From Clostridia bacterium (GTDB taxonomy: Bacteria; Bacillota; Clostridia; Oscillospirales; Acutalibacteraceae), in contig JAFWYB010000038.1 of assembly GCA_017517865.1 (NCBI GenBank), forward strand, positions 55,780-119,779: a DNA stretch of 64,000 nucleotides, written 5' to 3'. The notes under the pieces are model-generated. The model saw nothing but the letters and a program-made list of their open reading frames with translations, was not told the DNA's origin and did no database searches. The stretch's first letter is position 1. Every line of letters starts with the position of its first letter. Shown piece by piece: positions 1 to 64,000 of this stretch. The translations under genes and the position numbers were made by a program.

Positions 1-557
1 TCAATGCCTCTTTTGACTGCTTCCTCGTGAGCCCATACAAACTTTGAAATGTAAAGGGACTGAGGAGTCTGGGTTCTCGCAATGAGGTTTCTGTCAACAA
101 TCTTTTTGCTTTCAATCATATCCTCACTGTAAAGAAGAGCTTCGGTTGTGGGTACGCAGGTGATTGCGGTGCCGAATTCCTTAACGCCCTCGATGTTTGT
201 GTCGATGATAGCATCGGAAATAAGAGGACGCACCGCATCGTGGATAACTGCTATTGAATCCTCGGGGTAGTTGTCACGAAGGGCAATCATACCGTTGCGC
301 AGTGATTCCATACCGGTTTTGCCGCCGGGTACGATATGAGTGAGCTTTTTGATGCCGTACTGGTCAGCCCATTTCTGAAGCTTTTCCTCCCAGCCCTGAA
401 GACAGACAACGACAACCTCGTCGATGTTTTTATTCTTTTCAAAAGCCTCAAGAGTATAGATGATGATGGGCTTTCCGAGGACTTTGATAAACTGCTTGGG
501 TACGTTCATTTTCATTCTCTGTCCTGTACCGCCGGCAATAATAAGACCGATATTCAT
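1..557 (-). CDS. IspD/TarI-family cytidylyltransferase (C-terminus beyond window)
   Basis: A nucleotidyltransferase that couples CTP to a sugar-alcohol or polyol phosphate. The N-terminus carries the nucleotide-binding GGTGQRM (residues 9-15) and PKQF (20-23), and HDAVRP lies at 106-111. These are hallmarks of the IspD (MEP isoprenoid pathway) and TarI (ribitol-phosphate, teichoic acid) family. The start is ATG at 557 behind a GGAGGTT site at 563-569. The reading frame is open to the window edge, so about 185 residues are visible and the C-terminal part is missing. A consensus promoter sits 70 bp upstream. The next gene in the operon lies off the window, so IspD and TarI cannot be told apart here; the AGGTGQRM form looks slightly more TarI-like. 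Family call is firm, substrate is not. Confidence 0.85.
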   Translation of the reverse strand, partial: MNIGLIIAGGTGQRMKMNVPKQFIKVLGKPIIIYTLEAFEKNKNIDEVVVVCLQGWEEKLQKWADQYGIKKLTHIVPGGKTGMESLRNGMIALRDNYPEDSIAVIHDAVRPLISDAIIDTNIEGVKEFGTAITCVPTTEALLYSEDMIESKKIVDRNLIARTQTPQSLYISKFVWAHEEAVKRGI

Positions 558-625
558 AGTATAACCTCCGTTATAATATATTTAACATTATTGTGAGCTC
601 TTAATCAGAAGCTCATACAGACTTT

Positions 626-654
626 ATTATAGTCTAAAGGGGAAAATTTGTCAA
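626..654 (-). promoter_or_regulatory. Consensus sigma-A promoter of the cytidylyltransferase gene
   Basis: On the minus strand TTGACA (649-654) and TATAAT (626-631) are separated by exactly 17 bp. The predicted start near 619 gives a leader of about 60 nt before the ATG at 557. Confidence 0.85.
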
Positions 655-683
655 CAAAATAAGGAGTGTACACAGTACACTCC
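655..683 (-). terminator. Terminator of the GH30/membrane protein pair
   Basis: A perfect 9-bp stem (663-671 with 675-683, 3-nt loop) is followed on the minus strand by a T-rich run (TTATTTTG). It lies just past the stop codon at 690 and just before the next promoter. Confidence 0.75.
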
Positions 684-689
684 CTGAAA

Positions 690-1217
690 TTATTCTTCGG
701 CTTCGGTAACCGGCTCTTCCGCTTCTTCAACCTCTTCTGCTTCGGGGGCGTTTGCTTCGGAAGCGTTAACGTCTTCAGCTTCAACGGAAAATTCTTCGGC
801 TTCAGTGCGGTCCTCTTCCACTTTTTCAAGCTTTTCCTGCCTTGCCTGCTTCTTTTCCTCTGCCGAGGTTTTTCTGAGCCTTGAAATCAGATGTCCTATG
901 AAGCCGAGAATAAGTCCCGCGGCGCAGGGGACGCCGGAAAAGATAAGAAATACTATATCTGTTGACGAAAAGACTATAAAGGGCAGTAGGGTGGCAATAA
1001 GAGTGAAAATTACAGGCGAAAGAAGACCGAAGGCAGTACCCTTTTTTGCAGAGCACACCGAGCAGATGAAGCCTGCAACGGGTAAAAGCAGATATTGGGC
1101 AAGAAGCATATAAAACAGCTCATTGCCTCTGCCGAAAAATATACCCGAAAGGGCAACAATAAGTGCGATTATCACATAGGCTGAGAAGGCTCTGTTTTTC
1201 TTCATAAAGCTTTTCAT
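690..1217 (-). CDS. Small multi-pass membrane protein with Glu-rich tail
   Basis: I do not recognise a family. About 175 residues: four hydrophobic helices in the first 110 residues, then an Arg/Lys-rich stretch and a C-terminal tail of roughly 60 residues dominated by Glu and Ala (low-complexity, strongly acidic, probably cytoplasmic). I take the second ATG (1217) as the start because AAGGAG is 7 nt ahead of it; the ATG at 1223 is too close to that site. The gene begins 2 nt after the stop of the GH30 gene, so the two are probably translationally coupled. A functional link to the glycosidase is only inference from this spacing. Confidence 0.7.
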   Translation of the reverse strand: MKSFMKKNRAFSAYVIIALIVALSGIFFGRGNELFYMLLAQYLLLPVAGFICSVCSAKKGTAFGLLSPVIFTLIATLLPFIVFSSTDIVFLIFSGVPCAAGLILGFIGHLISRLRKTSAEEKKQARQEKLEKVEEDRTEAEEFSVEAEDVNASEANAPEAEEVEEAEEPVTEAEE

Positions 1218-1219
1218 GG

Positions 1220-2650
1220 TCATTCTCCTTTGACATCCGATAATATAAAGGTAGTTATACTGTTGCCTCTGAGTGTGCAGGAAAAAGCGTTGTCCATAAC
1301 GTCAGAAATGTCAGCTTCTGCCCAACACTCCTTTTCTGTGCCGCTTCCGCTTGTTCTTACTGCGGCCGCTTTACCGCTTTTACAGCTGAAGCCTTTGAGA
1401 AAAACGGTGACGGGTAAATCCACGGCTTTCATATTAAGGCAGACAACAGAAAGCTGCTCTTTTTCTTTATCATAACACGCCAGAGTATTTCTGTCAACCT
1501 GAATCAGCCGTGAGCCGGGGCGGATATATCTTGAAAACTGACCGAAGGCATAATATTTCTGGGTAAGATATATTTCTTCCCTGTCAGTGTCTGCAAAGGC
1601 GGTGCCCCAATAGCCCTTGCTCAGATCGGGCAGAGAGGCCATATCTCTTCTGCCCTTGTATTCCTTTTGTGAAATGTAAGCGGCAACTATCTGCCATATT
1701 ACCCAGGCGTCAGCTTTAAGTGTGCTGAGGTCTTCAATGATTTTTGAGCCGAGCCACAGAGCCGGACCCATCTCACCGGCGTTTTCGCCTGCAGCAGAGG
1801 ACCAGTCAGTTTCCGTCATCCACAGCGGCTTGCCGTTTTTTGCGGCAAACTCTGAAATTTTGGGTGTCGCCTTTGAATAGGTGTGGGTGCTGATTCTGTC
1901 AACGGCACAAAGAGCCTCGGCACTCAGCTTTTTGCAGGCTGTGAGCTGAAGCCGGGTGTTGGTTTCGTCGCTTGCCGTAATATCCGTATTTACAAGGCCT
2001 GCGTTTTTCATAGCCCTTGCGGTTTCGCAAAGCAAGGTGCTCTGCATTTTGCCCGGTGAAACGTGACAGCCCTCCTGCTTGGGTGAATATGCTCTCCAAT
2101 AATTTGTATAAGGCTCGTTCATTGCCGCAAGGGAGCTGATTTTTATACCGAGCTCATTGTTGATGAATTTACATACATAAGCAAGATATTCGGCAAAGTC
2201 TGTTACACAGCTTTTTTTAAGGTTGTTGGCTATGGCACTTTTACCGCCCGAGCTGCAGCCGCTGACCGTCATAAAATATGGCGGTGAATTTGAAAAAGCC
2301 TCTACGTAGGCATCTTTTCCTGCCGCCTCATAAGCCGCTTTCAGAACGTTGAGCTGATATTCGTCAGCATTGTGGTCATAATAAAGCTCACCCTTTTCAT
2401 CCTTCTTCAGCCACCCGGGCATATCCGAATCGGTGCGGGTAATGTGGTTGTGAGCAGGGTCGTCTCCGCCGCCGATGTTGTAGCGCATAACATTGAGCCC
2501 GAGCCCCTCACTGCTGAAAAAGAGCCTTGCACTGTCGCTTACCAGCTTTTCACTGTAGCCTATACGGTTTGCCCACCAGCAAAGGCTTGTACCCCAGCCG
2601 CAGAAATCGCGGGGAAAAAGGTTTTCACTGTCGATAATAAGCTTCTTCAT
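1220..2650 (-). CDS. Glycoside hydrolase family 30 enzyme, intracellular
   Basis: A retaining beta-glycosidase of the GH30 TIM-barrel type. The block NSPPYFMT (121-128) followed by SGCSSGG is typical of the family and most reminiscent of its endo-beta-1,6-galactanase-like branch. The acid/base Glu is in NEP (E179) and the nucleophile in WMTETDW (E280). The C-terminal ~100 residues look like the beta-sandwich that packs on GH30 barrels. At 476 residues the length is normal for the family. There is no signal peptide, so it should act on imported oligosaccharides in the cytoplasm. ATG at 2650 follows a GGAGA site. A GH2 beta-galactosidase lies 3 kb away, which fits galactose-containing glycan use. 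Substrate is inferred. Confidence 0.85.
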   Translation of the reverse strand: MKKLIIDSENLFPRDFCGWGTSLCWWANRIGYSEKLVSDSARLFFSSEGLGLNVMRYNIGGGDDPAHNHITRTDSDMPGWLKKDEKGELYYDHNADEYQLNVLKAAYEAAGKDAYVEAFSNSPPYFMTVSGCSSGGKSAIANNLKKSCVTDFAEYLAYVCKFINNELGIKISSLAAMNEPYTNYWRAYSPKQEGCHVSPGKMQSTLLCETARAMKNAGLVNTDITASDETNTRLQLTACKKLSAEALCAVDRISTHTYSKATPKISEFAAKNGKPLWMTETDWSSAAGENAGEMGPALWLGSKIIEDLSTLKADAWVIWQIVAAYISQKEYKGRRDMASLPDLSKGYWGTAFADTDREEIYLTQKYYAFGQFSRYIRPGSRLIQVDRNTLACYDKEKEQLSVVCLNMKAVDLPVTVFLKGFSCKSGKAAAVRTSGSGTEKECWAEADISDVMDNAFSCTLRGNSITTFILSDVKGE

Positions 2651-2659
2651 AGTTTTCTC

Positions 2660-2703
2660 CTGTAAAAAGACAAACGGGAGGTCGGTATACCCGACTTCCC
2701 GTT
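2660..2703 (-). terminator. Terminator of iorAB
   Basis: A 13-bp stem (2673-2685 with 2691-2703, one G-T pair) is followed on the minus strand by TTGTCTTTTT. It separates iorB from the GH30 gene, whose ribosome site begins just after the T-run. Confidence 0.75.
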
Positions 2704-2711
2704 ATAATGTT

Positions 2712-3284
2712 TTATGCCATATAACCGAGCTCAAAGGCTTTGAGGTTAACGTCTATGGTTTTTTCGGGTACCGTTGATTTTATTATATCAACCCACATCT
2801 CTTTGTCAATACCCAAAAAGCGTACTGCGGCACCTAAAAGCACAATATTTGCACATTTTGCCGTGCCTGCCTCAAGAGCAAGACCGAGAGCGTCAACAGA
2901 AACGAGCTCAACACCCTTTTCTCTGATTTTTGAAAGAATATCAGAGGGGTATTCTGCCTTACCCATAATAACGGGCATAGGGTCAATTTTCTGTGTGCTT
3001 GAAATGAGTACACCTCCTTTTTTCAGATAGGGGAGCCATCTTGCACTTTCAAGCTGCTCAAAAGAAATGATGATGTCAGCCTCGCCCTTTTCGATAACGG
3101 GAGAGTAAACCTTTTCGCCGTAGCGTACGTATGTAACGACACTGCCGCCGCGCTGGCTCATACCGTGAACCTCACTTACCTTAACGTCGTAGCCGATATT
3201 CATAAAGCATTTACCCATAAGCTTCGAAGCGAGAAGGGTGCCCTGACCGCCTACGCCGACTATAAGAATATTTTTAACGCTCAT
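2712..3284 (-). CDS. iorB: Indolepyruvate:ferredoxin oxidoreductase beta subunit
   Basis: The gamma-type subunit of a 2-oxoacid:ferredoxin oxidoreductase. With IorA it interconverts aryl pyruvates (indole-, phenyl-, hydroxyphenylpyruvate) with aryl-acetyl-CoA, CO2 and reduced ferredoxin. The N-terminal GVGGQGTLLASK (about residues 10-21) is the family signature. At 190 residues it is the usual length. It starts 3 nt after the iorA stop behind AAAGGAGA, so the pair is one operon. In many anaerobes the reaction is catabolic, but it is reversible. The Phe T-box on paaK elsewhere in this window favours the reductive, carboxylating direction (inference). Confidence 0.93.
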   Translation of the reverse strand: MSVKNILIVGVGGQGTLLASKLMGKCFMNIGYDVKVSEVHGMSQRGGSVVTYVRYGEKVYSPVIEKGEADIIISFEQLESARWLPYLKKGGVLISSTQKIDPMPVIMGKAEYPSDILSKIREKGVELVSVDALGLALEAGTAKCANIVLLGAAVRFLGIDKEMWVDIIKSTVPEKTIDVNLKAFELGYMA

Positions 3285-3287
3285 TGC

Positions 3288-5051
3288 TTATTCTCCTTTC
3301 CCGATAGCACCGAAGCGGCAGGCGGATGCACATACACCGCAGCCGACACACTGTGTTACGTCTATTGTTGCAAGAGCCTTGCCGTTTTCTCTTTTTGTGA
3401 AGGAAAGTGCGGGACAGCCTACGTTAAGGCAAGCCTTGCAGCCGATGCACTTGTCTTCGTTAACGGTAACGGGCTTTTCGTGCTTAACTGTTTTAAGAAG
3501 GGCGCAGGGGCGACGTGAAATAATAAGAGAGGGCTCTTCCTTTTCGAGCTGTGCCTTTACCGCTGCCTTTGTGCCTTCAATATCAAAGGGGTCAACCACA
3601 ACCACGTTGCTGAATCCGACGGCTCTTGCGAGAGCCTCAAGGTTAACGGCTACCGTGGGGTCACCCTTGATGGTAAGACCGTTTGCCGGGTTGTTCTGAT
3701 GACCTGTCATACCGGTGATGGAGTTATCAAGAACGATTACCGTTGAAATGCCCTTGTTATATGCTATATCGATAAGACCTGTTATGCCTGAGTGGATAAA
3801 GGTTGAGTCACCGATAACGGCTATGCTCTTTTTGGCCTGCTCCTTGCCTCTTGCAAGGTTGAAGCCGTGAAGTCCGCTTACGGAGGCACCCATACAAACA
3901 CATGAATCCATCATTGAAAGGGGAGCCTGAGCACCGAGGGTGTAGCAGCCGATGTCACCGCTTACGTAAAGTCCCATACCCTTGAGAGCATAGTAAAGAC
4001 CTCTGTGGGGACAGCCTGCACAAAGCACGGGAGGACGGGCGGGAATTTCTTCGTCGAAAGCATCGAAATCCGCTTTTTCGTCGGTGAGAGTATTTCTGAC
4101 GGTTGCCTGAGAGTATTCGCCTAAAAGTGAGAATAAGTCCTTGCCGGTAACCTTTACACCGAGCTTTATACAGTGGGCTTCGATTATGCCGTCGAGCTCC
4201 TCAATAACATAGAGCTTTTCAACCTTTGCCGCAAAATCCTTTATAAGCTTAACGGGCAGAGGGTTAACCATACCCAACTTGAGATAGCTTGCTGTTTCGC
4301 CCATAGCCTCACGGGCGTATGTATAAGACGTGCCTGCGGCGATAATACCGATTTTTCTGTCGTTGTATTCAACTGTGTTGATGCCCGCTTCAACTGCTTC
4401 TGTGTCAGCAAAGTCAGTCATAGCCCTGAGCTTTTCTTCAACTCTGACGTGAGCACCCCTTGCCATAGCCGGCATCATTACGTTTTTCATAACGTCCTTT
4501 TTATAATCCTTAACGCCGACCTCGTTTCTGTCGTTTAATTCAACAATTGAGCGTGCGTGGGAAACTCTTGTTGAAAGGCGGAGAAGCATAGGTGTATTGA
4601 ACCGCTCTGAAAGGTCGTAAGCAATTTTTGCAAAGGTACAGCATTCAGCTGAATCAGAGGGCTCAAGCATGGGAGTTTTTGATGCGATTGCGTGATGGCG
4701 GGAGTCCTGCTCGTTCTGCGAGGAGTGCATACCCGGGTCGTCTGCAACAGCGCATACCATACCGCCGTTAACACCGATGTAAGAAGCGGTGTAAAGAGGG
4801 TCAGCGGCAACGTTAAGACCGACGTGCTTCATAGCGCAGAAGCTTCTTGCACCACCGGTTGCGGCGCCGAAGGCAACCTCAAAGGCCACCTTTTCATTGG
4901 GTGCCCATTCGGAATAAATATCGTCGTATTTTGAAACGAATTCGGTAATTTCGGTGCTGGGTGTGCCGGGGTAGGAGGAAACAACGTTTACTCCTGCTTC
5001 CCACAGACCTCTTGCAACGGCTTCATTACCGAGCATAAGAGCTTTTTTCAT
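3288..5051 (-). CDS. iorA: Indolepyruvate:ferredoxin oxidoreductase alpha subunit
   Basis: The catalytic, thiamine-pyrophosphate-dependent subunit (587 residues). An N-terminal pyrimidine-binding domain (NEAVARGLWEAG, SSYPGTPSTE) is followed by the TPP/Mg domain (GDIGCYTLG, GDSTFIHSG) and a C-terminal pair of 4Fe-4S motifs, CIGCKACLNVGCP and CVGCGVCASAC, that take the electrons to ferredoxin. The longer open frame starts 29 codons upstream, but I place the start at ATG 5051 because TCTCCTT (AAGGAGA in the sense of the gene) precedes it and homologues begin at this MKKALMLGNEA. First gene of iorAB. A 260-nt leader with a hairpin lies between it and its promoter. Confidence 0.94.
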   Translation of the reverse strand: MKKALMLGNEAVARGLWEAGVNVVSSYPGTPSTEITEFVSKYDDIYSEWAPNEKVAFEVAFGAATGGARSFCAMKHVGLNVAADPLYTASYIGVNGGMVCAVADDPGMHSSQNEQDSRHHAIASKTPMLEPSDSAECCTFAKIAYDLSERFNTPMLLRLSTRVSHARSIVELNDRNEVGVKDYKKDVMKNVMMPAMARGAHVRVEEKLRAMTDFADTEAVEAGINTVEYNDRKIGIIAAGTSYTYAREAMGETASYLKLGMVNPLPVKLIKDFAAKVEKLYVIEELDGIIEAHCIKLGVKVTGKDLFSLLGEYSQATVRNTLTDEKADFDAFDEEIPARPPVLCAGCPHRGLYYALKGMGLYVSGDIGCYTLGAQAPLSMMDSCVCMGASVSGLHGFNLARGKEQAKKSIAVIGDSTFIHSGITGLIDIAYNKGISTVIVLDNSITGMTGHQNNPANGLTIKGDPTVAVNLEALARAVGFSNVVVVDPFDIEGTKAAVKAQLEKEEPSLIISRRPCALLKTVKHEKPVTVNEDKCIGCKACLNVGCPALSFTKRENGKALATIDVTQCVGCGVCASACRFGAIGKGE

Positions 5052-5260
5052 TTTTATATCTCCTTGGTTATGATAGTCTTTTTTTGTTGCTTTCCGTGTG
5101 TCGGTTATCTTCTTTTTCTGAAGCGGAAAGTCCGGCAAAACACATATTATCCGACATTATACTACTCAGAAAAGTAGTTTATTTTCTGATTGGGAAAATA
5201 AAAGCAATTTATCATTAAGAATTATAATAAATTCCTTTAATCTTTTGTGCATTACGGCAG

Positions 5261-5288
5261 AAAGCTACAGATATAAGCTTGTAGCTTT
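5261..5288 (-). promoter_or_regulatory. Hairpin in the iorAB leader
   Basis: A perfect 8-bp inverted repeat, AAAGCTAC (5261-5268) and GTAGCTTT (5281-5288), with a 12-nt loop. It lies about 30 nt into the predicted leader. No T-box sequence is present here and there is no T-run after the stem. It may be an operator or RNA structure; function unknown. Confidence 0.45.
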
Positions 5289-5318
5289 AAGACTTTATAG
5301 TGCTAAAGCAACGCGAAG

Positions 5319-5347
5319 ATGATAACATAATATCGTAATCTTGTCAA
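5319..5347 (-). promoter_or_regulatory. Promoter of iorAB
   Basis: Minus-strand TTGACA (5342-5347), 17-bp spacer, TATCAT (5319-5324). It gives a leader of roughly 260 nt before iorA. It is divergent from the beta-galactosidase promoter 57 bp away. The stretch 5052-5484 holds only these two promoters and the hairpin at 5261. Confidence 0.7.
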
Positions 5348-5370
5348 GGCTCTGTAGCGTAAAACTCTGA

Positions 5371-8625
<3,255 letters not shown>

Positions 8626-8627
8626 TT

Positions 8628-8781
8628 AGTAGTAAGTAGCAAGCAGTAAGGAGGACACCTTTCGGGTGTCCGACAGACAAAATATAAAGCCAACACGTTT
8701 TTCGTGTTGGCTTTAACTTTTGTTCGAAAAGTGTAATTCTGATGCCCGCAGGGCATCCCTTACTACTTGCTACTTACTACT
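8628..8781. repeat. 154-bp nested inverted-repeat element between convergent genes
   Basis: The outer arms are a 24-bp inverted repeat with one mismatch (8628-8651 and 8758-8781), rich in AGTAGTAAGTAG. Inside are three further hairpins: GGACACC/GGTGTCC (8653-8671), a 12-bp terminator (8686-8714) and GATGCCC/GGGCATC (8741-8757). The element fills almost all of the gap between the two stop codons. It looks like a miniature inverted-repeat or REP-like element that now carries the terminators. Confidence 0.7.
8686..8714. terminator. Bidirectional terminator inside the repeat element
   Basis: A perfect 12-bp stem, AAAGCCAACACG with CGTGTTGGCTTT, and a 5-T loop. The arms end in T-runs in both directions. 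It serves the convergent beta-galactosidase and kinase genes. Confidence 0.75.
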
Positions 8782-8785
8782 CTTA

Positions 8786-9802
8786 TCAGGCTCTTGCAAC
8801 CATTTCACCGTAAAGCTCTTTTTCTTCCTTGATGAATTTTTCGATTGCTTCAACGGAAGGCATAGCGGCTGAGCAGCTGTGAGCTGAAATGAGCATTGAT
8901 GCGGAAGCGGTGCCGAATTCGAGAGCATCAATCATTTCCCAGCCTTCAAGTAAGCAGCGGATAAATGCACTTGCGTAACCGTCGCCGCCGCCGAAGCCCT
9001 TCATAGCCTTAACGGGGAAGGGCTTGATTGAGTAGCTCATACCGTCGTTTGTGTAAGCGGTTGAGCCGTCCTTGCCGTGCTTGATGATAACGATTTTTGC
9101 ACCGTAGGAGTGCCAGAGCTTTGCGCTTTCCTCGTCGGTTTTGCAAACACCTGTGATAGCTTCGGTAAGGTCGTATTCCTCTCTTGAGCCGAGGATGATA
9201 TCGGCGTTGCGGGCAACCATCTGATAGTAAACTGAAATTTCGTCCTTGTTTTTCCATGTGTAGGGACGGTAGTCGATGTCGAAGATAACGACCACGTTGT
9301 TTTTCTTTGCAAGCATCATAGCCTTTAAAGCGGCATCTCTTGAGGGGCTCATTGAAAGAGCCGTGCCCGAAATAACAATTGCCTTTGCTGATGCTATGTA
9401 TTCCTCGTCAACCTCTTCAGGCTCAAGCATAAGGTCTGCTATTGCATCACGGTACATAAGAATTGAGCTTTCAGTGGGACTCTTGATTTCAGTGAAGGTA
9501 AGACCGATTTTTTCACCGTTCTTTGCTCTGAAAATGTGTGAGGTGTCGATGCCGTCGTTTTCAAAATAGTTAACAACGAAATCACCGTGCTGGTCGTCTG
9601 AAACCTTACCGATGAAGCCTACCTTCTTGCCGAGTCTTGCAAGGCCGACTGCGATGTTTGCAGGTGAGCCACCCACATACTTGTTGAAGTTGCAGCTTTC
9701 AGCAAGGGGTCTGTTCATATCGGTGGGGTTGAAGTCGATTGCAACTCTGCCTATGGGGATAACGTCGAGGGGCTTGCTCTGATCAAATTCTACGTATTTC
9801 AT
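8786..9802 (-). CDS. iolC: PfkB-family sugar kinase, IolC-like (5-dehydro-2-deoxygluconokinase)
   Basis: A ribokinase-fold kinase of 338 residues. The N-terminal block DVIPIGRVAIDFNPTDMNRP and GGSPANIAVGLARLGKKVGFIGKV closely follow IolC, which phosphorylates 5-dehydro-2-deoxygluconate in myo-inositol breakdown. The usual catalytic GAGD loop reads GGGDGYASAF near residue 275, where Asp is the expected base. It lies 25 nt after the aldolase gene, the enzyme expected to act on its product. No other iol genes (iolB, D, E, G) are in the window, so the pair may serve inositol or a related deoxy-ketoacid. Family certain, substrate probable. Confidence 0.8.
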   Translation of the reverse strand: MKYVEFDQSKPLDVIPIGRVAIDFNPTDMNRPLAESCNFNKYVGGSPANIAVGLARLGKKVGFIGKVSDDQHGDFVVNYFENDGIDTSHIFRAKNGEKIGLTFTEIKSPTESSILMYRDAIADLMLEPEEVDEEYIASAKAIVISGTALSMSPSRDAALKAMMLAKKNNVVVIFDIDYRPYTWKNKDEISVYYQMVARNADIILGSREEYDLTEAITGVCKTDEESAKLWHSYGAKIVIIKHGKDGSTAYTNDGMSYSIKPFPVKAMKGFGGGDGYASAFIRCLLEGWEMIDALEFGTASASMLISAHSCSAAMPSVEAIEKFIKEEKELYGEMVARA

Positions 9803-9827
9803 AATTTCAGTTCCTTTCTTATGTTGA

Positions 9828-10676
9828 TTATTCTGCTTTGCCGACCGAATAAAAAATTTCCATATGCTTCTTTGCGTTTTCGTAAGCGCCGGCTATTTCT
9901 GCCTGATGAAGGTCGTAATAGCCTTTTATTGTTCCCTTTTCATAGCCCTCTCTTGCCTTGCCCTCTGCAGCGGCAAAGGTTGCGGTGGCTATGTTGATTT
10001 TCTTTATACCGTTCTGATGACAGCGGATGAAATCCTCAGGCTCTATGCCTGTTCCGCCGTGAAGCACGAGAGGCACGTCAACGCTGCTCTTTACTTTTTC
10101 AAGAATGTCAAATCTCAGCTCGGGAGCATCCTTATAGAAGCCGTGAGCATTGCCTATGGCAATTGCAAGGGCATCGACACCCGTTCTTTCGGCAAAGATT
10201 TTTGCCTGCTCGGGGCTTGTGCAACGCATAGCGATATCAACACTGCCGTCCTCACTGCCGCCTACACATCCTATCTCAGCTTCAACTGCCGCACCGTAGC
10301 CCTTGGCGAGAGCAACAACCTCTTTGGTTTTTGCTATATTTTCTTCAACGCTGAGGTGTGAGCCGTCAAACATAACAGAGGTAAAGCCGAGCCTTAAGGC
10401 CTGACCTATACACTCGATTGTGGTGCCGTGGTCAAGGTGTACCGCAACGGGTACCGTGGCATTTTTTGCCGCCGCAAGCATAGCCGGTCCTATAACGGCA
10501 AGCGGGGAATGGTTAAGACGTACCTCTGCAATCTGCAGAATGATGGGTGACCTTGTTTCCTCTGCGGCCTTTACAACGCCGAGAATCATTTCAAGGTTTG
10601 CAACACTGAATGAGCCGACTGCATAACCGCCTTTCCGGGCGTCGTCAAGCAGGTTTTTCATATTGGCAAGTGGCAT
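9828..10676 (-). CDS. Class II ketose-bisphosphate aldolase (IolJ/FbaA type)
   Basis: A zinc-dependent aldolase of about 282 residues. Zinc and substrate motifs visible: HLDHGTT (first zinc His) and the following FDGS, EAEIGCVGG, GNAHG, HGGTG and KINIAT blocks. These are typical of fructose-bisphosphate, tagatose-bisphosphate and 6-phospho-5-dehydro-2-deoxygluconate (IolJ) aldolases. Next to an IolC-like kinase the IolJ role is the best guess: cleavage to dihydroxyacetone phosphate and malonate semialdehyde. I place the start at ATG 10676, 8 nt after AAGGAG, rather than the GTG at 10685. The gene is 14 nt behind the ABC permease, so it may be cotranscribed with it. Confidence 0.82.
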   Translation of the reverse strand: MPLANMKNLLDDARKGGYAVGSFSVANLEMILGVVKAAEETRSPIILQIAEVRLNHSPLAVIGPAMLAAAKNATVPVAVHLDHGTTIECIGQALRLGFTSVMFDGSHLSVEENIAKTKEVVALAKGYGAAVEAEIGCVGGSEDGSVDIAMRCTSPEQAKIFAERTGVDALAIAIGNAHGFYKDAPELRFDILEKVKSSVDVPLVLHGGTGIEPEDFIRCHQNGIKKINIATATFAAAEGKAREGYEKGTIKGYYDLHQAEIAGAYENAKKHMEIFYSVGKAE

Positions 10677-10690
10677 AGACAGCACTCCTT

Positions 10691-13600
10691 TTATTCTATT
10701 GATTTAAGGGATTCAACCATATCTACTTTTTTAAGCTTTCTGTGAAGCACAATGCTTACAAACATTGAGAAAACAAAGGCAAGTAAAGAGGCGTAAACGA
10801 AGCTCTTTGCCGAAAGGCCTCTGCCGAACATAAGAATGTCAACCTCAGCCATGAATATAACAAGCTTATGCAGCAATATACCGCATACAAGACCTTCGGC
10901 TATACCGATAAGGGTAAGAATAATGTTTTCTCTGAAAATATATGAGGAAACCTCAAGGTTATCAAAGCCCAGCACCTTTATTGTGGCAATTTCCTTTGTG
11001 CGCTCCGTTATATTGATTATTGAAAGGTTATAGAGCACCGTGAAGGCAAGAAGTGCGGCGGAAGCAATAAGGATAAGCACTATTGCGCTCAGTGAATCCA
11101 TAACGTTTTCAAAGGAATTCTGAATCTGGCTTGTGAAAGCTACTGCACTTATTTCATATTCGCTCATAAGCTCCTTGGCAAGAGCGTTTTTCTGCTCGTC
11201 GCTAACACCGTCAATTGCAAAGTTTGCCGTTATATAGTTGTAAGCGGGCATAGAGCCGAAAATACCGCAATAAAGGTTTTTGGAAAGATAGATGTAATGG
11301 AAGGCGTAGTTTTCGGTTACCGCGGCAACGGGTATCGTTACGGCGTGGTTATCGTCTATAATGAGCTTAAGGCTGTCGCCCTCCTTTACGCCTAACTCTG
11401 AGGAAAGCTTTTCGGTTATTATTGCGCCGCTGTCGGTAAGCTGATGCACCTGACCCGTTTTGCGGTCTCTGAGGTTTATATATCTGCCCAGCTCAGAGGC
11501 GTATTCCGGCACGACAAGATAGGTTTCCTGAGGCTCGTCTGCTTCATCTGAGGTGGTGTCAAATACCGACATATAGTTCATAAGTGCGGAGCTTACGAGA
11601 GGCTGATTTGTAACCGTGTCGTAGGCGTCGCTTTTAACAACGGTGGTATCAAAGGAGCCGTTGAGAACAAGCTGCATATCGTAGTTCCACACGCGGTCCT
11701 CCTTGATGAACTGATTGTACATTGTCTTGTCAATGGAATCGTTAAGGCCGAAGCCGGCAAGCAGAAGTGCGGTACAGCCTGCAACTGCCATTGTAGCCAT
11801 AACAAAGCGTTTTCCGTTTCTGAAAACATTTCTGAGGGTTACCTTCCAGGTGAAGCCGAGTCTTGACCAGATTGCGGGGAATTTTTCAAGGAAAACCTTC
11901 TTACCTGATTTCGGGGCTTTTGAACGCATAAGGGTTGAGGGTACAACCCTAAGGCTCTTGCGGCAGGTGATGTAGGTTGCAAGCACCGTTGAGCCGATAG
12001 CCGCAGCCATACCGGGAATGGCGTAGCCTATGCGGTAGGAAAGTATAACGTCGGGCATATCGAACAGAATTTTATATGCGGTGGTAACTGCAAAGGGGAA
12101 GAGGGCAAAGCCAAGGAAGGAGCCGGCTACCGAGCCTATCAGAGAAGCCATAAGGGCGTAGATGATATATTTGGACATAATCTCCGTATCCGTCATACCG
12201 AGAGCCTTGAAGGTGCCGAGAATCGTACGGTCCTCTTCGATCATACGGGTCATTGTGTTAAGGCATACGAGGGCGGAAACAAGGAAGAAGAACCAGGGGA
12301 AGATGAGAGAGAGTGCGGCGGTTCTTTTTGCCGTTGTGTTATAGTCGTCATAGCCCAAAAGAGCCTCGTCGCGGGTGTTGACATACCATTTTGCGTTGTC
12401 AAGGCCGAGAAGGAACTGCTGCGCCTGGTCAAGCTGATTTCTTGCTATTTCAAGCTTGTCGTAGGCTTCGTTCTTTGCAGCCTGGAACTCTGCTTCAACG
12501 GTGGGAGCCTTTTCCTTTGCAGCTTCGACGCTTGTTCTGTAAATAGCAATCTGATTTTTCATATCGGAAAGCTGAGTGAGAGCCTCCAATTCACCGAACT
12601 GTATATCGTAGCCTGCGCTTGTAAGCTCCTTTTCGGCGGCTTCAAGCTGTGCCTTGCTCGTTTCAAGGGTAGCCTCAAGAGCTTTCAGCTTGTTAACGAG
12701 CTCTTCTGCATTTTTCAGTTCCGCCTCTTTTTGTGCAAGCACTGCACGGGACTGCATAAGATCCTCCTTTGAGGCGGCGAGCTTAACCTCAAGGGTCTGA
12801 AGCTGAGGCTCCATATACGCGGCGATTTCTTCCGCCGTACCTACAGCTGTAAGACTGCTTATGGTGCTTATTATCTGGTCGACCTCAGGGCCTACAAGAC
12901 CTGACTGTGTGAAGCGGTCAATAATTCCCTGAACACCGCTGTCCTGAGTTTCGTTAAACTGATCAAGGGCGGAGCGGGTGGTTGCAAGCAGATTTTCAAG
13001 AGTGCTTACGGTTGAAAGCATAGTGTTGACCTGCATAGAAGCAACGTTCCATTCGGTCTGAGCGTTTGAAAGCTCTGCCTCAGCGTTGGAATACTTTTCT
13101 ATGGTGGCCTTTGCCTCGTTGTATTCCGTCATCTTCTGCTCCCACTTAGCGTACTGTGTTGAATGCTCAAGCTTGCTTGAGTCGATGAGCTGAGAAACCT
13201 CTTCAGCCTTCTGGTTATATTCAAGCTGATACTGCTGAAGCTTTTCGTCACCGTTTTCTGCCATGTCAAGAATCAGGGCAACCTGCTCCTCGCCGTCGGC
13301 TATGCTTTGCTCAACCTTGGTTTTTGTTGCGGCATATTCTGCCTCACTGTCGAGCACCTTCTGCGTATATTCAGCCTTGAGAGAGGCTGTTCTTGAAGAA
13401 AGCAGCTCGGGTGCTATAGAGGAAATATAGTCGGTATAGCTCTTGACATAGCTTTTATATTCGTCGGAATAAAGCTCAAAGCCGTCTGTGCCTGCAAGCT
13501 TTATGTTCATTGAGGAATAATAATCGGAAAGAAAGTTTTCCGACGGCACGTAACAGAAGGTGCCGAGCTTGCCTGTTCCTACCGTTGTGTTGCCTCTTTC

Positions 13601-14215
13601 GTAAGAAATGTAAAGAGGCGTTCTGATTATACCTACGATTGTGTATTCGGTGTTTTTCAGCGAACCGGTTATATCTGTTCTGTCACCGCTGACGGTAAGC
13701 ACCGTACCGATTTTAAATTCCTCGGGTGTTGAAAGGTAGCTTCCGTCAACCACACACTGATTGGCTGAGGTTGGCCAGTTACCCGCAATAAGCTGAGGGC
13801 GGTTCATATATGCGGGATCGTTGTAGCCCGCTTCGCGGTTTGCTACGTCGTTAAGGTCAAGAGAAAGCACGCGGATTGTCATCTCCGAGCCGTCAATGTC
13901 GTTTATGGTTTTACCGTCAGCCTTAACCACGCCGTCAACGAATTTTTCGCCCCGTACAGCCTCGATGCCGTTTATTGAAGAGATGACCCTGATGTCGTTG
14001 TCGGTTATGCCTGCTGTTGAAATAACCTGAATATCCATAGCGTTTGAAGAGTGCATATATTCAGTTATTGTTTCCAGCATATCGGGTGCAGTGGCGTTCA
14101 TACCGGCAAAAAAGCTGATGCCCAGGGCGACAATGGCTATTATGGATACAAAACGCGGCAGAGTACGGCGTACGGTGCGCACTGCATCTGTTATAAGAAT
14201 TCTGTTAGTTTTCAT
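10691..14215 (-). CDS. Giant FtsX/MacB-type ABC permease with long coiled-coil region
   Basis: A 1174-residue permease. A first transmembrane helix (residues ~20-45) is followed by an extracytoplasmic MacB-like region. A long stretch rich in Glu, Ala, Lys and Gln (~270-610) is predicted to form an extended coiled coil. Then come three clustered helices with an FtsX core (~640-770), a second extracytoplasmic domain and a final FtsX core (~1040-1170). Duplicated FtsX domains with an inserted coiled coil are known in Firmicute ABC systems that act mechanically on envelope lipids or proteins rather than by classical import. ATG 14215 follows GAGGA. It is the partner of the ATPase just upstream. 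Cargo unknown. Confidence 0.85.
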   Translation of the reverse strand: MKTNRILITDAVRTVRRTLPRFVSIIAIVALGISFFAGMNATAPDMLETITEYMHSSNAMDIQVISTAGITDNDIRVISSINGIEAVRGEKFVDGVVKADGKTINDIDGSEMTIRVLSLDLNDVANREAGYNDPAYMNRPQLIAGNWPTSANQCVVDGSYLSTPEEFKIGTVLTVSGDRTDITGSLKNTEYTIVGIIRTPLYISYERGNTTVGTGKLGTFCYVPSENFLSDYYSSMNIKLAGTDGFELYSDEYKSYVKSYTDYISSIAPELLSSRTASLKAEYTQKVLDSEAEYAATKTKVEQSIADGEEQVALILDMAENGDEKLQQYQLEYNQKAEEVSQLIDSSKLEHSTQYAKWEQKMTEYNEAKATIEKYSNAEAELSNAQTEWNVASMQVNTMLSTVSTLENLLATTRSALDQFNETQDSGVQGIIDRFTQSGLVGPEVDQIISTISSLTAVGTAEEIAAYMEPQLQTLEVKLAASKEDLMQSRAVLAQKEAELKNAEELVNKLKALEATLETSKAQLEAAEKELTSAGYDIQFGELEALTQLSDMKNQIAIYRTSVEAAKEKAPTVEAEFQAAKNEAYDKLEIARNQLDQAQQFLLGLDNAKWYVNTRDEALLGYDDYNTTAKRTAALSLIFPWFFFLVSALVCLNTMTRMIEEDRTILGTFKALGMTDTEIMSKYIIYALMASLIGSVAGSFLGFALFPFAVTTAYKILFDMPDVILSYRIGYAIPGMAAAIGSTVLATYITCRKSLRVVPSTLMRSKAPKSGKKVFLEKFPAIWSRLGFTWKVTLRNVFRNGKRFVMATMAVAGCTALLLAGFGLNDSIDKTMYNQFIKEDRVWNYDMQLVLNGSFDTTVVKSDAYDTVTNQPLVSSALMNYMSVFDTTSDEADEPQETYLVVPEYASELGRYINLRDRKTGQVHQLTDSGAIITEKLSSELGVKEGDSLKLIIDDNHAVTIPVAAVTENYAFHYIYLSKNLYCGIFGSMPAYNYITANFAIDGVSDEQKNALAKELMSEYEISAVAFTSQIQNSFENVMDSLSAIVLILIASAALLAFTVLYNLSIINITERTKEIATIKVLGFDNLEVSSYIFRENIILTLIGIAEGLVCGILLHKLVIFMAEVDILMFGRGLSAKSFVYASLLAFVFSMFVSIVLHRKLKKVDMVESLKSIE

Positions 14216-14232
14216 ATAAATCCTCGTTTTTC

Positions 14233-14934
14233 TTACCACTCCAGCTTTTCAACGGGAACGGGGAAGTCGTTGACAGCAATCTGTACCACCTTACCCGAGC
14301 GCATGGTGATAATTCTGTCGGCCATCGAAGCCAGAGCACCGTTGTGGGTGATAACTACAACGGTTGTGCCGGTTTCGCGGCAGGTTTTATGAAGCAGAGA
14401 AAGAATCTGCTTACTTGTTTTGTAGTCGAGAGCACCGGTGGGCTCGTCGCAAAGGAGTATCTTCGGGTTTTTGGCAAGAGCTCTTGCTATGGAAACTCTC
14501 TGCTGCTCACCGCCTGAAAGCTGTGAGGGGAAGTTGTCCATTCTTTCCTCAAGGCCCACTTTTCTGAGAATAACCTCGGGCTTTATGGGCTTTTTGCACA
14601 TCTGTGTGGCAAGCTCAACATTTTCAAGAGCCGTAAGGTTGGGCACAAGGTTATAGAACTGGAAAATAAAGCCTACGTCATAGCGACGGTAATCAATAAG
14701 CTGATCCTCGTTAAGGTCGGTTATTGTTCTGCCGCCTACGCGCACCTTGCCGTCGTCACAGCTGTCCATACCGCCGAGTATGTTAAGCACGGTACTTTTA
14801 CCTGCACCGCTGGTGCCGACGATAAGGCAGAATTCACCCTTTTCAATTGAAAAGCTTACGCCGTCAACTGCGGGTATGGATATTTCGCCTGTCTGATATC
14901 TTCTGTAAACCGAATCGAATTCAATAAAGCTCAT
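14233..14934 (-). CDS. ABC transporter ATP-binding protein, LolD/MacB family
   Basis: The 233-residue ATPase that powers the adjacent FtsX-type permease. Walker [10 protein letters not shown] (~residues 40-48), signature [15 protein letters not shown], Walker [13 protein letters not shown] and the switch His in [10 protein letters not shown] are all intact. The open frame extends upstream, but GGAGATT and homologue starts support ATG 14934. It lies between a lipoprotein gene and the permease with short gaps, so the three form one transcription unit. Confidence 0.92.
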
Positions 14935-14965
14935 TTTAATCTCCTGTATTTTAAGAAGTGCTGTT

Positions 14966-15628
14966 TCATATAAAGCTTCTTGTAACCTGAGTGATTTCAT
15001 CACCGGTCTGAGAGTCAACAACCGTTACGGTGCAGCTGCGGGGTGAATCGGTAAGAAGCACCTGATAGCTGTAAATGCAAAGGTCTGCGATATATTCCGC
15101 AAGAAGCGACGAGTCAGTTTTTTTGTAGCCCTTTTTATCAACCTTGATTGTCACCTCGGAATAATCCGTATTGGGAATATATGTGTGGAACCAGGGGTAG
15201 GTTTCGCTTTCAATAAGCGGCAAAAGGGTGTTGAGGATATGTCTGCGCTGTTCGGCAAGGGTCGAGTTGTAAACCGAAGCGGTCATTTTGAAGGTTACCT
15301 CGCCTGTTTCCTCGTTTTTTGTGAAGGATATGTAGTTCTTTTTTGTGCAGTAGAGCTGAAGGTCGTTCTGATACTGCAGGTCAAGAGTGTTTATGTAGCT
15401 TGCGGGAACGGTAACGGTAATTTCAGAGGTAGGGTCCGTAGTGCCGCTGAATTTTGTTGTGGTAACAACCTCTGAAACAAGAGTGCCGTCATCATCGTGA
15501 GAATAAAAAACCACACCGTCCTGTGTTGTTGCGGCGGTTGAATCAGTGGGGGTTGAAGTGCTTTTTGAACAGGCGGCAAGCGAAAGAAGTGTAAGCAGTG
15601 CCGCAAGAATACATATCAGTTTTTTCAT
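14966..15628 (-). CDS. Lipoprotein of the ABC operon
   Basis: A 220-residue secreted lipoprotein. A typical signal peptide (MKKLICILAALLTLLSLAAC) ends in a lipobox LAAC, so Cys20 should be lipidated and the protein anchored outside the membrane. A Ser/Thr-rich linker follows, then a domain I do not recognise (mixed beta, e.g. SEVTIKVDKKGYKKTDSS). It starts the operon with the ABC ATPase and the FtsX permease, which suggests it is an accessory or substrate-contact subunit. ATG 15628 follows AAAGGAG. Confidence 0.8.
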   Translation of the reverse strand: MKKLICILAALLTLLSLAACSKSTSTPTDSTAATTQDGVVFYSHDDDGTLVSEVVTTTKFSGTTDPTSEITVTVPASYINTLDLQYQNDLQLYCTKKNYISFTKNEETGEVTFKMTASVYNSTLAEQRRHILNTLLPLIESETYPWFHTYIPNTDYSEVTIKVDKKGYKKTDSSLLAEYIADLCIYSYQVLLTDSPRSCTVTVVDSQTGDEITQVTRSFI

Positions 15629-15812
15629 AGTTAGGCTCCTTTGCTGAAACTATATTTTAACAGTATAACATTGTAGCATATAAGCTGTGAAAATTCCACT
15701 AAAACAGCAAAAATTAACACAAAATTTAACGTGAAAGCGAAAAGTAAAATAAGTTGTGTAAATTTCGACAAAATCAACAGTAAATTTTGTTAATCTATAT
15801 GTAAAAAAACAA

Positions 15813-15841
15813 TAGACTTTTGACTGTAAATTTGTTAAAAT
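15813..15841 (+). promoter_or_regulatory. Possible ppdK promoter
   Basis: TAGACT (15813-15818), 17-bp spacer, TAAAAT (15836-15841). The -35 matches only 4 of 6, so this is tentative. The surrounding 15629-15923 is AT-rich with several TTGTTAA half-sites but no complete palindrome. Confidence 0.35.
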
Positions 15842-15923
15842 CTTTAGGAGTGAAAATACAAGGGAGCATTCTCTGTGTTTTCTGCTGAATTATTTAGTAA
15901 ATTATTTTTAGGAGGAGATTCCA

Positions 15924-18551
15924 ATGTCAAAGAAATGGGTATACCTTTTCAAAGAAGGCAACGGCAGCATGAGAGAACTTCTCGGCGGTAAGGGCGCAAA
16001 CCTCGCTGAAATGACAAACCTCGGCCTTCCCGTTCCTCAGGGCTTCACAATTACAACTGAAGCTTGCACACAGTATTATGAAGACGGTCGTAAGATCAAC
16101 GACGAAATCGTTGCTGAGATCATGGCTAACATCGAAAAGATGGAAGAGATCACAGGCAAGAAGTTCGGCGATCTTGAAAGACCTCTCCTTGTATCGGTAC
16201 GTTCAGGTGCTCGTGCATCAATGCCCGGTATGATGGATACAATCCTTAACCTTGGTCTTAACGAAGATGTTGTTAAGGTTATGGCTGAAAAGTCAGGCAA
16301 CGAAAGATGGGCATACGACTGCTACAGAAGATTCATTCAGATGTATTCAGACGTTGTTATGGAAGTTGGTAAGAAGTACTTCGAGGAGCTCATCGACAAG
16401 ATGAAGGAAGACAGAGGCGTAACTCAGGATACAGAGCTTACCGCTGCTGACCTCAAGGAGCTTGCAGAGCAGTTCAAGGCTGAATACAAGGCTAAGATCG
16501 GCCAGGACTTCCCCTCAGATCCCAAAGAGCAGCTTATGGGCGCTGTTAAGGCTGTTTTCCGTTCATGGGATAACCCCCGTGCAAACGTTTACCGCCGTGA
16601 TAACGACATTCCCTATTCATGGGGTACTGCTGTTAACGTTCAGGCTATGGCTTTCGGTAACATGGGTGAGGACTGCGGTACAGGTGTTGCTTTCACACGT
16701 GACCCCGCTACCGGTGAAAAGAAGCTTATGGGTGAATTCCTTACAAATGCACAGGGTGAAGACGTTGTTGCAGGTGTAAGAACTCCGATGCCCATCGCTG
16801 AAATGGCTGAAAAGTTCCCCGCTGCTTTCAAGCAGTTCACAGAAGTTTGCGCACTTCTTGAAAATCACTATCACGATATGCAGGATATGGAGTTCACCGT
16901 TGAAAACGAAAAGCTCTATATGCTTCAGACAAGAAACGGTAAGAGAACTGCACAGGCTGCTCTTCAGATCGCTGTTGACCTCGTTGCTGAGGGTCACAAG
17001 ACCAAGGAAGAAGCTGTTGCAATGATCGATCCCAGAAACCTTGACACCCTTCTTCATCCTCAGTTTGATGTTAAGGCTCTCAAGGCTGCTACTCCTCTCG
17101 GTAAGGGCCTCGGTGCTTCTCCCGGTGCTGCATGCGGTAAGGTTGTATTCACAGCTGAAGATGCAGTTGCATGGAACGAGAAGGGCGAGAAGGTTATCCT
17201 TGTTCGTCTTGAGACATCACCTGAAGATATCACAGGTATGAAGGCTGCTCAGGGTATCCTTACAGTACGTGGCGGTATGACATCACACGCAGCTGTTGTT
17301 GCCCGCGGTATGGGTACCTGCTGTGTATCAGGCTGCCAGGAAATCGCAATGGACGAAGAAAACAAGAAGTTCGTTCTTGCAGGCAAGACCTTCGTTGAAG
17401 GCTCAGAGATTTCAATCGACGGTTCAACAGGTAACATCTATGACGGTATCATCCCCACAGTAGATGCTGAAATTTCCGGTAACTTCGGAACAATCATGGG
17501 TTGGGCTGACGAATTCAGAACCCTTAAGGTAAGAACAAATGCAGATACACCCGCTGACGCTAAGAAGGCTGTTGAGCTCGGTGCTGAAGGTATCGGTCTT
17601 TGCCGTACAGAGCATATGTTCTTCGAGGCTGACAGAATCGCTGCATTCCGCGAAATGATCTGTTCAGATACAGTTGAAGAAAGAGAAGCAGCTCTTGCTA
17701 AGATTCTTCCCATGCAGCAGGGCGACTTCGAAGCTCTTTACGAGGCTCTTGAAGGTAACCCCGTTACCATCCGTTTCCTCGATCCTCCTCTCCACGAGTT
17801 CGTACCCACAGAAGAAGCTGACATCGCAGCACTTGCAGAAGCTCAGGGCAAGACCGTTGAGGATATCAAGAACATCATTTCTTCACTTCACGAATTCAAC
17901 CCCATGATGGGTCACAGAGGCTGCCGTCTTGCAGTTACATATCCTGAAATTGCAAAGATGCAGACAGCTGCTGTTATCCGTGCAGCTATCAACGTAAGCA
18001 AGGCTCATCCCGACTGGAACATCGTTCCCGAAATTATGATTCCTCTTGCAGGCGACGTTAAGGAGCTCAAGTACGTTAAGAAGTTTGTTGTTGAAACAGC
18101 TGACGCTGAAATCGCAGCTGCAGGCGCAGACCTCAAGTACGAAGTAGGTACAATGATCGAAATCCCCAGAGCAGCTCTTACAGCTGATGAAATCGCTAAG
18201 GAAGCTGACTTCTTCTGCTTCGGCACCAACGACCTTACTCAGATGACCTACGGCTTCAGCCGTGACGACGCAGGTAAGTTCCTTGATGCTTACTACGATG
18301 CAAAGATCTTCGAAAACGATCCCTTTGCAAAGCTCGACCAGACAGGCGTTGGCAAGCTTATGGATATGACCCTTAAGCTTGGTAAGCCCGTTAACCCTGC
18401 TCTCCACTGCGGTATCTGCGGCGAGCACGGCGGTGACCCCACATCAGTTGAGTTCTGCCACAAGATCGGCCTCGACTATGTATCATGCTCACCCTTCCGT
18501 GTGCCCATCGCAAGACTTGCAGCAGCTCAGGCAGCAATCGCAAATAAGTAA
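15924..18551 (+). CDS. ppdK: Pyruvate, phosphate dikinase
   Basis: Interconverts pyruvate, ATP and phosphate with phosphoenolpyruvate, AMP and pyrophosphate. In anaerobic Clostridia it works in glycolysis or gluconeogenesis, often replacing pyruvate kinase. At 875 residues it is full length: ATP-grasp domain (GGKGANLAEM, SVRSGARASMPGMMDT), phospho-histidine domain (GGMTSHAAVVARGMG, catalytic His) and PEP-binding TIM barrel (GLCRTEHMF, LHCGICGEHGGDP with the catalytic Cys). AGGAGG lies 7 nt before the ATG. Its synonymous choices (many GCT, GTT, GAA) differ from neighbouring genes in a way typical of a highly expressed gene. Monocistronic, with its own terminator. Confidence 0.97.
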   Translation: MSKKWVYLFKEGNGSMRELLGGKGANLAEMTNLGLPVPQGFTITTEACTQYYEDGRKINDEIVAEIMANIEKMEEITGKKFGDLERPLLVSVRSGARASMPGMMDTILNLGLNEDVVKVMAEKSGNERWAYDCYRRFIQMYSDVVMEVGKKYFEELIDKMKEDRGVTQDTELTAADLKELAEQFKAEYKAKIGQDFPSDPKEQLMGAVKAVFRSWDNPRANVYRRDNDIPYSWGTAVNVQAMAFGNMGEDCGTGVAFTRDPATGEKKLMGEFLTNAQGEDVVAGVRTPMPIAEMAEKFPAAFKQFTEVCALLENHYHDMQDMEFTVENEKLYMLQTRNGKRTAQAALQIAVDLVAEGHKTKEEAVAMIDPRNLDTLLHPQFDVKALKAATPLGKGLGASPGAACGKVVFTAEDAVAWNEKGEKVILVRLETSPEDITGMKAAQGILTVRGGMTSHAAVVARGMGTCCVSGCQEIAMDEENKKFVLAGKTFVEGSEISIDGSTGNIYDGIIPTVDAEISGNFGTIMGWADEFRTLKVRTNADTPADAKKAVELGAEGIGLCRTEHMFFEADRIAAFREMICSDTVEEREAALAKILPMQQGDFEALYEALEGNPVTIRFLDPPLHEFVPTEEADIAALAEAQGKTVEDIKNIISSLHEFNPMMGHRGCRLAVTYPEIAKMQTAAVIRAAINVSKAHPDWNIVPEIMIPLAGDVKELKYVKKFVVETADAEIAAAGADLKYEVGTMIEIPRAALTADEIAKEADFFCFGTNDLTQMTYGFSRDDAGKFLDAYYDAKIFENDPFAKLDQTGVGKLMDMTLKLGKPVNPALHCGICGEHGGDPTSVEFCHKIGLDYVSCSPFRVPIARLAAAQAAIANK

Positions 18552-18571
18552 TCCGTTTTTGGATAGAACTG

Positions 18572-18604
18572 ATTCCCGCCGATTTTTCGACGGGAATTTT
18601 GTTT
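18572..18604 (+). terminator. ppdK terminator
   Basis: The stem TTCCCG-CGA pairs with TCG-CGGGAA (one internal mismatch), followed by TTTTGTTT. It also marks the left edge of the inserted island. Confidence 0.75.
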
Positions 18605-18611
18605 ATAGGTA

Positions 18612-18777
18612 TGCAATTGCGACACAGGCAGCTATTGCCGATGGCAGGAAGTAATCTTCACTCAGTTCGCTGAATTCACCCTGGCGATTGAGGATGCACA
18701 GGAATATGTCTATTCCATATCCCCGACAAAGCGTGTAAGAGGCTGGCGAGATATTGAAGTGAAACTCTATATTTAAA
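18612..18777 (+). pseudogene. Truncated ORF at the left edge of the foreign island
   Basis: An open frame without a start codon runs from just after the ppdK terminator to TAA at about 18777. Its end reads ...EYVYSISPTKRVRGW..., ending in VKLYI, which looks like the real C-terminus of some protein rather than random sequence. The 5' part is missing, apparently cut off at the junction with ppdK. I do not recognise the family. A terminator follows directly. Confidence 0.4.
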
Positions 18778-18780
18778 ATG

Positions 18781-18813
18781 AACTCCTCATCGAGAAATCG
18801 GTGAGGAGTTTTA
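18781..18813 (+). terminator. Hairpin with GAAA tetraloop after the truncated ORF
   Basis: A 13-bp stem (one G-T pair) with a GAAA loop, 18781-18810, followed by a short TTTT. It ends the gene remnant and precedes the EF-hand gene. Confidence 0.65.
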
Positions 18814-18905
18814 TGCGCAGTCCGTTTTTTTGGGACAGTAAATCGCAGGTTTCTGTTGAGTTTTCTTGCAAAGTGATTTATACTGTAAGAAAGAGGTGGA
18901 TTATA

Positions 18906-19322
18906 ATGAAAAATACCAGTTGGAAACATCCTTTTCCCACATTTACCGACAAGATGTTTGACGGCAACAAAGATGGGAAATTGGATGCTTTTGAAACGGC
19001 GTTTCGTGATGCTCATATCGAAGAAATGAACCGAAACGCAGCAAAACAGGACACCCAGCCGAAACGCAGTTTGATTATTCCGGAGAACCCAGCCGAAAAG
19101 CCGGTTTATAACGGAACGGAAACCAATGATAGTAAAAACAATGTCAATACAACTCCCATCGGCGTTCAGTTGGTCTTTATTCTGATTGCTATAGTTGTAT
19201 TAGTCGGTGGTTTTATTATGGCATTATCAACCGAAGGGACAATGTTTATTAAAGCGATTGTTTTATTCGGTGCGGGTGCTATTGTAATCGGATTGTTAAA
19301 GTTTGTCGGGGTATATAAATAA
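18906..19322 (+). CDS. Small membrane protein with an EF-hand loop
   Basis: 138 residues. Residues 19-30 (DGNKDGKLDAFE) match the 12-residue EF-hand calcium loop at every key position: D1, N3, D5, G6, L8, E12. A hydrophilic linker follows, then two transmembrane helices (about 80-102 and 108-130). Similar small EF-hand plus two-helix proteins occur in Clostridia, but I know no function. ATG 18906 follows AGAGGTGG; the longer frame lacks a ribosome site. Base composition and codon use differ from the neighbouring core genes, which fits acquisition with the island. Confidence 0.65.
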   Translation: MKNTSWKHPFPTFTDKMFDGNKDGKLDAFETAFRDAHIEEMNRNAAKQDTQPKRSLIIPENPAEKPVYNGTETNDSKNNVNTTPIGVQLVFILIAIVVLVGGFIMALSTEGTMFIKAIVLFGAGAIVIGLLKFVGVYK

Positions 19323-19637
19323 ACCATACGGAGAGGTAGAAACACTGAGGAAAATTTTGATGACACAGAGTTTGTAGAGCGTGGAGAAATAACCATTCTC
19401 GCACGTTGGCAACGAAACGAATTGAAAATGAAAACCGCTGTAAATATTTTTGGAGATGATACCGAAACCATTGAAAAGGGTTATGCTTATTTTGAGTATA
19501 ACGGTATTCAAATTCAGTATAGTTGCAAATCAGATGAACATATGATATGTAATAAAGTCAACGGCATTTGTGACATTATGGGTGCTGAAGGCACGGATGG
19601 TTTGACTGCTCGCGGAATCACTTGTAGCAAGGCATAA
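19323..19637 (+). pseudogene. Island ORF lacking a credible start
   Basis: The frame is open directly after the EF-hand stop and runs to 19637, but its first ATG is at 19422 and has no ribosome site. The residues before it (EENFDDTEFVERGEITILA) look like protein. This suggests a 5'-truncated gene, or one fused or frameshifted relative to the gene before. The C-terminal part contains four Cys. Family not recognised. Confidence 0.35.
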
Positions 19638-19662
19638 GCAATTAAATAATTTAATAATCAAC

Positions 19663-19760
19663 CTATAAAGAGTGCGTGAGGGACAAGCCCTATGACCGCC
19701 GACAACCTGCCGAAAGGTAAGGTGCCAATGCTTGAACGATAGGGTTATAATCTTTATGAG
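19663..19760 (+). ncRNA. SAM-I (S-box)-like riboswitch aptamer
   Basis: The core follows the S-box pattern: GAGGGACAAGCCCTATGA (P2 with kink-turn region), then CGACAACC, a P3 stem with a GAAA loop, and GGTGCCAAT. P1 forms between ATAAAGA (19665-19671) and TCTTTAT (19751-19757). P4 is poorly defined, so it could be a variant of the SAM-I clan. It sits before a 99-residue ORF in the mobile island, with a terminator directly after. Not verified by covariance search. Confidence 0.6.
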
Positions 19761-19794
19761 CGATCCTATTGTGACGATGGGGTTGCTCTTTTTT
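19758..19794 (+). terminator. Riboswitch expression platform: terminator and competing antiterminator
   Basis: A 12-bp stem (19758-19769 with 19777-19788, several G-T pairs) followed by TTTTTT. A competing pairing exists between CGATAGG (19737-19743) and CCTATTG (19765-19771), which would disrupt the terminator. This is the layout of a transcription-attenuating riboswitch. Confidence 0.65.
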
Positions 19795-19832
19795 GCTCTT
19801 ATAGGAATATATCTATAAAGGAGACATAAAAC

Positions 19833-20132
19833 ATGAGAACAATCAATAATCTAATCCGGACAGAAAAGAAGGTTTATATCTTTCTAAAGGACAAGGCTAC
19901 TCGGTATCGCTTTATGAGCGATGCAGACCGAGAAGGAATAACCTACGGTGATAATGTAAAAGCTACCGACCGACCTGTTGATGATGTAATGGCATTGCAG
20001 TCTGATGGAACAATTTGTTTTCTCGGTTGGGCAGGGCGTGTGTGTTATCATTATGCCCACCAAAACAACATCATCCGAGTTGATTATGAAAAATACATAA
20101 ATGGTGATGTCGATTATATAATAACCAAATAA
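19833..20132 (+). CDS. 99-residue protein of the island, under the SAM-I-like leader
   Basis: Function unknown. The protein is soluble and rich in aromatic and charged residues (e.g. KKVYIFLKDKATRYRFMSDA, GTICFLGWAGRVCYHYA). I have the impression that similar small proteins occur in integrative elements of gut Firmicutes, but cannot confirm it. ATG 19833 follows AAAGGAGA. It is the only intact gene downstream of the riboswitch-terminator, so its expression should depend on SAM if the aptamer works. Codon use is unlike the flanking core genes. Confidence 0.6.
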   Translation: MRTINNLIRTEKKVYIFLKDKATRYRFMSDADREGITYGDNVKATDRPVDDVMALQSDGTICFLGWAGRVCYHYAHQNNIIRVDYEKYINGDVDYIITK

Positions 20133-20223
20133 ATAATAGTGTAAATAGTTTTAAAAATGTAATGTAATTTAACAATAGCGAAATTGAAAGCAATTATTAG
20201 TTTCGCACATTCGACAAAACACA

Positions 20224-20263
20224 GACCTCCTTGTAAAATGGTATTACCAAATACAAGGAGGTC
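20224..20263 (+). promoter_or_regulatory. Hairpin that buries the ribosome site of the 61-residue ORF
   Basis: A perfect 12-bp inverted repeat, GACCTCCTTGTA (20224-20235) and TACAAGGAGGTC (20252-20263). The 3' arm contains the whole AGGAGG of the gene starting at 20270. The loop holds a further GGTA/TACC pairing. In RNA the ribosome site would be sequestered. Confidence 0.6.
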
Positions 20264-20269
20264 ATTTTT

Positions 20270-20455
20270 ATGTTTAATAAGAAAACTAAACTGAAGCTCA
20301 CGGACTTTGAGTGTAACCTGTTAATCAATGGAATGAACGAATTCCGAAATATGCTTCTCTCGGACGGCATCCCCACAGAAGATGTTGATGAACTGCTCCT
20401 GAAAATAATCAACAAATCCTCACCGGCAGGGGTGAGGATTCGGGTGTGTAAATAA
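20270..20455 (+). CDS. 61-residue mobile-element-type protein
   Basis: A small helical protein of unknown function (MFNKKTKLKLTDFECNLLIN..., MLLSDGIPTEDVDELLLKI), resembling small conserved ORFs I associate with Firmicute conjugative elements. The last ~15 residues are encoded across a 10-bp inverted repeat (20415-20424 and 20431-20440) and may be foreign to the original gene, marking the right edge of the island. AGGAGG is optimally placed but lies within a 12-bp hairpin arm. It ends 2 nt from the stop of the convergent ACT gene. Confidence 0.5.
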   Translation: MFNKKTKLKLTDFECNLLINGMNEFRNMLLSDGIPTEDVDELLLKIINKSSPAGVRIRVCK

Positions 20456-20457
20456 TA

Positions 20458-20889
20458 TTATAGCTTGCAGATGTCGGCTTCGGTTATTGTGTGATATCCC
20501 GCTTCTTCAAGAGCCTTTTCTGTGGCGGCATTATCTTCAACTCTTATTACAACATATGCGTGCTTTTCCGTACGGGACATAAAGGCGTAAAGATAATCCA
20601 TATTGATTTTCTTTTCGTCAAGAACACTGAGTGCACCGGAAAGCTTGCCGGGAGCATCGCCGATTTTTACACCGACAACGTCGGTTATTTTTATAAGGTA
20701 GCCTGCCTCAGTGAGTACCTTTTCAGCGGTTTCATTGTCGTTTACGATAAGCCTGAGCATACCGAAATCCTGAGTTTCGGCAATTGAAAGAGCTCTGATA
20801 TTAACGTCGTGCTTCGAAAGGGCTTCGGTAACGGAAACCAATGTGCCCTGCTTGTTTTCAACAAATACTGTCAACTGTTTAATAGCCAT
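20458..20889 (-). CDS. Tandem ACT-domain protein of the paaK operon
   Basis: 143 residues made of two ACT domains (about 3-70 and 72-143). The ACT start motif is seen in KQLTVFVENKQGTLVSVTEAL, and the second domain has GKLSGALSVLDEKKINMDYLY. Such proteins bind amino acids and are often encoded next to PaaK-type ligases and iorAB in anaerobes. Here it follows paaK by 24 nt under the same Phe T-box, so an aromatic amino acid is the likely ligand (inference). Start set at ATG 20889, with GGAGA about 9 nt upstream. Confidence 0.85.
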   Translation of the reverse strand: MAIKQLTVFVENKQGTLVSVTEALSKHDVNIRALSIAETQDFGMLRLIVNDNETAEKVLTEAGYLIKITDVVGVKIGDAPGKLSGALSVLDEKKINMDYLYAFMSRTEKHAYVVIRVEDNAATEKALEEAGYHTITEADICKL

Positions 20890-20913
20890 AATCAAATCTC
20901 CTGTCTTAAAATA

Positions 20914-22221
20914 TTATATTAACTTTCTCTTATCAATAACACGTACTGCCTTGCCCTCACTTCTTGCAATAGACTTGGGTGCAACAAGGTGAACAGACGG
21001 GTTAATGCCGAGCATAGCCTTCATGGCATTTGCAAGTGATTTTTCCATAGCAAGAACTTCGCTTACCTTATCGGTGAACTTTTCAACTGTCATTTCAACG
21101 TTGACCTCAAAGGTGTCGGTGTTGTTCTTTCTGTCAACAACTATCTGATAGTTGGGCTCGTAGCCCTCGTTGAGAAGAACTGTTTCAATCTGGCTGGGGA
21201 ATACGTTTACGCCGCGGATGATAAGCATATCGTCTGTTCTGCCCATGGGCTTGGCCATCTTGATAAGGGTACGTCCGCAGGAGCACTTTTTACGTGAAAG
21301 CACACAGATGTCGCGGGTACGGTAGCGAAGAAGAGGGAAGGCCTCTTTATCAAGAGAGGTAAATACAAGCTCGCCCTTGCTGCCCTCGGGAAGAACCTCG
21401 CCTGTATCAGGGTCAATGATTTCTGCATAGAAATGGTCCTCGTTAACGTGCATACCGGTCTGCTCACTGCATTCAAATGAAACGCCCGGACCTGTTGTTT
21501 CGGTAAGGCCGTAAATATCATAAGCCTTTATGCCGAGAGTTGCCTCAATGCCTTTGCGCATTTCCTCTGTCCAGGGTTCTGCGCCGAAGATGCCGGCTTT
21601 AAGAGGAATATCCTCGGGCTTGTAGCCCTGCTCCTTGAGAGTTTCACCGATATATGCGGCATAGGACGGAGTACAGCAGAGGATAGTGGCCTTAAGGTCC
21701 GTCATAAACTGAATCTGTCTTTCAGTGTTACCTGATGACATGGGAAGAGTGAGACAGCCGACCTTATGTGAGCCGCCGTTAAGACCGGGACCGCCTGTGA
21801 AAAGTCCGTAGCCGTAAGCAACCTGACACACGTCCTTGTTTGAGCCGCCTGCGGCAACGATTGCACGAGCACAGCAGTCCTCCCATAAATCTACGTCCTT
21901 CTGTGTGTAGAAAGCAACTACACGGCGGCCTGTTGTGCCTGATGTAGACTGAATACGTACACAATCATCAAGAGGCTTTGCAAGAAGACCGTAAGGATAA
22001 GCATCGCGTAAATCTGCTTTTGTGAGGAAGGGGAGTTTGTGTAAGTCTTCAATTCCCTTGATGTCCTCGGGCTTTACGCCTTTTTCATCCATAAGATTGC
22101 GGTAGTAAGGTACGTTTTCATAAACGTGCTTTACCTGCTTTACGAGTTTTTCCGACTGAAGCTTTTTCATTTCCTCAACCGGCATTGTTTCAATTTCCTT
22201 CTGGTAGTAGTTTTGTGCCAT
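20914..22221 (-). CDS. paaK: Phenylacetate-CoA ligase (aryl-acid-CoA ligase)
   Basis: An ANL-superfamily enzyme that forms aryl-acetyl-CoA from the acid, ATP and CoA. The P-loop motif is STSGTTGRRV, the adenylate motif is YGLTETTGPG, and the C-terminal lid carries the catalytic Lys region near GKAVRVIDKRKL. At 435 residues it has the usual compact PaaK length. ATG 22221 follows AAGGGTG by 6 nt; the GTG three codons upstream overlaps that site. It is the first gene behind a T-box leader. A starvation-induced leader fits activation of phenylacetate for reductive carboxylation by IorAB to phenylpyruvate, hence phenylalanine. Confidence 0.92.
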   Translation of the reverse strand: MAQNYYQKEIETMPVEEMKKLQSEKLVKQVKHVYENVPYYRNLMDEKGVKPEDIKGIEDLHKLPFLTKADLRDAYPYGLLAKPLDDCVRIQSTSGTTGRRVVAFYTQKDVDLWEDCCARAIVAAGGSNKDVCQVAYGYGLFTGGPGLNGGSHKVGCLTLPMSSGNTERQIQFMTDLKATILCCTPSYAAYIGETLKEQGYKPEDIPLKAGIFGAEPWTEEMRKGIEATLGIKAYDIYGLTETTGPGVSFECSEQTGMHVNEDHFYAEIIDPDTGEVLPEGSKGELVFTSLDKEAFPLLRYRTRDICVLSRKKCSCGRTLIKMAKPMGRTDDMLIIRGVNVFPSQIETVLLNEGYEPNYQIVVDRKNNTDTFEVNVEMTVEKFTDKVSEVLAMEKSLANAMKAMLGINPSVHLVAPKSIARSEGKAVRVIDKRKLI

Positions 22222-22282
22222 TCTGAACACCCTTTCTTTGCTGTTTTTTTGTCAGATTCAGATAGTTTTTCGGAGTGTGAGA

Positions 22283-22599
22283 GGAAATAAAAAATCCTCT
22301 GCATTCCGATAAAGAATACAGAGGACGAGAAATTACTATCCCGTGGTACCACCTCAGTTCGTCACTGTTTCGCAACAGCGACCTTATCAGGTACTGACAT
22401 ACCTTAGTTCTGTGACGGGAACACCCGTTGCAGCCTACTTAAGATTTCTCTTGTTCAGTGCACTGCTAACAGAATGAATTCGAGAAGGACGTCCTCATTG
22501 CCTCGCACCGCCCGGCAACTCTCTTGAGATTCTTTCCGACCTACTGGTTTCTGCTCAACGCATTTAGATTAAACGGCTATCTTTTGATTGCTGTTTATG
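22283..22599 (-). ncRNA. T-box riboswitch, predicted Phe (UUC specifier)
   Basis: The T-box sequence AGGTGGTACCACGG lies in 22340-22357 (minus strand). It is followed by an intrinsic terminator (stem 22296-22324, then T-run). In Stem I the AGTA motif (22542-22545) faces the specifier strand. A CAGAA/TTCTG helix (22549-22553 with 22470-22474) closes the loop and places TTC (22476-22478) before the conserved A, so the codon reads UUC for Phe. The shifted reading ATT (Ile) fits the loop less well. It controls paaK and the ACT gene; uncharged tRNA-Phe should allow read-through. Confidence 0.85.
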
Positions 22600-22604
22600 A
22601 GTGC

Positions 22605-22633
22605 ATTATATTCCTGCGAAAACAAATTGTCAA
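22605..22633 (-). promoter_or_regulatory. Consensus promoter of the T-box/paaK operon
   Basis: Minus-strand TTGACA (22628-22633), 17-bp spacer, TATAAT (22605-22610): a full consensus match. The predicted start near 22598 coincides with the start of T-box Stem I. Confidence 0.9.
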
Positions 22634-22703
22634 GATGATTTTGTAAAAAAATTCAAAAAAATGTATAAAAATAATCTTAAACAGATTTATATGCATAAAT
22701 CGT

Positions 22704-22729
22704 CCGCCTTATACAACAGCACAAGGCGG
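22704..22729 (-). terminator. Hairpin after the acyl-CoA ligase gene
   Basis: A 7-bp stem, CCGCCTT with AAGGCGG. The T-run (CTTTTTTATTTT) is on the plus-strand side, so it is poor as a minus-strand terminator even though the only nearby upstream gene is on the minus strand. It may act in combination with other factors. Confidence 0.4.
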
Positions 22730-22735
22730 GCTTTT

Positions 22736-24370
22736 TTATTTTATCTGTGCTTCAACAAGACTGCCATGACAGTACTTCTTGCGAAGAACGGGCTTTTCAA
22801 TTTTGCCGGTGGGATTCCGCGGTACCTTTTCGAAGATGATTTTCCTCGGTCTCTTATAGCGGGGAAGCTCCTGACAGAATTCGTTGATTTCGTCTTCCGT
22901 ACAGGTTACGCCGTCCTTGAGCTCGATAACGGCAAGCGTTTTTTCGCCCAGACGCTCGTCGGGAATACCGATAACCGCAACGTCCTTGATTTTTTCGTGC
23001 TTTCTCAGAGCGTCCTCTATCTGTACCGGATAGATGTTTTCACCGCCGGATATAACGACGTCCTTTTTACGGTCAACAAGGTAAATGAAGCCGTCCCCGT
23101 CAATTCTGCCCATATCGCCCGTGTAAAGCCAACCGTCCTTGAGTACCTCGTCTGAGGCCTCTTTGTTTTTATAATAGCAGAGCATTACACCGGGACCCCT
23201 GACAATAAGCTCACCTATATCACCCTGAGTCACTTCATTGCCGTTTTCATCAACAATTTTTGCTTCCCAGAGATAGCCCGGCTTGCCGATTGCACCAACC
23301 TTGCGGATGTTTTCAACACCGAGATGCACACAGCCGGGTCCGATTGATTCGGAAAGGCCGTAGTTTGTGTCATACTGGTGGTCGGGGAATATGGCTTTCC
23401 AGCGCTTGATAAGGCTCGGGGGTACGGGCTGGGCACCAATGTGCATAAGCCTCCACTGCGAAAGAAGATAATCGTCAAGATTTACCTTGCCGCTTTCTAT
23501 TGCATCAAGTATATCCTGAGCCCAGGGGACAAGCAGCCATACTATTGTACACTTTTCTTCCGTAACCGTACGCAGAATCCATTCGGGCTTAACACCGCGC
23601 AGAAGTACTGCTCTGCTGCCGCTTAAAAGACTGCCGAACCAATGCATCTTGGCACCGGTATGATACAGCGGGGGGATGCAGAGGAAAACATCGTTTTCCG
23701 TCTGGCCGTGATGCTTCTGCTCTGTCATACACGATGAAATAAGAGCCTTATGGTTGTGCAGAATAGCCTTGGGAAAGCCGGTTGTGCCCGATGAGAAATA
23801 AATTGCCGCGTGGTCATCTTCTTCAAGAATAACGGGAGGAGCTGTTGAAGAGCAATAATTCATCATTGCACAGCAATCCTCACTGTATGAAGGACCGTCC
23901 TTGCCTACAAAGAACATAGTTTTAACATCGGGAATATCCTTTGATATTGCATCAATTCGCTCAATGAATTCCTTGCCGAAGATGAGCACCTCGCAGTCTG
24001 CAAGCTCAAGGCAGTATTTGATTTCATCGCTCGAGTAGCGGAAATTCATAGGTACCGCGATACAGCCTGCCTTCAGAATGCCGAAATAAAGTGGAAGCCA
24101 TTCAAGGGAATTCATAAGAAGAATGGCGATTTTTGTGCCTCTTTTAAAGCCGCGGCCCAGAAGCAGATTGGCAAAGCGGTTTGCTCTGCGGTCAAAGGTT
24201 TTCCAGCTCATTTCACGGCGGTAGGGTGTGCCTGCGTTTGCACTTTCTATAAGACTTGCCTCTCTCCATGTAACGGCACTGTCCCGCTCCTCCGAGGGAT
24301 TAACCTCAACCAGAGCAATTTCCGAGCCCTTTAGACGGGCGTTGCGTTCAAGTAAATCTGTAATTACCAT
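22736..24370 (-). CDS. AMP-dependent acyl-CoA synthetase (ANL superfamily)
   Basis: A 544-residue ligase that activates a carboxylic acid to its CoA thioester via an acyl-adenylate. P-loop YFSSGTTGFPKA, A5 motif YGLSESIGPG, A7 GWLYTGDMG, hinge YLVDRKKDVVISGGENIYP and the catalytic Lys in PRNPTGKIEKP are all present. The C-terminus aligns with medium- or long-chain and bile- or aromatic-acid ligases rather than acetyl-CoA synthetase. The substrate cannot be read from the sequence. It has its own promoter and lies just upstream of the paaK T-box promoter, so both may serve the same class of acids. Confidence 0.87.
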   Translation of the reverse strand: MVITDLLERNARLKGSEIALVEVNPSEERDSAVTWREASLIESANAGTPYRREMSWKTFDRRANRFANLLLGRGFKRGTKIAILLMNSLEWLPLYFGILKAGCIAVPMNFRYSSDEIKYCLELADCEVLIFGKEFIERIDAISKDIPDVKTMFFVGKDGPSYSEDCCAMMNYCSSTAPPVILEEDDHAAIYFSSGTTGFPKAILHNHKALISSCMTEQKHHGQTENDVFLCIPPLYHTGAKMHWFGSLLSGSRAVLLRGVKPEWILRTVTEEKCTIVWLLVPWAQDILDAIESGKVNLDDYLLSQWRLMHIGAQPVPPSLIKRWKAIFPDHQYDTNYGLSESIGPGCVHLGVENIRKVGAIGKPGYLWEAKIVDENGNEVTQGDIGELIVRGPGVMLCYYKNKEASDEVLKDGWLYTGDMGRIDGDGFIYLVDRKKDVVISGGENIYPVQIEDALRKHEKIKDVAVIGIPDERLGEKTLAVIELKDGVTCTEDEINEFCQELPRYKRPRKIIFEKVPRNPTGKIEKPVLRKKYCHGSLVEAQIK

Positions 24371-24438
24371 TTTGTTTCTCCTTTGGCTTGTTGCCGTGCA
24401 GCGGGCACTCTGCGGCCCGACACAAATGCGACTTTAAT

Positions 24439-24467
24439 AATTTAACACATAAAAGCGTAAAAGTCAA
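24439..24467 (-). promoter_or_regulatory. Promoter of the acyl-CoA synthetase gene
   Basis: Minus-strand TTGACT (24462-24467), 17-bp spacer, TAAATT (24439-24444). The leader is about 65 nt. The rest of 24371-24697 is AT-rich apart from the divergent promoter and leader terminator described separately. Confidence 0.6.
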
Positions 24468-24603
24468 TAGAGTTTTACTAAATAAAAGCTGTTATTAAAA
24501 AGAGAATTTACAAGCACCGTGAAAAACAGCGGGACTCAGTGCGTTTGCAGAATAAAAAATATCGGCAAGCAGTATGACGGTACACAAAAAAAGACGGTTT
24601 ATG

Positions 24604-24632
24604 TTGATTTGTGTAAGTAATTGTGTTATAAT
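24604..24632 (+). promoter_or_regulatory. Promoter of the membrane protein at 24698
   Basis: TTGATT (24604-24609), 17-bp spacer, TATAAT (24627-24632). The predicted transcript start near 24640 lies immediately before a terminator hairpin. Confidence 0.7.
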
Positions 24633-24643
24633 CCTTTCATCAG

Positions 24644-24686
24644 GAGCTTTTGGTGTTTCTTTATCAAACACCAAAAGCTCTTTTTT
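24644..24686 (+). terminator. Intrinsic terminator inside the short leader
   Basis: A perfect 15-bp stem (24644-24658 with 24666-24680, 7-nt loop) and TTTTTT (24681-24686), placed between the promoter and the ribosome site GAGGTGG of the gene at 24698. The gene before it is divergent, so this cannot be an upstream gene's terminator. It should cut most transcripts at about 47 nt unless antitermination occurs. Confidence 0.75.
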
Positions 24687-24697
24687 GAGGTGGTTTT

Positions 24698-25384
24698 ATG
24701 AAAAAAAGAGTGCTTTATACAGAACTTTGTTATGCTTTGGGTCTGGTGATTATGGCCTTTGCAGCTGCTTTTACGGAAAAGGCGGATTTCGGTATGTCTA
24801 TGGTTGTTGCACCTGCCTATATATTGCATCTTAAGCTGTCACAGCTTTGGCCGTGGTTCACCTTCGGTGTTGCCGAATATATATTTCAGGGCCTTCTTGT
24901 TGTTTTGACGGTAGTAATTATGAGAAAATTCAGGCTCTCATATCTCTTTTCTTTTGTTACTGCCGTTTTATACGGTACACTTCTTGATATTGCCATAAAT
25001 ATTATTGAACCTTTGCCCGATGAAAGCCTTGCACTGCGCCTTGTGTGGTATGTGGCGGGCACCGTTTTCTGTTCTCTTGCCGTGTCTTTGTTTTTTCATA
25101 GCTATATTTCTCCCGAGGCCTATGAGCTTATTGTAAAAGAGGCTGCGTCAAAGCTCGGAACTGATATAAGCAAAATAAAAACTGCCTACGACTGTATGAG
25201 CACGGTGCTGGGAATAATAATGTCCTTTGCCTTTTTCGGCTTCGGCGTTTTTGAGGGTGTAAAGCTCGGTACGGTTGTGTGTGCTGTTGTAAACGGACGA
25301 CTGATAGGGCTTATAGGCAGAATGCTTGAAAAGCATTTCGTTTTCAGGGATGCGCTGAAGCTCAGAAAAAGGTTTGAACGGTAA
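24698..25384 (+). CDS. YczE/DUF6198-type integral membrane protein
   Basis: 228 residues with five or six transmembrane helices. It resembles YczE/YitT-like Firmicute proteins of unknown function (ADFGMSMVVAPAYILHLK, FVTAVLYGTLLDIAIN, and a VKLGTVVCAVVNGRLIGLIG stretch near the C-terminus). The last ~15 residues are basic. It is monocistronic, with a terminator before and after it. The leader terminator suggests regulated or low expression. A transporter or regulator role is not established. Confidence 0.7.
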   Translation: MKKRVLYTELCYALGLVIMAFAAAFTEKADFGMSMVVAPAYILHLKLSQLWPWFTFGVAEYIFQGLLVVLTVVIMRKFRLSYLFSFVTAVLYGTLLDIAINIIEPLPDESLALRLVWYVAGTVFCSLAVSLFFHSYISPEAYELIVKEAASKLGTDISKIKTAYDCMSTVLGIIMSFAFFGFGVFEGVKLGTVVCAVVNGRLIGLIGRMLEKHFVFRDALKLRKRFER

Positions 25385-25418
25385 ATCAAAAGGAGCTGTT
25401 TTCAGCTCCTTTTGATTT
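25383..25418. terminator. Bidirectional terminator between convergent genes
   Basis: A perfect 15-bp stem (25383-25397 with 25404-25418). The arms are A/T-rich at their outer ends in both directions. It overlaps the stop codons of both the 24698 gene and azlD. Confidence 0.8.
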
Positions 25419-25716
25419 ATATTATAAGCGCTGTAATGAATGCAGAAGCCGCGGCGGCTAAGGCCACCAGAATAAGAGGCTTGTTGAAAAAGGCTAAGAT
25501 AACCGCTACGGCAGTGCCGACAATTGCGGTTGTGAGGTTGCCCGTTGAATGAAGAATAGCGGGAACCGTCATAGCGCTGAGCACCGCATAGGGCATATAG
25601 TAAAGCACGCTTCTGATGTAGCGGGATTTAATCTGTCTTCTGAAAAGAGTGAAGGGTATCATTCTCACAAGATAGGTAACCCCCGCCATAATCGCTATGT
25701 AAAGTATCATACTCAC
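25417..25716 (-). CDS. azlD: AzlD-family branched-chain amino acid export subunit
   Basis: A 99-residue protein with three or four helices, and the conserved MAGVTYLVRMIPFTLFRR at the N-terminus typical of AzlD. With AzlC it forms a two-component branched-chain amino acid exporter. I prefer the GTG start at 25716, which overlaps the azlC stop (GTGA) with GGAGG about 10 nt upstream. ATG 25710 is also possible. Confidence 0.85.
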   Translation of the reverse strand: MSMILYIAIMAGVTYLVRMIPFTLFRRQIKSRYIRSVLYYMPYAVLSAMTVPAILHSTGNLTTAIVGTAVAVILAFFNKPLILVALAAAASAFITALII

Positions 25717-26411
25717 CGTTCATCATCCTCCTTTACCGGGAAGAGTGCACCGCATACCGCCGAAGAAGCAACCGCACTGATGATTATTGCGAAGCCTGTA
25801 CCGACAACGGGGAGAAGATATCTGAAAACAATGCTTATCACAGCGGCGATTGCTACTGCAAGAAGCACGGGTCTGCTCTTTTTTGCGGCGGGGATGAAAA
25901 TTGCAATAAACATACCGTAAAGCATAATTCCCATAACGTCTGATATACCCTCGGGCAGAAGCTGACTTGCAACGGCACCTGCAAGTGTGCCGCCGGTCCA
26001 GCCGACAAAGGGGAGCAAGAAAAGGCCTGCCATATAGGAGGCGGAAATTCTGCCCTTCTGCGACGCGGCCACAGCGTAAATCTCGTCGGTGATACAGCAG
26101 GATAAAAGCAGTCTTTTGGGGGTGGAGAAGCTTTTGTCGAGCTTCTGGGTAAGAGAAAAGCCCATAAGTGAATAGCGCAAATTTATCACAAGCTGAGTGA
26201 GTGCCATTTCAATGAGGGTACCGCCTGCGGCGATGACCTCAACGCCTGCAGCCTGACCTGCAGAGGTCATATTGCTTGCAGAAATCAGCCAGGCAAAAAA
26301 CGCCGATATGTTTGCACCGACTGCCATAATGCCGAAGCCCACGGCTACGGAAAAATACCCGAGACCGATGGGAAGACCGTCGGAAACACCTTTCAGAAAA
26401 TCCTTTTTCAT
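25713..26411 (-). CDS. azlC: AzlC-family branched-chain amino acid exporter
   Basis: A 232-residue membrane protein with about seven helices. The motifs GLPIGLGYFSVAVGFGIMA and TDEIYAV are typical of AzlC. It works with AzlD, whose gene overlaps its stop codon, to export leucine, isoleucine and valine or analogues. ATG 26411 follows AAAGAGGT; the upstream frame has no ribosome site. No regulator gene lies nearby. Confidence 0.88.
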   Translation of the reverse strand: MKKDFLKGVSDGLPIGLGYFSVAVGFGIMAVGANISAFFAWLISASNMTSAGQAAGVEVIAAGGTLIEMALTQLVINLRYSLMGFSLTQKLDKSFSTPKRLLLSCCITDEIYAVAASQKGRISASYMAGLFLLPFVGWTGGTLAGAVASQLLPEGISDVMGIMLYGMFIAIFIPAAKKSRPVLLAVAIAAVISIVFRYLLPVVGTGFAIIISAVASSAVCGALFPVKEDDER

Positions 26412-26545
26412 AAAAAAACGACCTCTTTTTACAAAATCCGTGGGACAGTATATCACATAAAAAAGGATAAAACAACAGAAAAAAGAAATAAGGAAAATAT
26501 AAAATATAAAATATTTCTTTTTTATACACTAAAAATAAAATGTTA

Positions 26546-26554
26546 TGGTATAAT
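26546..26554 (+). promoter_or_regulatory. Extended -10 promoter
   Basis: TGGTATAAT, a TGn-extended perfect -10 (26549-26554), without a clear -35. It lies 30 bp before the gene at 26584, in very AT-rich DNA (26460-26560). Confidence 0.55.
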
Positions 26555-26583
26555 ACAGAAAAAACACGGTAAGGATGGTAAAA

Positions 26584-27183
26584 ATGAAAAAGGAAAGCAC
26601 CGTAAAAATATTATGTATCTCTGCACTTTTCTGCGCTTTTGTTTACGGTCTTGCACTGCCCTTCTTCTGGGACAATAACCCTGCCTCTGAGTTGGGTACT
26701 CTTTCACTGCTTTGCGAAAACAGAAAGCTATTTTTCTGGCTCTGGGGCATACTTACCTCAGGCGGTATTTTTATCAACACACAGTATATGTATAATAAGT
26801 TCGGCATGAAGAATAAGCTTCTTACCGCAATCGGAGCTCTCGGCTTTGTGAGCATCTGTGCCGTTGCCCTTACGCTCGGTCACAGCATTGACGATTGGAA
26901 CCCGAAAAGAATTGCCCACTGGGTTGCAACGGGCGCGTTTATTGCCTTTACCGTTGCCTCAATAGCCTTTTATTTCATAATAAACCGCAAAAATCATCCG
27001 AAGTTCAATATGCTTACGGTCTGCACTTTTCTTATTCTCGGTACCTTTGTTGTGATTTTTGCCACCGTAGGTAAGAGTGCACTTATGGAGATGATACCTC
27101 TTGCGCTTATAGAGATTTTCCTTTTTGCGGTGAATTTTACACCCTGGGTGAAGGCGGCAAGGTCAGAGACCGTAGTGAAGTGA
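26584..27183 (+). CDS. Integral membrane protein, function unknown
   Basis: 199 residues with six predicted transmembrane helices and short loops. The fifth helix stretch is FVVIFATVGKSALMEMIPLA. A conserved-looking loop, GHSIDDWNPKRIAHW, lies between helices three and four. I do not recognise the family with confidence; DUF998-like proteins have similar size and helix pattern. Start at ATG 26584, about 6 nt after AAGGATGG, rather than ATG 26575. Monocistronic. Confidence 0.65.
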   Translation: MKKESTVKILCISALFCAFVYGLALPFFWDNNPASELGTLSLLCENRKLFFWLWGILTSGGIFINTQYMYNKFGMKNKLLTAIGALGFVSICAVALTLGHSIDDWNPKRIAHWVATGAFIAFTVASIAFYFIINRKNHPKFNMLTVCTFLILGTFVVIFATVGKSALMEMIPLALIEIFLFAVNFTPWVKAARSETVVK

Positions 27184-27206
27184 TAAAGTGAAAACAATGA
27201 TAGCTG

Positions 27207-27255
27207 CTTGTATATTTCTTCGCCTGAGAAGTTTTATGCAAGCGGTTTTATTATT
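27207..27255 (+). terminator. Probable terminator, imperfect stem
   Basis: GCTTG pairs with CAAGC around an inner CTTC/GAAG hairpin, followed by GGTTTTATTATTTT. It would end the 26584 gene. The stem is interrupted, so confidence is limited. Confidence 0.45.
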
Positions 27256-27380
27256 TTATAGCAGTTAAAGAGGTGCTTTTATTGGCTTCTTTTCATGCTC
27301 ACGGTAAATATTCTGCTTTTACGTTAAGATGTTCAGTAACCGTCTGCTGACGGGTTTTACATTCCTTTTTTCTTTTTCCG

Positions 27381-27409
27381 TTGCAACTGCAATTCTTCTG
27401 TGATATAAT
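27381..27409 (+). promoter_or_regulatory. Promoter of the sugar-acid operon
   Basis: TTGCAA (27381-27386), 17-bp spacer, TATAAT (27404-27409). The leader to ATG 27667 is about 250 nt and contains a repeat-like segment. The gap 27184-27666 holds no credible gene: a minus-strand frame at 27299-27601 is low-complexity and runs through the repeats. Confidence 0.65.
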
Positions 27410-27578
27410 CATAAAGGTTGTATCATAAGGAGCAGCTGATAATCGTTGAGAAAATTCAGGGTTAATAATGAAAAAAGCTCTGTGATTTTTTGCATATGTA
27501 TCGCAGCTTGACGGAGCTTCTCCGTGGGAGATGTCTGCGAAGCGGACAGAGGGCATTATAATGCGGCGCAGCCCCTTA

Positions 27579-27613
27579 ATTCTGCATTCTGCATTTTGCA
27601 CTCTGCATTCAGA
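27579..27613. repeat. Five degenerate heptamers (ATTCTGC type)
   Basis: Units ATTCTGC, ATTCTGC, ATTTTGC, ACTCTGC, ATTCAGA in tandem within the operon leader. A partial copy in the opposite orientation lies at 47587-47604. This looks like a dispersed genomic repeat. Confidence 0.6.
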
Positions 27614-27666
27614 ACCAGCCTTATTTCAGCATACAGCCGGCATAAAAATCCACGGAGGCGGTAAAT

Positions 27667-29061
27667 ATGAAGTCAACGGTAGCGACGGTACGTAAGGAAA
27701 ACCGTCAGCTTACGAAGCTGAAAAAACTTCAGAGCAAGGGCAGCTCGGGAAAATATTTTCTCGTTCTTATTATGCTTATTGCCATTGTAAACATTCTTGA
27801 CGAGGTTACGAGTAATCTTACCGTTACGGTGCAGTCCTCATTTGTAACCGAGTTTTTCGTCAACAATCCCTTTATGGGTAAATACTATACCTATGAGGAC
27901 GGTCTTGCTTTTCACTCGGGCATAGGCGTTGTTACATACGTTTTCGGTCTGTTTACGCCCTTTTATAAGGCACTGGCCGATAAGCTGGGAAGAAAGCCCC
28001 TTTTCGTAATGTCAACTCTCGGTATGGCTGTCGGCCTTCTTGTGATACACCTTTCAACGAGCTATATAATGTTCCTTGCAGGCTTCGCAATCATAAGCTT
28101 CTTTATGGGTCACGATATACAGATTATCTATATCCTCGAGGAAGCACCCGATAAGCACCGTGCGAAGATTTACAGCTTTCTTAAAAGCTTCGGCATCCTG
28201 GGCGTTATTCTTATCCCCACCTTAAGAGATATTCTTATGGGCGACGATGCTACGCGCTGGCGTGAGATCTTTCTTGTGCCTGCTCTTTTAGGTTTTGTTG
28301 CAGTCGGTCTGGTAATTGTTTTCGCCAAGGATACCAAGGTGTTTATCAACGAAAGAACAGAGTACCTTTCAAGACCGCTTGAGCAAAGGCAGGCAGAAAA
28401 GGCTCTTAAAAAGCAGCAGAAGCAGGCACAGAGAAATCAGGCGGGCGTTTTTAACGGCGTTAAATATATTTTCTCGAACAAAGATACAAAGATGCTTATC
28501 ATCTCGCATATTATATTCGATTCTGCTATGCCCGCAATAGCACTCTACTTTGAATCCTCAATGCATCAGGCGGGTATGAGCACAAGTGCCATTACCAAGG
28601 CACTGTTTATGGTGCCCGTGATTTACGGTTCAATAACCTTCCTTTCAGGCTTTATTGCCGATAAGCTCGGCAGAAAGGTTACCGTCACCGCCTTTTCCGT
28701 AACCTGCGTGGGCGGTTACGCACTTTTCGTTGCAGGCATACTTCTCGGTTGGAATCCTTATCTTGTGGGAGCCTTTGCCGGTCTTTACCAGGGCTCATAC
28801 TGGATAGGCAGAGACTATATGAATGTTATGATGACCGAAAAGGTACCGACAGACATACGCGCCTCGGTTGTGGGTGCCGAGGGTCTGCTGGTTATTATCG
28901 GCCTTGTTGTGGGCTACGGTTCAATTATACTCGGAATCACACTTATGCCTATATGGTGGGCTTGCCTTGCAATATCAATACCTGCAGTAAGTATTGCGGC
29001 AATTATGTTTGCTTTGAGCGTTAAAGAAACAAAGGGAGTAAACCTTGATACGATAGAATAA
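27667..29061 (+). CDS. MFS transporter of the sugar-acid operon
   Basis: 464 residues with 12 predicted helices in two halves. The loop 2-3 signature is DKLGRKPLF and its repeat in the second half is DKLGRKVTV, both standard major-facilitator motifs. A central cytoplasmic loop (~220-265) is rich in Lys and Gln. First gene of a six-gene operon of sugar oxidation enzymes, so the cargo is probably a hexose, aldonate or uronate imported with protons. RBS GGAGGCGG. Ends 18 nt before the next gene. Confidence 0.85.
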   Translation: MKSTVATVRKENRQLTKLKKLQSKGSSGKYFLVLIMLIAIVNILDEVTSNLTVTVQSSFVTEFFVNNPFMGKYYTYEDGLAFHSGIGVVTYVFGLFTPFYKALADKLGRKPLFVMSTLGMAVGLLVIHLSTSYIMFLAGFAIISFFMGHDIQIIYILEEAPDKHRAKIYSFLKSFGILGVILIPTLRDILMGDDATRWREIFLVPALLGFVAVGLVIVFAKDTKVFINERTEYLSRPLEQRQAEKALKKQQKQAQRNQAGVFNGVKYIFSNKDTKMLIISHIIFDSAMPAIALYFESSMHQAGMSTSAITKALFMVPVIYGSITFLSGFIADKLGRKVTVTAFSVTCVGGYALFVAGILLGWNPYLVGAFAGLYQGSYWIGRDYMNVMMTEKVPTDIRASVVGAEGLLVIIGLVVGYGSIILGITLMPIWWACLAISIPAVSIAAIMFALSVKETKGVNLDTIE

Positions 29062-29079
29062 AAAAGGAGCAGAATTTAT

Positions 29080-30285
29080 ATGAAAACCTACGGCACATAT
29101 TTTCAGAACGACGGGGCTTTACCGATAAAATACGGTGAGATAAACCTCATCAACCCCGAAAGGCAGAGATTGAGAGGCGAGCCTCTTTACAAGGGCGTTG
29201 AAGCGTGGCCTGTTTTTCAGGGCTTCTGCGGCACCGACTTTGAGCTTATGAAGATGGGTCGCGCCGGTAAGCTTTCTGCGAAATTCCCCGAGGGCGAAAA
29301 CAGACTGATCAACGGTCATGAGGGAGTTGTGTGGGTGCCTTCAGAGAACCGCTTTGCCATTGTGCTTATCCGCGGAGGTGACAGCTGGGACCCCACAAGA
29401 TACACAGAGGATGAAACCTATTTTGAATACGGATGTGACAAGGCAGACGGCCTTTTCTGCGATAAAAACTACTTTAATCCCGATATGCTTCTGAAGCTTC
29501 CCGAAAGGTACGAGGGCTTTACAAGACTGCCGCTGTCGGTGGCGAAAAGACTTTCCTTTGCAGATCCCTATGCCTGTGCAATATTTCAGCTTGAAAGAAT
29601 GGAAGACCTTGCGCAGGCCCACCTTTTCCGTGTTAAAATGGCGAAGCATAAGTGCAGTGAAGCCGAGGCAAGAAAAATTGCAAAGGAAGAGGCTTTCTCA
29701 AGGACAGTTGTTTTCGGCCTGGGTATGACGGGCCTTTTCATTGCCGATCAGATAAGACGTAACCACCCCGAAGCACAGCTTCTTTTTGTGGGCAGAAGCG
29801 ATGAAGACTGCAAAAAGGTTGTCTTCTCAAAGGAAATAGCTTCGGCGGATTATCTTTGCACGGCGGGTCTTAGCGAAGAGGAGACCGCACGGAGAATTAT
29901 AGAAAAGCTCGGCGGCAGAGCAACGATGTTCGTCGGTACAAGCGGTGCCTCTGTTGAGCACAGAGTGGCTTTTCAGCACAGAGTGTTGGGCTGTAACGGC
30001 CTTTACAACAGCTTCTCTCTGGGGCCTGTTGTTTCCTACGATACGATGCCTTTCGGCTTCGAAAACCATCTTATTTTTGCCTCCATCAACTTCCGCCAGG
30101 AGCATATGGAAAAGGCTATTGACGTGCTTGTTGACAGCCGCTATGATGAGGTTGTTGAGCTTATAGACAAAGAAGAGTTTATTTCCGATGTGCTTGACGC
30201 TTACGAAAATAAGATATTCTGCAAGGGAGCGCCCTTGAAAACCGGCGTAATCTGGAACAAAAACTATATAGATGAGGATGAATAA
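29080..30285 (+). CDS. MDR-family aldose 1-dehydrogenase (glucose dehydrogenase-like)
   Basis: 401 residues of the medium-chain dehydrogenase/reductase type. The catalytic zinc region shows GFCGTDFELMK and NGHEGV, as in archaeal glucose dehydrogenases, and the cofactor domain starts at TVVFGLGMTGLFIADQI with GRS as a possible NADP-type loop. It lacks the Cys-rich structural zinc lobe of classic alcohol dehydrogenases. An acidic insert (DSWDPTRYTEDETYFEYG) follows the zinc site. In this operon it likely oxidises an aldohexose C1 to the lactone. Exact sugar unknown. RBS AAAAAGGAG. Confidence 0.75.
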   Translation: MKTYGTYFQNDGALPIKYGEINLINPERQRLRGEPLYKGVEAWPVFQGFCGTDFELMKMGRAGKLSAKFPEGENRLINGHEGVVWVPSENRFAIVLIRGGDSWDPTRYTEDETYFEYGCDKADGLFCDKNYFNPDMLLKLPERYEGFTRLPLSVAKRLSFADPYACAIFQLERMEDLAQAHLFRVKMAKHKCSEAEARKIAKEEAFSRTVVFGLGMTGLFIADQIRRNHPEAQLLFVGRSDEDCKKVVFSKEIASADYLCTAGLSEEETARRIIEKLGGRATMFVGTSGASVEHRVAFQHRVLGCNGLYNSFSLGPVVSYDTMPFGFENHLIFASINFRQEHMEKAIDVLVDSRYDEVVELIDKEEFISDVLDAYENKIFCKGAPLKTGVIWNKNYIDEDE

Positions 30286-30286
30286 A

Positions 30287-31306
30287 ATGAAAGCTATTGT
30301 AATTTCCAAGCCGGGCGAAATTGAAATAAGAGAGGTGGCAATGCCCGAGGTTAAGGAGGGTGAGGCTCTTCTTAAGGTTAAATATGTAGGTATATGCGGT
30401 GCTGACGTTGCCTCTTTTACGGGCAATCAGCCCTTTACAACCTATCCCCGCATTCCCGGTCACGAGTTTTCGGCAGAGATAGTTACAATTCCGGAAAATG
30501 ACAGAGGCCTTAAGGCGGGCGATATCGTTACCTGCAACCCCTATTTCAACTGCGGCGAATGCTATTCCTGCAAGCGCGGCTTCGTCAACTGCTGCACCGA
30601 TAATCAGACCATGGGTGTTCAGCGCGACGGTGCCTTCTGCGAATACATAGCTATGCCCGTAGAAAGAATATATGACGGCAAAGGACTTTCTGCAAAGGAG
30701 CTTGCGCTTATTGAACCGTTTTCGATTTCACAGCACGCCGTTTCGCGTGCCGAGATAAAGAAAACCGACAGGGTGCTTATAGTAGGTGCGGGTCCTATCG
30801 GACTTTTTGCTCTTCTGGCTGCAAAGCACAGATGTGCTGAAATAGCCGTAGCAGACGTGCTCGACAACCGTCTTGAGCTTGCAAAGCAGTACGGTGCCGC
30901 GGCGGTTGTAAACACAAGAGAAAAGTCACTTGAGGAGTTTACAAGGGAGTTTACCGACGGCAACGGCTTTGACGTGTGCATAGAGGCCTGCGGTGCACCC
31001 GAAACCTTCCTGGGCTGTATTGAGTCAGCCGCCTTTGCAGCAAATATCATTCTTATAGGCAACGGCAAGAGAGAAACAACCTTTAACCATTCGGTGCTTC
31101 TTAAAAAGGAGCTTAACATTCACGGCAGCCGTAACGCTATGAAGCAGGACTTCCTTGATAATATCGATGCAGTGGCTTGCGGCAGAGCAGACGTTTTGAA
31201 AATGGTCAGCGGTGTATACGGTATGTCAGAGGCTCTTGATGCTTTTAAAGCTCTGAGCAATAACGACGGTACCCTTGCGAAGCTTCTTATTAAGATAGGA
31301 GAATGA
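30287..31306 (+). CDS. Zinc-dependent MDR dehydrogenase (L-galactonate/L-gulonate 5-dehydrogenase-like)
   Basis: 339 residues. Catalytic zinc: GICGADVASF and GHEF. Structural zinc: NPYFNCGECYSCKRGFVNC with four Cys. Cofactor: VLIVGAGPIGLFALLAAK. This class includes threonine, galactitol-phosphate and aldonate 5-dehydrogenases. Its position just before a tagaturonate reductase and an altronate dehydratase suggests that it oxidises C5 of an L-aldonate to tagaturonate or fructuronate. ATG 30287 overlaps nothing and begins 2 nt after the preceding stop. Confidence 0.75.
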   Translation: MKAIVISKPGEIEIREVAMPEVKEGEALLKVKYVGICGADVASFTGNQPFTTYPRIPGHEFSAEIVTIPENDRGLKAGDIVTCNPYFNCGECYSCKRGFVNCCTDNQTMGVQRDGAFCEYIAMPVERIYDGKGLSAKELALIEPFSISQHAVSRAEIKKTDRVLIVGAGPIGLFALLAAKHRCAEIAVADVLDNRLELAKQYGAAAVVNTREKSLEEFTREFTDGNGFDVCIEACGAPETFLGCIESAAFAANIILIGNGKRETTFNHSVLLKKELNIHGSRNAMKQDFLDNIDAVACGRADVLKMVSGVYGMSEALDAFKALSNNDGTLAKLLIKIGE

Positions 31307-31307
31307 T

Positions 31308-32624
31308 ATGAAGGAAAGAGTAATCCAGTTTGGTGAAGGTAATTTTCTCAGAGGCTTTTTCGATTACTTTCTCGATGTGATGAACAAAAAGGGCCTTTAT
31401 GACGGTAAGGCGGTTGTTATACAGCCCAGAAGCGGCGGTAGGGTTGCCGCACTCAATGAGCAGGGCTGTAAATACAATCTTTACCTCAGAGGTATAGAAA
31501 ATGACAGAATCATAAAGGAGCACAGTCTTGTTGAGTCGATCTCGCGCTGTATTGACCCCTATAAGGATTTTGATGCTTATATGGCTCTTGCCGAAAATGA
31601 GGATCTCCGCTTCGTTGTGTCGAACACTACGGAGGCAGGTATAGCCTTCGACCCGGACTGTGCATTCGGTGATAAGCCCTGCACTTCCTTCCCGGGTAAG
31701 CTCACGCAGCTTCTTTTCAGACGTTACGAAAAGGGCATGGGCGGCTTCATTTTTCTTCCTACGGAGCTTATAGACAATAACGGTGACAGGCTTAAGGAGT
31801 GTGTGGTAAAATATGCTGAGCACTGGGCTCTCGAGGAGGGCTTTTTACAGTGGCTCGAAAGGGAAAACATCTTTGCCAATACTCTCGTTGACCGTATAGT
31901 TACGGGCTATCCCTGCGACGGTACGGAAAAACTGCACCCCGAAGACAAATATCTCGATACGGCGGAAATTTTTCATCTGTGGGTAATAGAGGGCAATTTT
32001 GAAGCAGAGCTTCCTCTGAGTAAGGCAGGCTTTAATGTTGTATGGACCGACGACGCGGCACCCTACAAAAAAATCAAGGTAAGAATTCTCAACGGTGCTC
32101 ACACCTCTCTTGTAGCAGGTGCACTGCTTTCGGGCATTGAAACCGTAGGTGAGGCTATGGCTGATGAAACGGCTTCGGCTTTTCTCAATAAATGCGTTTA
32201 TGAAGAAATTCTTCCCACGGTGGGAGATAACAGGGAAAGCAGAAGCTTTGCCCGAAATGTCTTTGACCGCTTCAGAAATCCCTTTATAAGCCACAAATGG
32301 AGCGCTATTTCACTAAACAGTGTAAGCAAGTTTTCCGTAAGAGTGCTTCCTACACTGCTTGAATATAAGGAAAAAAACGGCAGGGCTCCGAAATGCCTTA
32401 CAATGAGCCTTGCATATCTTATTTATTTCTATAAAAACGGTACGCCTGCAGACAGTGAGGCGGTAATTGAAAAAATGAAGAAGCTTACTGTGAGCGGGAT
32501 ACTTTCTGAATGTGAGCTGTGGTCAGCCGACCTTTCGCCACTTGCAGCGGAGGTTACATATTGTTATGCTCAGATAGAAAAGCTCGGTGCAAAGGGAGCA
32601 ATGGAATGGATACTGTCAGAATAA
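31308..32624 (+). CDS. uxaB: Tagaturonate/fructuronate reductase (mannitol dehydrogenase family)
   Basis: 438 residues of the polyol-specific long-chain dehydrogenase family. The N-terminus (VIQFGEGNFLRGFFDYFLD) is the UxaB cofactor signature. The catalytic Lys and Asn/His region is seen as KVRILNGAHTSLVAGALLSG. UxaB reduces D-tagaturonate to D-altronate with NADH. It is encoded directly before the altronate dehydratase, whose start lies inside its 3' end. RBS AGGAGA, 1 nt after the previous stop. Confidence 0.9.
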   Translation: MKERVIQFGEGNFLRGFFDYFLDVMNKKGLYDGKAVVIQPRSGGRVAALNEQGCKYNLYLRGIENDRIIKEHSLVESISRCIDPYKDFDAYMALAENEDLRFVVSNTTEAGIAFDPDCAFGDKPCTSFPGKLTQLLFRRYEKGMGGFIFLPTELIDNNGDRLKECVVKYAEHWALEEGFLQWLERENIFANTLVDRIVTGYPCDGTEKLHPEDKYLDTAEIFHLWVIEGNFEAELPLSKAGFNVVWTDDAAPYKKIKVRILNGAHTSLVAGALLSGIETVGEAMADETASAFLNKCVYEEILPTVGDNRESRSFARNVFDRFRNPFISHKWSAISLNSVSKFSVRVLPTLLEYKEKNGRAPKCLTMSLAYLIYFYKNGTPADSEAVIEKMKKLTVSGILSECELWSADLSPLAAEVTYCYAQIEKLGAKGAMEWILSE

Positions 32625-33979
32625 ATGAAAGAGACAACGTCTGTGTCAGCCTTGAAAGCGGGCATAAAATTGCCCTGAGTGATATTGAAAAGGGTGAAGA
32701 GGTAATAAAGTACGGCTACCCCATAGGCGTTGCGACCGAAAGCATAAAAGCGGGTGACAGCGTTCACTCTCATAATATGAAAACGGGTCTCGGTGATATT
32801 CTTTCCTATGAATACGAGCCCTGCTACAGCGGGCTCACGCCTGAGGAGCCCTTCAGCGTCAATGCTTTTTTACGCGAAAACGGAGACGTTGGCATAAGAA
32901 ACGATATATGGATTATTCCGACCGTGGGTTGTGTTAACAGCATAGCAAAGGCTCTGGGGGAAAGAACGGGGGCAATAGCCTTTTCACACCCCTACGGCTG
33001 CAGTCAGCTCGGTGATGATATGACCGTTACTCAGCTTGTGCTGAGAGGACTTATAACTCACCCCAATGCGGGCGGCGTGCTTGTGCTCGGTCTCGGTTGT
33101 GAAAACAACAACATCGGGGAAATGAAAAAGGTTCTGGGCGGATATAATGAAAAAAGAATTGCTTTTCTCAACGTGCAGGACTGTGAGGATGAGCTGGGTG
33201 AGGGCGTTGCGCTCATAGAAAAGCTCAGAGAAGTTACTGCTTCGGACGAGCGTGTCAGCGTACCCGTATCAAGACTCAGAATAGGTCTTAAGTGCGGAGG
33301 CTCCGACGGTTTTTCGGGAATCACTGCGAATGCGGTCGTAGGCAGGGTTACGGACAGAATCTGTGCTATGGGCGGCACTGCGGTGCTCACCGAGGTGCCC
33401 GAAATGTTCGGTGCCGAAAGGGTGCTCTTTGAACGTTGCGTAAGCCGGGAGGTTTTTGAAAAGGGCGTTGAGCTTATAAACAGCTTCAAGCAATATTTTA
33501 AAAGCCACGGGCAACCCGTTTCGGAAAACCCCTCGCCGGGAAATAAGGCGGGCGGAATTACCACTCTTGAAGAAAAATCTCTGGGCTGTGTGCAGAAGGG
33601 CGGCAGTGCTCCGGTAACAGACGTTCTTGATTACGGTGATAAGGCGGTAAAGCCTGGCCTTAACCTTCTCAACGGTCCGGGAAACGATATAGTTTCCGTC
33701 ACCAATCTTTCGGCGGCGGGCTGTCATATTGTGCTTTTCACAACGGGCAGAGGTACTCCCTTGGGCGGTGCGGTACCCACAGTGAAGATTGCTTCAAACG
33801 ACAGTATCGCCTCTAAAAAGCCTCATTGGATTGACTTTTCAGCCTTCGGTGATAATAAGGACGAAAAGGCTGATGAGCTTCTGGACATTATAAAAAGAAC
33901 GGCTGACGGAGAAAAAACAAAGAACGAAATTCTCGGCAACCGTGAAATTGCAATATTCAAGGACGGTGTGACATTATGA
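32606..33979 (+). CDS. uxaA: Altronate dehydratase
   Basis: 457 residues: an N-terminal SAF domain (SLESGHKIALSDIEKGEEVI) joined to the UxaA dehydratase core (HPYGCSQLGDD, LRIGLKCGGSDGFSG, GCHIVLFTTGRGTPLGG). It removes water from D-altronate to give 2-keto-3-deoxygluconate. The start is ATG 32606, 19 nt inside uxaB and behind AAAGGGAG, so the two are translationally coupled. The kinase and aldolase that would process the product are not adjacent. Confidence 0.92.
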   Translation: MDTVRINERDNVCVSLESGHKIALSDIEKGEEVIKYGYPIGVATESIKAGDSVHSHNMKTGLGDILSYEYEPCYSGLTPEEPFSVNAFLRENGDVGIRNDIWIIPTVGCVNSIAKALGERTGAIAFSHPYGCSQLGDDMTVTQLVLRGLITHPNAGGVLVLGLGCENNNIGEMKKVLGGYNEKRIAFLNVQDCEDELGEGVALIEKLREVTASDERVSVPVSRLRIGLKCGGSDGFSGITANAVVGRVTDRICAMGGTAVLTEVPEMFGAERVLFERCVSREVFEKGVELINSFKQYFKSHGQPVSENPSPGNKAGGITTLEEKSLGCVQKGGSAPVTDVLDYGDKAVKPGLNLLNGPGNDIVSVTNLSAAGCHIVLFTTGRGTPLGGAVPTVKIASNDSIASKKPHWIDFSAFGDNKDEKADELLDIIKRTADGEKTKNEILGNREIAIFKDGVTL

Positions 33980-34842
33980 TTATTGACGCCCACGCTCATT
34001 TGTGGAAAAAACAGCAGGGCATAGTCGGCGGCAAGCCCGTATACGATATAGGCGGCGGCAGAAGTGATTTCGGCGGAGAAATTCGTCAGATGATGCCGGC
34101 ATATATGACCGACGGTGAAAACACTGCAGAGCGCCTCCTTGCCAATATGGACTATGCAGGTGTTTCGGGTGCTGTTATAACTCAGGAATATATCGACGGA
34201 AATCAGGATGAATATCTGCTTTCCTGCCGAAGCGACCGGATTAAAATATGCGCCCTTTACGAGGAAAAGGAAATGAATGAAGCAGAGGGCTTTGACGGTA
34301 TAAAAATCTGTGCGGGCAGACTGAGCGACAAAAATTTGCTCAATCACATTGAGCCCTTCATCCTCGCTGATGAAAAGGGTAAGTTCATTTCAATCGACCT
34401 TGCCGACGGCGATGAGCAGACGAAGGAGCTTCAGCAGATTATTGATATGTTTCCCGAGCTGAGAATTGCGATAGGACATTTCGGTATGGTTACAAGAGAG
34501 GGCTGGATCGAGCAGATTAAGCTTGCGAAAAACAAAAACGTTTATATCGAAAGCGGCGGAATAACCTGGCTGTTCAACAGTGAATTTTATCCCTTTAAGG
34601 GTGCCGTTGAGGCAATAAAGCAGGCAGCGGGGACGGTAGGCTTTGATAAGCTTATGTGGGGCAGTGATTATCCCCGCACAATGACGGCAATTACCTATAA
34701 AATGAGCTATGATTTCATAGTTAAAAGCAATGAGATTTCCGAAAGCGACAAGGCTCTTTTCCTTGGCGGCAACGCTGAAAGGTTTTACGGCTTTAAAAAT
34801 CTGACCGAGCCTGCCAGAATCAGAAATATGGTTGAAGACTAA
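33976..34842 (+). CDS. Amidohydrolase-superfamily lactonase (cog3618-like)
   Basis: 288 residues of the TIM-barrel amidohydrolase_2 type. It shows DAHAHLW at the N-terminus, an active-site His in IAIGHFGM and the late Asp in MWGSDYPRT. Members of this group include L-fucono- and L-galactono-1,5-lactonases and aromatic acid decarboxylases. The 4-nt overlap with uxaA (ATGA) and the aldose dehydrogenase in the same operon make a sugar lactonase the best guess: it would open the lactone made by the 29080 enzyme. Last gene of the operon. Confidence 0.78.
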   Translation: MIIDAHAHLWKKQQGIVGGKPVYDIGGGRSDFGGEIRQMMPAYMTDGENTAERLLANMDYAGVSGAVITQEYIDGNQDEYLLSCRSDRIKICALYEEKEMNEAEGFDGIKICAGRLSDKNLLNHIEPFILADEKGKFISIDLADGDEQTKELQQIIDMFPELRIAIGHFGMVTREGWIEQIKLAKNKNVYIESGGITWLFNSEFYPFKGAVEAIKQAAGTVGFDKLMWGSDYPRTMTAITYKMSYDFIVKSNEISESDKALFLGGNAERFYGFKNLTEPARIRNMVED

Positions 34843-35038
34843 AGCTCTTATCTGAACTGTGCAGGCAGTGTTTCGGCTTTCACACTCACTCTGACGCGTG
34901 ACTGACGGCTGTGAGTGCTGAAAAGGAACACATCATAAGAAAATTAAGCCTTAAAGCGTGCTCTTTTGCATAAAAGCGCACAGAACCCGCAAGTCGGTAT
35001 GAGCAGCGGCTTTTTCAGATATATTTTTAAGGAAAAAT

Positions 35039-35070
35039 AGGGGGCTGTATTTTTTACAGTCCCCTTTATT
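35039..35070. terminator. Terminator of the sugar-acid operon, possibly bidirectional
   Basis: An 11-bp stem, GGGGCTGTA-type arms with one G-T pair (35039-35049 with 35055-35065), followed by TTTATTTT. The gap 34843-35140 otherwise shows only short direct and inverted motifs, no gene. Confidence 0.75.
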
Positions 35071-35140
35071 TTATAATGTTCAAGCGTAAAAGTCCGTAAA
35101 AGCCTTGACTTCCTTACGAAGCGGCATAGGACAGCCTTTT

Positions 35141-35620
35141 TTATTTGTGATATTTTGTGCCTGCAGAAATCTGAGTTGCTCTGTAAAGTTGCTCTAAAAG
35201 CATTATTCTTGCAAGCTGATGAGGAAAGGTCATTTTACTCATTGAAAGACGGCAGCGACTGAGCTTTTTTACGTCTTCACTAAGACCGTAGGAGCCGCCG
35301 ATGATAAACACGGCGTTGCTTATGCCCGAAAGGGCGAGTGAGTCAAGCTCTGATGAAAGCTCTTCGCTTGTTTTGTGCTTACCCTCAATGCACATTGTAT
35401 AAACTGCGGCACCCTTGGGAAGCTTTTCGATGATACGTCTGCCCTCGGCCTCGATAACAGCCTGAATTTCCTTTTCAGAGGGATTATTACCTATTCTTTC
35501 CTCGTTCAGCTCTGTGATGCTTATTTTAAAAGGAGAGAGCCTTTTTTCATATTCCTTTGAGGCATCTCTGAGGTATTGCTCCTTGAGCCTGCCTATACAT
35601 ATAACAGAAAGATTAACCAT
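35141..35620 (-). CDS. rlmH: 23S rRNA (pseudouridine1915-N3)-methyltransferase
   Basis: 159 residues, the standard length of RlmH, a SPOUT methyltransferase that modifies helix 69 of 23S rRNA. The trefoil knot motif is FIIGGSYGLSEDVK, and the C-terminal signature is MTFPHQLARIMLLEQLYRA. RBS TGAGGTG before ATG 35620. It follows the metallo-beta-lactamase gene by 9 nt, a neighbourhood commonly conserved in Firmicutes. Confidence 0.95.
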   Translation of the reverse strand: MVNLSVICIGRLKEQYLRDASKEYEKRLSPFKISITELNEERIGNNPSEKEIQAVIEAEGRRIIEKLPKGAAVYTMCIEGKHKTSEELSSELDSLALSGISNAVFIIGGSYGLSEDVKKLSRCRLSMSKMTFPHQLARIMLLEQLYRATQISAGTKYHK

Positions 35621-35629
35621 AATCGCACC

Positions 35630-36421
35630 TCAGAAGCGGATAATACCGCAGTCGTTTTCTTTTTTGTTTACTTCAAGCAGATAATCTCTTGAAAGCACTG
35701 CGCCGGCCTCGGTCAGTGCTGCATAGCTTTCCTGGTAGGCGAGAGCGGGGAAATTGTTTTCCGTGCTCAGGTGACCGAGGAAAAATCTTGTTGTACCCTT
35801 TTTCAGTAGCTCAACGACGGTTTTTGCACAGTCAGCGTTTGAAAGGTGACCGTGGGGAGAAAGAATGCGCCTTTTAAGATGATAGGGGTAAGGACCGTTC
35901 TGAAGCATATTTATGTCGTGATTTGATTCGAGCATAACGAGCTGACAGCCGCGGAAGTTTTCTGCAATCTCGTCTGAAATGTAGCCTGTATCGGTGGCAA
36001 CGGCTGCTTTCTGACCGTCGGAAAAGCTGAGCTGATAGCCGTAGCCCTCTGCCGCATCGTGGGGGATTGCAAAGGGCTTTATAAATATATCGCCTATCTG
36101 AACACCCTCGCGGTCTATAACCTCGTAGGGGAACTTGGTCGTAAGCTGACCTGTCTGCTCAAGTGCGGTTACGGTGCCCTCTGAGGCAAAGACGGGAATA
36201 TTATAGGTGGAGGCAAGAATTCTCATTCCCTTTATGTGATCGCTGTGCTCATGGGTGATAAAAATACCGCCGAGAGAAGCGGGGTCAATGTCTCTTGAAA
36301 TAAGAGCCTCTTTAAGCTTTTTTGCGCTTGCTCCCGCGTCTATGAGAATACCTGTTCTGCCTGAGCCTATAAAGGTTGAATTGCCCGAGGAGGAAGAAAA
36401 AAGTGAGCAGAATCTTGCCAT
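35630..36421 (-). CDS. Metallo-beta-lactamase fold hydrolase, YycJ/WalJ type
   Basis: 263 residues. Metal motif THEHSDHIKG is the HxHxDH signature, and the N-terminus (FCSLFSSSSGNSTFIG) matches YycJ/WalJ. In other Firmicutes this protein is linked to the WalKR cell-wall regulon and DNA repair. Here it sits between murA and rlmH without walKR. The frame extends 76 codons upstream into the murA terminator, but ATG 36421 has AAGGG upstream and matches family starts. Confidence 0.88.
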   Translation of the reverse strand: MARFCSLFSSSSGNSTFIGSGRTGILIDAGASAKKLKEALISRDIDPASLGGIFITHEHSDHIKGMRILASTYNIPVFASEGTVTALEQTGQLTTKFPYEVIDREGVQIGDIFIKPFAIPHDAAEGYGYQLSFSDGQKAAVATDTGYISDEIAENFRGCQLVMLESNHDINMLQNGPYPYHLKRRILSPHGHLSNADCAKTVVELLKKGTTRFFLGHLSTENNFPALAYQESYAALTEAGAVLSRDYLLEVNKKENDCGIIRF

Positions 36422-36448
36422 CTGAATAAACCCTTTCTTAGATAACTG

Positions 36449-36478
36449 TAAAAAAGAGCTGTCTTGCCGACAGCTCTT
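36449..36478 (-). terminator. murA terminator
   Basis: A perfect 10-bp stem, AAGAGCTGTC with GACAGCTCTT (36454-36463 and 36469-36478). On the minus strand it is followed by TTTTTTAC. It separates murA from the yycJ-like gene. Confidence 0.8.
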
Positions 36479-36491
36479 GCTTGTTTTTTTA

Positions 36492-37781
36492 TCAGCCTGC
36501 GGTTGCGGACTTTCTGTCGTTGTCGCTGAATTCCTTGCGGTACATATCGGCACCGAGCTCTCTGAACTTTTCAACGAAGTTTTCGTAGCCTCTGTCGATA
36601 TAGATAATATCCTCAATCTCGGTGGTGCCTCTTGCCATAAGACCTGCAATTATCATTGCGGCGCCTGCACGGAGGTCGTCTGCTCTTACGGGCGCGCCGG
36701 TGAGCTCCTTAACGCCTTCGAAAACAGCGATTGTACCGTCAACCTGTACCCTTGCACCCATTCTGATGAACTGGTCAATATACTTGAAGCGGTTATCCCA
36801 CACTCCCTCGGAAACAATGCTTGTTCCGTCGGCAACGGTGAGAAGAGTTGCCATCTGAGGCTGCATATCTGTGGGAAAGCCGGGGTGGGGCATAGTCTTT
36901 ACGTTGAAGCGTCTGAAATGTCCGTCGGACTGAACTCTTACCGCGTCATCGTACTCGGTAACGGTGCAGCCTGCTTCGATAAGCTTTGCACTTATTGATT
37001 CAAGGTGCTTGGGAATGACGTTTCTGATAAGAACATCGCCTGCAGTTGCGGCAGCAGCAACCATATAAGTTCCTGCCTCAATCTGGTCGGGAATAATGGA
37101 ATAGGTACAGCCGTGCATTTCTGATACACCGTGAATTTTGATAACGTCGGTGCCTGCGCCTCTCACGTCTGCACCCATTGCATTAAGAAAGTTTGCAAGG
37201 TCAACGATATGAGGCTCCTTGGCTGCGTTTTCAATTATTGTGAGACCTCTTGCCTTTACTGCGGCAAGCATAATGTTGATTGTTGCACCTACGGAAACCT
37301 TATCCATATAAATAGGACTGCCTGTAAGGTGGTCGGCGGAAGCGTTTATCATAGCGTTTTCTACCGTTGTTTTCGCACCGAGAAGCTCAAAGCCTCTTAT
37401 ATGAAGGTCGATGGGGCGTACACCGAAATTACAGCCGCCGGGAAGGGCAACCTTTGCTCTGCAATATCTGCCCAGAAGAGCACCTATGAGGTAATAGGAG
37501 GCACGTAGCTGCTTTGTCATCTCATGGGGGATAATGTATGAGTTGACGGTTTTTGTATTTATTTCGAGCGTATGCTTATTTATATATTTGACCTGTGCGC
37601 CCATTTGGTCAAGTATTCTGATCATACAGGTAACATCACTGATGTTGGGGATGTTCTCAATTCGGCAAACGTCCTGGGCCAATAGTGTGGCGGGAATAAT
37701 GGCAACGGCAGCATTTTTTGCACCGCTGATTTCAACCTCACCGCACAGCCTGTTGCCGCCGTGAATAACGAGCTTTTCCAA
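36492..37781 (-). CDS. murA: UDP-N-acetylglucosamine 1-carboxyvinyltransferase
   Basis: Transfers enolpyruvate from PEP to UDP-GlcNAc, the first committed step of peptidoglycan synthesis and the fosfomycin target. 429 residues. The catalytic Cys is in PGGCNFGVRPID, so it should be fosfomycin sensitive (Asp would confer resistance). K22-type Lys is in ISGAKNAAV. I choose the TTG at 37781 (7 nt after GAGGAG) rather than the TTG at 37787; homologues begin MEKLVIHGG. Monocistronic with its own terminator. Confidence 0.95.
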   Translation of the reverse strand: MEKLVIHGGNRLCGEVEISGAKNAAVAIIPATLLAQDVCRIENIPNISDVTCMIRILDQMGAQVKYINKHTLEINTKTVNSYIIPHEMTKQLRASYYLIGALLGRYCRAKVALPGGCNFGVRPIDLHIRGFELLGAKTTVENAMINASADHLTGSPIYMDKVSVGATINIMLAAVKARGLTIIENAAKEPHIVDLANFLNAMGADVRGAGTDVIKIHGVSEMHGCTYSIIPDQIEAGTYMVAAAATAGDVLIRNVIPKHLESISAKLIEAGCTVTEYDDAVRVQSDGHFRRFNVKTMPHPGFPTDMQPQMATLLTVADGTSIVSEGVWDNRFKYIDQFIRMGARVQVDGTIAVFEGVKELTGAPVRADDLRAGAAMIIAGLMARGTTEIEDIIYIDRGYENFVEKFRELGADMYRKEFSDNDRKSATAG

Positions 37782-37877
37782 AATCAATCTCCTCTTTCCG
37801 CTTTTTTTCCGGAAAACCTATCTGGTTATATAAACTTAGTATTAAATAAGATTTTTTTGCCATAATCTAACTAATGT

Positions 37878-37886
37878 ATTATAACA
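37878..37886 (-). promoter_or_regulatory. Possible murA promoter (extended -10)
   Basis: Minus-strand TGTTATAAT, a TGn-extended consensus -10, with only a T-rich -35 region. It lies about 95 bp before murA. The surrounding gap 37782-38118 is AT-rich and contains no gene. Confidence 0.45.
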
Positions 37887-38054
37887 TCAAAAAACAAAAA
37901 AAGGAAGCCTTTTTCTGCTTTTTGTGAAAAGTTTACTAAATATTTTCTGTTGCTGTTATTTTTTGGAATTATTATACTGAAAAAAGGCCTTTTAAGTAGT
38001 TTATGTTTATTGCTCAGCTTAATGAATTAAAAATTATGACATATAAAAATGCTA

Positions 38055-38083
38055 TTGATAAATCTGTTTCATTTTGATAGAAT
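38055..38083 (+). promoter_or_regulatory. Promoter of the LUD gene and probably ktrBA
   Basis: TTGATA (38055-38060), 17-bp spacer, TAGAAT (38078-38083). It is followed by AAAGGTAGGA and ATG 38119. Confidence 0.65.
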
Positions 38084-38118
38084 AATAAATATACCAACAC
38101 TGAAAGGTAGGAATAAAA

Positions 38119-38751
38119 ATGGATTTTCTTGCTCAGGCAAAAGAAAAACAGGCAAAATCAATTATTGAAAAAATAGAAAAAAGAAATATGCGCGGCTATT
38201 ACTGCGCCACAAAAGAGGAGTGCGCCTCTCTTGTGCTTTCAATGATAAAGGAGAACTCGAGCGTTACCTGGGGCGGAAGCATGAGCCTCAAGGAATGCGG
38301 CATACCCGAAAAGCTTGCGCAGAGAGGTGACTGCTGCGTTATCGACAGAGCAGAGTACGGCGACAGAATGCAGGAATACTACATAAAGGCGTTCACTGCA
38401 GATTATTATCTTATGGGTACCAATGCCATTACCCTTGACGGTGAGCTTATGAATATCGACGGTAACGGCAACAGAGTGGCTTCTCTCATCTTCGGCCCCG
38501 AAAAGGTTATAGTTCTTGCAGGTATGAATAAGGTTGTTTCAGATATTAACGAGGCATATATGAGAATAAGAAATATGGCTTCTCCTCCCAATACAATCAA
38601 ACTTGAGAAAAACACGCCCTGCGCCGCAACGGGTAAGTGCGGTGACTGTATGAGCCCCGACTGCATCTGCAATCAGATAGTCGTTACTCGCAGAAGCAGG
38701 GAAAAGGAGAGAATTCACATTATTCTCGTCGGAGAAAGCTTAGGCTTCTGA
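38119..38751 (+). CDS. LUD-domain protein (LutC/YkgG-like)
   Basis: 210 residues forming one LUD domain. The central TADYYLMGTNAITLDGELMN is the family signature. The C-terminus carries a Cys cluster (CAATGKCGDCMSPDCICNQI) seen in stand-alone LUD proteins of Clostridia. LUD proteins take part in lactate oxidation in some bacteria, but the single-domain clostridial type has no proven role. It lies 19 nt before ktrB, although a link to potassium uptake is not obvious. Confidence 0.8.
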   Translation: MDFLAQAKEKQAKSIIEKIEKRNMRGYYCATKEECASLVLSMIKENSSVTWGGSMSLKECGIPEKLAQRGDCCVIDRAEYGDRMQEYYIKAFTADYYLMGTNAITLDGELMNIDGNGNRVASLIFGPEKVIVLAGMNKVVSDINEAYMRIRNMASPPNTIKLEKNTPCAATGKCGDCMSPDCICNQIVVTRRSREKERIHIILVGESLGF

Positions 38752-38770
38752 GCTGAGGAGAGCTTTAGAG

Positions 38771-40135
38771 ATGAAGAAAAAAACAAGAATATCATTATCC
38801 ACCACTCAGGTGATAATGCTGAGCTTCCTTCTGGTTATACTTGCGGGAGGACTGCTTCTGAGTCTTCCGGTAAGCACTCAGAGCGGAGAGGCCGTGAGCT
38901 TTACCGATGCACTTTTTACGGCTACCACGGCTACTTGCGTTACGGGTCTTGTTACGCTGCCTACGGTTTCAACCTGGAGCATATTCGGTCAGGCAGTCAT
39001 ACTGCTTCTTATACAGATCGGCGGTCTCGGCCTTATAACAGTGATTTCAGGCTTTATGATAAGTATGCATAAGCGTTTCGGCATATCCGGAAAAATGCTT
39101 GTTCAGGATTCCTTCAACCTTAACACTCTTTCGGGATTATCCGATTTCGTAAGGCGCGCTATAAAGGGTACTCTTATTGTTGAGTGCGTGGGTGCTCTTG
39201 CTTATATGACGGTTTTTGTTCCCGAGTTCGGTGCAAGAGGTATATGGATTTCGGTTTTCAATTCGGTTTCCGCTTTTTGTAATGCGGGTATTGATATTAT
39301 TGCCGAGGACAGCCTGTGCGGCTATGTAACAAATCCGGTTATAAATCTTGTAACCTGCCTTCTGATAATTCTCGGCGGTCTGGGCTACGTTGTCTGGTGG
39401 GACGTTATACGCGTATCGTCAGCCGTGAAGAAAAAGGGAATAAAAGCACTCAGAGAGCTTACTCTTCACAGCAAAATAGCTTTAAGCTTTACCGCCTTGC
39501 TTATAGGTGCCGGTGCTGTCGGAATTTTCATTTTTGAATATTCAAACCCTCTGACGGTGAAGGACTGCAGTATTTATGAAAAAATACAGTTTGCGTTTTT
39601 TCAGTCGGTAACAACAAGAACTGCGGGCTTTGCTACGGTGCCGCAGGAAAATCTTACCAACGCCTCTGCCGTTTTATCTTTGTTGCTTATGTTTATAGGC
39701 GGTTCACCCGTGGGTACTGCGGGCGGCGTGAAAACCGTAACCGTTGCCGTGCTTATTGCTGCGGCTGCTTCGGCAATAAAGGGCAGAGAGCAGGTTAATA
39801 TTTTTTCAAGAAGCATAAATCCCGCAAGCGTAAGAAAAGCTATGGGCGTAACGGCTATGTCTTTTGCTATTCTCTTTGCTTCAACGGTGCTTTTGTCGGC
39901 TGTAACGCCCGATGCGCACTTTGCAGACGTTATATATGAAACGGTGAGTGCAACGGCTACCGTGGGACTTACCAGAGGCTTTACCTCCTCGCTTGATTTG
40001 TGGGGCAAGCTGATTATAATTGTTACGATGTATCTGGGAAGGGTAGGACCCATTTCTCTTGCTCTCGCCTTCAGGTTCAGAAAGATTAACCGTAATGCAG
40101 TTAAAAATCCGACGGAAGAAATAAGCGTCGGATAA
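38771..40135 (+). CDS. ktrB: Potassium uptake channel subunit, KtrB/TrkH family
   Basis: 454 residues. The membrane subunit of a Ktr-type potassium system with four M1-P-M2 repeats; selectivity-filter regions can be seen as TATTATCVTGL, SAFCNAGID, TTRTAGF and SATATVGLTRGF. It is shorter than Gram-negative TrkH and lacks the two extra N-terminal helices, as expected for KtrB. ATG 38771 follows GAGGAG. The regulatory subunit gene follows 25 nt downstream. Confidence 0.9.
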   Translation: MKKKTRISLSTTQVIMLSFLLVILAGGLLLSLPVSTQSGEAVSFTDALFTATTATCVTGLVTLPTVSTWSIFGQAVILLLIQIGGLGLITVISGFMISMHKRFGISGKMLVQDSFNLNTLSGLSDFVRRAIKGTLIVECVGALAYMTVFVPEFGARGIWISVFNSVSAFCNAGIDIIAEDSLCGYVTNPVINLVTCLLIILGGLGYVVWWDVIRVSSAVKKKGIKALRELTLHSKIALSFTALLIGAGAVGIFIFEYSNPLTVKDCSIYEKIQFAFFQSVTTRTAGFATVPQENLTNASAVLSLLLMFIGGSPVGTAGGVKTVTVAVLIAAAASAIKGREQVNIFSRSINPASVRKAMGVTAMSFAILFASTVLLSAVTPDAHFADVIYETVSATATVGLTRGFTSSLDLWGKLIIIVTMYLGRVGPISLALAFRFRKINRNAVKNPTEEISVG

Positions 40136-40160
40136 CTGTAACAGAAAGGATGATATTGCT

Positions 40161-40811
40161 TTGGGTATAAATAAAAGCTACGGAGTTTTCGGACTCGGCA
40201 GATACGGAAGGGCTGTTGCGGCAGAGCTTGTAAACAGCGGTGCTGAGGTTATGGCTGTTGATGTTGATATGGAAACGGTCAATGCCGCAATTCAGGAAAT
40301 TCCCTTCTGCAAATGCGCCGATGTTACTGACCCCGAGGTTATAAAGCAGCTCGGCACCGAGGAGCTGGACGTTGTTATTATTGCGATGGCAAGTAATTTT
40401 GAGGCCAGCGTAATGGCTACAATGCTCTGTAAACAGGTAGGTGTTGAAACGGTAATTGCGAAATGTGCCAATGAAATGCACCGGGAAATTCTCTGCAGAG
40501 TGGGTGCAGACCGTGTGGTTTCACCCGAAACGGAATCGGGTACGAGACTTGCAAAAAACCTCGTAAGCTCAGGCTTTGTCGATATTATGGAGCTCAGCAG
40601 AGACGTTTCTCTCGTTGAGCTTGACATTAAGCCCGAATGGGAGGGAAGAAGCCTTATTGAGCTTAATCTGAGAAAGAAATATGCGATAAACGTTGTTGCG
40701 GTAAAAAGCGCAGGCGCAATTACCTGTAACGTAGACCCGGAAAAGCCTCTCGTAAGCGGAACGAGGCTTGTTATCATCGGCGACAACGATAATATTGCAA
40801 AAATCAGATAA
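40161..40811 (+). CDS. ktrA: Potassium uptake regulatory subunit KtrA
   Basis: 216 residues: an N-terminal RCK Rossmann domain (YGVFGLGRYGRAVAAEL with GxGxxG, then an acidic D in AVDVD) that binds ATP/ADP or NAD(H), and a C-terminal TrkA_C domain (VSLVELDIKPEWEGRSLIEL). It forms the cytoplasmic gating ring on KtrB. The start is TTG 40161 behind AAAGGATG. Confidence 0.9.
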   Translation: MGINKSYGVFGLGRYGRAVAAELVNSGAEVMAVDVDMETVNAAIQEIPFCKCADVTDPEVIKQLGTEELDVVIIAMASNFEASVMATMLCKQVGVETVIAKCANEMHREILCRVGADRVVSPETESGTRLAKNLVSSGFVDIMELSRDVSLVELDIKPEWEGRSLIELNLRKKYAINVVAVKSAGAITCNVDPEKPLVSGTRLVIIGDNDNIAKIR

Positions 40812-40832
40812 ATCTGAAAGAGCAAAAAACGA

Positions 40833-40868
40833 AGGGCATTAGTTTGATACTTAATGCCCTGTTTTTTA
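40833..40868. terminator. Bidirectional terminator between the two potassium systems
   Basis: A 9-bp stem, AGGGCATTA with TAATGCCCT, followed by GTTTTTTATTTTTTT, which overlaps the end of trkH. Confidence 0.75.
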
Positions 40869-42308
40869 TTTTTTTGTCCACGTTGAGGGGGAAAGTGCTA
40901 TGAATAAGGGATAAATCTCAAGTCTGCCCAGAAGCATCGCAAGAGAGAGAAGAAGCTTGGCAAAGGGAGAATATTCCGCGAAGCTTAACGTAGGCCCTAC
41001 CGCACCGAAGCCGGGACCGATGTTGTTGAAGCAAGCTGCCACTGCGGAAATGTTTGTTTCAAGGTCAAAGCTTTCAAAGCACAGAAGAACGAGCACTGCG
41101 AAAAAAAGAAACACGTAAATTGAAAGATAGGAGCTTACGGAGCTGACCGTTGATTCGCTCAGAGCCTTGCCTTCAAACTTAAGGGCACTGACGCTTCTCG
41201 GATGAAGGAGCTTTTTAAGCTCTCTTTTTACCGTTTTTGCAAGTATGATTATTCTTGCAATTTTGAAGCCGCCGCCGGTTGAGCCTGCACAGGCACCCAC
41301 AAACATAAGGGTAAGCAGAATCATCTTTGAGAAGACCGGCCACCGGTCAAAGTCCGTTGTAGCATAGCCGGTTGTTGTTATAATGGATACCACCTGGAAG
41401 GCGGATGCTCTGAAGGCGGTTGAAAAGCTTTCGTAGGAGGCGGCGATGTTTGCGGTTATTGCTGCCGTTGAAGAGGCAACTATGCCGAAATATACCCATA
41501 GCTCACTGCTTTTGAAAACGGACTTGAAGCGTCTTATTAAAAGCAGATAATACAGGTTGAAGTTTATGCCGAAAAGAAGCATAAACACTGTTATTACCCA
41601 CTGAAGGTATGGTGAATAGCCTGCTATTGAGTCTGATTTGACACCGAAGCCGCCGGTGCCTGCTGTGCCGAAGGCATGAACAACCGCTTCAAAAACAGGC
41701 ATTCTGCCTATTATAAGCAGAATAATCTCTATTACGGTCATAACCACATAAATTATATAGAGAATTCGTGCAGTGTGACGTATTCTCGGTACCAGCTTGC
41801 CTACTATGGGACCCGGCACCTCTGCACGGAGAAGATGCATATTTCTGTCTGAAAGAGAGGGAATGACCGCCATAATGAACACAAGCACACCCATACCGCC
41901 TATCCAGTGGGTGAAGCTTCGCCAGAAAAGAAGCCCTTTGCTCATAGCCTCTATATCGGTGAGTATAGATGAACCGGTTGTTGTAAAGCCGCTGACCGTT
42001 TCAAAAAAGGCATCAATATATGAGGGGATTTCTCCGCTTATGTAAAAGGGCAGAGCACCGAAGGCTGAAAGAGCAATCCAGGCAAGGGCAACGGTAATAA
42101 AGCCTTCACGGGCATAGATAACCTTGTTGCCGGGGCGCGAAACAAGTGTAAGTGCAAAGCCTGCCGCAAGGCAGATTGCTGCGGAAATAAGTATAGCCTT
42201 TAGTGAATTTTCTTTGTAAATAAGGGCACAGGCTGCCGGCAGAAGCAAAAGAGCCGCTTCAATTTTAACAGCGGTACCCACGGTATATAACACCATTCGT
42301 CTGTTCAT
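40866..42308 (-). CDS. trkH: Trk potassium uptake membrane protein TrkH
   Basis: 480 residues. The full TrkH layout has two extra N-terminal helices before the four pore repeats. Pore regions seen: SGFTTTGSSILTDIE, GTAGTGGFGVKSD, TTTGYATTDF, NNIGPGFGAVGPT. The long frame would start at 42338 inside trkA; I use ATG 42308 behind AAGAGGTATC, which begins 10 nt after the trkA stop. It pairs with the adjacent TrkA and forms a second potassium uptake system, convergent with ktrBA. Confidence 0.9.
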   Translation of the reverse strand: MNRRMVLYTVGTAVKIEAALLLLPAACALIYKENSLKAILISAAICLAAGFALTLVSRPGNKVIYAREGFITVALAWIALSAFGALPFYISGEIPSYIDAFFETVSGFTTTGSSILTDIEAMSKGLLFWRSFTHWIGGMGVLVFIMAVIPSLSDRNMHLLRAEVPGPIVGKLVPRIRHTARILYIIYVVMTVIEIILLIIGRMPVFEAVVHAFGTAGTGGFGVKSDSIAGYSPYLQWVITVFMLLFGINFNLYYLLLIRRFKSVFKSSELWVYFGIVASSTAAITANIAASYESFSTAFRASAFQVVSIITTTGYATTDFDRWPVFSKMILLTLMFVGACAGSTGGGFKIARIIILAKTVKRELKKLLHPRSVSALKFEGKALSESTVSSVSSYLSIYVFLFFAVLVLLCFESFDLETNISAVAACFNNIGPGFGAVGPTLSFAEYSPFAKLLLSLAMLLGRLEIYPLFIALSPSTWTKK

Positions 42309-42318
42309 AAGATACCTC

Positions 42319-43680
42319 TTATCTGAGAATGTCGTCAAGGTCGCTCAGACGCTTGCCTGAGGCGAGAACAATAACCTTGTCACCTGCTTCGATGATATCG
42401 TTGCCCGTGACTATAGATGCCTTATTGCCCGGCTTTATAATGCCTGCAATAAGAATACCACGGGAAATTTTCAGGTCCTTGATCGGTGTGCCGACGACCT
42501 CTGAGTCTGCGTTAACCCTGAACTCGAGGGCCTCGGCCTTGCCGTCCATAAATTTGTAAAGGGTTTCAATGTTGCTGCCCATAGAGTTTTCAACTGCACG
42601 TGCATAGCGGGTAAGAATATCGGCAGTGACGCTTTTTGTTGAAATAACGCCGCCGAGACCGAGCTTTTCAGCCATTTTGGTAAGCTCGTTGTTATTTATT
42701 TTTGCAACAACCCTGGGTACGTTGAACTCTTCTGCAAAAAGAGAGGTGAGAATATTTTCCTCGTCTATGCCGGTCAGAGCTACGAAGGCGTCAATTGAGT
42801 TAAGACCCTCTTCCATAAGGGTGTCGTGATGAGAACCGTCACCGTGTATGATCGTTGTGTGGGGCAGACTTTCACTCAGCTTTTCACAGACGGCTCTGTC
42901 CTTTTCAACAATTTTAACGTTTGTTCCCGTTGTGGCGAGAATTTTTGAAAGATAGAAGGCGGTTTTGCTGCCGCCGATAATCATAACGTCCTTTACGGCT
43001 TTTTTAAGCATATTAAGGCTCTTAAGAAGCTTCTGCATATCTGCGGGTGAAGCAAATATGCAGATAAGGTCGCCTGCCTGAAGCTCAAAATTACCGTCGG
43101 GTATATATAAATTATCGCCTCTGAGCACGGCGCCGATAAGGAACTCCTCTTTTTCCTTACCGCGTATGCGGCTGAGCTTTTTGCCCACAAGGTCAGAGTC
43201 ACTCTTGAGGCGCACCTCTATCATCTCAAGATTACGCTTTGAGAAATATTCCACCTTGAAGGCCGAGGGGATTTTTATCAGGTTGTGAAGGTCCTGGGCA
43301 AGAAGAAGCTCGGGGTTCAGCGCCATTGAAAGCTCAAGGGTCTGACTCATAAACGAAAGTGAGCGGTCGTTATATTCCGGGTCGCGTATTCTTGCGACGG
43401 TGTGCTTTGCGCCCATACTTCTGGCAATGTAGCAGGAAAGCATATTCACTTCATCTGTTCCCGTTGCCGCAACAAAAATGTCGCAGGAGCCTATCATTGC
43501 CTCTTCAAGAGTTTCACAGTCAGCGCAGTTGCCGCATACACCCATAATGTCATAGATGTTTGTAAGCTCGTCAATTACACCGAGACTTTTATCCATAGCG
43601 GTTACGTTGTGGCCTTCGCTTACCAGAGCGGAAATAACTGCCGTACCGATTTTTCCGCAGCCTGCAATTATGATATTCAT
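42319..43680 (-). CDS. trkA: Trk system regulatory subunit TrkA, double RCK
   Basis: 453 residues in two tandem RCK-TrkA_C halves. The Rossmann motifs are MNIIIAGCGKIGTAVI (residues 1-16) and DVMIIGGSKTAFYLSKIL near 230. Each half ends in a TrkA_C domain. This is the length of Gram-negative type TrkA, in contrast to the single-domain KtrA nearby. RBS AAAGGTAAC before ATG 43680. It lies 5 nt after the AI-2E-family gene in the direction of no overlap, and upstream of trkH in one unit. Confidence 0.92.
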   Translation of the reverse strand: MNIIIAGCGKIGTAVISALVSEGHNVTAMDKSLGVIDELTNIYDIMGVCGNCADCETLEEAMIGSCDIFVAATGTDEVNMLSCYIARSMGAKHTVARIRDPEYNDRSLSFMSQTLELSMALNPELLLAQDLHNLIKIPSAFKVEYFSKRNLEMIEVRLKSDSDLVGKKLSRIRGKEKEEFLIGAVLRGDNLYIPDGNFELQAGDLICIFASPADMQKLLKSLNMLKKAVKDVMIIGGSKTAFYLSKILATTGTNVKIVEKDRAVCEKLSESLPHTTIIHGDGSHHDTLMEEGLNSIDAFVALTGIDEENILTSLFAEEFNVPRVVAKINNNELTKMAEKLGLGGVISTKSVTADILTRYARAVENSMGSNIETLYKFMDGKAEALEFRVNADSEVVGTPIKDLKISRGILIAGIIKPGNKASIVTGNDIIEAGDKVIVLASGKRLSDLDDILR

Positions 43681-43685
43681 AGCTG

Positions 43686-44909
43686 TTACCTTTTCTTTCC
43701 TTTTTCTTCTTTTTCAGCTTTTTCCTTTTCCTCTTTTTCTCTTGCCGCAAGCACGGGAGATTTCCACAGGTGTATAATGCCTTCGTCGGTGAGGATTTTG
43801 AGAATGATAATAATAAGAGGAGCTATAAAAATACCCCAGAAGCCGATGAGCTTCAGACCGAGATACATAGCTGAGATTGTAATGACAGGTGAAAGGCCCA
43901 GCTGACCTGCAACGAGCTTGGGCTCAATGATCTGCCTTATAACGGTAATAACCGCATAGAGAATTAAAAGGCCAATCGCCATGCCGTAATCGCCCGAAAT
44001 AAATTCAAATACGGTCCAGGGCAGAAGAATCGTACCCGTGCCGAGCATGGGAGCGATGTCAACAATGGCTATAATAACTGCGAGAATTGCAATATAGCTG
44101 TTTTCGAAGAGGCCTGCAAGTCTGAGAATTGAAAGGCCGGTGAAAACCTCAATGAACGTAATTATCATAATAAGCAGATATGCTTTTCCCATTTTACCCA
44201 GAGAGCGGGAAACCACTCTTTTTGCCCTTGAAAGATCCTTGCGCTTTTCAGGGGGGAACTGAAGCTTGATGAAGCTGACCATATAATCATATTCCGCTGT
44301 CATAAAGCAGGCGGCTACGATTGAAATAACAATGGAGATGATGGCAGAGGGAATCTGAGAAACCGTTGAAATTACTCCTGAAAGAGGTGTAGTTATCCAG
44401 GAAACACTGAAATTATTGCCAAGTCCGTCAGCAATGGAGTCGGTAAGGGTTGTGTCAGTACCCTCAACGGCGGATCTGAGCTGGGTGAAAAGTGTGTTGA
44501 GTCCGTCGGTTGCTGCCTTTGAGATGAAATCGGGCAGTCTTCCCACAAAGGAAAGAAGAAAGTCCTCAACAGTGTTTATAAGCTCGTCGGCGTTGCTGAA
44601 AAGAGTGAAGAGATAGGTGCCGAAATCTCTGAGCTCCTCAAATACTCTGATACCGATAAGTACAAATATTGCCGCGAAGATGCCTAAAAAGAGAAGCACG
44701 CACAGCACTGAGGCAAAACCCTTTTTGATAAAGGTTTTTCTTACGATGAAATTACGCGGACGCTGCAGAATTACTGCAAGACAAAAGGCAAAGAATAAGG
44801 GAAAGGCTATTCCCATGGTGTATTTATAAATCTGCACAGCCAAAAAAACTATAACAAGGTAATATGCGGTATTGATTAAAAATTTCCGTCTTTTTTCCAC
44901 GTCGGTCAT
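43686..44909 (-). CDS. AI-2E family transporter (YdiK/PerM type)
   Basis: 407 residues with about eight helices. The long amphipathic central region and the GAIIA-like end (LGLSPVITISAMYLGLKLIG, then a P-containing final helix) are typical of the family, whose members export autoinducer-2 or act as sodium/proton antiporters. The C-terminal ~30 residues are a charged Lys/Glu tail. RBS AAAGGGGTG before ATG 44909. It lies 5 nt before trkA on the same strand, so it is probably the first gene of that operon. Confidence 0.85.
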   Translation of the reverse strand: MTDVEKRRKFLINTAYYLVIVFLAVQIYKYTMGIAFPLFFAFCLAVILQRPRNFIVRKTFIKKGFASVLCVLLFLGIFAAIFVLIGIRVFEELRDFGTYLFTLFSNADELINTVEDFLLSFVGRLPDFISKAATDGLNTLFTQLRSAVEGTDTTLTDSIADGLGNNFSVSWITTPLSGVISTVSQIPSAIISIVISIVAACFMTAEYDYMVSFIKLQFPPEKRKDLSRAKRVVSRSLGKMGKAYLLIMIITFIEVFTGLSILRLAGLFENSYIAILAVIIAIVDIAPMLGTGTILLPWTVFEFISGDYGMAIGLLILYAVITVIRQIIEPKLVAGQLGLSPVITISAMYLGLKLIGFWGIFIAPLIIIILKILTDEGIIHLWKSPVLAAREKEEKEKAEKEEKGKKR

Positions 44910-45098
44910 ATATTAACACCCCTTTAGAAACTTCAATTTGTGTTATATTTAATATTATATTAACCTATAAACGTTATAAAATCAATGTATTTCACAAAAT
45001 AAAAAAAATTTAAGACAAATACTTTTCATAAAGAGTAAAATGTGATATTATATCCTATAACTTGTTTTTTCTTTAATAAAAACGGGAGGTAGTGAAAG

Positions 45099-46319
45099 AT
45101 GAACGTAGCAATTTTAGGCTTCGGCGTTGTAGGCTCAGGCGTTGCCGAGGTTATAACCAAAAATTCCGATTCCATTCAGAAAAACAGTGACGTTTCTTTA
45201 TCACTCAAAAAAATTCTTGATATAAGAGATTTTGAAAACAATCCCTTTGAGGCTCTTATGACAAAGAATTTCGAGGATATTGTAAACGACGATTCAATAC
45301 AGATAGTTGTTGAAACAATGGGCGGCGTGAATCCTGCCTTTGATTTTGCCATGCGTTGCCTCAACAAGGGCAAGCACGTTGTTTCTTCAAATAAAGAGCT
45401 TGTTGCAACCAAGGGCTATGAGCTTCTTGAGGCGGCAAGAAAAAATAACGTTAACTTCCTTTTTGAAGCCTCTGTCGGCGGAGGTATTCCCATCATCAGA
45501 CCTATAAGCCGCTGTCTTGCAGGTAACAGAATAAGTGAAATTGCAGGTATTCTTAACGGAACATCAAACTTCATTCTGACTAAAATGATAATGGAGGGTA
45601 TGAGCTTTGCTGACGCCCTCAGCCTTGCGCAGAAGCTGGGCTATGCCGAAAAGGACCCCACGGCTGACGTTGAAGGTCTTGACGCGATGAGAAAAGTCTG
45701 CATACTCGCTTCTCTTGCCTTCGGCAGTCACGTTTACCCCGAGGGAGTTTACTGTGAGGGTATTTCAAAAATCACCCTCAGCGATGTTGCTTATGCAGAA
45801 AGCGCAGACTGTGTTATAAAGCTTCTTGCAAGAACAAAGAAGCTCGGTGACGGTAAAATCCTCGTTATGGTTACCCCTTGTCTTATTTCAAAGGAAAGTA
45901 TGCTTGCAGGTGTAAATGACGTATTCAACGCCTGTCTCGTAAGAGGCGATGCTACCGGTGACGTGCTTATGTACGGTAAGGGTGCAGGCAAGCTTGCAAC
46001 GGCCTCTGCCGTTGTAGGTGACGTTATAGACTGTGCCGCAAACGACGAAAAGCGCAAGTTCTTCGGCTGGGAGGCTGCTAAGGAAAACTGCCTTGCTTCT
46101 CATCTTGAAGCAGAGACTGCACTTTATGTCAGAGCCGAAAAGGCAGACAGAGAGATTATAGAAAAAGCCTTCGGTGAGGTTAAGTTCCTCACATACGAGG
46201 GCTGCGACGAAGATGAAACTGCTTTCATTACCGGCACTGCCAAGGAAGCAGAGCTTATGGGTAAGCTTGAGAAGGCGGGCATCAAGGTGCTCAGCCTTAT
46301 CAGAGTTGCCGACTATTGA
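45099..46319 (+). CDS. hom: Homoserine dehydrogenase
   Basis: Reduces aspartate semialdehyde to homoserine for threonine and methionine. 406 residues: NAD(P) domain (MNVAILGFGVVGSGVAEV), catalytic core with SVGGGIPIIRPI and AEKDPTADVEGLD, and a C-terminal ACT domain for feedback by threonine. RBS GGGAGGTAG. It is followed 30 nt later by lysC, so the two form an aspartate-family operon. No lysine or T-box leader is visible upstream. Confidence 0.95.
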   Translation: MNVAILGFGVVGSGVAEVITKNSDSIQKNSDVSLSLKKILDIRDFENNPFEALMTKNFEDIVNDDSIQIVVETMGGVNPAFDFAMRCLNKGKHVVSSNKELVATKGYELLEAARKNNVNFLFEASVGGGIPIIRPISRCLAGNRISEIAGILNGTSNFILTKMIMEGMSFADALSLAQKLGYAEKDPTADVEGLDAMRKVCILASLAFGSHVYPEGVYCEGISKITLSDVAYAESADCVIKLLARTKKLGDGKILVMVTPCLISKESMLAGVNDVFNACLVRGDATGDVLMYGKGAGKLATASAVVGDVIDCAANDEKRKFFGWEAAKENCLASHLEAETALYVRAEKADREIIEKAFGEVKFLTYEGCDEDETAFITGTAKEAELMGKLEKAGIKVLSLIRVADY

Positions 46320-46349
46320 TAAAGTTTGTATCAGGAGGACAGATATAAT

Positions 46350-47552
46350 ATGGCTCTTATAGTTCAGAAATTCGGAGGCTCATCCGTTGCCAATGCGGAA
46401 AGAGTTTTCAACGTTGCTTCAATTATTACGGATACCTATAAAAAGGGCAACAACGTGGTGGTTGTCGTTTCCGCACAGGGCGACACGACAGACGACCTTA
46501 TCGAAAAGGCTAAGGAAATCAATCCCAACGCCTCAAAAAGAGAAATGGATATGCTTCTTACCGCAGGTGAGCAGATTTCTATTTCACTTCTTGCCATGGC
46601 AATCGAAAAGCTGGGCTGTCCCGTAATCTCACTTCTCGGCTGGCAGGCAGGCTTCAGGACAAACTCAGCCTACGGCTCAGCAAGAATTCATGAGGTAGCA
46701 ACAGACAGACTTCAGAAGGAGATTGACGGCAAGAAAATCGTTATCGTTGCAGGCTTCCAGGGTCTTAACAAGTATGACGATATGACAACCCTCGGCAGAG
46801 GCGGCTCAGACACAAGCGCGGTAGCAATTGCGGCAGCTCTTCACGCAGACCGCTGTCAGATTTATACCGACGTTACAGGTGTTTTCACCGCTGACCCGAG
46901 AAAGGTTGAAAATGCACAGAAGCTCAAGGACATCACATACGATGAAATGCTTGAATTTGCAACGCTCGGTGCACAGGTGCTCAATAACCGTTCGGTTGAA
47001 ATGGCAAAAAAATACAATGTTGAATTAGAGGTTCTCTCAAGCCTTGTAAGAGAAGAAGGAACCATAGTCAGGGAGGTAGCAAATATGGAAAAAATGTTAA
47101 TCAGAGGCGTAACCAAGGATACAGACGTAGCAAGAATTTCAGTTGTAGGTATGAAGGATATTCCCGGCAATGCCTTCAAGATGTTCTCAAGACTTGCTCA
47201 GAAGGGCATCAACATCGACGTTATTCTTCAGTCGGTAGGCCGTGACGGCACAAAGGATATTTCATTCACCTGCGCAAAGGGTAATGCAGACGATGCAGTA
47301 GCAATCCTCAAGGATATCTTTGATATGGAGGGTGCGGTTGTTTCATCAGATACAACAGTAGCTAAGGTTTCAATCGTAGGTGCAGGTATGCAGTCACATT
47401 CAGGTACAGCTTCAAAGATGTTCGGCGCTCTTTACGAGGCAGGCATCAACATCAATATGATTTCCACAAGCGAAATCACAATTTCGGTTCTCATCGACAA
47501 GGAATATGCCGACAAGGCTGTTTCAGCAGTACACAAGGCATTCTTTGGCTAA
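46350..47552 (+). CDS. lysC: Aspartate kinase, with internal start for a beta subunit
   Basis: Phosphorylates aspartate, the first step to lysine, threonine and methionine. 400 residues: kinase domain (VQKFGGSSVANAERV, then DVTGVFTADPR) and two C-terminal ACT domains. ATG 46350 follows GGAGGAC. Inside the gene, GGGAGGT (47071-47077) lies 7 nt before an in-frame ATG at 47085, which would give a 155-residue ACT-only product. This matches the alpha/beta arrangement known for Bacillus subtilis aspartokinase II. Confidence 0.95.
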   Translation: MALIVQKFGGSSVANAERVFNVASIITDTYKKGNNVVVVVSAQGDTTDDLIEKAKEINPNASKREMDMLLTAGEQISISLLAMAIEKLGCPVISLLGWQAGFRTNSAYGSARIHEVATDRLQKEIDGKKIVIVAGFQGLNKYDDMTTLGRGGSDTSAVAIAAALHADRCQIYTDVTGVFTADPRKVENAQKLKDITYDEMLEFATLGAQVLNNRSVEMAKKYNVELEVLSSLVREEGTIVREVANMEKMLIRGVTKDTDVARISVVGMKDIPGNAFKMFSRLAQKGINIDVILQSVGRDGTKDISFTCAKGNADDAVAILKDIFDMEGAVVSSDTTVAKVSIVGAGMQSHSGTASKMFGALYEAGININMISTSEITISVLIDKEYADKAVSAVHKAFFG

Positions 47553-47557
47553 GCAGC

Positions 47558-47588
47558 AAAAAGCACCGCTTCTGGCGGTGCTTTTTCA
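47558..47588 (+). terminator. hom-lysC terminator
   Basis: A perfect 12-bp stem, AAAAAGCACCGC with GCGGTGCTTTTT. Confidence 0.85.
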
Positions 47589-47604
47589 ATGCAAAGTGCA
47601 AAAT
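47587..47604. repeat. Partial copy of the 27.6 kb heptamer repeat
   Basis: Its complement, ATTTTGCACTTTGCATTG, matches 16 of 18 positions of the repeat at 27593-27610. It lies directly after the lysC terminator. Confidence 0.45.
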
Positions 47605-47653
47605 CGTATTGAGTAGTCATTAAGCGGTAAGCTTTTACCAGTCACACCGTATC

Positions 47654-47682
47654 TTGAAAAAATTCTCAACAGATGTTAATAT
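47654..47682 (+). promoter_or_regulatory. Possible promoter of the ABC exporter
   Basis: TTGAAA (47654-47659), 17-bp spacer, TAATAT (47677-47682), about 55 bp before the GTG start. Confidence 0.45.
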
Positions 47683-47739
47683 ATGTAGGATGATTATTAC
47701 AAAACTGAAAATCTGTTTGATATAAAGAAGGCTGATATA

Positions 47740-49488
47740 GTGAAAAATACCAAAAAAGGTACTCTTAAAAAATGGTTTATACCCTATTTCATAAAGCATA
47801 AAAAGGTTATGATAATCGACCTTTTCTGTGCAGGTCTCACTACGGGCTGTGAGCTTGTGCTTCCGATGATAGTAAGAGAAATCACCTCCATAGCCACAAC
47901 CGATATTTCACGCCTTACGGTACGCCTTGTGCTTTCTATGGCGGGGCTGTATGCTCTTCTTAAGCTTGTTGATATGGTGGCGGGCTACTATATGACCTAC
48001 GTCGGTCACTGTATGGGTGTAAAAATAGAAAAAGATATGCGTGAGGATATGTTTTCTCATCTGCTTACTGCACCCTTCTCTTATTTTGATACCACCAAGG
48101 TCGGTCAGCTTATGTCCAGAATCACCACTGACCTTTTTGATATTGCCGAGTTTGCCCACCACTGCCCCGAGGAGTTTTTTATAGCGGGGCTCAAGGTTAC
48201 GGTCAGCTTTGCTGTGCTCTCTTCAATTAACCCTCTGCTTACGGTCTCAACCTTTGTTGCCGTACCGCTTATTTTCTTCGGCTCGATGTATTTCCGCCGT
48301 AAGATGCGCTCTGCCTTCAAGGCGAGAAGAGAAATCACGGGCGACGTAAATGCACAGACGGAAACCACTCTTCTCGGCATCAGAGTGGTAAAAAGCTTTG
48401 CCAATGAGGACCTTGAAAGAGAGAAATTCAACGCCGAAAGCACAAGGCTCAGCAAGGTGCAGTGCGATTCCTATAAATATATGGCAAGACTCAACTGTGT
48501 TACAAGGCTTTTCGACGGTGTGATGTATCTTGTTATGATTTTACTGGGCGGATATTTCCTCATATCGGGAAAAATTACCGCCGCCGATATGACTGCGTAT
48601 CTTCTTTATATCGGTATGCTCATAGCCTCAATCAAGCGTATTGTTGAATTTACAGAGCAGTTTGAAAAGGGCGTTACGGGCGTTGAGCGCTTCGCAGAGG
48701 TGCTTGAGGTACCCTCGGAGACAGGCGTAAGCGGCGGAAAGGAGCCGGAAACGGTAGAAGGAAACATCAGCTTTGAAAATATATCCTTCTTTTACGATAA
48801 GGAAAAGGGCACAGTTCTTGATAATATCAACCTTGAGGTGAAAAAAGGTGAGAATATAGCCGTTGTAGGTCCTTCGGGCAGCGGTAAGACGACGCTTTGC
48901 AGTCTGCTTTCAAGGTTTTACGAGCTTTCAGAGGGCAGAATCACCCTTGACGGCACTGATATAAGGGAAATATCGCTGGCTTCGCTCCGCAATGCAGTCG
49001 GCGTTGTTCAGCAGGAGGTTTATCTCTTTTCGGGCACGGTGCTTGAAAACATTCTTTACGGCTGTCCGGGTGCTACAAGAGAAATGGCTGAAGAAGCGGC
49101 AAAAAGAGCAGGCGCCCACGAGTTTATTTCAGCACTGCCCCGGGGCTACGATACCTATGTGGGCGAAAGAGGCATAATGCTTTCCGGCGGTCAGAAGCAG
49201 AGAATCAGCATAGCCAGAGTATTTATCAAAAACCCGCCCGTTGTTGTGCTTGACGAGGCTACCTCGGCCCTCGATAACGAAAGCGAGCAGTATATAAAGA
49301 GGTCACTTGCGGAATTGACAAAGGGCAGAACAACCTTTACAATAGCTCACCGTCTTTCAACAATCAGAAACGCCTCAAGAATAATCGTGCTTACAGAAAA
49401 GGGCATAGAGGAGCAGGGTTCCCACGGGGAGCTTATGAAAAAGAACGGCATATACAGACATCTTTATGAATCAGATTCCGAGCAGTAA
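47740..49488 (+). CDS. ABC exporter half-transporter (MsbA/MdlB type)
   Basis: 582 residues: six transmembrane helices (ABC_membrane, ~15-310) fused to an ATPase domain. Walker A VGPSGSGKTT, signature MLSGGQKQRISIARV, Walker B VVVLDEATSALD and switch His in TIAHRLSTIR. It probably works as a homodimer and exports lipids, drugs or peptides. There is no N-terminal C39 peptidase domain, so it is not a leader-peptide-cleaving bacteriocin exporter. Start GTG 47740 behind GAAGG. It is alone in its unit; the nearest small-peptide genes are 7 kb away, so a link to them is speculative. Confidence 0.88.
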   Translation: MKNTKKGTLKKWFIPYFIKHKKVMIIDLFCAGLTTGCELVLPMIVREITSIATTDISRLTVRLVLSMAGLYALLKLVDMVAGYYMTYVGHCMGVKIEKDMREDMFSHLLTAPFSYFDTTKVGQLMSRITTDLFDIAEFAHHCPEEFFIAGLKVTVSFAVLSSINPLLTVSTFVAVPLIFFGSMYFRRKMRSAFKARREITGDVNAQTETTLLGIRVVKSFANEDLEREKFNAESTRLSKVQCDSYKYMARLNCVTRLFDGVMYLVMILLGGYFLISGKITAADMTAYLLYIGMLIASIKRIVEFTEQFEKGVTGVERFAEVLEVPSETGVSGGKEPETVEGNISFENISFFYDKEKGTVLDNINLEVKKGENIAVVGPSGSGKTTLCSLLSRFYELSEGRITLDGTDIREISLASLRNAVGVVQQEVYLFSGTVLENILYGCPGATREMAEEAAKRAGAHEFISALPRGYDTYVGERGIMLSGGQKQRISIARVFIKNPPVVVLDEATSALDNESEQYIKRSLAELTKGRTTFTIAHRLSTIRNASRIIVLTEKGIEEQGSHGELMKKNGIYRHLYESDSEQ

Positions 49489-49502
49489 AAATCTGACTGC
49501 TG

Positions 49503-49537
49503 AAAAAGCGTATCCCGGCAGGGATACGCTTTTTTTA
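49503..49537. terminator. Bidirectional terminator between exporter and phage cassette
   Basis: A perfect 14-bp stem, AAAAAGCGTATCCC with GGGATACGCTTTTT, and T-runs on both outer sides. It overlaps the stop of the last phage gene. Confidence 0.85.
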
Positions 49538-50356
49538 TCTGAAGGCTATGTAGGTGTAAGGACTGTCGCTGTCGTTAAGATGGGTTACGGCGTTTGTTGT
49601 CTTATAGGTTCTTACACGGAAGCCGTTATCAAGAATAGAAAGACCTCTTAAGGAGCTGCTTCCTGCGGCAAAGGAAAAATAGCAGTGGCTCAGACCGTCT
49701 GAGGTGCTGTAATTTGCCGCATGGTGTGTGTTGCCGTAAACGATTACGGCACGGGGTCTGAAGCCGAGGGCTATATCCTGAGTGGCGGAATCTCCGTTGT
49801 TGCCGGTGTAGGTGCCGATTACTGCCGGCTCCGAAAGGAAGGTGCGGTCTGCCTGTGAAAGATGAAGGTCGGTGTTATTGACGTGATTTTTGCAGAAAAA
49901 GCTTTCGGGCACTCTTTCACCAAGAATGTCATCAGTGCCGTCAAGGGGACAGGTAGTATAGGTGAAATGTATAAAGCAGGGTATAACGATGGAGTTGGCA
50001 TTGTCGTCGTATTTCACATCACCTATCCTGAAATCTGAAAGAGTGTCTATATAGTATTCCGAAAGAAAGTTGCAGATAACCTCGGCTATGGCGTTTGCCT
50101 GCTTTGCTTTTCTTGAGGAGTGAGCGTAGACGTTCATTCTGAGTGTCAGGTCCGTTTTAAGGCAGAGGGCTGCCGTCTCATCGTCGAAGCAGTAGCTGCT
50201 TTTGTTTTCATAGGGAACGAAGGAGGCGATGATAGTGTTGACGGGAATTACAAGCTCCTCACGGTTGAAGCCTCTTATAGCCTTTGCGAAAAGGGCAACA
50301 AGAAGCTCCTTGTTAACTAGGGAGATAATTTCTTCAATAAGCGGATTGGTTATCAT
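49535..50356 (-). CDS. Phage protein: tail-completion-like N-terminus joined to receptor-binding-like C-terminus
   Basis: 273 residues. The first ~140 (e.g. LVIPVNTIIASFVPYENKSS) resemble small head-tail joining or tail terminator proteins that follow capsid genes. The last ~95 (LGFRPRAVIVYGNTHHAANY ... YTYIAFR) resemble the C-terminal carbohydrate-binding domain of Clostridial phage tail fibres, which often end in YIAFR. Having both in one protein is odd and may be a fusion left after loss of the tail genes. RBS AAGGAGG before ATG 50356. Last gene of the cassette. Confidence 0.6.
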   Translation of the reverse strand: MITNPLIEEIISLVNKELLVALFAKAIRGFNREELVIPVNTIIASFVPYENKSSYCFDDETAALCLKTDLTLRMNVYAHSSRKAKQANAIAEVICNFLSEYYIDTLSDFRIGDVKYDDNANSIVIPCFIHFTYTTCPLDGTDDILGERVPESFFCKNHVNNTDLHLSQADRTFLSEPAVIGTYTGNNGDSATQDIALGFRPRAVIVYGNTHHAANYSTSDGLSHCYFSFAAGSSSLRGLSILDNGFRVRTYKTTNAVTHLNDSDSPYTYIAFR

Positions 50357-50358
50357 AA

Positions 50359-50697
50359 TTAAGCCTCCTTACTTACAACGGACCAGAAGTAATAGGGTTC
50401 CTTGCCGAAATAAACCCTTTCACAGTGGTCAAGCTTGAAGCGGTTGCCGTTAAAAAACAGGTTGTAGGTGTAACCGTCAATCTTATCCAAAGGTGCATCG
50501 GGGCTTGTGATGAGCAGATATTTCTGCAGGGTGTCAAAGCCCAGCTCCGTAGGGGCGTGACTGAGATAGAGCTTGTTCTTATACCTGAGAGGCTGCAGAA
50601 AGCCGTAAAAGCTTTCTGCATCTCCCGTAGAAATGTGTATAATTTCAAGCTTTACACCCATTTTTCTGAGAAAAGAATCTTTTATTTTATTTGCCAC
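50359..50697 (-). CDS. Phage head-tail connector-like protein
   Basis: About 112 residues if the GTG at 50697 is the start (the frame extends to 50769 inside the previous gene). The size, position after another small connector gene and a central beta-rich region (ESFYGFLQPLRYKNKLYL) fit a head-closure or stopper protein, but I see no decisive motif. Overlaps the previous gene by 11 nt and ends 3 nt before the start region of the next. Confidence 0.5.
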   Translation of the reverse strand: MANKIKDSFLRKMGVKLEIIHISTGDAESFYGFLQPLRYKNKLYLSHAPTELGFDTLQKYLLITSPDAPLDKIDGYTYNLFFNGNRFKLDHCERVYFGKEPYYFWSVVSKEA

Positions 50698-51049
50698 GGC
50701 AATAAAACTCACAATCTCTGAGAATAGTGCAGGCATCGGCAATTGCCTGAGAGCGAAGCTCCTTTTCAAACTGAAAAAGCTTTAACGGCTCCTGCTTTAC
50801 GGTTACGTCTCCGACCTTGTAATTCTGATATTTATCGGGCTCGGTAAGCTTTTTAAGGAAAAAGAAAAAATGAGCCATAGCACCTGCCGTAGTAAGTATC
50901 AGAGGGTCGTTTTCGTCAACACCCTCACGAAGCCTTGTATTTACCCAGTTAAGGCCGTCTCTACACGAAGGCATAAGCTGCTGACTCGTGTAACCCTCCA
51001 TATCCGAATAAGCGGTAAGAACAGAACATACGTTGTCAGCGGTGTACAT
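50687..51049 (-). CDS. Phage head-tail adaptor-like protein
   Basis: 120 residues, mostly helical, placed directly after the major capsid gene where gp6-like adaptors are found. It shows WVNTRLREGVDENDPLI and a C-terminal helix with IADACTILRDCEFYC. I prefer ATG 51049 (behind AAGGAGGA) to ATG 51067. Role inferred from position. Confidence 0.55.
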   Translation of the reverse strand: MYTADNVCSVLTAYSDMEGYTSQQLMPSCRDGLNWVNTRLREGVDENDPLILTTAGAMAHFFFFLKKLTEPDKYQNYKVGDVTVKQEPLKLFQFEKELRSQAIADACTILRDCEFYCRGK

Positions 51050-51060
51050 AAAAATCCTCC

Positions 51061-52059
51061 TTAGCAATTGACCTGAAGAGCAACGGATGCTTCCTTGAAG
51101 AGCTTTGCAAAGCCTACCGTTGAGGTTACTGCTGCTCTTTCAAGCTGTCTGTCAATAAGCTTGTCAAACTCTGTTGAAACTGTGCCTGCCTGTACCTTTT
51201 CAAGAGCAAAGTTCTTGTCAACGGCGATAAGGCGACCGGCGGGAAGAGCATCGTAGCGGATAAGCTCTGCACCGAAGGGTGTGTAAATCTTGCCGGTTGA
51301 AACGAAGGAGCCTGACGCACCGGATTCGATAAACTCGGGCATACGGATAATCTGAGAGAAGGTGTCGGGTGATGCGACGAGTGTTGTCATTGTGTAGGGG
51401 TGAATTGACATCCAGAGCTCTACGAGATTTTCATATGAAAGAGGGGCATCAGAGGTCTTAATTTCGATTGCATTGTTGTTGCCGTCACCGTTAAGAAGAG
51501 TGTTGATGGCGTCGTTTGCCTGTGCTCTTGCAATGGCTGCGCCTATCTGCTTGAGGGCAACGGTGAATACGTCAAGACGCTGGAAGCGTATAGCCTCGTA
51601 TGAAGCGGTGATGACTCTGCCTCTCTTGAAAAGGGGAATAAGATTCTGCTGAGTCCTGATGTTTGTTTCGGGAATGACTGTACCCTCGTTGATGACGGTG
51701 ACTTCACCCTCAGGGGTAACCGCAAGAAGTGAGCGGTAATCAAGGCCGTCGATTAAGGTTGTAGTAGCAACAAGTGATTTTACAATGTCTGTTTCCTCAA
51801 TGCCCTGCATAACTGCACGTGAAACATATTCGGGGAAAAGGGCAGCCGAATCTGAGGTTCTGAAGAATTTTTCGATGCAGTCGCTGTTTTTACCGCTTAC
51901 CTTGATGTCGAAGCGCTTAAGCTGACGCTGAAAGGCGTCAAGACCTTCAAGCTCGGTGCCGATGTAATTTTCACTGGGGTCAAGGCTTTCAAGGGCCTGA
52001 GTAAAGCTTTTTCCTGTGGTATAAAGGCTCTTTTCGAGTCTGATGTTTTCATATGTCAT
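51061..52059 (-). CDS. Phage major capsid protein, HK97-like
   Basis: 332 residues. The pattern is that of HK97-fold capsid proteins of Siphoviridae: an N-terminal arm, then an E-loop region around VTVINEGTVIPETNI, a peripheral domain with spine helix (ALKQIGAAIARAQANDAINTLLNG), and the ending VDKNFALEKVQAGT...LIDRQ. RBS AGGAGG before ATG 52059. It is flanked by a decoration-like gene and connector genes in the usual head-module order. Intact. Confidence 0.85.
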   Translation of the reverse strand: MTYENIRLEKSLYTTGKSFTQALESLDPSENYIGTELEGLDAFQRQLKRFDIKVSGKNSDCIEKFFRTSDSAALFPEYVSRAVMQGIEETDIVKSLVATTTLIDGLDYRSLLAVTPEGEVTVINEGTVIPETNIRTQQNLIPLFKRGRVITASYEAIRFQRLDVFTVALKQIGAAIARAQANDAINTLLNGDGNNNAIEIKTSDAPLSYENLVELWMSIHPYTMTTLVASPDTFSQIIRMPEFIESGASGSFVSTGKIYTPFGAELIRYDALPAGRLIAVDKNFALEKVQAGTVSTEFDKLIDRQLERAAVTSTVGFAKLFKEASVALQVNC

Positions 52060-52074
52060 TTAAAAATCCTCCTG

Positions 52075-52416
52075 TCAGATTAAAAATTCAATAGTTTCTT
52101 CCGCTGTGTCAACGCCCACAACGAGGTATTCTCTGCCGTTTTCGTTAACGGCGACACCGCCGTTGCCGTTTGCCGCCAGCTTATTGAAGCCTACTGCGGG
52201 TGTTGTGCCGCTGTAGGAAGCGACAGCATAGCCTGTCATGATAACAGAAGCGTAGCCTTCTCTTACTGCCGAGCATATGCCGCAGAACTTTTCCTCCGGG
52301 GTGCAAGGTGCGGCGTCGCCGTTTGTGCTGAGCTTTACGGGTGTACCCTCCGTTACGTTGCCTGATACGGCAAGAGTGACTTCTTTTGTGTTGAAGCCTG
52401 TAAAATTACTGTTCAT
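52075..52416 (-). CDS. Phage head decoration-like protein
   Basis: 113 residues, Gly/Ala/Thr-rich and beta-rich (EVTLAVSGNVTEGTPVKLST, then GICSAVREGYASVIMTGYAV). This is the layout of DUF2190-like or lambda gpD-like capsid decoration proteins, which are usually encoded between the protease and the capsid gene as here. RBS AAGGAGGA. Confidence 0.65.
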   Translation of the reverse strand: MNSNFTGFNTKEVTLAVSGNVTEGTPVKLSTNGDAAPCTPEEKFCGICSAVREGYASVIMTGYAVASYSGTTPAVGFNKLAANGNGGVAVNENGREYLVVGVDTAEETIEFLI

Positions 52417-52429
52417 TAAAAAATCCTCC

Positions 52430-53377
52430 TTAGATTCTGAATTCTGTGTTCTTTTCTGTTTTTGTCTGCTTGGCTGAGGCTCTGAGCTGAAGCGTTGCGG
52501 GAAGCTTCTCTCTTACCTGAGAATCAAGTCCGTCTCTGAGTTCACGAAGCTCCTTTATCTTCATACCCTCACAGCTTGCAATAAAGGCCTTGAAGCTTAC
52601 CTTGGGCATGGCGAGAAGAGCAAGACGCTCAATTTCTGCAAGAAGCGCAGACTTATACACTCTTGCCTCCCCGGCAAGCTCCTCGAGGGAAGCAATATGA
52701 GCCTTGAGTGTGTCGATTTCAGCCTCGGTTACGGGCTTTTCGGCTGAAAGACTTTTTATAATTTCTTCGGGGTTATACAAATGATTTTCCTCCTTAAAAG
52801 TGAAAGACTTCGTTACGCCTGCTTTTCTCTGGGCGGGTACTGCCACGAAGGACCATTCGTAAGCATCGGTGGGCTCGGAGAGGATGGCATAACAGAGCTT
52901 TGAATTGTAGGCTCTGCCCTTTACGTGTCTGCAGTCGTGTTTTTTCATATCTGCACCGCAGACTGAGCAGGTCGCCTTGTTTACAGAGCAGCTTATGCTG
53001 ACCTCTTTTTTGATACCGCCCTCGATTTCGGCAATCAAAGAAGCGGTTTCTTCGGTTCTGAGCATATAAGCCTGAGCCTTCAGCGCAAGATAGCCTTCGC
53101 CTGAAGAGGTCTTATGAAAGCCTTCCTCAAGGTAGGTGTTGAAAATTCTTGCGCGCTGATCCTTTGAACGCATGCTATGGTCAGATATGCCTGTTTTACC
53201 CGTGAAAAGCTCTCTGAGGGCAGCAAGAGCATCTCTGCTGAAGCATTCGTGGTCACGGTCAACCTCGTTGTCGCAGAGGGTAACCGTAAAGGTAAAAACA
53301 TCCTCTTTATTAAGGGGTGAGGTTGTGTAACGGTTGATGGCTTCCATTTCTTTTTCACTGCTGATTTTACCTGTCAC
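52430..53377 (-). CDS. Phage prohead protease/scaffold
   Basis: 315 residues. The N-terminal ~190 are protease-like: VDRDHECFSRDALAAL, then GISDHSMRSKDQ (possible catalytic His) and EVSISCSVNKA (possible catalytic Ser). A short zinc-finger-like Cys pair (CSVCGADMKKHDCRH) is inserted. The C-terminal third is helical and scaffold-like (TEAEIDTLKAHIASLEEL). Start GTG 53377, 9 nt after GGAGG, overlapping the portal gene. Confidence 0.7.
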   Translation of the reverse strand: MTGKISSEKEMEAINRYTTSPLNKEDVFTFTVTLCDNEVDRDHECFSRDALAALRELFTGKTGISDHSMRSKDQRARIFNTYLEEGFHKTSSGEGYLALKAQAYMLRTEETASLIAEIEGGIKKEVSISCSVNKATCSVCGADMKKHDCRHVKGRAYNSKLCYAILSEPTDAYEWSFVAVPAQRKAGVTKSFTFKEENHLYNPEEIIKSLSAEKPVTEAEIDTLKAHIASLEELAGEARVYKSALLAEIERLALLAMPKVSFKAFIASCEGMKIKELRELRDGLDSQVREKLPATLQLRASAKQTKTEKNTEFRI

Positions 53378-54527
53378 TGCCGTTCACCTCCGTTTCTCTT
53401 ATAAGCTTATCTGCCTGAGCATCATAATATCTGCTTCTTGAAAGCTCCGATATATCCTGAAGTGTTACGCTTTCCCAGCTTACGGTGAAGCTGTCGGCAT
53501 AGCCGTTCATTCTCAGCCACAGGTCGCAGATTTTTCTTATGACCGGCTCTATAATACGGCGGTATGCTTCAATTTCACTCGTAAGAATATCGGCCTGCTG
53601 GTGGCTCATCCTTTCCGTTGTTGACCAGCTCAGACCGAGTATAAAGGGAGGTATACCGAGCTTTGCAACAATCTGCTCAAGCATTTCTCTTACGGGCACC
53701 TCGCTGTCAAGAATCTGATTGTCTGCCCCGATTGCCTTTATGCTTACATCACCTACGGCAACAAAGTCCTTTACTGCCGAGGAGCTGTCCATGGTTTTAC
53801 TCCACTCCTCGGCAACCATCATAGCCCTCTGCTGAGCATAGGCCTTGTCAAGTGTGTCGTTCTGAGGCTTATAAGTAACCGCAAAGCGTACGTTACCCAC
53901 TCTTTCCCAGTTGATACCGATGGTGTTATAGATTTTCAGAAGCACGTCGCTTACAAAGGGCAGACCCTTCAGAAGTGAGGTGCCGTAAAGCTGCCCCGGC
54001 TGAGGATTAAGTGCAGACAGAAGGATGAGCCCCGGATATTTTACCGGCGCAAAGCCGCCCTTGCCGTCGTCGGCACAGACCGATACCTCGAGAGGACTTT
54101 CCCCCTCGGTAAGCATTACCGACCTGAGGTCAGAATTGAAAAGGTGGGTGACGGTAAGCCCGTCTGTTACCATTTCACCTATGGCTGTGCCGTAGGTAAG
54201 AAGCTGCTCGAGAAAGGTTGAGATGAAGGCGTTTATACCTGTCTGCGTTCCCGATACGGGTACGCCTGAGAGAAAGCTGCGAAGCTCATCTGTTGCTTTT
54301 TTGCTGTCACATTCAACCTCAAAGGTGCCGATAAGGCGTATAAGCTTGAAGATGGCAGCGTCAATAATGGGAATAGCTTCTCTTAAAGACCTGTAAAGCG
54401 ACATATCCGCGCCGGCGGCAGGGGAGTAGCCGCCGAGAAGTGAAAAGGGATGAACTTTTTTTGCGGTCTGAGGTACGGCAACGGCACTTTTCTGAGGATT
54501 CTTCTTTCTGTTTTTTCCGATAGCCAA
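53367..54527 (-). CDS. Phage portal protein
   Basis: 386 residues. The ring through which DNA enters the capsid. Visible features are typical of portal proteins of small siphophages: REAIPIIDAAIFKLIRLIG near the N-terminus, FISTFLEQLLTYGTAIGEMV, LIRYD-free core with VPVREMLEQIVAKLGIPPFILGL, and a Gln-rich SHQQADILTSEIEAYRRIIEP helix. Start TTG 54527, 6 nt after GGAG. Lies between the large terminase and the protease. Confidence 0.85.
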   Translation of the reverse strand: MAIGKNRKKNPQKSAVAVPQTAKKVHPFSLLGGYSPAAGADMSLYRSLREAIPIIDAAIFKLIRLIGTFEVECDSKKATDELRSFLSGVPVSGTQTGINAFISTFLEQLLTYGTAIGEMVTDGLTVTHLFNSDLRSVMLTEGESPLEVSVCADDGKGGFAPVKYPGLILLSALNPQPGQLYGTSLLKGLPFVSDVLLKIYNTIGINWERVGNVRFAVTYKPQNDTLDKAYAQQRAMMVAEEWSKTMDSSSAVKDFVAVGDVSIKAIGADNQILDSEVPVREMLEQIVAKLGIPPFILGLSWSTTERMSHQQADILTSEIEAYRRIIEPVIRKICDLWLRMNGYADSFTVSWESVTLQDISELSRSRYYDAQADKLIRETEVNGSDR

Positions 54528-54560
54528 AATAATCTCCTTTCAGGAAGGTTGACTTCCGAT

Positions 54561-55826
54561 TCAGTGTGACTGCCTTTTTGCGGCAAAGGCAAAAAAGCTG
54601 TCCTGTTCCCCTGCGAGTACGGTTGAAACGAAATAGCGGATTTCGTCCATAGCGTGGTCGTTTTCCTTCTTGGGTGAATCTTTGCCCGCCTTTTTGTCCC
54701 AACGGTAAAGAGAGAATTCCTTGATTGCGCCCTTGCAGAGCGGTGATATTTTTATCTGTCCCTGTCTGAAGGCACTCTGCACTCTTCTTATACCGTCGGT
54801 TACGTCGTTTTTCGCGGGTATTACTCTGAACCTGCCGTGTCTGCGTATACATTCAATAAATGAGGCGGCAGATGGGTCAACTATCACTGCCTCTATTTTT
54901 CTGTCACCGCACAGAGCAGCAAGGTCACTGTAATATTCTTCGTCGGTTTTCTGCTTGCCCTCAAGCCGTGAGGAATAGTAATACTCGTCAAAGCGGTACC
55001 ACACGTTATCGTGAAGACCCCACAGACCCATTGAAGTGGGGTTGACCGTACCGTAATCGCAGGAAACATAGTGCTTTTGAAAAGCGGGGGTGAGAGGCTT
55101 TTCAGTGTATTTTCCCTGTGCCGCCTCGGGGTAGACGAGACCGTCGGCGGCAACCCACAGACCGAGAACGAACCTTTCATAAAAGGCTCCGCTGTAAAGG
55201 CTTTCATATCTCTTTATCATTTTCTGTGATAAAGAGGGGTTGTCCTTCATAGTGAAATGAAGGTAAAGGCAGTTTTTTTCTTCGGCCTTTTTTATCCACT
55301 CCTCATAAAACCAGTGATGAGGATTTTCCGGATTACAGTTAAACCAGAAGGCGGAGCCGTTTACAGAGCAGCGGGCCAGGGCCTGTTCAACAAAGGAGCG
55401 GGGCATCAGAGCAACCTCGTCAAGAAAAATACCCGCGAGGGTTATACCCTGAATAAGAGAAGCGGAGCTTTCGTCGCGTCCTCCGAAAAGATAGTACCGG
55501 TTTTTTCTGCCTTCAAAGGAAATCTCGAGCATATTACTGCTGAGCTTTTCTTTGTATTCAAAGCCGGACTGCCTGAGGGCGGGTAATAAAGAGGTGAGTA
55601 CGTTTCTCCTGAGTGAGGCTATTGTCTTTCCGCAGATGGCGAAGTTTTCATCGTTGAAGCGGTAAAGTGACCATGCCACAAACGAAAGTGACATACAGGT
55701 GGTTTTGCCGCTTCTCACGGCGCCGTCACATATCAGCCCGTCATAACCGCAAAAAGGCGAGCTGTTGTGCCACCAGGAAAGAGCAATAAGCTGTTTTTTT
55801 GAAAAGCGTGAAAAGCTGCTACTCAA
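54561..55826 (-). CDS. Phage terminase large subunit (PBSX-like)
   Basis: About 421 residues. The packaging motor: ATPase Walker A GAVRSGKTT near the N-terminus, Walker B GIFLDEVALM, and a C-terminal RNase-H-like nuclease with Asp residues in CDYGTVNPTSMGLW and VIVDPSAASF. I place the start at TTG 55826, overlapping the small-subunit stop (TTGAGTAG), with GGAGG 9 nt before it; the ATG 55853 is further inside the small-subunit gene. The protein looks intact and functional. Confidence 0.88.
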   Translation of the reverse strand: MSSSFSRFSKKQLIALSWWHNSSPFCGYDGLICDGAVRSGKTTCMSLSFVAWSLYRFNDENFAICGKTIASLRRNVLTSLLPALRQSGFEYKEKLSSNMLEISFEGRKNRYYLFGGRDESSASLIQGITLAGIFLDEVALMPRSFVEQALARCSVNGSAFWFNCNPENPHHWFYEEWIKKAEEKNCLYLHFTMKDNPSLSQKMIKRYESLYSGAFYERFVLGLWVAADGLVYPEAAQGKYTEKPLTPAFQKHYVSCDYGTVNPTSMGLWGLHDNVWYRFDEYYYSSRLEGKQKTDEEYYSDLAALCGDRKIEAVIVDPSAASFIECIRRHGRFRVIPAKNDVTDGIRRVQSAFRQGQIKISPLCKGAIKEFSLYRWDKKAGKDSPKKENDHAMDEIRYFVSTVLAGEQDSFFAFAAKRQSH

Positions 55827-56295
55827 GACCGTCGGCCTCCAGTGCAAGCGCACCCTTTTCTATGGCAGAGTAAATTGAGCAGGAGCTTCCGTCATTTTCT
55901 CTGAGGTTAATCTCGCTCAGACGGTCAAGAGCCTTGAGGCGATCGAAAAACTTTATTTCAATATCGCCGCCTTTTTTTCTCTTGATTTCGGATATTCCGA
56001 AAAGGTCCATCTGCTCAATTTCCGCCGGTGAAATTTCATCTGAAAAAAGAAGCTTTACAGCGTCGCTCACACAGCCGAAGGCAAGTCTGTAATATCCCTC
56101 GGATATATTCTGATGTTCGGCCCTTCGCTGCTTTGAGCAATGCTCTATTTCTTTTCTGATTTCCTCTTTTTTGATAAGGCGCATACCGCTTCTTTCGGGG
56201 AAAGCAAAGCCGGCAGACTGCGCCGCCTCCTTTATGCTTCTGCCTGAGGAATAATAGCTGCAGAAAAGCTTTTCCTTTGAGGTAAGATTTCTGAT
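55819..56295 (-). CDS. Phage terminase small subunit without a canonical start
   Basis: DNA-recognition subunit of the terminase. The C-terminal part (GGDIEIKFFDRLKALDRLSEI) is typical. The frame continues upstream of the first ATG (56184) through a good helix-turn-helix N-terminus (NLTSKEKLFCSYYSSGRSIK, then EAAQSAGF), but no ATG, GTG or TTG precedes it before a stop. AGGAG (56303-56307) is 7 nt ahead of an ATC at 56295, so either AUC is used as a rare start or a former ATG has mutated. An ATG-56184 product would lack the DNA-binding half. Confidence 0.7.
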   Translation of the reverse strand: MRNLTSKEKLFCSYYSSGRSIKEAAQSAGFAFPERSGMRLIKKEEIRKEIEHCSKQRRAEHQNISEGYYRLAFGCVSDAVKLLFSDEISPAEIEQMDLFGISEIKRKKGGDIEIKFFDRLKALDRLSEINLRENDGSSCSIYSAIEKGALALEADGLE

Positions 56296-56358
56296 GGTGA
56301 TTCTCCTTTCTTGTGTTATTGCTTTAAAAAGCCTCTCACTTTATGTCTGAAAAAAGCT

Positions 56359-56385
56359 GTTTGTTGCACCCTTTATGCAACAAAC
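56359..56385 (-). terminator. Terminator-like hairpin before the phage cassette
   Basis: A perfect 10-bp stem, GTTTGTTGCA with TGCAACAAAC, followed on the minus strand by AGCTTTTTT. It lies 60 bp upstream of the terminase small subunit. No convincing promoter lies between it and the gene, so it may insulate or attenuate the cassette. Confidence 0.55.
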
Positions 56386-56457
56386 GGATAAGAAGAGGTA
56401 AAATTTTAAGAAAATATTCAGCCGTAAATTAAATGTGAATTTTTTTTGAATTTCTTA

Positions 56458-56486
56458 TTGACAAAAAAATAGCAGTAATGTATAAT
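56458..56486 (+). promoter_or_regulatory. Consensus promoter of peptide gene 1
   Basis: TTGACA (56458-56463), 17-bp spacer, TATAAT (56481-56486). A 7-bp stem with a GCAA loop (56495-56512) begins close to the predicted transcript start. Confidence 0.9.
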
Positions 56487-56537
56487 GAAATAAATTAAAG
56501 GGCAACCTTTAAAAATATATAATAGGAGGAAAATAAA

Positions 56538-56639
56538 ATGGCAGATTTTCTTAGAGAATATTGGGAAGATATTGTAGCTCTTTTCGATAAGATCTACATC
56601 TACATCAGAGATTGGCTCCTCGCTAACGAAGAGAAATAA
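56538..56639 (+). CDS. Tiny amphipathic peptide 1 (33 residues)
   Basis: Unrecognised family. The peptide begins MADFLREYWEDIVALFDKI and continues as one predicted amphipathic helix: hydrophobic pairs (FL, YW, IV, LF, IY, WLL) recur every 3-4 residues between charged pairs (RE, ED, DK, RD). Net charge is about -4, there is no signal peptide and no Cys. It shares W9, I12, V13, A14, F16, D17 and K18 with peptide 3, at identical positions. AGGAGG lies 8 nt before ATG. Coding support: strong promoter, strong ribosome site, paralogue conservation at protein level and a hairpin after the stop. Function unknown; PSM-like, membrane-active or signalling roles are possibilities. Confidence 0.8.
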   Translation: MADFLREYWEDIVALFDKIYIYIRDWLLANEEK

Positions 56640-56660
56640 TTCAAGATTGACTTAAAAGAT

Positions 56661-56690
56661 AAAGCCACCTTTACGGGTGGCTTTAAACTT
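56661..56690 (+). terminator. Hairpin after peptide gene 1
   Basis: A 9-bp stem, AAAGCCACC with GGTGGCTTT, 6-nt loop. The T-run after it is weak (AAACTTTGG). Confidence 0.55.
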
Positions 56691-56712
56691 TGGGGTGTCG
56701 AGGTTTGAAATA

Positions 56713-56741
56713 TTGACTTTTAAAGAATAAGAGTATAAAAT
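56713..56741 (+). promoter_or_regulatory. Promoter of peptide gene 2
   Basis: TTGACT (56713-56718), 17-bp spacer, TAAAAT (56736-56741). A 6-bp stem, GTTAGC with GCTAAC (56749-56765), lies at the predicted transcript start. Confidence 0.75.
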
Positions 56742-56789
56742 GGAAGCAGTTAGCAGTTGGCTAACAAATAAAAATGAGAGGAGAAAAAT

Positions 56790-56912
56790 ATGAAAGAGTT
56801 CTGGGATGAGTTCGGCTATGAAATCACACAGCTTTTAGCGGAGGTATTTAACTGGATTTTAGGACTTTTCGGAATTGAGATTCCTGAAAATCTTCCCGAA
56901 GACATTGAGTAA
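56790..56912 (+). CDS. Tiny amphipathic peptide 2 (40 residues)
   Basis: Unrecognised family. Residues 1-20 are MKEFWDEFGYEITQLLAEVF, followed by a very hydrophobic NWILGLFGIEIP and an acidic tail (ENLPEDIE). Predicted amphipathic helix; net charge about -9; no signal peptide. It lacks the IVA-F-DK core of peptides 1 and 3 but shares size, Trp placement, promoter layout, 5' stem-loop and AGGAG ribosome site. The acidic Pro-containing tail resembles peptide 4. No separate terminator is evident after it. Confidence 0.72.
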   Translation: MKEFWDEFGYEITQLLAEVFNWILGLFGIEIPENLPEDIE

Positions 56913-56964
56913 TTTGTATTTGAGAAAAAACACACCGATTTATGAATTTTTTTTGAATTAAGCG

Positions 56965-56993
56965 TTGACAAACTATAAATATTATTGTATAAT
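56965..56993 (+). promoter_or_regulatory. Consensus promoter of peptide gene 3
   Basis: TTGACA (56965-56970), 17-bp spacer, TATAAT (56988-56993). A 6-bp stem, TAAGGG with CCCTTA (57004-57019), lies near the predicted transcript start. Confidence 0.9.
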
Positions 56994-57043
56994 CGAATTA
57001 CCCTAAGGGAGTGCCCTTAAATTTAATAAGGAGGAACACAATA

Positions 57044-57133
57044 ATGGATAAGTGGATCATGGAAAACTGGGCAGCTATCGTTGCTTTCTTTGACAAGCTC
57101 TTCGGCATAGTTAAATCAATTCTCGAGAAATAA
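57044..57133 (+). CDS. Tiny amphipathic peptide 3 (29 residues)
   Basis: Paralogue of peptide 1: begins MDKWIMENWAAIVAFFDKL and ends in IVKSILEK. Seven of twelve residues in the 8-19 block are identical to peptide 1, while the codons differ, which indicates selection on the protein. Net charge is about zero. One amphipathic helix over its whole length, no signal peptide. AAGGAGG lies 9 nt before ATG. A clear terminator follows. Function unknown. Confidence 0.8.
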   Translation: MDKWIMENWAAIVAFFDKLFGIVKSILEK

Positions 57134-57176
57134 TTTAACTATAAACACAGTTTTAAAATTTAAATTTTAAAATTGG

Positions 57177-57206
57177 GAGTCACCTTTCGGTGGCTCTTAA
57201 TTTTTT
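57177..57206 (+). terminator. Terminator of peptide gene 3
   Basis: An 8-bp stem, GAGTCACC with GGTGGCTC (one G-T pair), TTTC loop, followed by TTAATTTTTTG. Confidence 0.75.
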
Positions 57207-57261
57207 GTATTTTTCCTCTTTATTTTTTCAGGGAGATATAATATAATATAGAAAGAACACA

Positions 57262-57286
57262 CACCCGATGATAAGCTTATCGGGTG
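57262..57286 (+). promoter_or_regulatory. Hairpin in the mfd leader
   Basis: A perfect 8-bp stem, CACCCGAT with ATCGGGTG, 9-nt loop, ending 22 nt before the mfd start codon. A TATAAT (57242-57247) lies just upstream but has no good -35. Role unknown. Confidence 0.4.
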
Positions 57287-57308
57287 CAATGCTGCGTGAG
57301 GTGAAAAA

Positions 57309-60300
57309 ATGTCAGGCTTTTTAAAGATGCTTGAAGGTAAAATTGAATACGAGAGTGTCAGAAACGCAATAGCTTGCGGCAGACTGCCTATGGGCATAAT
57401 AGGCCTTTCACAGATACACAAGGCTCATTATATCGCGTCGCTTTGTGAGCAGACCGACAGAAAAGCACTTGTAATCTGCCCCGATGAGGGCTCAGCCTCA
57501 AGGCTTTGCGAGGATCTTAACAGCTTAAGTGAAAAGGCTTTGCTTTATGTTGCCAGGGATTTCAACTTCCGCGGTGCGGATAATAAATCCCACGAATTTG
57601 AGCAGAAGAGAATTGATGTGCTTGCCCGCGTTGTCAGCGGAGATTACCGCTACGTGGTGTGCAGTGTTGAGGCGGCGGTACAGCTCACTTTGCCTGTGCA
57701 GGAGCTGAAACGGAGAACTCTTGTGCTTAAGGTGGGCGAGGAAAAAACTACTCACGAAATAGTAAACACCCTTATTTCTGCAGGCTATGTAAGAACGGAG
57801 CAGGTTGAGGGCGTGGGTCAGTTTGCTTTAAGAGGCGGTATTCTGGATATTTTTGCACCCGGCTTTTCTCAGCCCTGTCGTGCAGAATTCTGGGGCGACA
57901 GTATAGACTCACTTTCTTTTTTTGATATTGAAACACAAAGAAGAACCGATGTTATAAACGAATTCAGCATAACCCCATCTACGGAGGTGCTGTTTGATTC
58001 TCTTTCGGTTATGAAAGAAAGGCTGACTGAGTTTTTGGCTTCGGTTAAGGGCAAGGGCTCGGTAAAGGCAAAGCAGATGATAGGCGAGGATATAGAAAAG
58101 CTTGAGCATTTTATTCACGTGGGTGCTCCCGATAAATATTTGTCTCTGGCCTACGACGAGCTTCACACGGTTTTTGATTATATGAAGGGCGATCTTCTGT
58201 TTGTAAGTGAAAGCTCGGCAGTGAAACAAAAGTATAACAGCTTTTCCGCACTGCTGAATGAGGATATGAAGGCTATGTTTACCGAGGGTATACTCACCAA
58301 GGGCCTTGACAGATTTATTCTTTCCTTCAGTGAGCTTCTTACGCAGTATGAGAAAAGCGGTGCAATTTTTAACGACACTCTGGCGAGGGGCTCCTTTGAC
58401 GTGCCCGTACGTGAGCTTGTGAGCATAAACGCAAGGCTTCTTTCCCGCTGGGACGGCACCTTTTCTTATCTGACTGAGGATCTTAAGCCTGCAATATATA
58501 ACGGTTATACGGTTGTTGTTATGGCGGGAACCGAAAAAAGTGCAAAGGAGCTTGCCTATGACCTTGAAACAGAGGAAATAAAGGCTCACTATTTTCCCGT
58601 TGTACCTGCTGAGTTTCCGAAGGGTACAGTTTCGGTAATAGGCGGCAGTGTCTCCTCCGGCTTTGAGTACCCGGGAGATAAATTTATGCTTTTCTCTTAC
58701 GGCAGAGCTCAGCACAAAAGTGAAACAAAGCCGAAAAGACGGTTCAAAAGCGGTAAGGGTATAGCATCTCTTGATGAAATCACCCGCGGTGACTATGTGG
58801 TACACGCCGTTCACGGTATAGGCATATTTGACGGTATAAAGACTATGAACGTCGGCGGTAAAATAAAGGACTTTATCAAGGTCAACTTCCGTGGCAGTGA
58901 TGTGCTTTACGTGCCCGTAACACAGCTCGACCTTATTTCAAAATACATTTCTCCCAAGGATACGGATAAGGCAATTAAGCTCAACCGACTCGGGTCTGAC
59001 GAGTGGAAAAACACCCGTGCAAGGGTAAGGAGTGCGGTAAGGGATATGGCGAAGGAGCTGACAAAGCTTTACAGTGCCAGAATGAATTCGAGGGGCTTTG
59101 CTTTCTCACCCGACATTGATATGCAGAACGATTTTGAGCGCCGCTTTGAGTTTGAAGAAACCGAGGATCAGCTTATTGCCGTAAACGAAATCAAAAGAGA
59201 TATGGAAAGAAGCGCACCTATGGACAGGCTTCTCTGCGGTGACGTGGGCTTCGGCAAAACCGAGGTCGCTCTCAGAGCCGTATTCAAGTGTATTGCCGAC
59301 GGTAAGCAGTGTGCAATTCTCGTACCGACGACAATACTTGCCTTTCAGCATTTTCAGACTATAAAGAAGCGTTTCGACGGCTTCCCCGTTGAAATAGATA
59401 TGCTTTCACGCTTCCGTACCCAGAGCGAAAGAACTAAAGTCAAGGCACGCCTCAAAAGAGGCAGCATAGATATAATTGTAGGCACCCACAGCATAATTGC
59501 AAAAAGCGTAGAGTTCAAGGATTTAGGTCTTCTCGTTGTTGACGAGGAACAGCGCTTCGGTGTTGCACAGAAGGAAAAGCTGAAGGAAAAGTTTCCTCAT
59601 GTTGACGTGCTGACTCTTTCAGCAACACCCATTCCCCGTACTCTCAATATGGCAATGACGGGTATAAGGGATATGTCGGTGCTTGAAATGGCTCCTGTGG
59701 GCAGACATCCCGTTCAGAGCTACGTTGTGCCTCACGATATGGAAATACTCTCTGAGGCTATGGAAAGAGAACTTCGCAGAGGCGGTCAGGTATATTATCT
59801 TCATAACCGCATAGAATCAATAGATGCCAGGGTGGCGCAGATAAAAAAATATCTGCCCGATGCCAGAATCGGTATCGGACACGGTAAAATGACAGAGGAG
59901 GAGCTCAGCGAGGTCTGGAGAAAGCTTCTTGAAAATGAGATTGACATTCTTGTTTGTACAACCATAATAGAAACGGGCGTTGACGTACCTAATGTAAACA
60001 CGCTGATTATTGAAGAGGCAGATAAAATGGGGCTTGCCCAGCTTCACCAGATAAGGGGCAGAGTAGGGCGAAGCTCAAGAAGAGCCTACGCTTATTTTAC
60101 CTATAGCAAAAACCGTGAGCTTACCGAAATCGCGCAGAGAAGGCTTTCTGCCATAAGAGAATTCACCGAATTCGGCTCGGGATTCCGTATTGCTATGCGC
60201 GACCTTGAGATAAGAGGTGCGGGTAATATACTCGGTGCTCAGCAGCACGGGCACATGGAGGCGGTAGGCTATGATATGTATCTGAAAATTCTTTCTGAAA

Positions 60301-60773
60301 CCGTTGACGAGGAAAAGACGGGCATAGCAACCGAGGAGAAAAAGGAATGCGTTATTGATATATCTGTTGATGCCCACATTCCGGAAAGCTATATTGATGC
60401 AGTCAAAAACCGCATAGGTATGTATAAGCGTATTGCCTCGATAGAAACAGGTGAGGACGCTATGGACGTTATGGATGAGTTTATCGATCGCTTCGGTGAA
60501 CCGCCTGCAAGTGTAAAGGGACTTGTTGATGTGGCACTTCTCAGAGCAAAGGCGGCAAAGCTCGGAATATATGAAATCAAACAGCAGAACGGAATGATTC
60601 TTGCCTTTACCGATGACCTTAAGCCGGATTTTGTTTCGGCGGTAGGACATAAGCTCAGAGGCAGAGCGATGATCAGCGCGGCAAAAACATCGCCTTACAT
60701 TTCCTTCAAGCTTCAGGGCAAGCCGCCCGTTGAAGCAATCAAGGAGCTTATTACGGCTCTTTCGGCAGAATAA
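57309..60773 (+). CDS. mfd: Transcription-repair coupling factor
   Basis: Displaces RNA polymerase stalled at DNA damage and recruits UvrA. 1154 residues: UvrB-like domain (LALRGGILDIFAPG region), RNA-polymerase interaction (CarD-like) domain from GDYVVHAVHGIGIFDGI, superfamily 2 helicase with Walker A GDVGFGKTEVALRA and DEEQRFG (DEEx box), motif VI QIRGRVGRSSRRAY, and a C-terminal TRCF domain. RBS GAGGTG before ATG 57309. All parts are intact. Monocistronic. Confidence 0.97.
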   Translation: MSGFLKMLEGKIEYESVRNAIACGRLPMGIIGLSQIHKAHYIASLCEQTDRKALVICPDEGSASRLCEDLNSLSEKALLYVARDFNFRGADNKSHEFEQKRIDVLARVVSGDYRYVVCSVEAAVQLTLPVQELKRRTLVLKVGEEKTTHEIVNTLISAGYVRTEQVEGVGQFALRGGILDIFAPGFSQPCRAEFWGDSIDSLSFFDIETQRRTDVINEFSITPSTEVLFDSLSVMKERLTEFLASVKGKGSVKAKQMIGEDIEKLEHFIHVGAPDKYLSLAYDELHTVFDYMKGDLLFVSESSAVKQKYNSFSALLNEDMKAMFTEGILTKGLDRFILSFSELLTQYEKSGAIFNDTLARGSFDVPVRELVSINARLLSRWDGTFSYLTEDLKPAIYNGYTVVVMAGTEKSAKELAYDLETEEIKAHYFPVVPAEFPKGTVSVIGGSVSSGFEYPGDKFMLFSYGRAQHKSETKPKRRFKSGKGIASLDEITRGDYVVHAVHGIGIFDGIKTMNVGGKIKDFIKVNFRGSDVLYVPVTQLDLISKYISPKDTDKAIKLNRLGSDEWKNTRARVRSAVRDMAKELTKLYSARMNSRGFAFSPDIDMQNDFERRFEFEETEDQLIAVNEIKRDMERSAPMDRLLCGDVGFGKTEVALRAVFKCIADGKQCAILVPTTILAFQHFQTIKKRFDGFPVEIDMLSRFRTQSERTKVKARLKRGSIDIIVGTHSIIAKSVEFKDLGLLVVDEEQRFGVAQKEKLKEKFPHVDVLTLSATPIPRTLNMAMTGIRDMSVLEMAPVGRHPVQSYVVPHDMEILSEAMERELRRGGQVYYLHNRIESIDARVAQIKKYLPDARIGIGHGKMTEEELSEVWRKLLENEIDILVCTTIIETGVDVPNVNTLIIEEADKMGLAQLHQIRGRVGRSSRRAYAYFTYSKNRELTEIAQRRLSAIREFTEFGSGFRIAMRDLEIRGAGNILGAQQHGHMEAVGYDMYLKILSETVDEEKTGIATEEKKECVIDISVDAHIPESYIDAVKNRIGMYKRIASIETGEDAMDVMDEFIDRFGEPPASVKGLVDVALLRAKAAKLGIYEIKQQNGMILAFTDDLKPDFVSAVGHKLRGRAMISAAKTSPYISFKLQGKPPVEAIKELITALSAE

Positions 60774-60783
60774 AAACAAGAAA

Positions 60784-60820
60784 GGGCGACCTTGTACAGG
60801 GTCGCCCAAAAGTTTTTTTA
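60784..60820 (+). terminator. mfd terminator
   Basis: An 8-bp stem, GGGCGACC with GGTCGCCC, followed by AAAAGTTTTTTT. It also overlaps the end of the convergent hemolysin III gene. Confidence 0.8.
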
Positions 60821-61477
60821 TATAAAAATTATAAATCTGCAAATTGCGTAAAAGTGTATTCCGCTGCCCAGCATAACGAAAATATGAAAAATCGGGTGAA
60901 AGACCGGTCTCTTTGCACCCAGTCCGCAAAAAACTGCCCCGATAAGATAAAAAACACAGCCGAAAACCAACCAGCCAAAGCCGCCTCTGTTAAGCTCGCC
61001 GAGCCTCGGCACTGCGCTCAGAAGCATTGAAAGACCGCATACTATATATACTGCCATAGTCAGCGCTTTCAGCCTTTCAAAAAAGAAAAGCTTTGAAAAA
61101 ATTCCGAAAAGAGCACACAGCCAACCGCAGACAAAAACGGCAATGCCGTGGGCGGGGCTTACATTGTAAAGAGATATAAGTGCACATGGCGTTGCCGTGC
61201 CTGCAATAAGCAGAGGTACGGCCGAATGGTCAACGAGCCTTGCAACGCGCTTTGCCTGTGAGGGCTTCAGGGCATGGTAAACGGTTGAGGCGGTATAAAC
61301 CGCAAGAAGAGTTGCCCCGTAAATAAGGCTGCATACTTCTTTTCTTACCGTATCCGCATTTGTGAGCATAAAAAACACGCCTGCAACAGACAGCACTGCA
61401 CCGATAAGGTGGGTGAGGAAATTATAGCTTTCAATTTTCTTCGGATATTCAATAACCTCAACATCTTTACCTATCAT
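60818..61477 (-). CDS. Hemolysin III / PAQR-family membrane protein (TrhA-like)
   Basis: 219 residues with seven helices. The family's metal-binding residues are visible: ESYNFLTHLIGAVLS near the N-terminus, STVYHALKP and VDHSAVPLLIAGT in the middle, and HPIFHIFVMLGSGIHFYAI at the end (HxxxH). These proteins are homologues of adiponectin receptors and in bacteria help membrane lipid homeostasis; the hemolysin label is historical. Monocistronic. Confidence 0.9.
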   Translation of the reverse strand: MIGKDVEVIEYPKKIESYNFLTHLIGAVLSVAGVFFMLTNADTVRKEVCSLIYGATLLAVYTASTVYHALKPSQAKRVARLVDHSAVPLLIAGTATPCALISLYNVSPAHGIAVFVCGWLCALFGIFSKLFFFERLKALTMAVYIVCGLSMLLSAVPRLGELNRGGFGWLVFGCVFYLIGAVFCGLGAKRPVFHPIFHIFVMLGSGIHFYAICRFIIFI

Positions 61478-61623
61478 AATATCATCTCCGCTTATATTTT
61501 ACAGCAATAAAAATATAAGGTCAATATATTACCCGAGGCAAACGGGTTAAAAAATATAAACATTGACGGGAAGATTTATCACTTTCTACAAATTTAGATA
61601 AAAACGGAAAACATACTTGAAAG

Positions 61624-61652
61624 TTGACTCTGTTTTTTGATAATATCATAAT
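61624..61652 (+). promoter_or_regulatory. Probable promoter of the Na/Pi cotransporter
   Basis: TTGACT (61624-61629), 17-bp spacer, CATAAT (61647-61652), 55 bp before the start codon. Confidence 0.55.
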
Positions 61653-61706
61653 AGGTGAGTTTAACATTTATGAAAAAAGCCAATTTGAAGTAAAAAGAGG
61701 TGCAAT

Positions 61707-63455
61707 ATGGAAAATTTTAATGTTCTGGACCTTATCGGCGGACTTGCTCTTTTCCTTTTCGGCATGAACATAATGGGCGCCGCTCTTGAAAAGAAGGCTG
61801 GAGGTCAGCTCAAGTCTCTTCTGGGAAAGATGACAGACAGTCCCATCAAGGGATTTCTTCTCGGCACGGGCGTAACGGCCATTATACAGTCATCGTCGGC
61901 TACCACCGTTATGGTTGTCGGCTTCGTCAACTCGGGTATTATGACCTTAAAGCAGTCAATCGGCGTTATTATGGGCGCAAATGTCGGTACAACCGTTACC
62001 TCATGGCTTATCTCCCTTATGGCTGTTGACGGTGCAGGCTTTATGCAGTTCTTCAAGCCCTCCTTCTTTGTTCCCATACTTGCAATTTTCGGCGTTATAG
62101 TTCTTATGTTCAAAAAGGAAGCAAAGAGTAAGGATACAGCCACAATCATCCTCGGCTTTGCTACCCTTATGACAGGTATGACAATGATGTCCGATGCCGT
62201 TGAAGGCCTTAAGGATGTTCCTGAATTTGCAAATATTCTTACCGCATTCTCAAATCCCGTGCTCGGTGTTCTTGCCGGTGTTGTGGTTACTGCTGTCATT
62301 CAGTCGTCTTCCGCATCGGTCGGTATTTTGCAGGCTCTTTCCGCAACGGGCGCAATTCCTTTCTCAACGGCCATACCCGTTATTATGGGTCAGGGCATAG
62401 GTACCACCGTTACTGCGCTTATTTCTTCAGCAGGTGCAAACAAGAATGCAAAGCGCGCAGCCTTTGCCCATTTCTATTTCAATGCAATCAGCACCCCCAT
62501 ACTTCTTGCCGCCTTCTACGGACTCAACGCTGTAATAGGCTTCGACTTCCTTGACGACAAGGTTGACGAATTCTGGATTGCGGTTATCAACACTGTCTTC
62601 AAGCTTTGCTGTGTTGCTCTCTGGATGCCCTTTACGAAGCTTCTTGAAAAGATTGCAACCATTACAATCAGGGATAAGGACGAAAAAGAGCATTACGAAA
62701 TACTCGACGACCGTCTTCTTGCTACTCCCACAGTTGCAGTCGAAAGGTGTAAGACGGTTACCGAGAGAATGGCAGAAATTTCAAAGGTTGCCATTGACGG
62801 TGCTCTGAATCTTCTGGGAAATTACGATAAAGAGCTTTACGAAAGGGTTATTGAATACGAAAAGAAGGCCGACCGTTATGAGGACAGACTCGGCTCGTAC
62901 CTTGTTAAGGTTTCGGCCCTTGAGCTTTCAGATAACGATGCGGCTGAGGCAACGAAGCTTCTTCATATAATCGGTGACCTTGAAAGAATATCCGACTATG
63001 CGGTTAATATTCTTAATTCCGTTGATGAAATAAGAGATAAAAAGCTCAACTTTTCAGGCGAATGTCAGAAGGAGCTTGAGGTTATGGTGAACGCCGTAAG
63101 AGGTGTTGTCGACCTTTCCTATGAGGCCTTCAACACGGGCAGCCTTGAAAAGGCAATGCTCGTTGAGCCCCTCGAGCAGGTTGTAGATGATCTCAAGGAC
63201 GGCCTTAAGGCAAGACACATCAACCGTCTGCAGAAGGGTGAATGCACGATTGAGCTCGGCTTCGTGCTCAGTGACCTTCTCACAAATCTCGAAAGAGTTT
63301 CGGACCACTGCTCAAATATTGCGGGCCTTATTATTGAAATTTCACACAAGGGTATGGATATTCATAAGTACCTCAAAAAGGTTAAGAAAGGCGAAAACGA
63401 TTTCAATGAAAGATACGCCGAGTTTTCACAGCAGTATTCACTTGAAACGGTGTGA
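61707..63455 (+). CDS. Na/Pi cotransporter with PhoU-like domain (NptA/YjbB type)
   Basis: 582 residues. The membrane half (1-330) contains two NaPi repeats with the QSSSA signatures: TAIIQSSSATTVMVVG and TAVIQSSSASVGILQ. The cytoplasmic C-terminal part (~345-580) is two PhoU-like helical bundles (IGDLERISDYAVNILN and LERVSDHCSNIAGL with conserved metal-binding EExxD-type residues). Exports or imports phosphate with sodium. RBS AGAGGTG. Monocistronic. Confidence 0.92.
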   Translation: MENFNVLDLIGGLALFLFGMNIMGAALEKKAGGQLKSLLGKMTDSPIKGFLLGTGVTAIIQSSSATTVMVVGFVNSGIMTLKQSIGVIMGANVGTTVTSWLISLMAVDGAGFMQFFKPSFFVPILAIFGVIVLMFKKEAKSKDTATIILGFATLMTGMTMMSDAVEGLKDVPEFANILTAFSNPVLGVLAGVVVTAVIQSSSASVGILQALSATGAIPFSTAIPVIMGQGIGTTVTALISSAGANKNAKRAAFAHFYFNAISTPILLAAFYGLNAVIGFDFLDDKVDEFWIAVINTVFKLCCVALWMPFTKLLEKIATITIRDKDEKEHYEILDDRLLATPTVAVERCKTVTERMAEISKVAIDGALNLLGNYDKELYERVIEYEKKADRYEDRLGSYLVKVSALELSDNDAAEATKLLHIIGDLERISDYAVNILNSVDEIRDKKLNFSGECQKELEVMVNAVRGVVDLSYEAFNTGSLEKAMLVEPLEQVVDDLKDGLKARHINRLQKGECTIELGFVLSDLLTNLERVSDHCSNIAGLIIEISHKGMDIHKYLKKVKKGENDFNERYAEFSQQYSLETV

Positions 63456-63500
63456 TGCGCATTAATAAATTATTATAAATTATTATAAAAATTCATACTC

Positions 63501-63529
63501 TTGACAAAAGGTATAAAATTTGGTAATAT
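63501..63529 (+). promoter_or_regulatory. Promoter of peptide gene 4
   Basis: TTGACA (63501-63506), 17-bp spacer, TAATAT (63524-63529) with a TGG extension. A small CGGA/TCCG stem (63537-63549) follows near the transcript start. Confidence 0.8.
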
Positions 63530-63570
63530 AAACCTACGGAGAAAATCCGATTTAAATAGGAGGTGCAATT

Positions 63571-63687
63571 ATGGAAGCTTTACAGACAGTATTTGATTAC
63601 ATCAAGGCAATCCTTGAAATAATCAAGAATTTCTTTGCAGACCTTATGCCTGAGAAGGAAGCAGAAGGCGAAGACGCAAACGCATAA
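63571..63687 (+). CDS. Tiny amphipathic peptide 4 (38 residues)
   Basis: Begins MEALQTVFDYIKAILEIIKN, followed by FFADLMP and an acidic tail of Glu, Asp and Ala. Predicted amphipathic helix over residues 3-26; net charge about -6; no signal peptide. Same gene layout as peptides 1-3: consensus promoter, early stem-loop, AGGAGGTG ribosome site, terminator. It lies 6.4 kb away from the others. Sequence identity to them is low, so membership rests mainly on architecture and helix pattern. Confidence 0.75.
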   Translation: MEALQTVFDYIKAILEIIKNFFADLMPEKEAEGEDANA

Positions 63688-63698
63688 GTTAATCAATA

Positions 63699-63725
63699 AG
63701 AACCGTTGCTCAGCAACGGTTCTTT
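63699..63725 (+). terminator. Terminator of peptide gene 4
   Basis: An 11-bp stem, AGAACCGTTGC with GCAACGGTTCT, 3-nt loop, followed by TTTC. Confidence 0.75.
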
Positions 63726-63727
63726 CA

Positions 63728-64000
63728 ACTTGTCGAAGACTACTTTTTCTACAAGCTGTCAGACTGCCGAGAAATGTGCAAGATGATCTTTTCTTCGTTA
63801 CGAAGGCGCAAGCTGACAAAGGATAGAGATAACAAGTCTTAAATGCCCGATTTGCAGCACCTTTGAAATTTTTTCTCCTTGCAATACGCAAGTATTGCTT
63901 CGTCGAAGAAAATCCCAAATGCACCACAACTCGAACATTTAAGATTCTTTGAAGTTTAATGGGAGGAGATTTTTATTGTAGCAAGGCAAAAAGCGCAGGA
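63728..64000. repeat. Probable dispersed intergenic repeat running off the window
   Basis: No plausible gene on either strand. The stretch has several short palindromes (CTTCG-TACGAAG, TTGCAATAC/GTATTGC, CTTCGTCGAAG) and a composition unlike neighbouring intergenic DNA. The minus-strand open frame at 63580-63927 runs across peptide gene 4 and its terminator and is not credible. I suspect a repeat element, unverified. Confidence 0.35.

Follow-up and report, generated by a model that had tools for sequence, protein, structure and literature searches.

Small amphipathic peptides are known from several bacterial systems. Leaderless multi-peptide bacteriocins are cationic helices of about 30 residues encoded by tandem genes, and SpoVM is a small amphipathic membrane peptide encoded by a single sporulation gene. 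Most leaderless membrane-active peptides do not carry a net negative charge, and the PSM-beta type of phenol-soluble modulin is not cationic. LspU shows that discovery of PSM-like peptides in S. aureus continues (PMC12607899).

The window analyzed here (G000:C24:55780-119779), meaning the whole 64,000-nucleotide stretch of DNA, comes from a genus that represents an uncultured gut bacterial group. It carries four micropeptide genes, P1 to P4. The typical cassette in this genus combines a promoter of the TTGACA-17-TATAAT type, a hairpin at the predicted start site of transcription, a strong Shine-Dalgarno sequence and an ORF for one amphipathic helix of 26–57 residues. We regard these cassettes as almost certainly a real family with a common architecture. 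In the window, P1 to P3 form an array between a minus-strand phage-head operon (49535–56184) and mfd (57309–60773), and P4 lies apart from them, 3’ of a Na/Pi symporter gene. The original prediction of 33-, 40- and 29-codon genes with a fourth at 63.5 kb was confirmed as an observation, P4 encoding 38 amino acids. The features are as follows.

56436–56457, plus strand: box before the P1 -35 element, TGAA-N8-GAAT-N6, a candidate UP-element-like or regulator site
56458–56486, plus strand: P1 promoter, TTGACA-17-TATAAT, 12/12
56495–56512, plus strand: hairpin in the P1 leader, near the predicted start of transcription, -6.6 kcal/mol, 0/200 shuffles as stable, position kept in relatives
56524–56529, plus strand: P1 Shine-Dalgarno sequence, AGGAGG
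56538–56639, plus strand: P1 micropeptide, 33 amino acids, group B
56660–56685, no strand (placed on the minus strand by the scan): terminator-like hairpin 3’ of P1, kept in G005
56713–56741, plus strand: P2 promoter, TTGACT-17-TAAAAT, 10/12
56749–56765, plus strand: P2 leader hairpin, -7.1 kcal/mol, 0/200 shuffles as stable
56790–56912, plus strand: P2 micropeptide, 40 amino acids, with an orthologue in G005
56943–56964, plus strand: box before the P3 -35 element
56965–56993, plus strand: P3 promoter, TTGACA-17-TATAAT, 12/12
57004–57019, plus strand: P3 leader hairpin, -7.1 kcal/mol, z -0.20, 81/200 shuffles as stable
57044–57133, plus strand: P3 micropeptide, 29 amino acids, group A (14 aligned genes including P3)
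57151–57172, no strand: perfect A+T palindrome of 22 bp within the P3 3’ UTR, one base shorter than the genus form
57169–57204, plus strand: terminator-like hairpin 3’ of P3
63501–63529, plus strand: P4 promoter, TTGACA-17-TAATAT, 10/12
63537–63549, plus strand: weak P4 leader hairpin, -4.7 kcal/mol, not beyond shuffles (z -1.04)
63571–63687, plus strand: P4 micropeptide, 38 amino acids, group D, behind the Na/Pi symporter gene
63698–63724, plus strand: terminator-like hairpin 3’ of P4

All four promoters had been described as near-perfect sigma-A promoters with 17-bp spacers. The spacer length holds throughout and P1 and P3 match at every consensus position, but P2 and P4 are better called good. 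Not noted originally were the box upstream of -35, the hairpins in the leaders, the palindrome in the 3’ UTR and the spread of the family across the genus. Relatives of P1 were found in G005, G003, G007, G002 and other genomes, and one locus (L120, at 8302 and 8713) carries a tandem pair of near-identical group B genes that duplicated recently. In G005 (L155) a gene related to P4 likewise lies behind the symporter gene.

Codon comparisons were used to assess whether the ORFs encode protein. The gene order of the array is preserved in G005 and all three frames are intact there, although no comparable promoter was found ahead of its P2 orthologue. Between the window and G005, the dN and dS values (NG86) of the three array genes were 0.26/0.58, 0.27/2.38 (P2) and 0.17/0.54. 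Across the three alignable groups, dN was below dS in 64/65 usable pairs of group A, 23/23 of group B and 43/43 of group C, after exclusion of 26, 13 and 35 saturated pairs. Divergence by codon position ranked 3>1>2 in these groups, and the two alternative frames contained stops in 11 and 13 of 14 genes (A), 9 and 8 of 9 (B) and 13 and 13 of 13 (C). Frames were kept in relatives. As originally observed, P1 and P3 share W9, I12, V13, A14, F16, D17 and K18 at the same positions, and E7 as well; I, V, F and D are encoded by different codons in the two genes, and A14, K18 and E7 by identical ones. On this comparative evidence the tiny ORFs are genuine genes under purifying selection, as had been proposed. 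The ORFs are short and the window contains other strong promoters, and they could be chance ORFs behind small-RNA promoters. With dN below dS in 130/131 usable pairs, other frames mostly stopped and 37/38 exact box sites leading to such an ORF, the probability of this is negligible, and in our view the codon evidence already refutes it.

The promoter type itself is not unique to micropeptide genes, since the window contains eight copies of TTGACA-17-TATAAT when one mismatch is allowed, compared to 0.40 expected. With at most one mismatch the box matched the window twice (0.12 expected), at P1 and P3 only. TGAA-N8-GAAT was present at a fixed distance before -35 in 24/66 micropeptide promoters and 0/75 control promoters, and TGAA alone was at its fixed place in 39/66 and 1/75, respectively; the controls were drawn from G000, G044, G054 and G056. 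The box is common to peptide groups that can no longer be aligned.

Box plus promoter was also searched for in 34 genus genomes, without using any peptide property. The search yielded 114 places (38 exact and 76 with one mismatch), of which all exact sites and 60 distinct one-mismatch sequences were read. The exact sites comprised 36 complete micropeptide genes, one contig-cut micropeptide gene and one tRNA-Gly gene. The 60 one-mismatch sequences comprised 40 micropeptide genes, two tRNA loci (tRNA-Lys and tRNA-Thr/Tyr), one L10 leader, two glycine riboswitches and 15 other or unknown sites. Automatic calling accounted for 34 exact and 35 one-mismatch micropeptides; three exact (L135, L260 and the contig-cut L276) and five one-mismatch cases (L254, L290, L291, L300 and L320) were added by eye. 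Group H cassettes were found through the box in several genomes lacking A or B matches (e.g., L277, L280, L309 and L314). A promoter-first search can thus find functional micropeptides that homology misses; in this genus, all but one of the exact sites led to a micro-ORF.

The sole exact non-peptide site of the genus search is the tRNA-Gly gene on the minus strand of L281 (178–253). The tRNA-Gly, tRNA-Lys, tRNA-Thr/Tyr, L10 and riboswitch sites raised the idea of a stable-RNA promoter class. This is weakened by the tRNA genes from loci retrieved for other reasons, where 0/22 had the box within one mismatch and two had it at two mismatches; the sole four within one mismatch among the 28 genus tRNA genes surveyed all lay in loci retrieved via the box. 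Because of this result, the box is not a demonstrated strength element. The near-exclusive association of exact sites with micropeptides, together with the absence from 22 tRNA genes, leads us to lean towards the site of a common regulon, though sharing of the box may partly be inherited by duplication.

Predicted leader structure also set the micropeptide genes apart from controls. Folds of -4 kcal/mol or lower were found in 41/67 micropeptide leaders as compared to 25/75 controls, and 28/67 as compared to 13/75 were more stable than 95% of dinucleotide shuffles. Among leaders of matched length (25–50 nt), the corresponding values were 36/47 versus 23/43 and 27/47 versus 10/43. The hairpin began 6–8 nt after the -10 element in 31/41 micropeptide leaders and 6/25 controls. 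All 41 hairpins are unlike in sequence, and RNAalifold found no consensus structure in a MAFFT alignment of 32 leaders, so hairpin position served as the criterion in its place. Of the four leader hairpins in the window, only those of P1 and P2 exceed shuffles.

Downstream, the 3’-UTR palindrome GTTTTAAAATTTGAAATTTTAAAAT (at most two mismatches) gave 18 matches at 15 distinct places in 11/34 genus genomes, compared to none for the reversed pattern in the same 34 genomes. All 15 places are 3’ of a micropeptide gene by position, one being the end of a contig-cut ORF, mainly in groups A and B (e.g., L118, L120 and L130). A second palindrome, ATTAAACAATTGTTTAA, gave six matches at five places in five genomes and lies behind cassettes by position in G007, G006 and probably G023. 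The structured leaders and 3’ palindrome suggest a function at the RNA level, as in a type I toxin or a dual-function regulatory RNA. We consider this very improbable given the codon-level selection and the acidic amphipathic, not transmembrane, helices. In addition, the only minus-strand promoters in the array region are two weak ones (9/12), a total within chance, and an Rfam scan of the array gave sub-threshold matches only, far below gathering scores.

The claims that P1 to P4 lack Cys and are neutral to acidic are correct for all four. Their amphipathicity is above that of most shuffles; shuffles of their own composition reached as high a moment in 8 (P1), 48 (P2), 14 (P3) and 0 (P4) of 1000 cases. 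AlphaFold2 run on the single P1 sequence predicted a helix from residue 2 to 32 (mean pLDDT 94.9). Signal peptides were judged by eye to be absent. Retrieved loci were mined for a promoter, a Shine-Dalgarno sequence and an ORF of 20–70 codons, giving about 70 cassettes in at least eight groups sorted by eye. Genes can escape the filters used (score >=8, moment >=0.5, charge <=+1); one in L196, for example, was missed and read by eye in the overlapping L172.

The 68 distinct peptides had a median length of 37 residues (26–57) and a mean net charge of -4.4. As this set was partly chosen by eye for type, its counts of net charge (65 negative, three zero) and of hydrophobic moments above 95% of own shuffles (62/68) are partly circular. 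Five cassettes with a moment below 0.45 and a charge of zero or above were dropped by eye (window 20270, L126 13739, L129 8858, L130 14961 and L154 13029), and three were added (L119 510, L119 260 and L124 11714). The box-defined set (n=37) is free of this circularity and was also mainly acidic, with 33 peptides net negative, two neutral and two at +1. Trp occurs in 48/68 peptides and Cys in 3/68. Lys and Arg lie mostly (65%) at 120–180 degrees from the hydrophobic face, which does not give a clear class A pattern. Tandem leaderless genes of about 30 codons, frequent Trp and species-specific sets would also be expected of multi-peptide leaderless bacteriocins. This reading is improbable given that the peptides are mostly net negative in both sets, that most genes have their own promoter, and that no gene for dedicated export or immunity could be recognized among the partly annotated neighbors.

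Profile A1 matched 15/34 genus genomes at E<=1e-5 and 29/34 at E<=0.1, the latter including matches inside long ORFs. Strong-promoter sites led to acidic amphipathic ORFs of at most 60 codons at 8/40 distinct sites in G000, 3/30 in G044 (30 of its 36 matches had DNA) and 0/21 in two other genera. In a family sample of 300 genomes, micro-ORF matches occurred in four genus genomes including G000, while outside the genus there were two matches only, both within long frames and neither a micropeptide. Among 394 genomes of the order, profile A2 matched G000 only. Profile matches were also found in six named Clostridia/Oscillospiraceae MAGs, four of them titled with herbivore hind-gut samples. Carriage of groups A and B was clustered on the capsid-protein tree, though not as one clade. 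A phage origin of the micropeptides was rejected, as the A1 scan of IMG/VR (one pattern) gave 14 candidates, none confirmed.

The expectation that no described family would match was borne out. Neither Pfam nor NCBIfam returned a match above cut-off, and PADLOC gave nothing convincing; for P1 to P4 and 21 A1 members, Pfam at E<=1 returned no PSM family, although HMMER performs poorly on peptides of such short length. A PDB profile search gave weak, chance-level matches only, and a literature search found no description of this micropeptide family. The family is larger than originally reported and, as judged from profiles of groups A–C, appears to be restricted to the genus with no described counterpart found.

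Neighboring genes were clustered over 33 loci, and nine representatives together with the window genes were compared with Pfam. MatE, DAGK, lipase-like, permease and secreted-domain proteins were recognized, and three representatives had no match. Group C cassettes directly adjoin a MatE transporter gene in five loci (L127, L132, L138, L148 and L156), and group H cassettes directly adjoin a diacylglycerol-kinase-type gene in three (L127, L132 and L148); one representative of each was confirmed by Pfam. No peptide exporter was recognized among the partly annotated neighbors. These associations, the anionic character of the peptides and the lack of a signal peptide would suit peptides of intracellular membrane surfaces, located on the inner leaflet, a vesicle or a lipid body, that tune the membrane or recruit proteins. 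Such an inner-membrane role is the main rival to surfactant action outside the cell, and we consider it rather unlikely. A housekeeping membrane factor would not usually occur as many diverging paralogues with species-specific repertoires, and the neighbors differ by locus.

The operon next to the array encodes a tail-less phage head: TerS, TerL, portal, a phrog_16951 protein, a virion structural protein, a phrog_3922 capsid and small ORFs. Its capsid gene is present as a single copy in 33/34 genus genomes (the G009 copy is split over two contigs), with 58–73% identity to that of the window in full-length matches, and relatives of 50–56% identity occur in five human faecal phage records. The operon has apparently been kept vertically and looks like a separate GTA-like element. 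It is possibly a gene transfer agent similar to FpGTA I of Faecalibacterium, whose gene content is similar (PMC12946183). In 18/33 module loci, cassettes lay immediately upstream of the terminase genes, which could make them accessory genes of the head operon, for instance in particle release. In ten loci none was found and five could not be judged, so an obligate partnership is rejected because 10/28 loci with enough flank show no cassette (the miner can miss genes). An accessory role is highly improbable, as many cassettes also lie elsewhere and the A1 scan of IMG/VR found none.

The original interpretation, a set of abundant membrane- or protein-binding micropeptides, is partly supported. 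Selection on protein and the lack of a described family stand, and the binding was proposed from amphipathicity; “abundant” found no support in a rough codon index, where seven G000 micropeptides scored 0.48, pooled window genes 0.54 (p 0.32) and PPDK 0.75, a weak index on which an S21-like gene itself scores only 2/9. High output is nevertheless the simplest reading of the promoters, A+T-rich box, hairpins and strong Shine-Dalgarno sequences, and this architecture makes strong expression probable. The A+T-rich box is likened to an UP element, and in Gram-positive bacteria hairpins at the 5’ end may impede decay from that end. Near-consensus sigma-A promoters with a strong ribosome-binding site would give high output, the box would raise transcription or bind a common regulator, and the 5’ hairpin could shield the mRNA from decay at its 5’ end. 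The helices would then settle on membranes or other interfaces of oil and water through a broad face of aromatic and aliphatic residues; activity at interfaces is a reasonably likely property of peptides this amphipathic. In quantity they might behave as surfactants, as phenol-soluble modulins do, with leaderless export as the most likely route, though action outside the cell is only tentatively proposed. Genus-restricted cassettes making surface-active helices that work like surfactants outside the cell are our best explanation of the whole, offered as a plausible model and somewhat short of an even bet. More speculative, and doubtful as it stands, is a dedicated regulon with one box and 5’-hairpin messages, bulk-making diverging anionic amphipathic micropeptides as a collective surfactant or coat system without known counterpart, some members of which may be among the most abundant products of the cell. 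If the peptides are made at the suggested level, much of the small proteome of a clostridial genus of the gut has escaped notice, since annotation seldom includes genes of such short length.

Catalogues of smORFs (GMSC, PMC11364881; gut smORF multi-omics, PMC13376575) would in principle hold such Clostridia ORFs; the word “amphipathic” is absent from the main text of the latter. Among known systems, type I toxins are hydrophobic and transmembrane, whereas the micropeptides are mostly acidic amphipathic helices. SpoVM has one amphipathic helix of similar length but is a single gene, as compared to the multigene family seen here. Leaderless multi-peptide bacteriocins share tandem leaderless helices of about 30 residues and differ in being cationic where the micropeptides are mostly anionic, with no transporter or immunity gene recognized among the partly annotated neighbors. 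The micropeptides differ from phenol-soluble modulins in lacking a PSM Pfam match, in being mostly anionic, in having a fixed promoter box and in having no linked exporter recognized. They are short leaderless amphipathic helices, several per genome, as are delta-lysin, PSM-beta and LspU. By physical type the phenol-soluble modulins are closest, and the likeness would be one of similar working, not homology.
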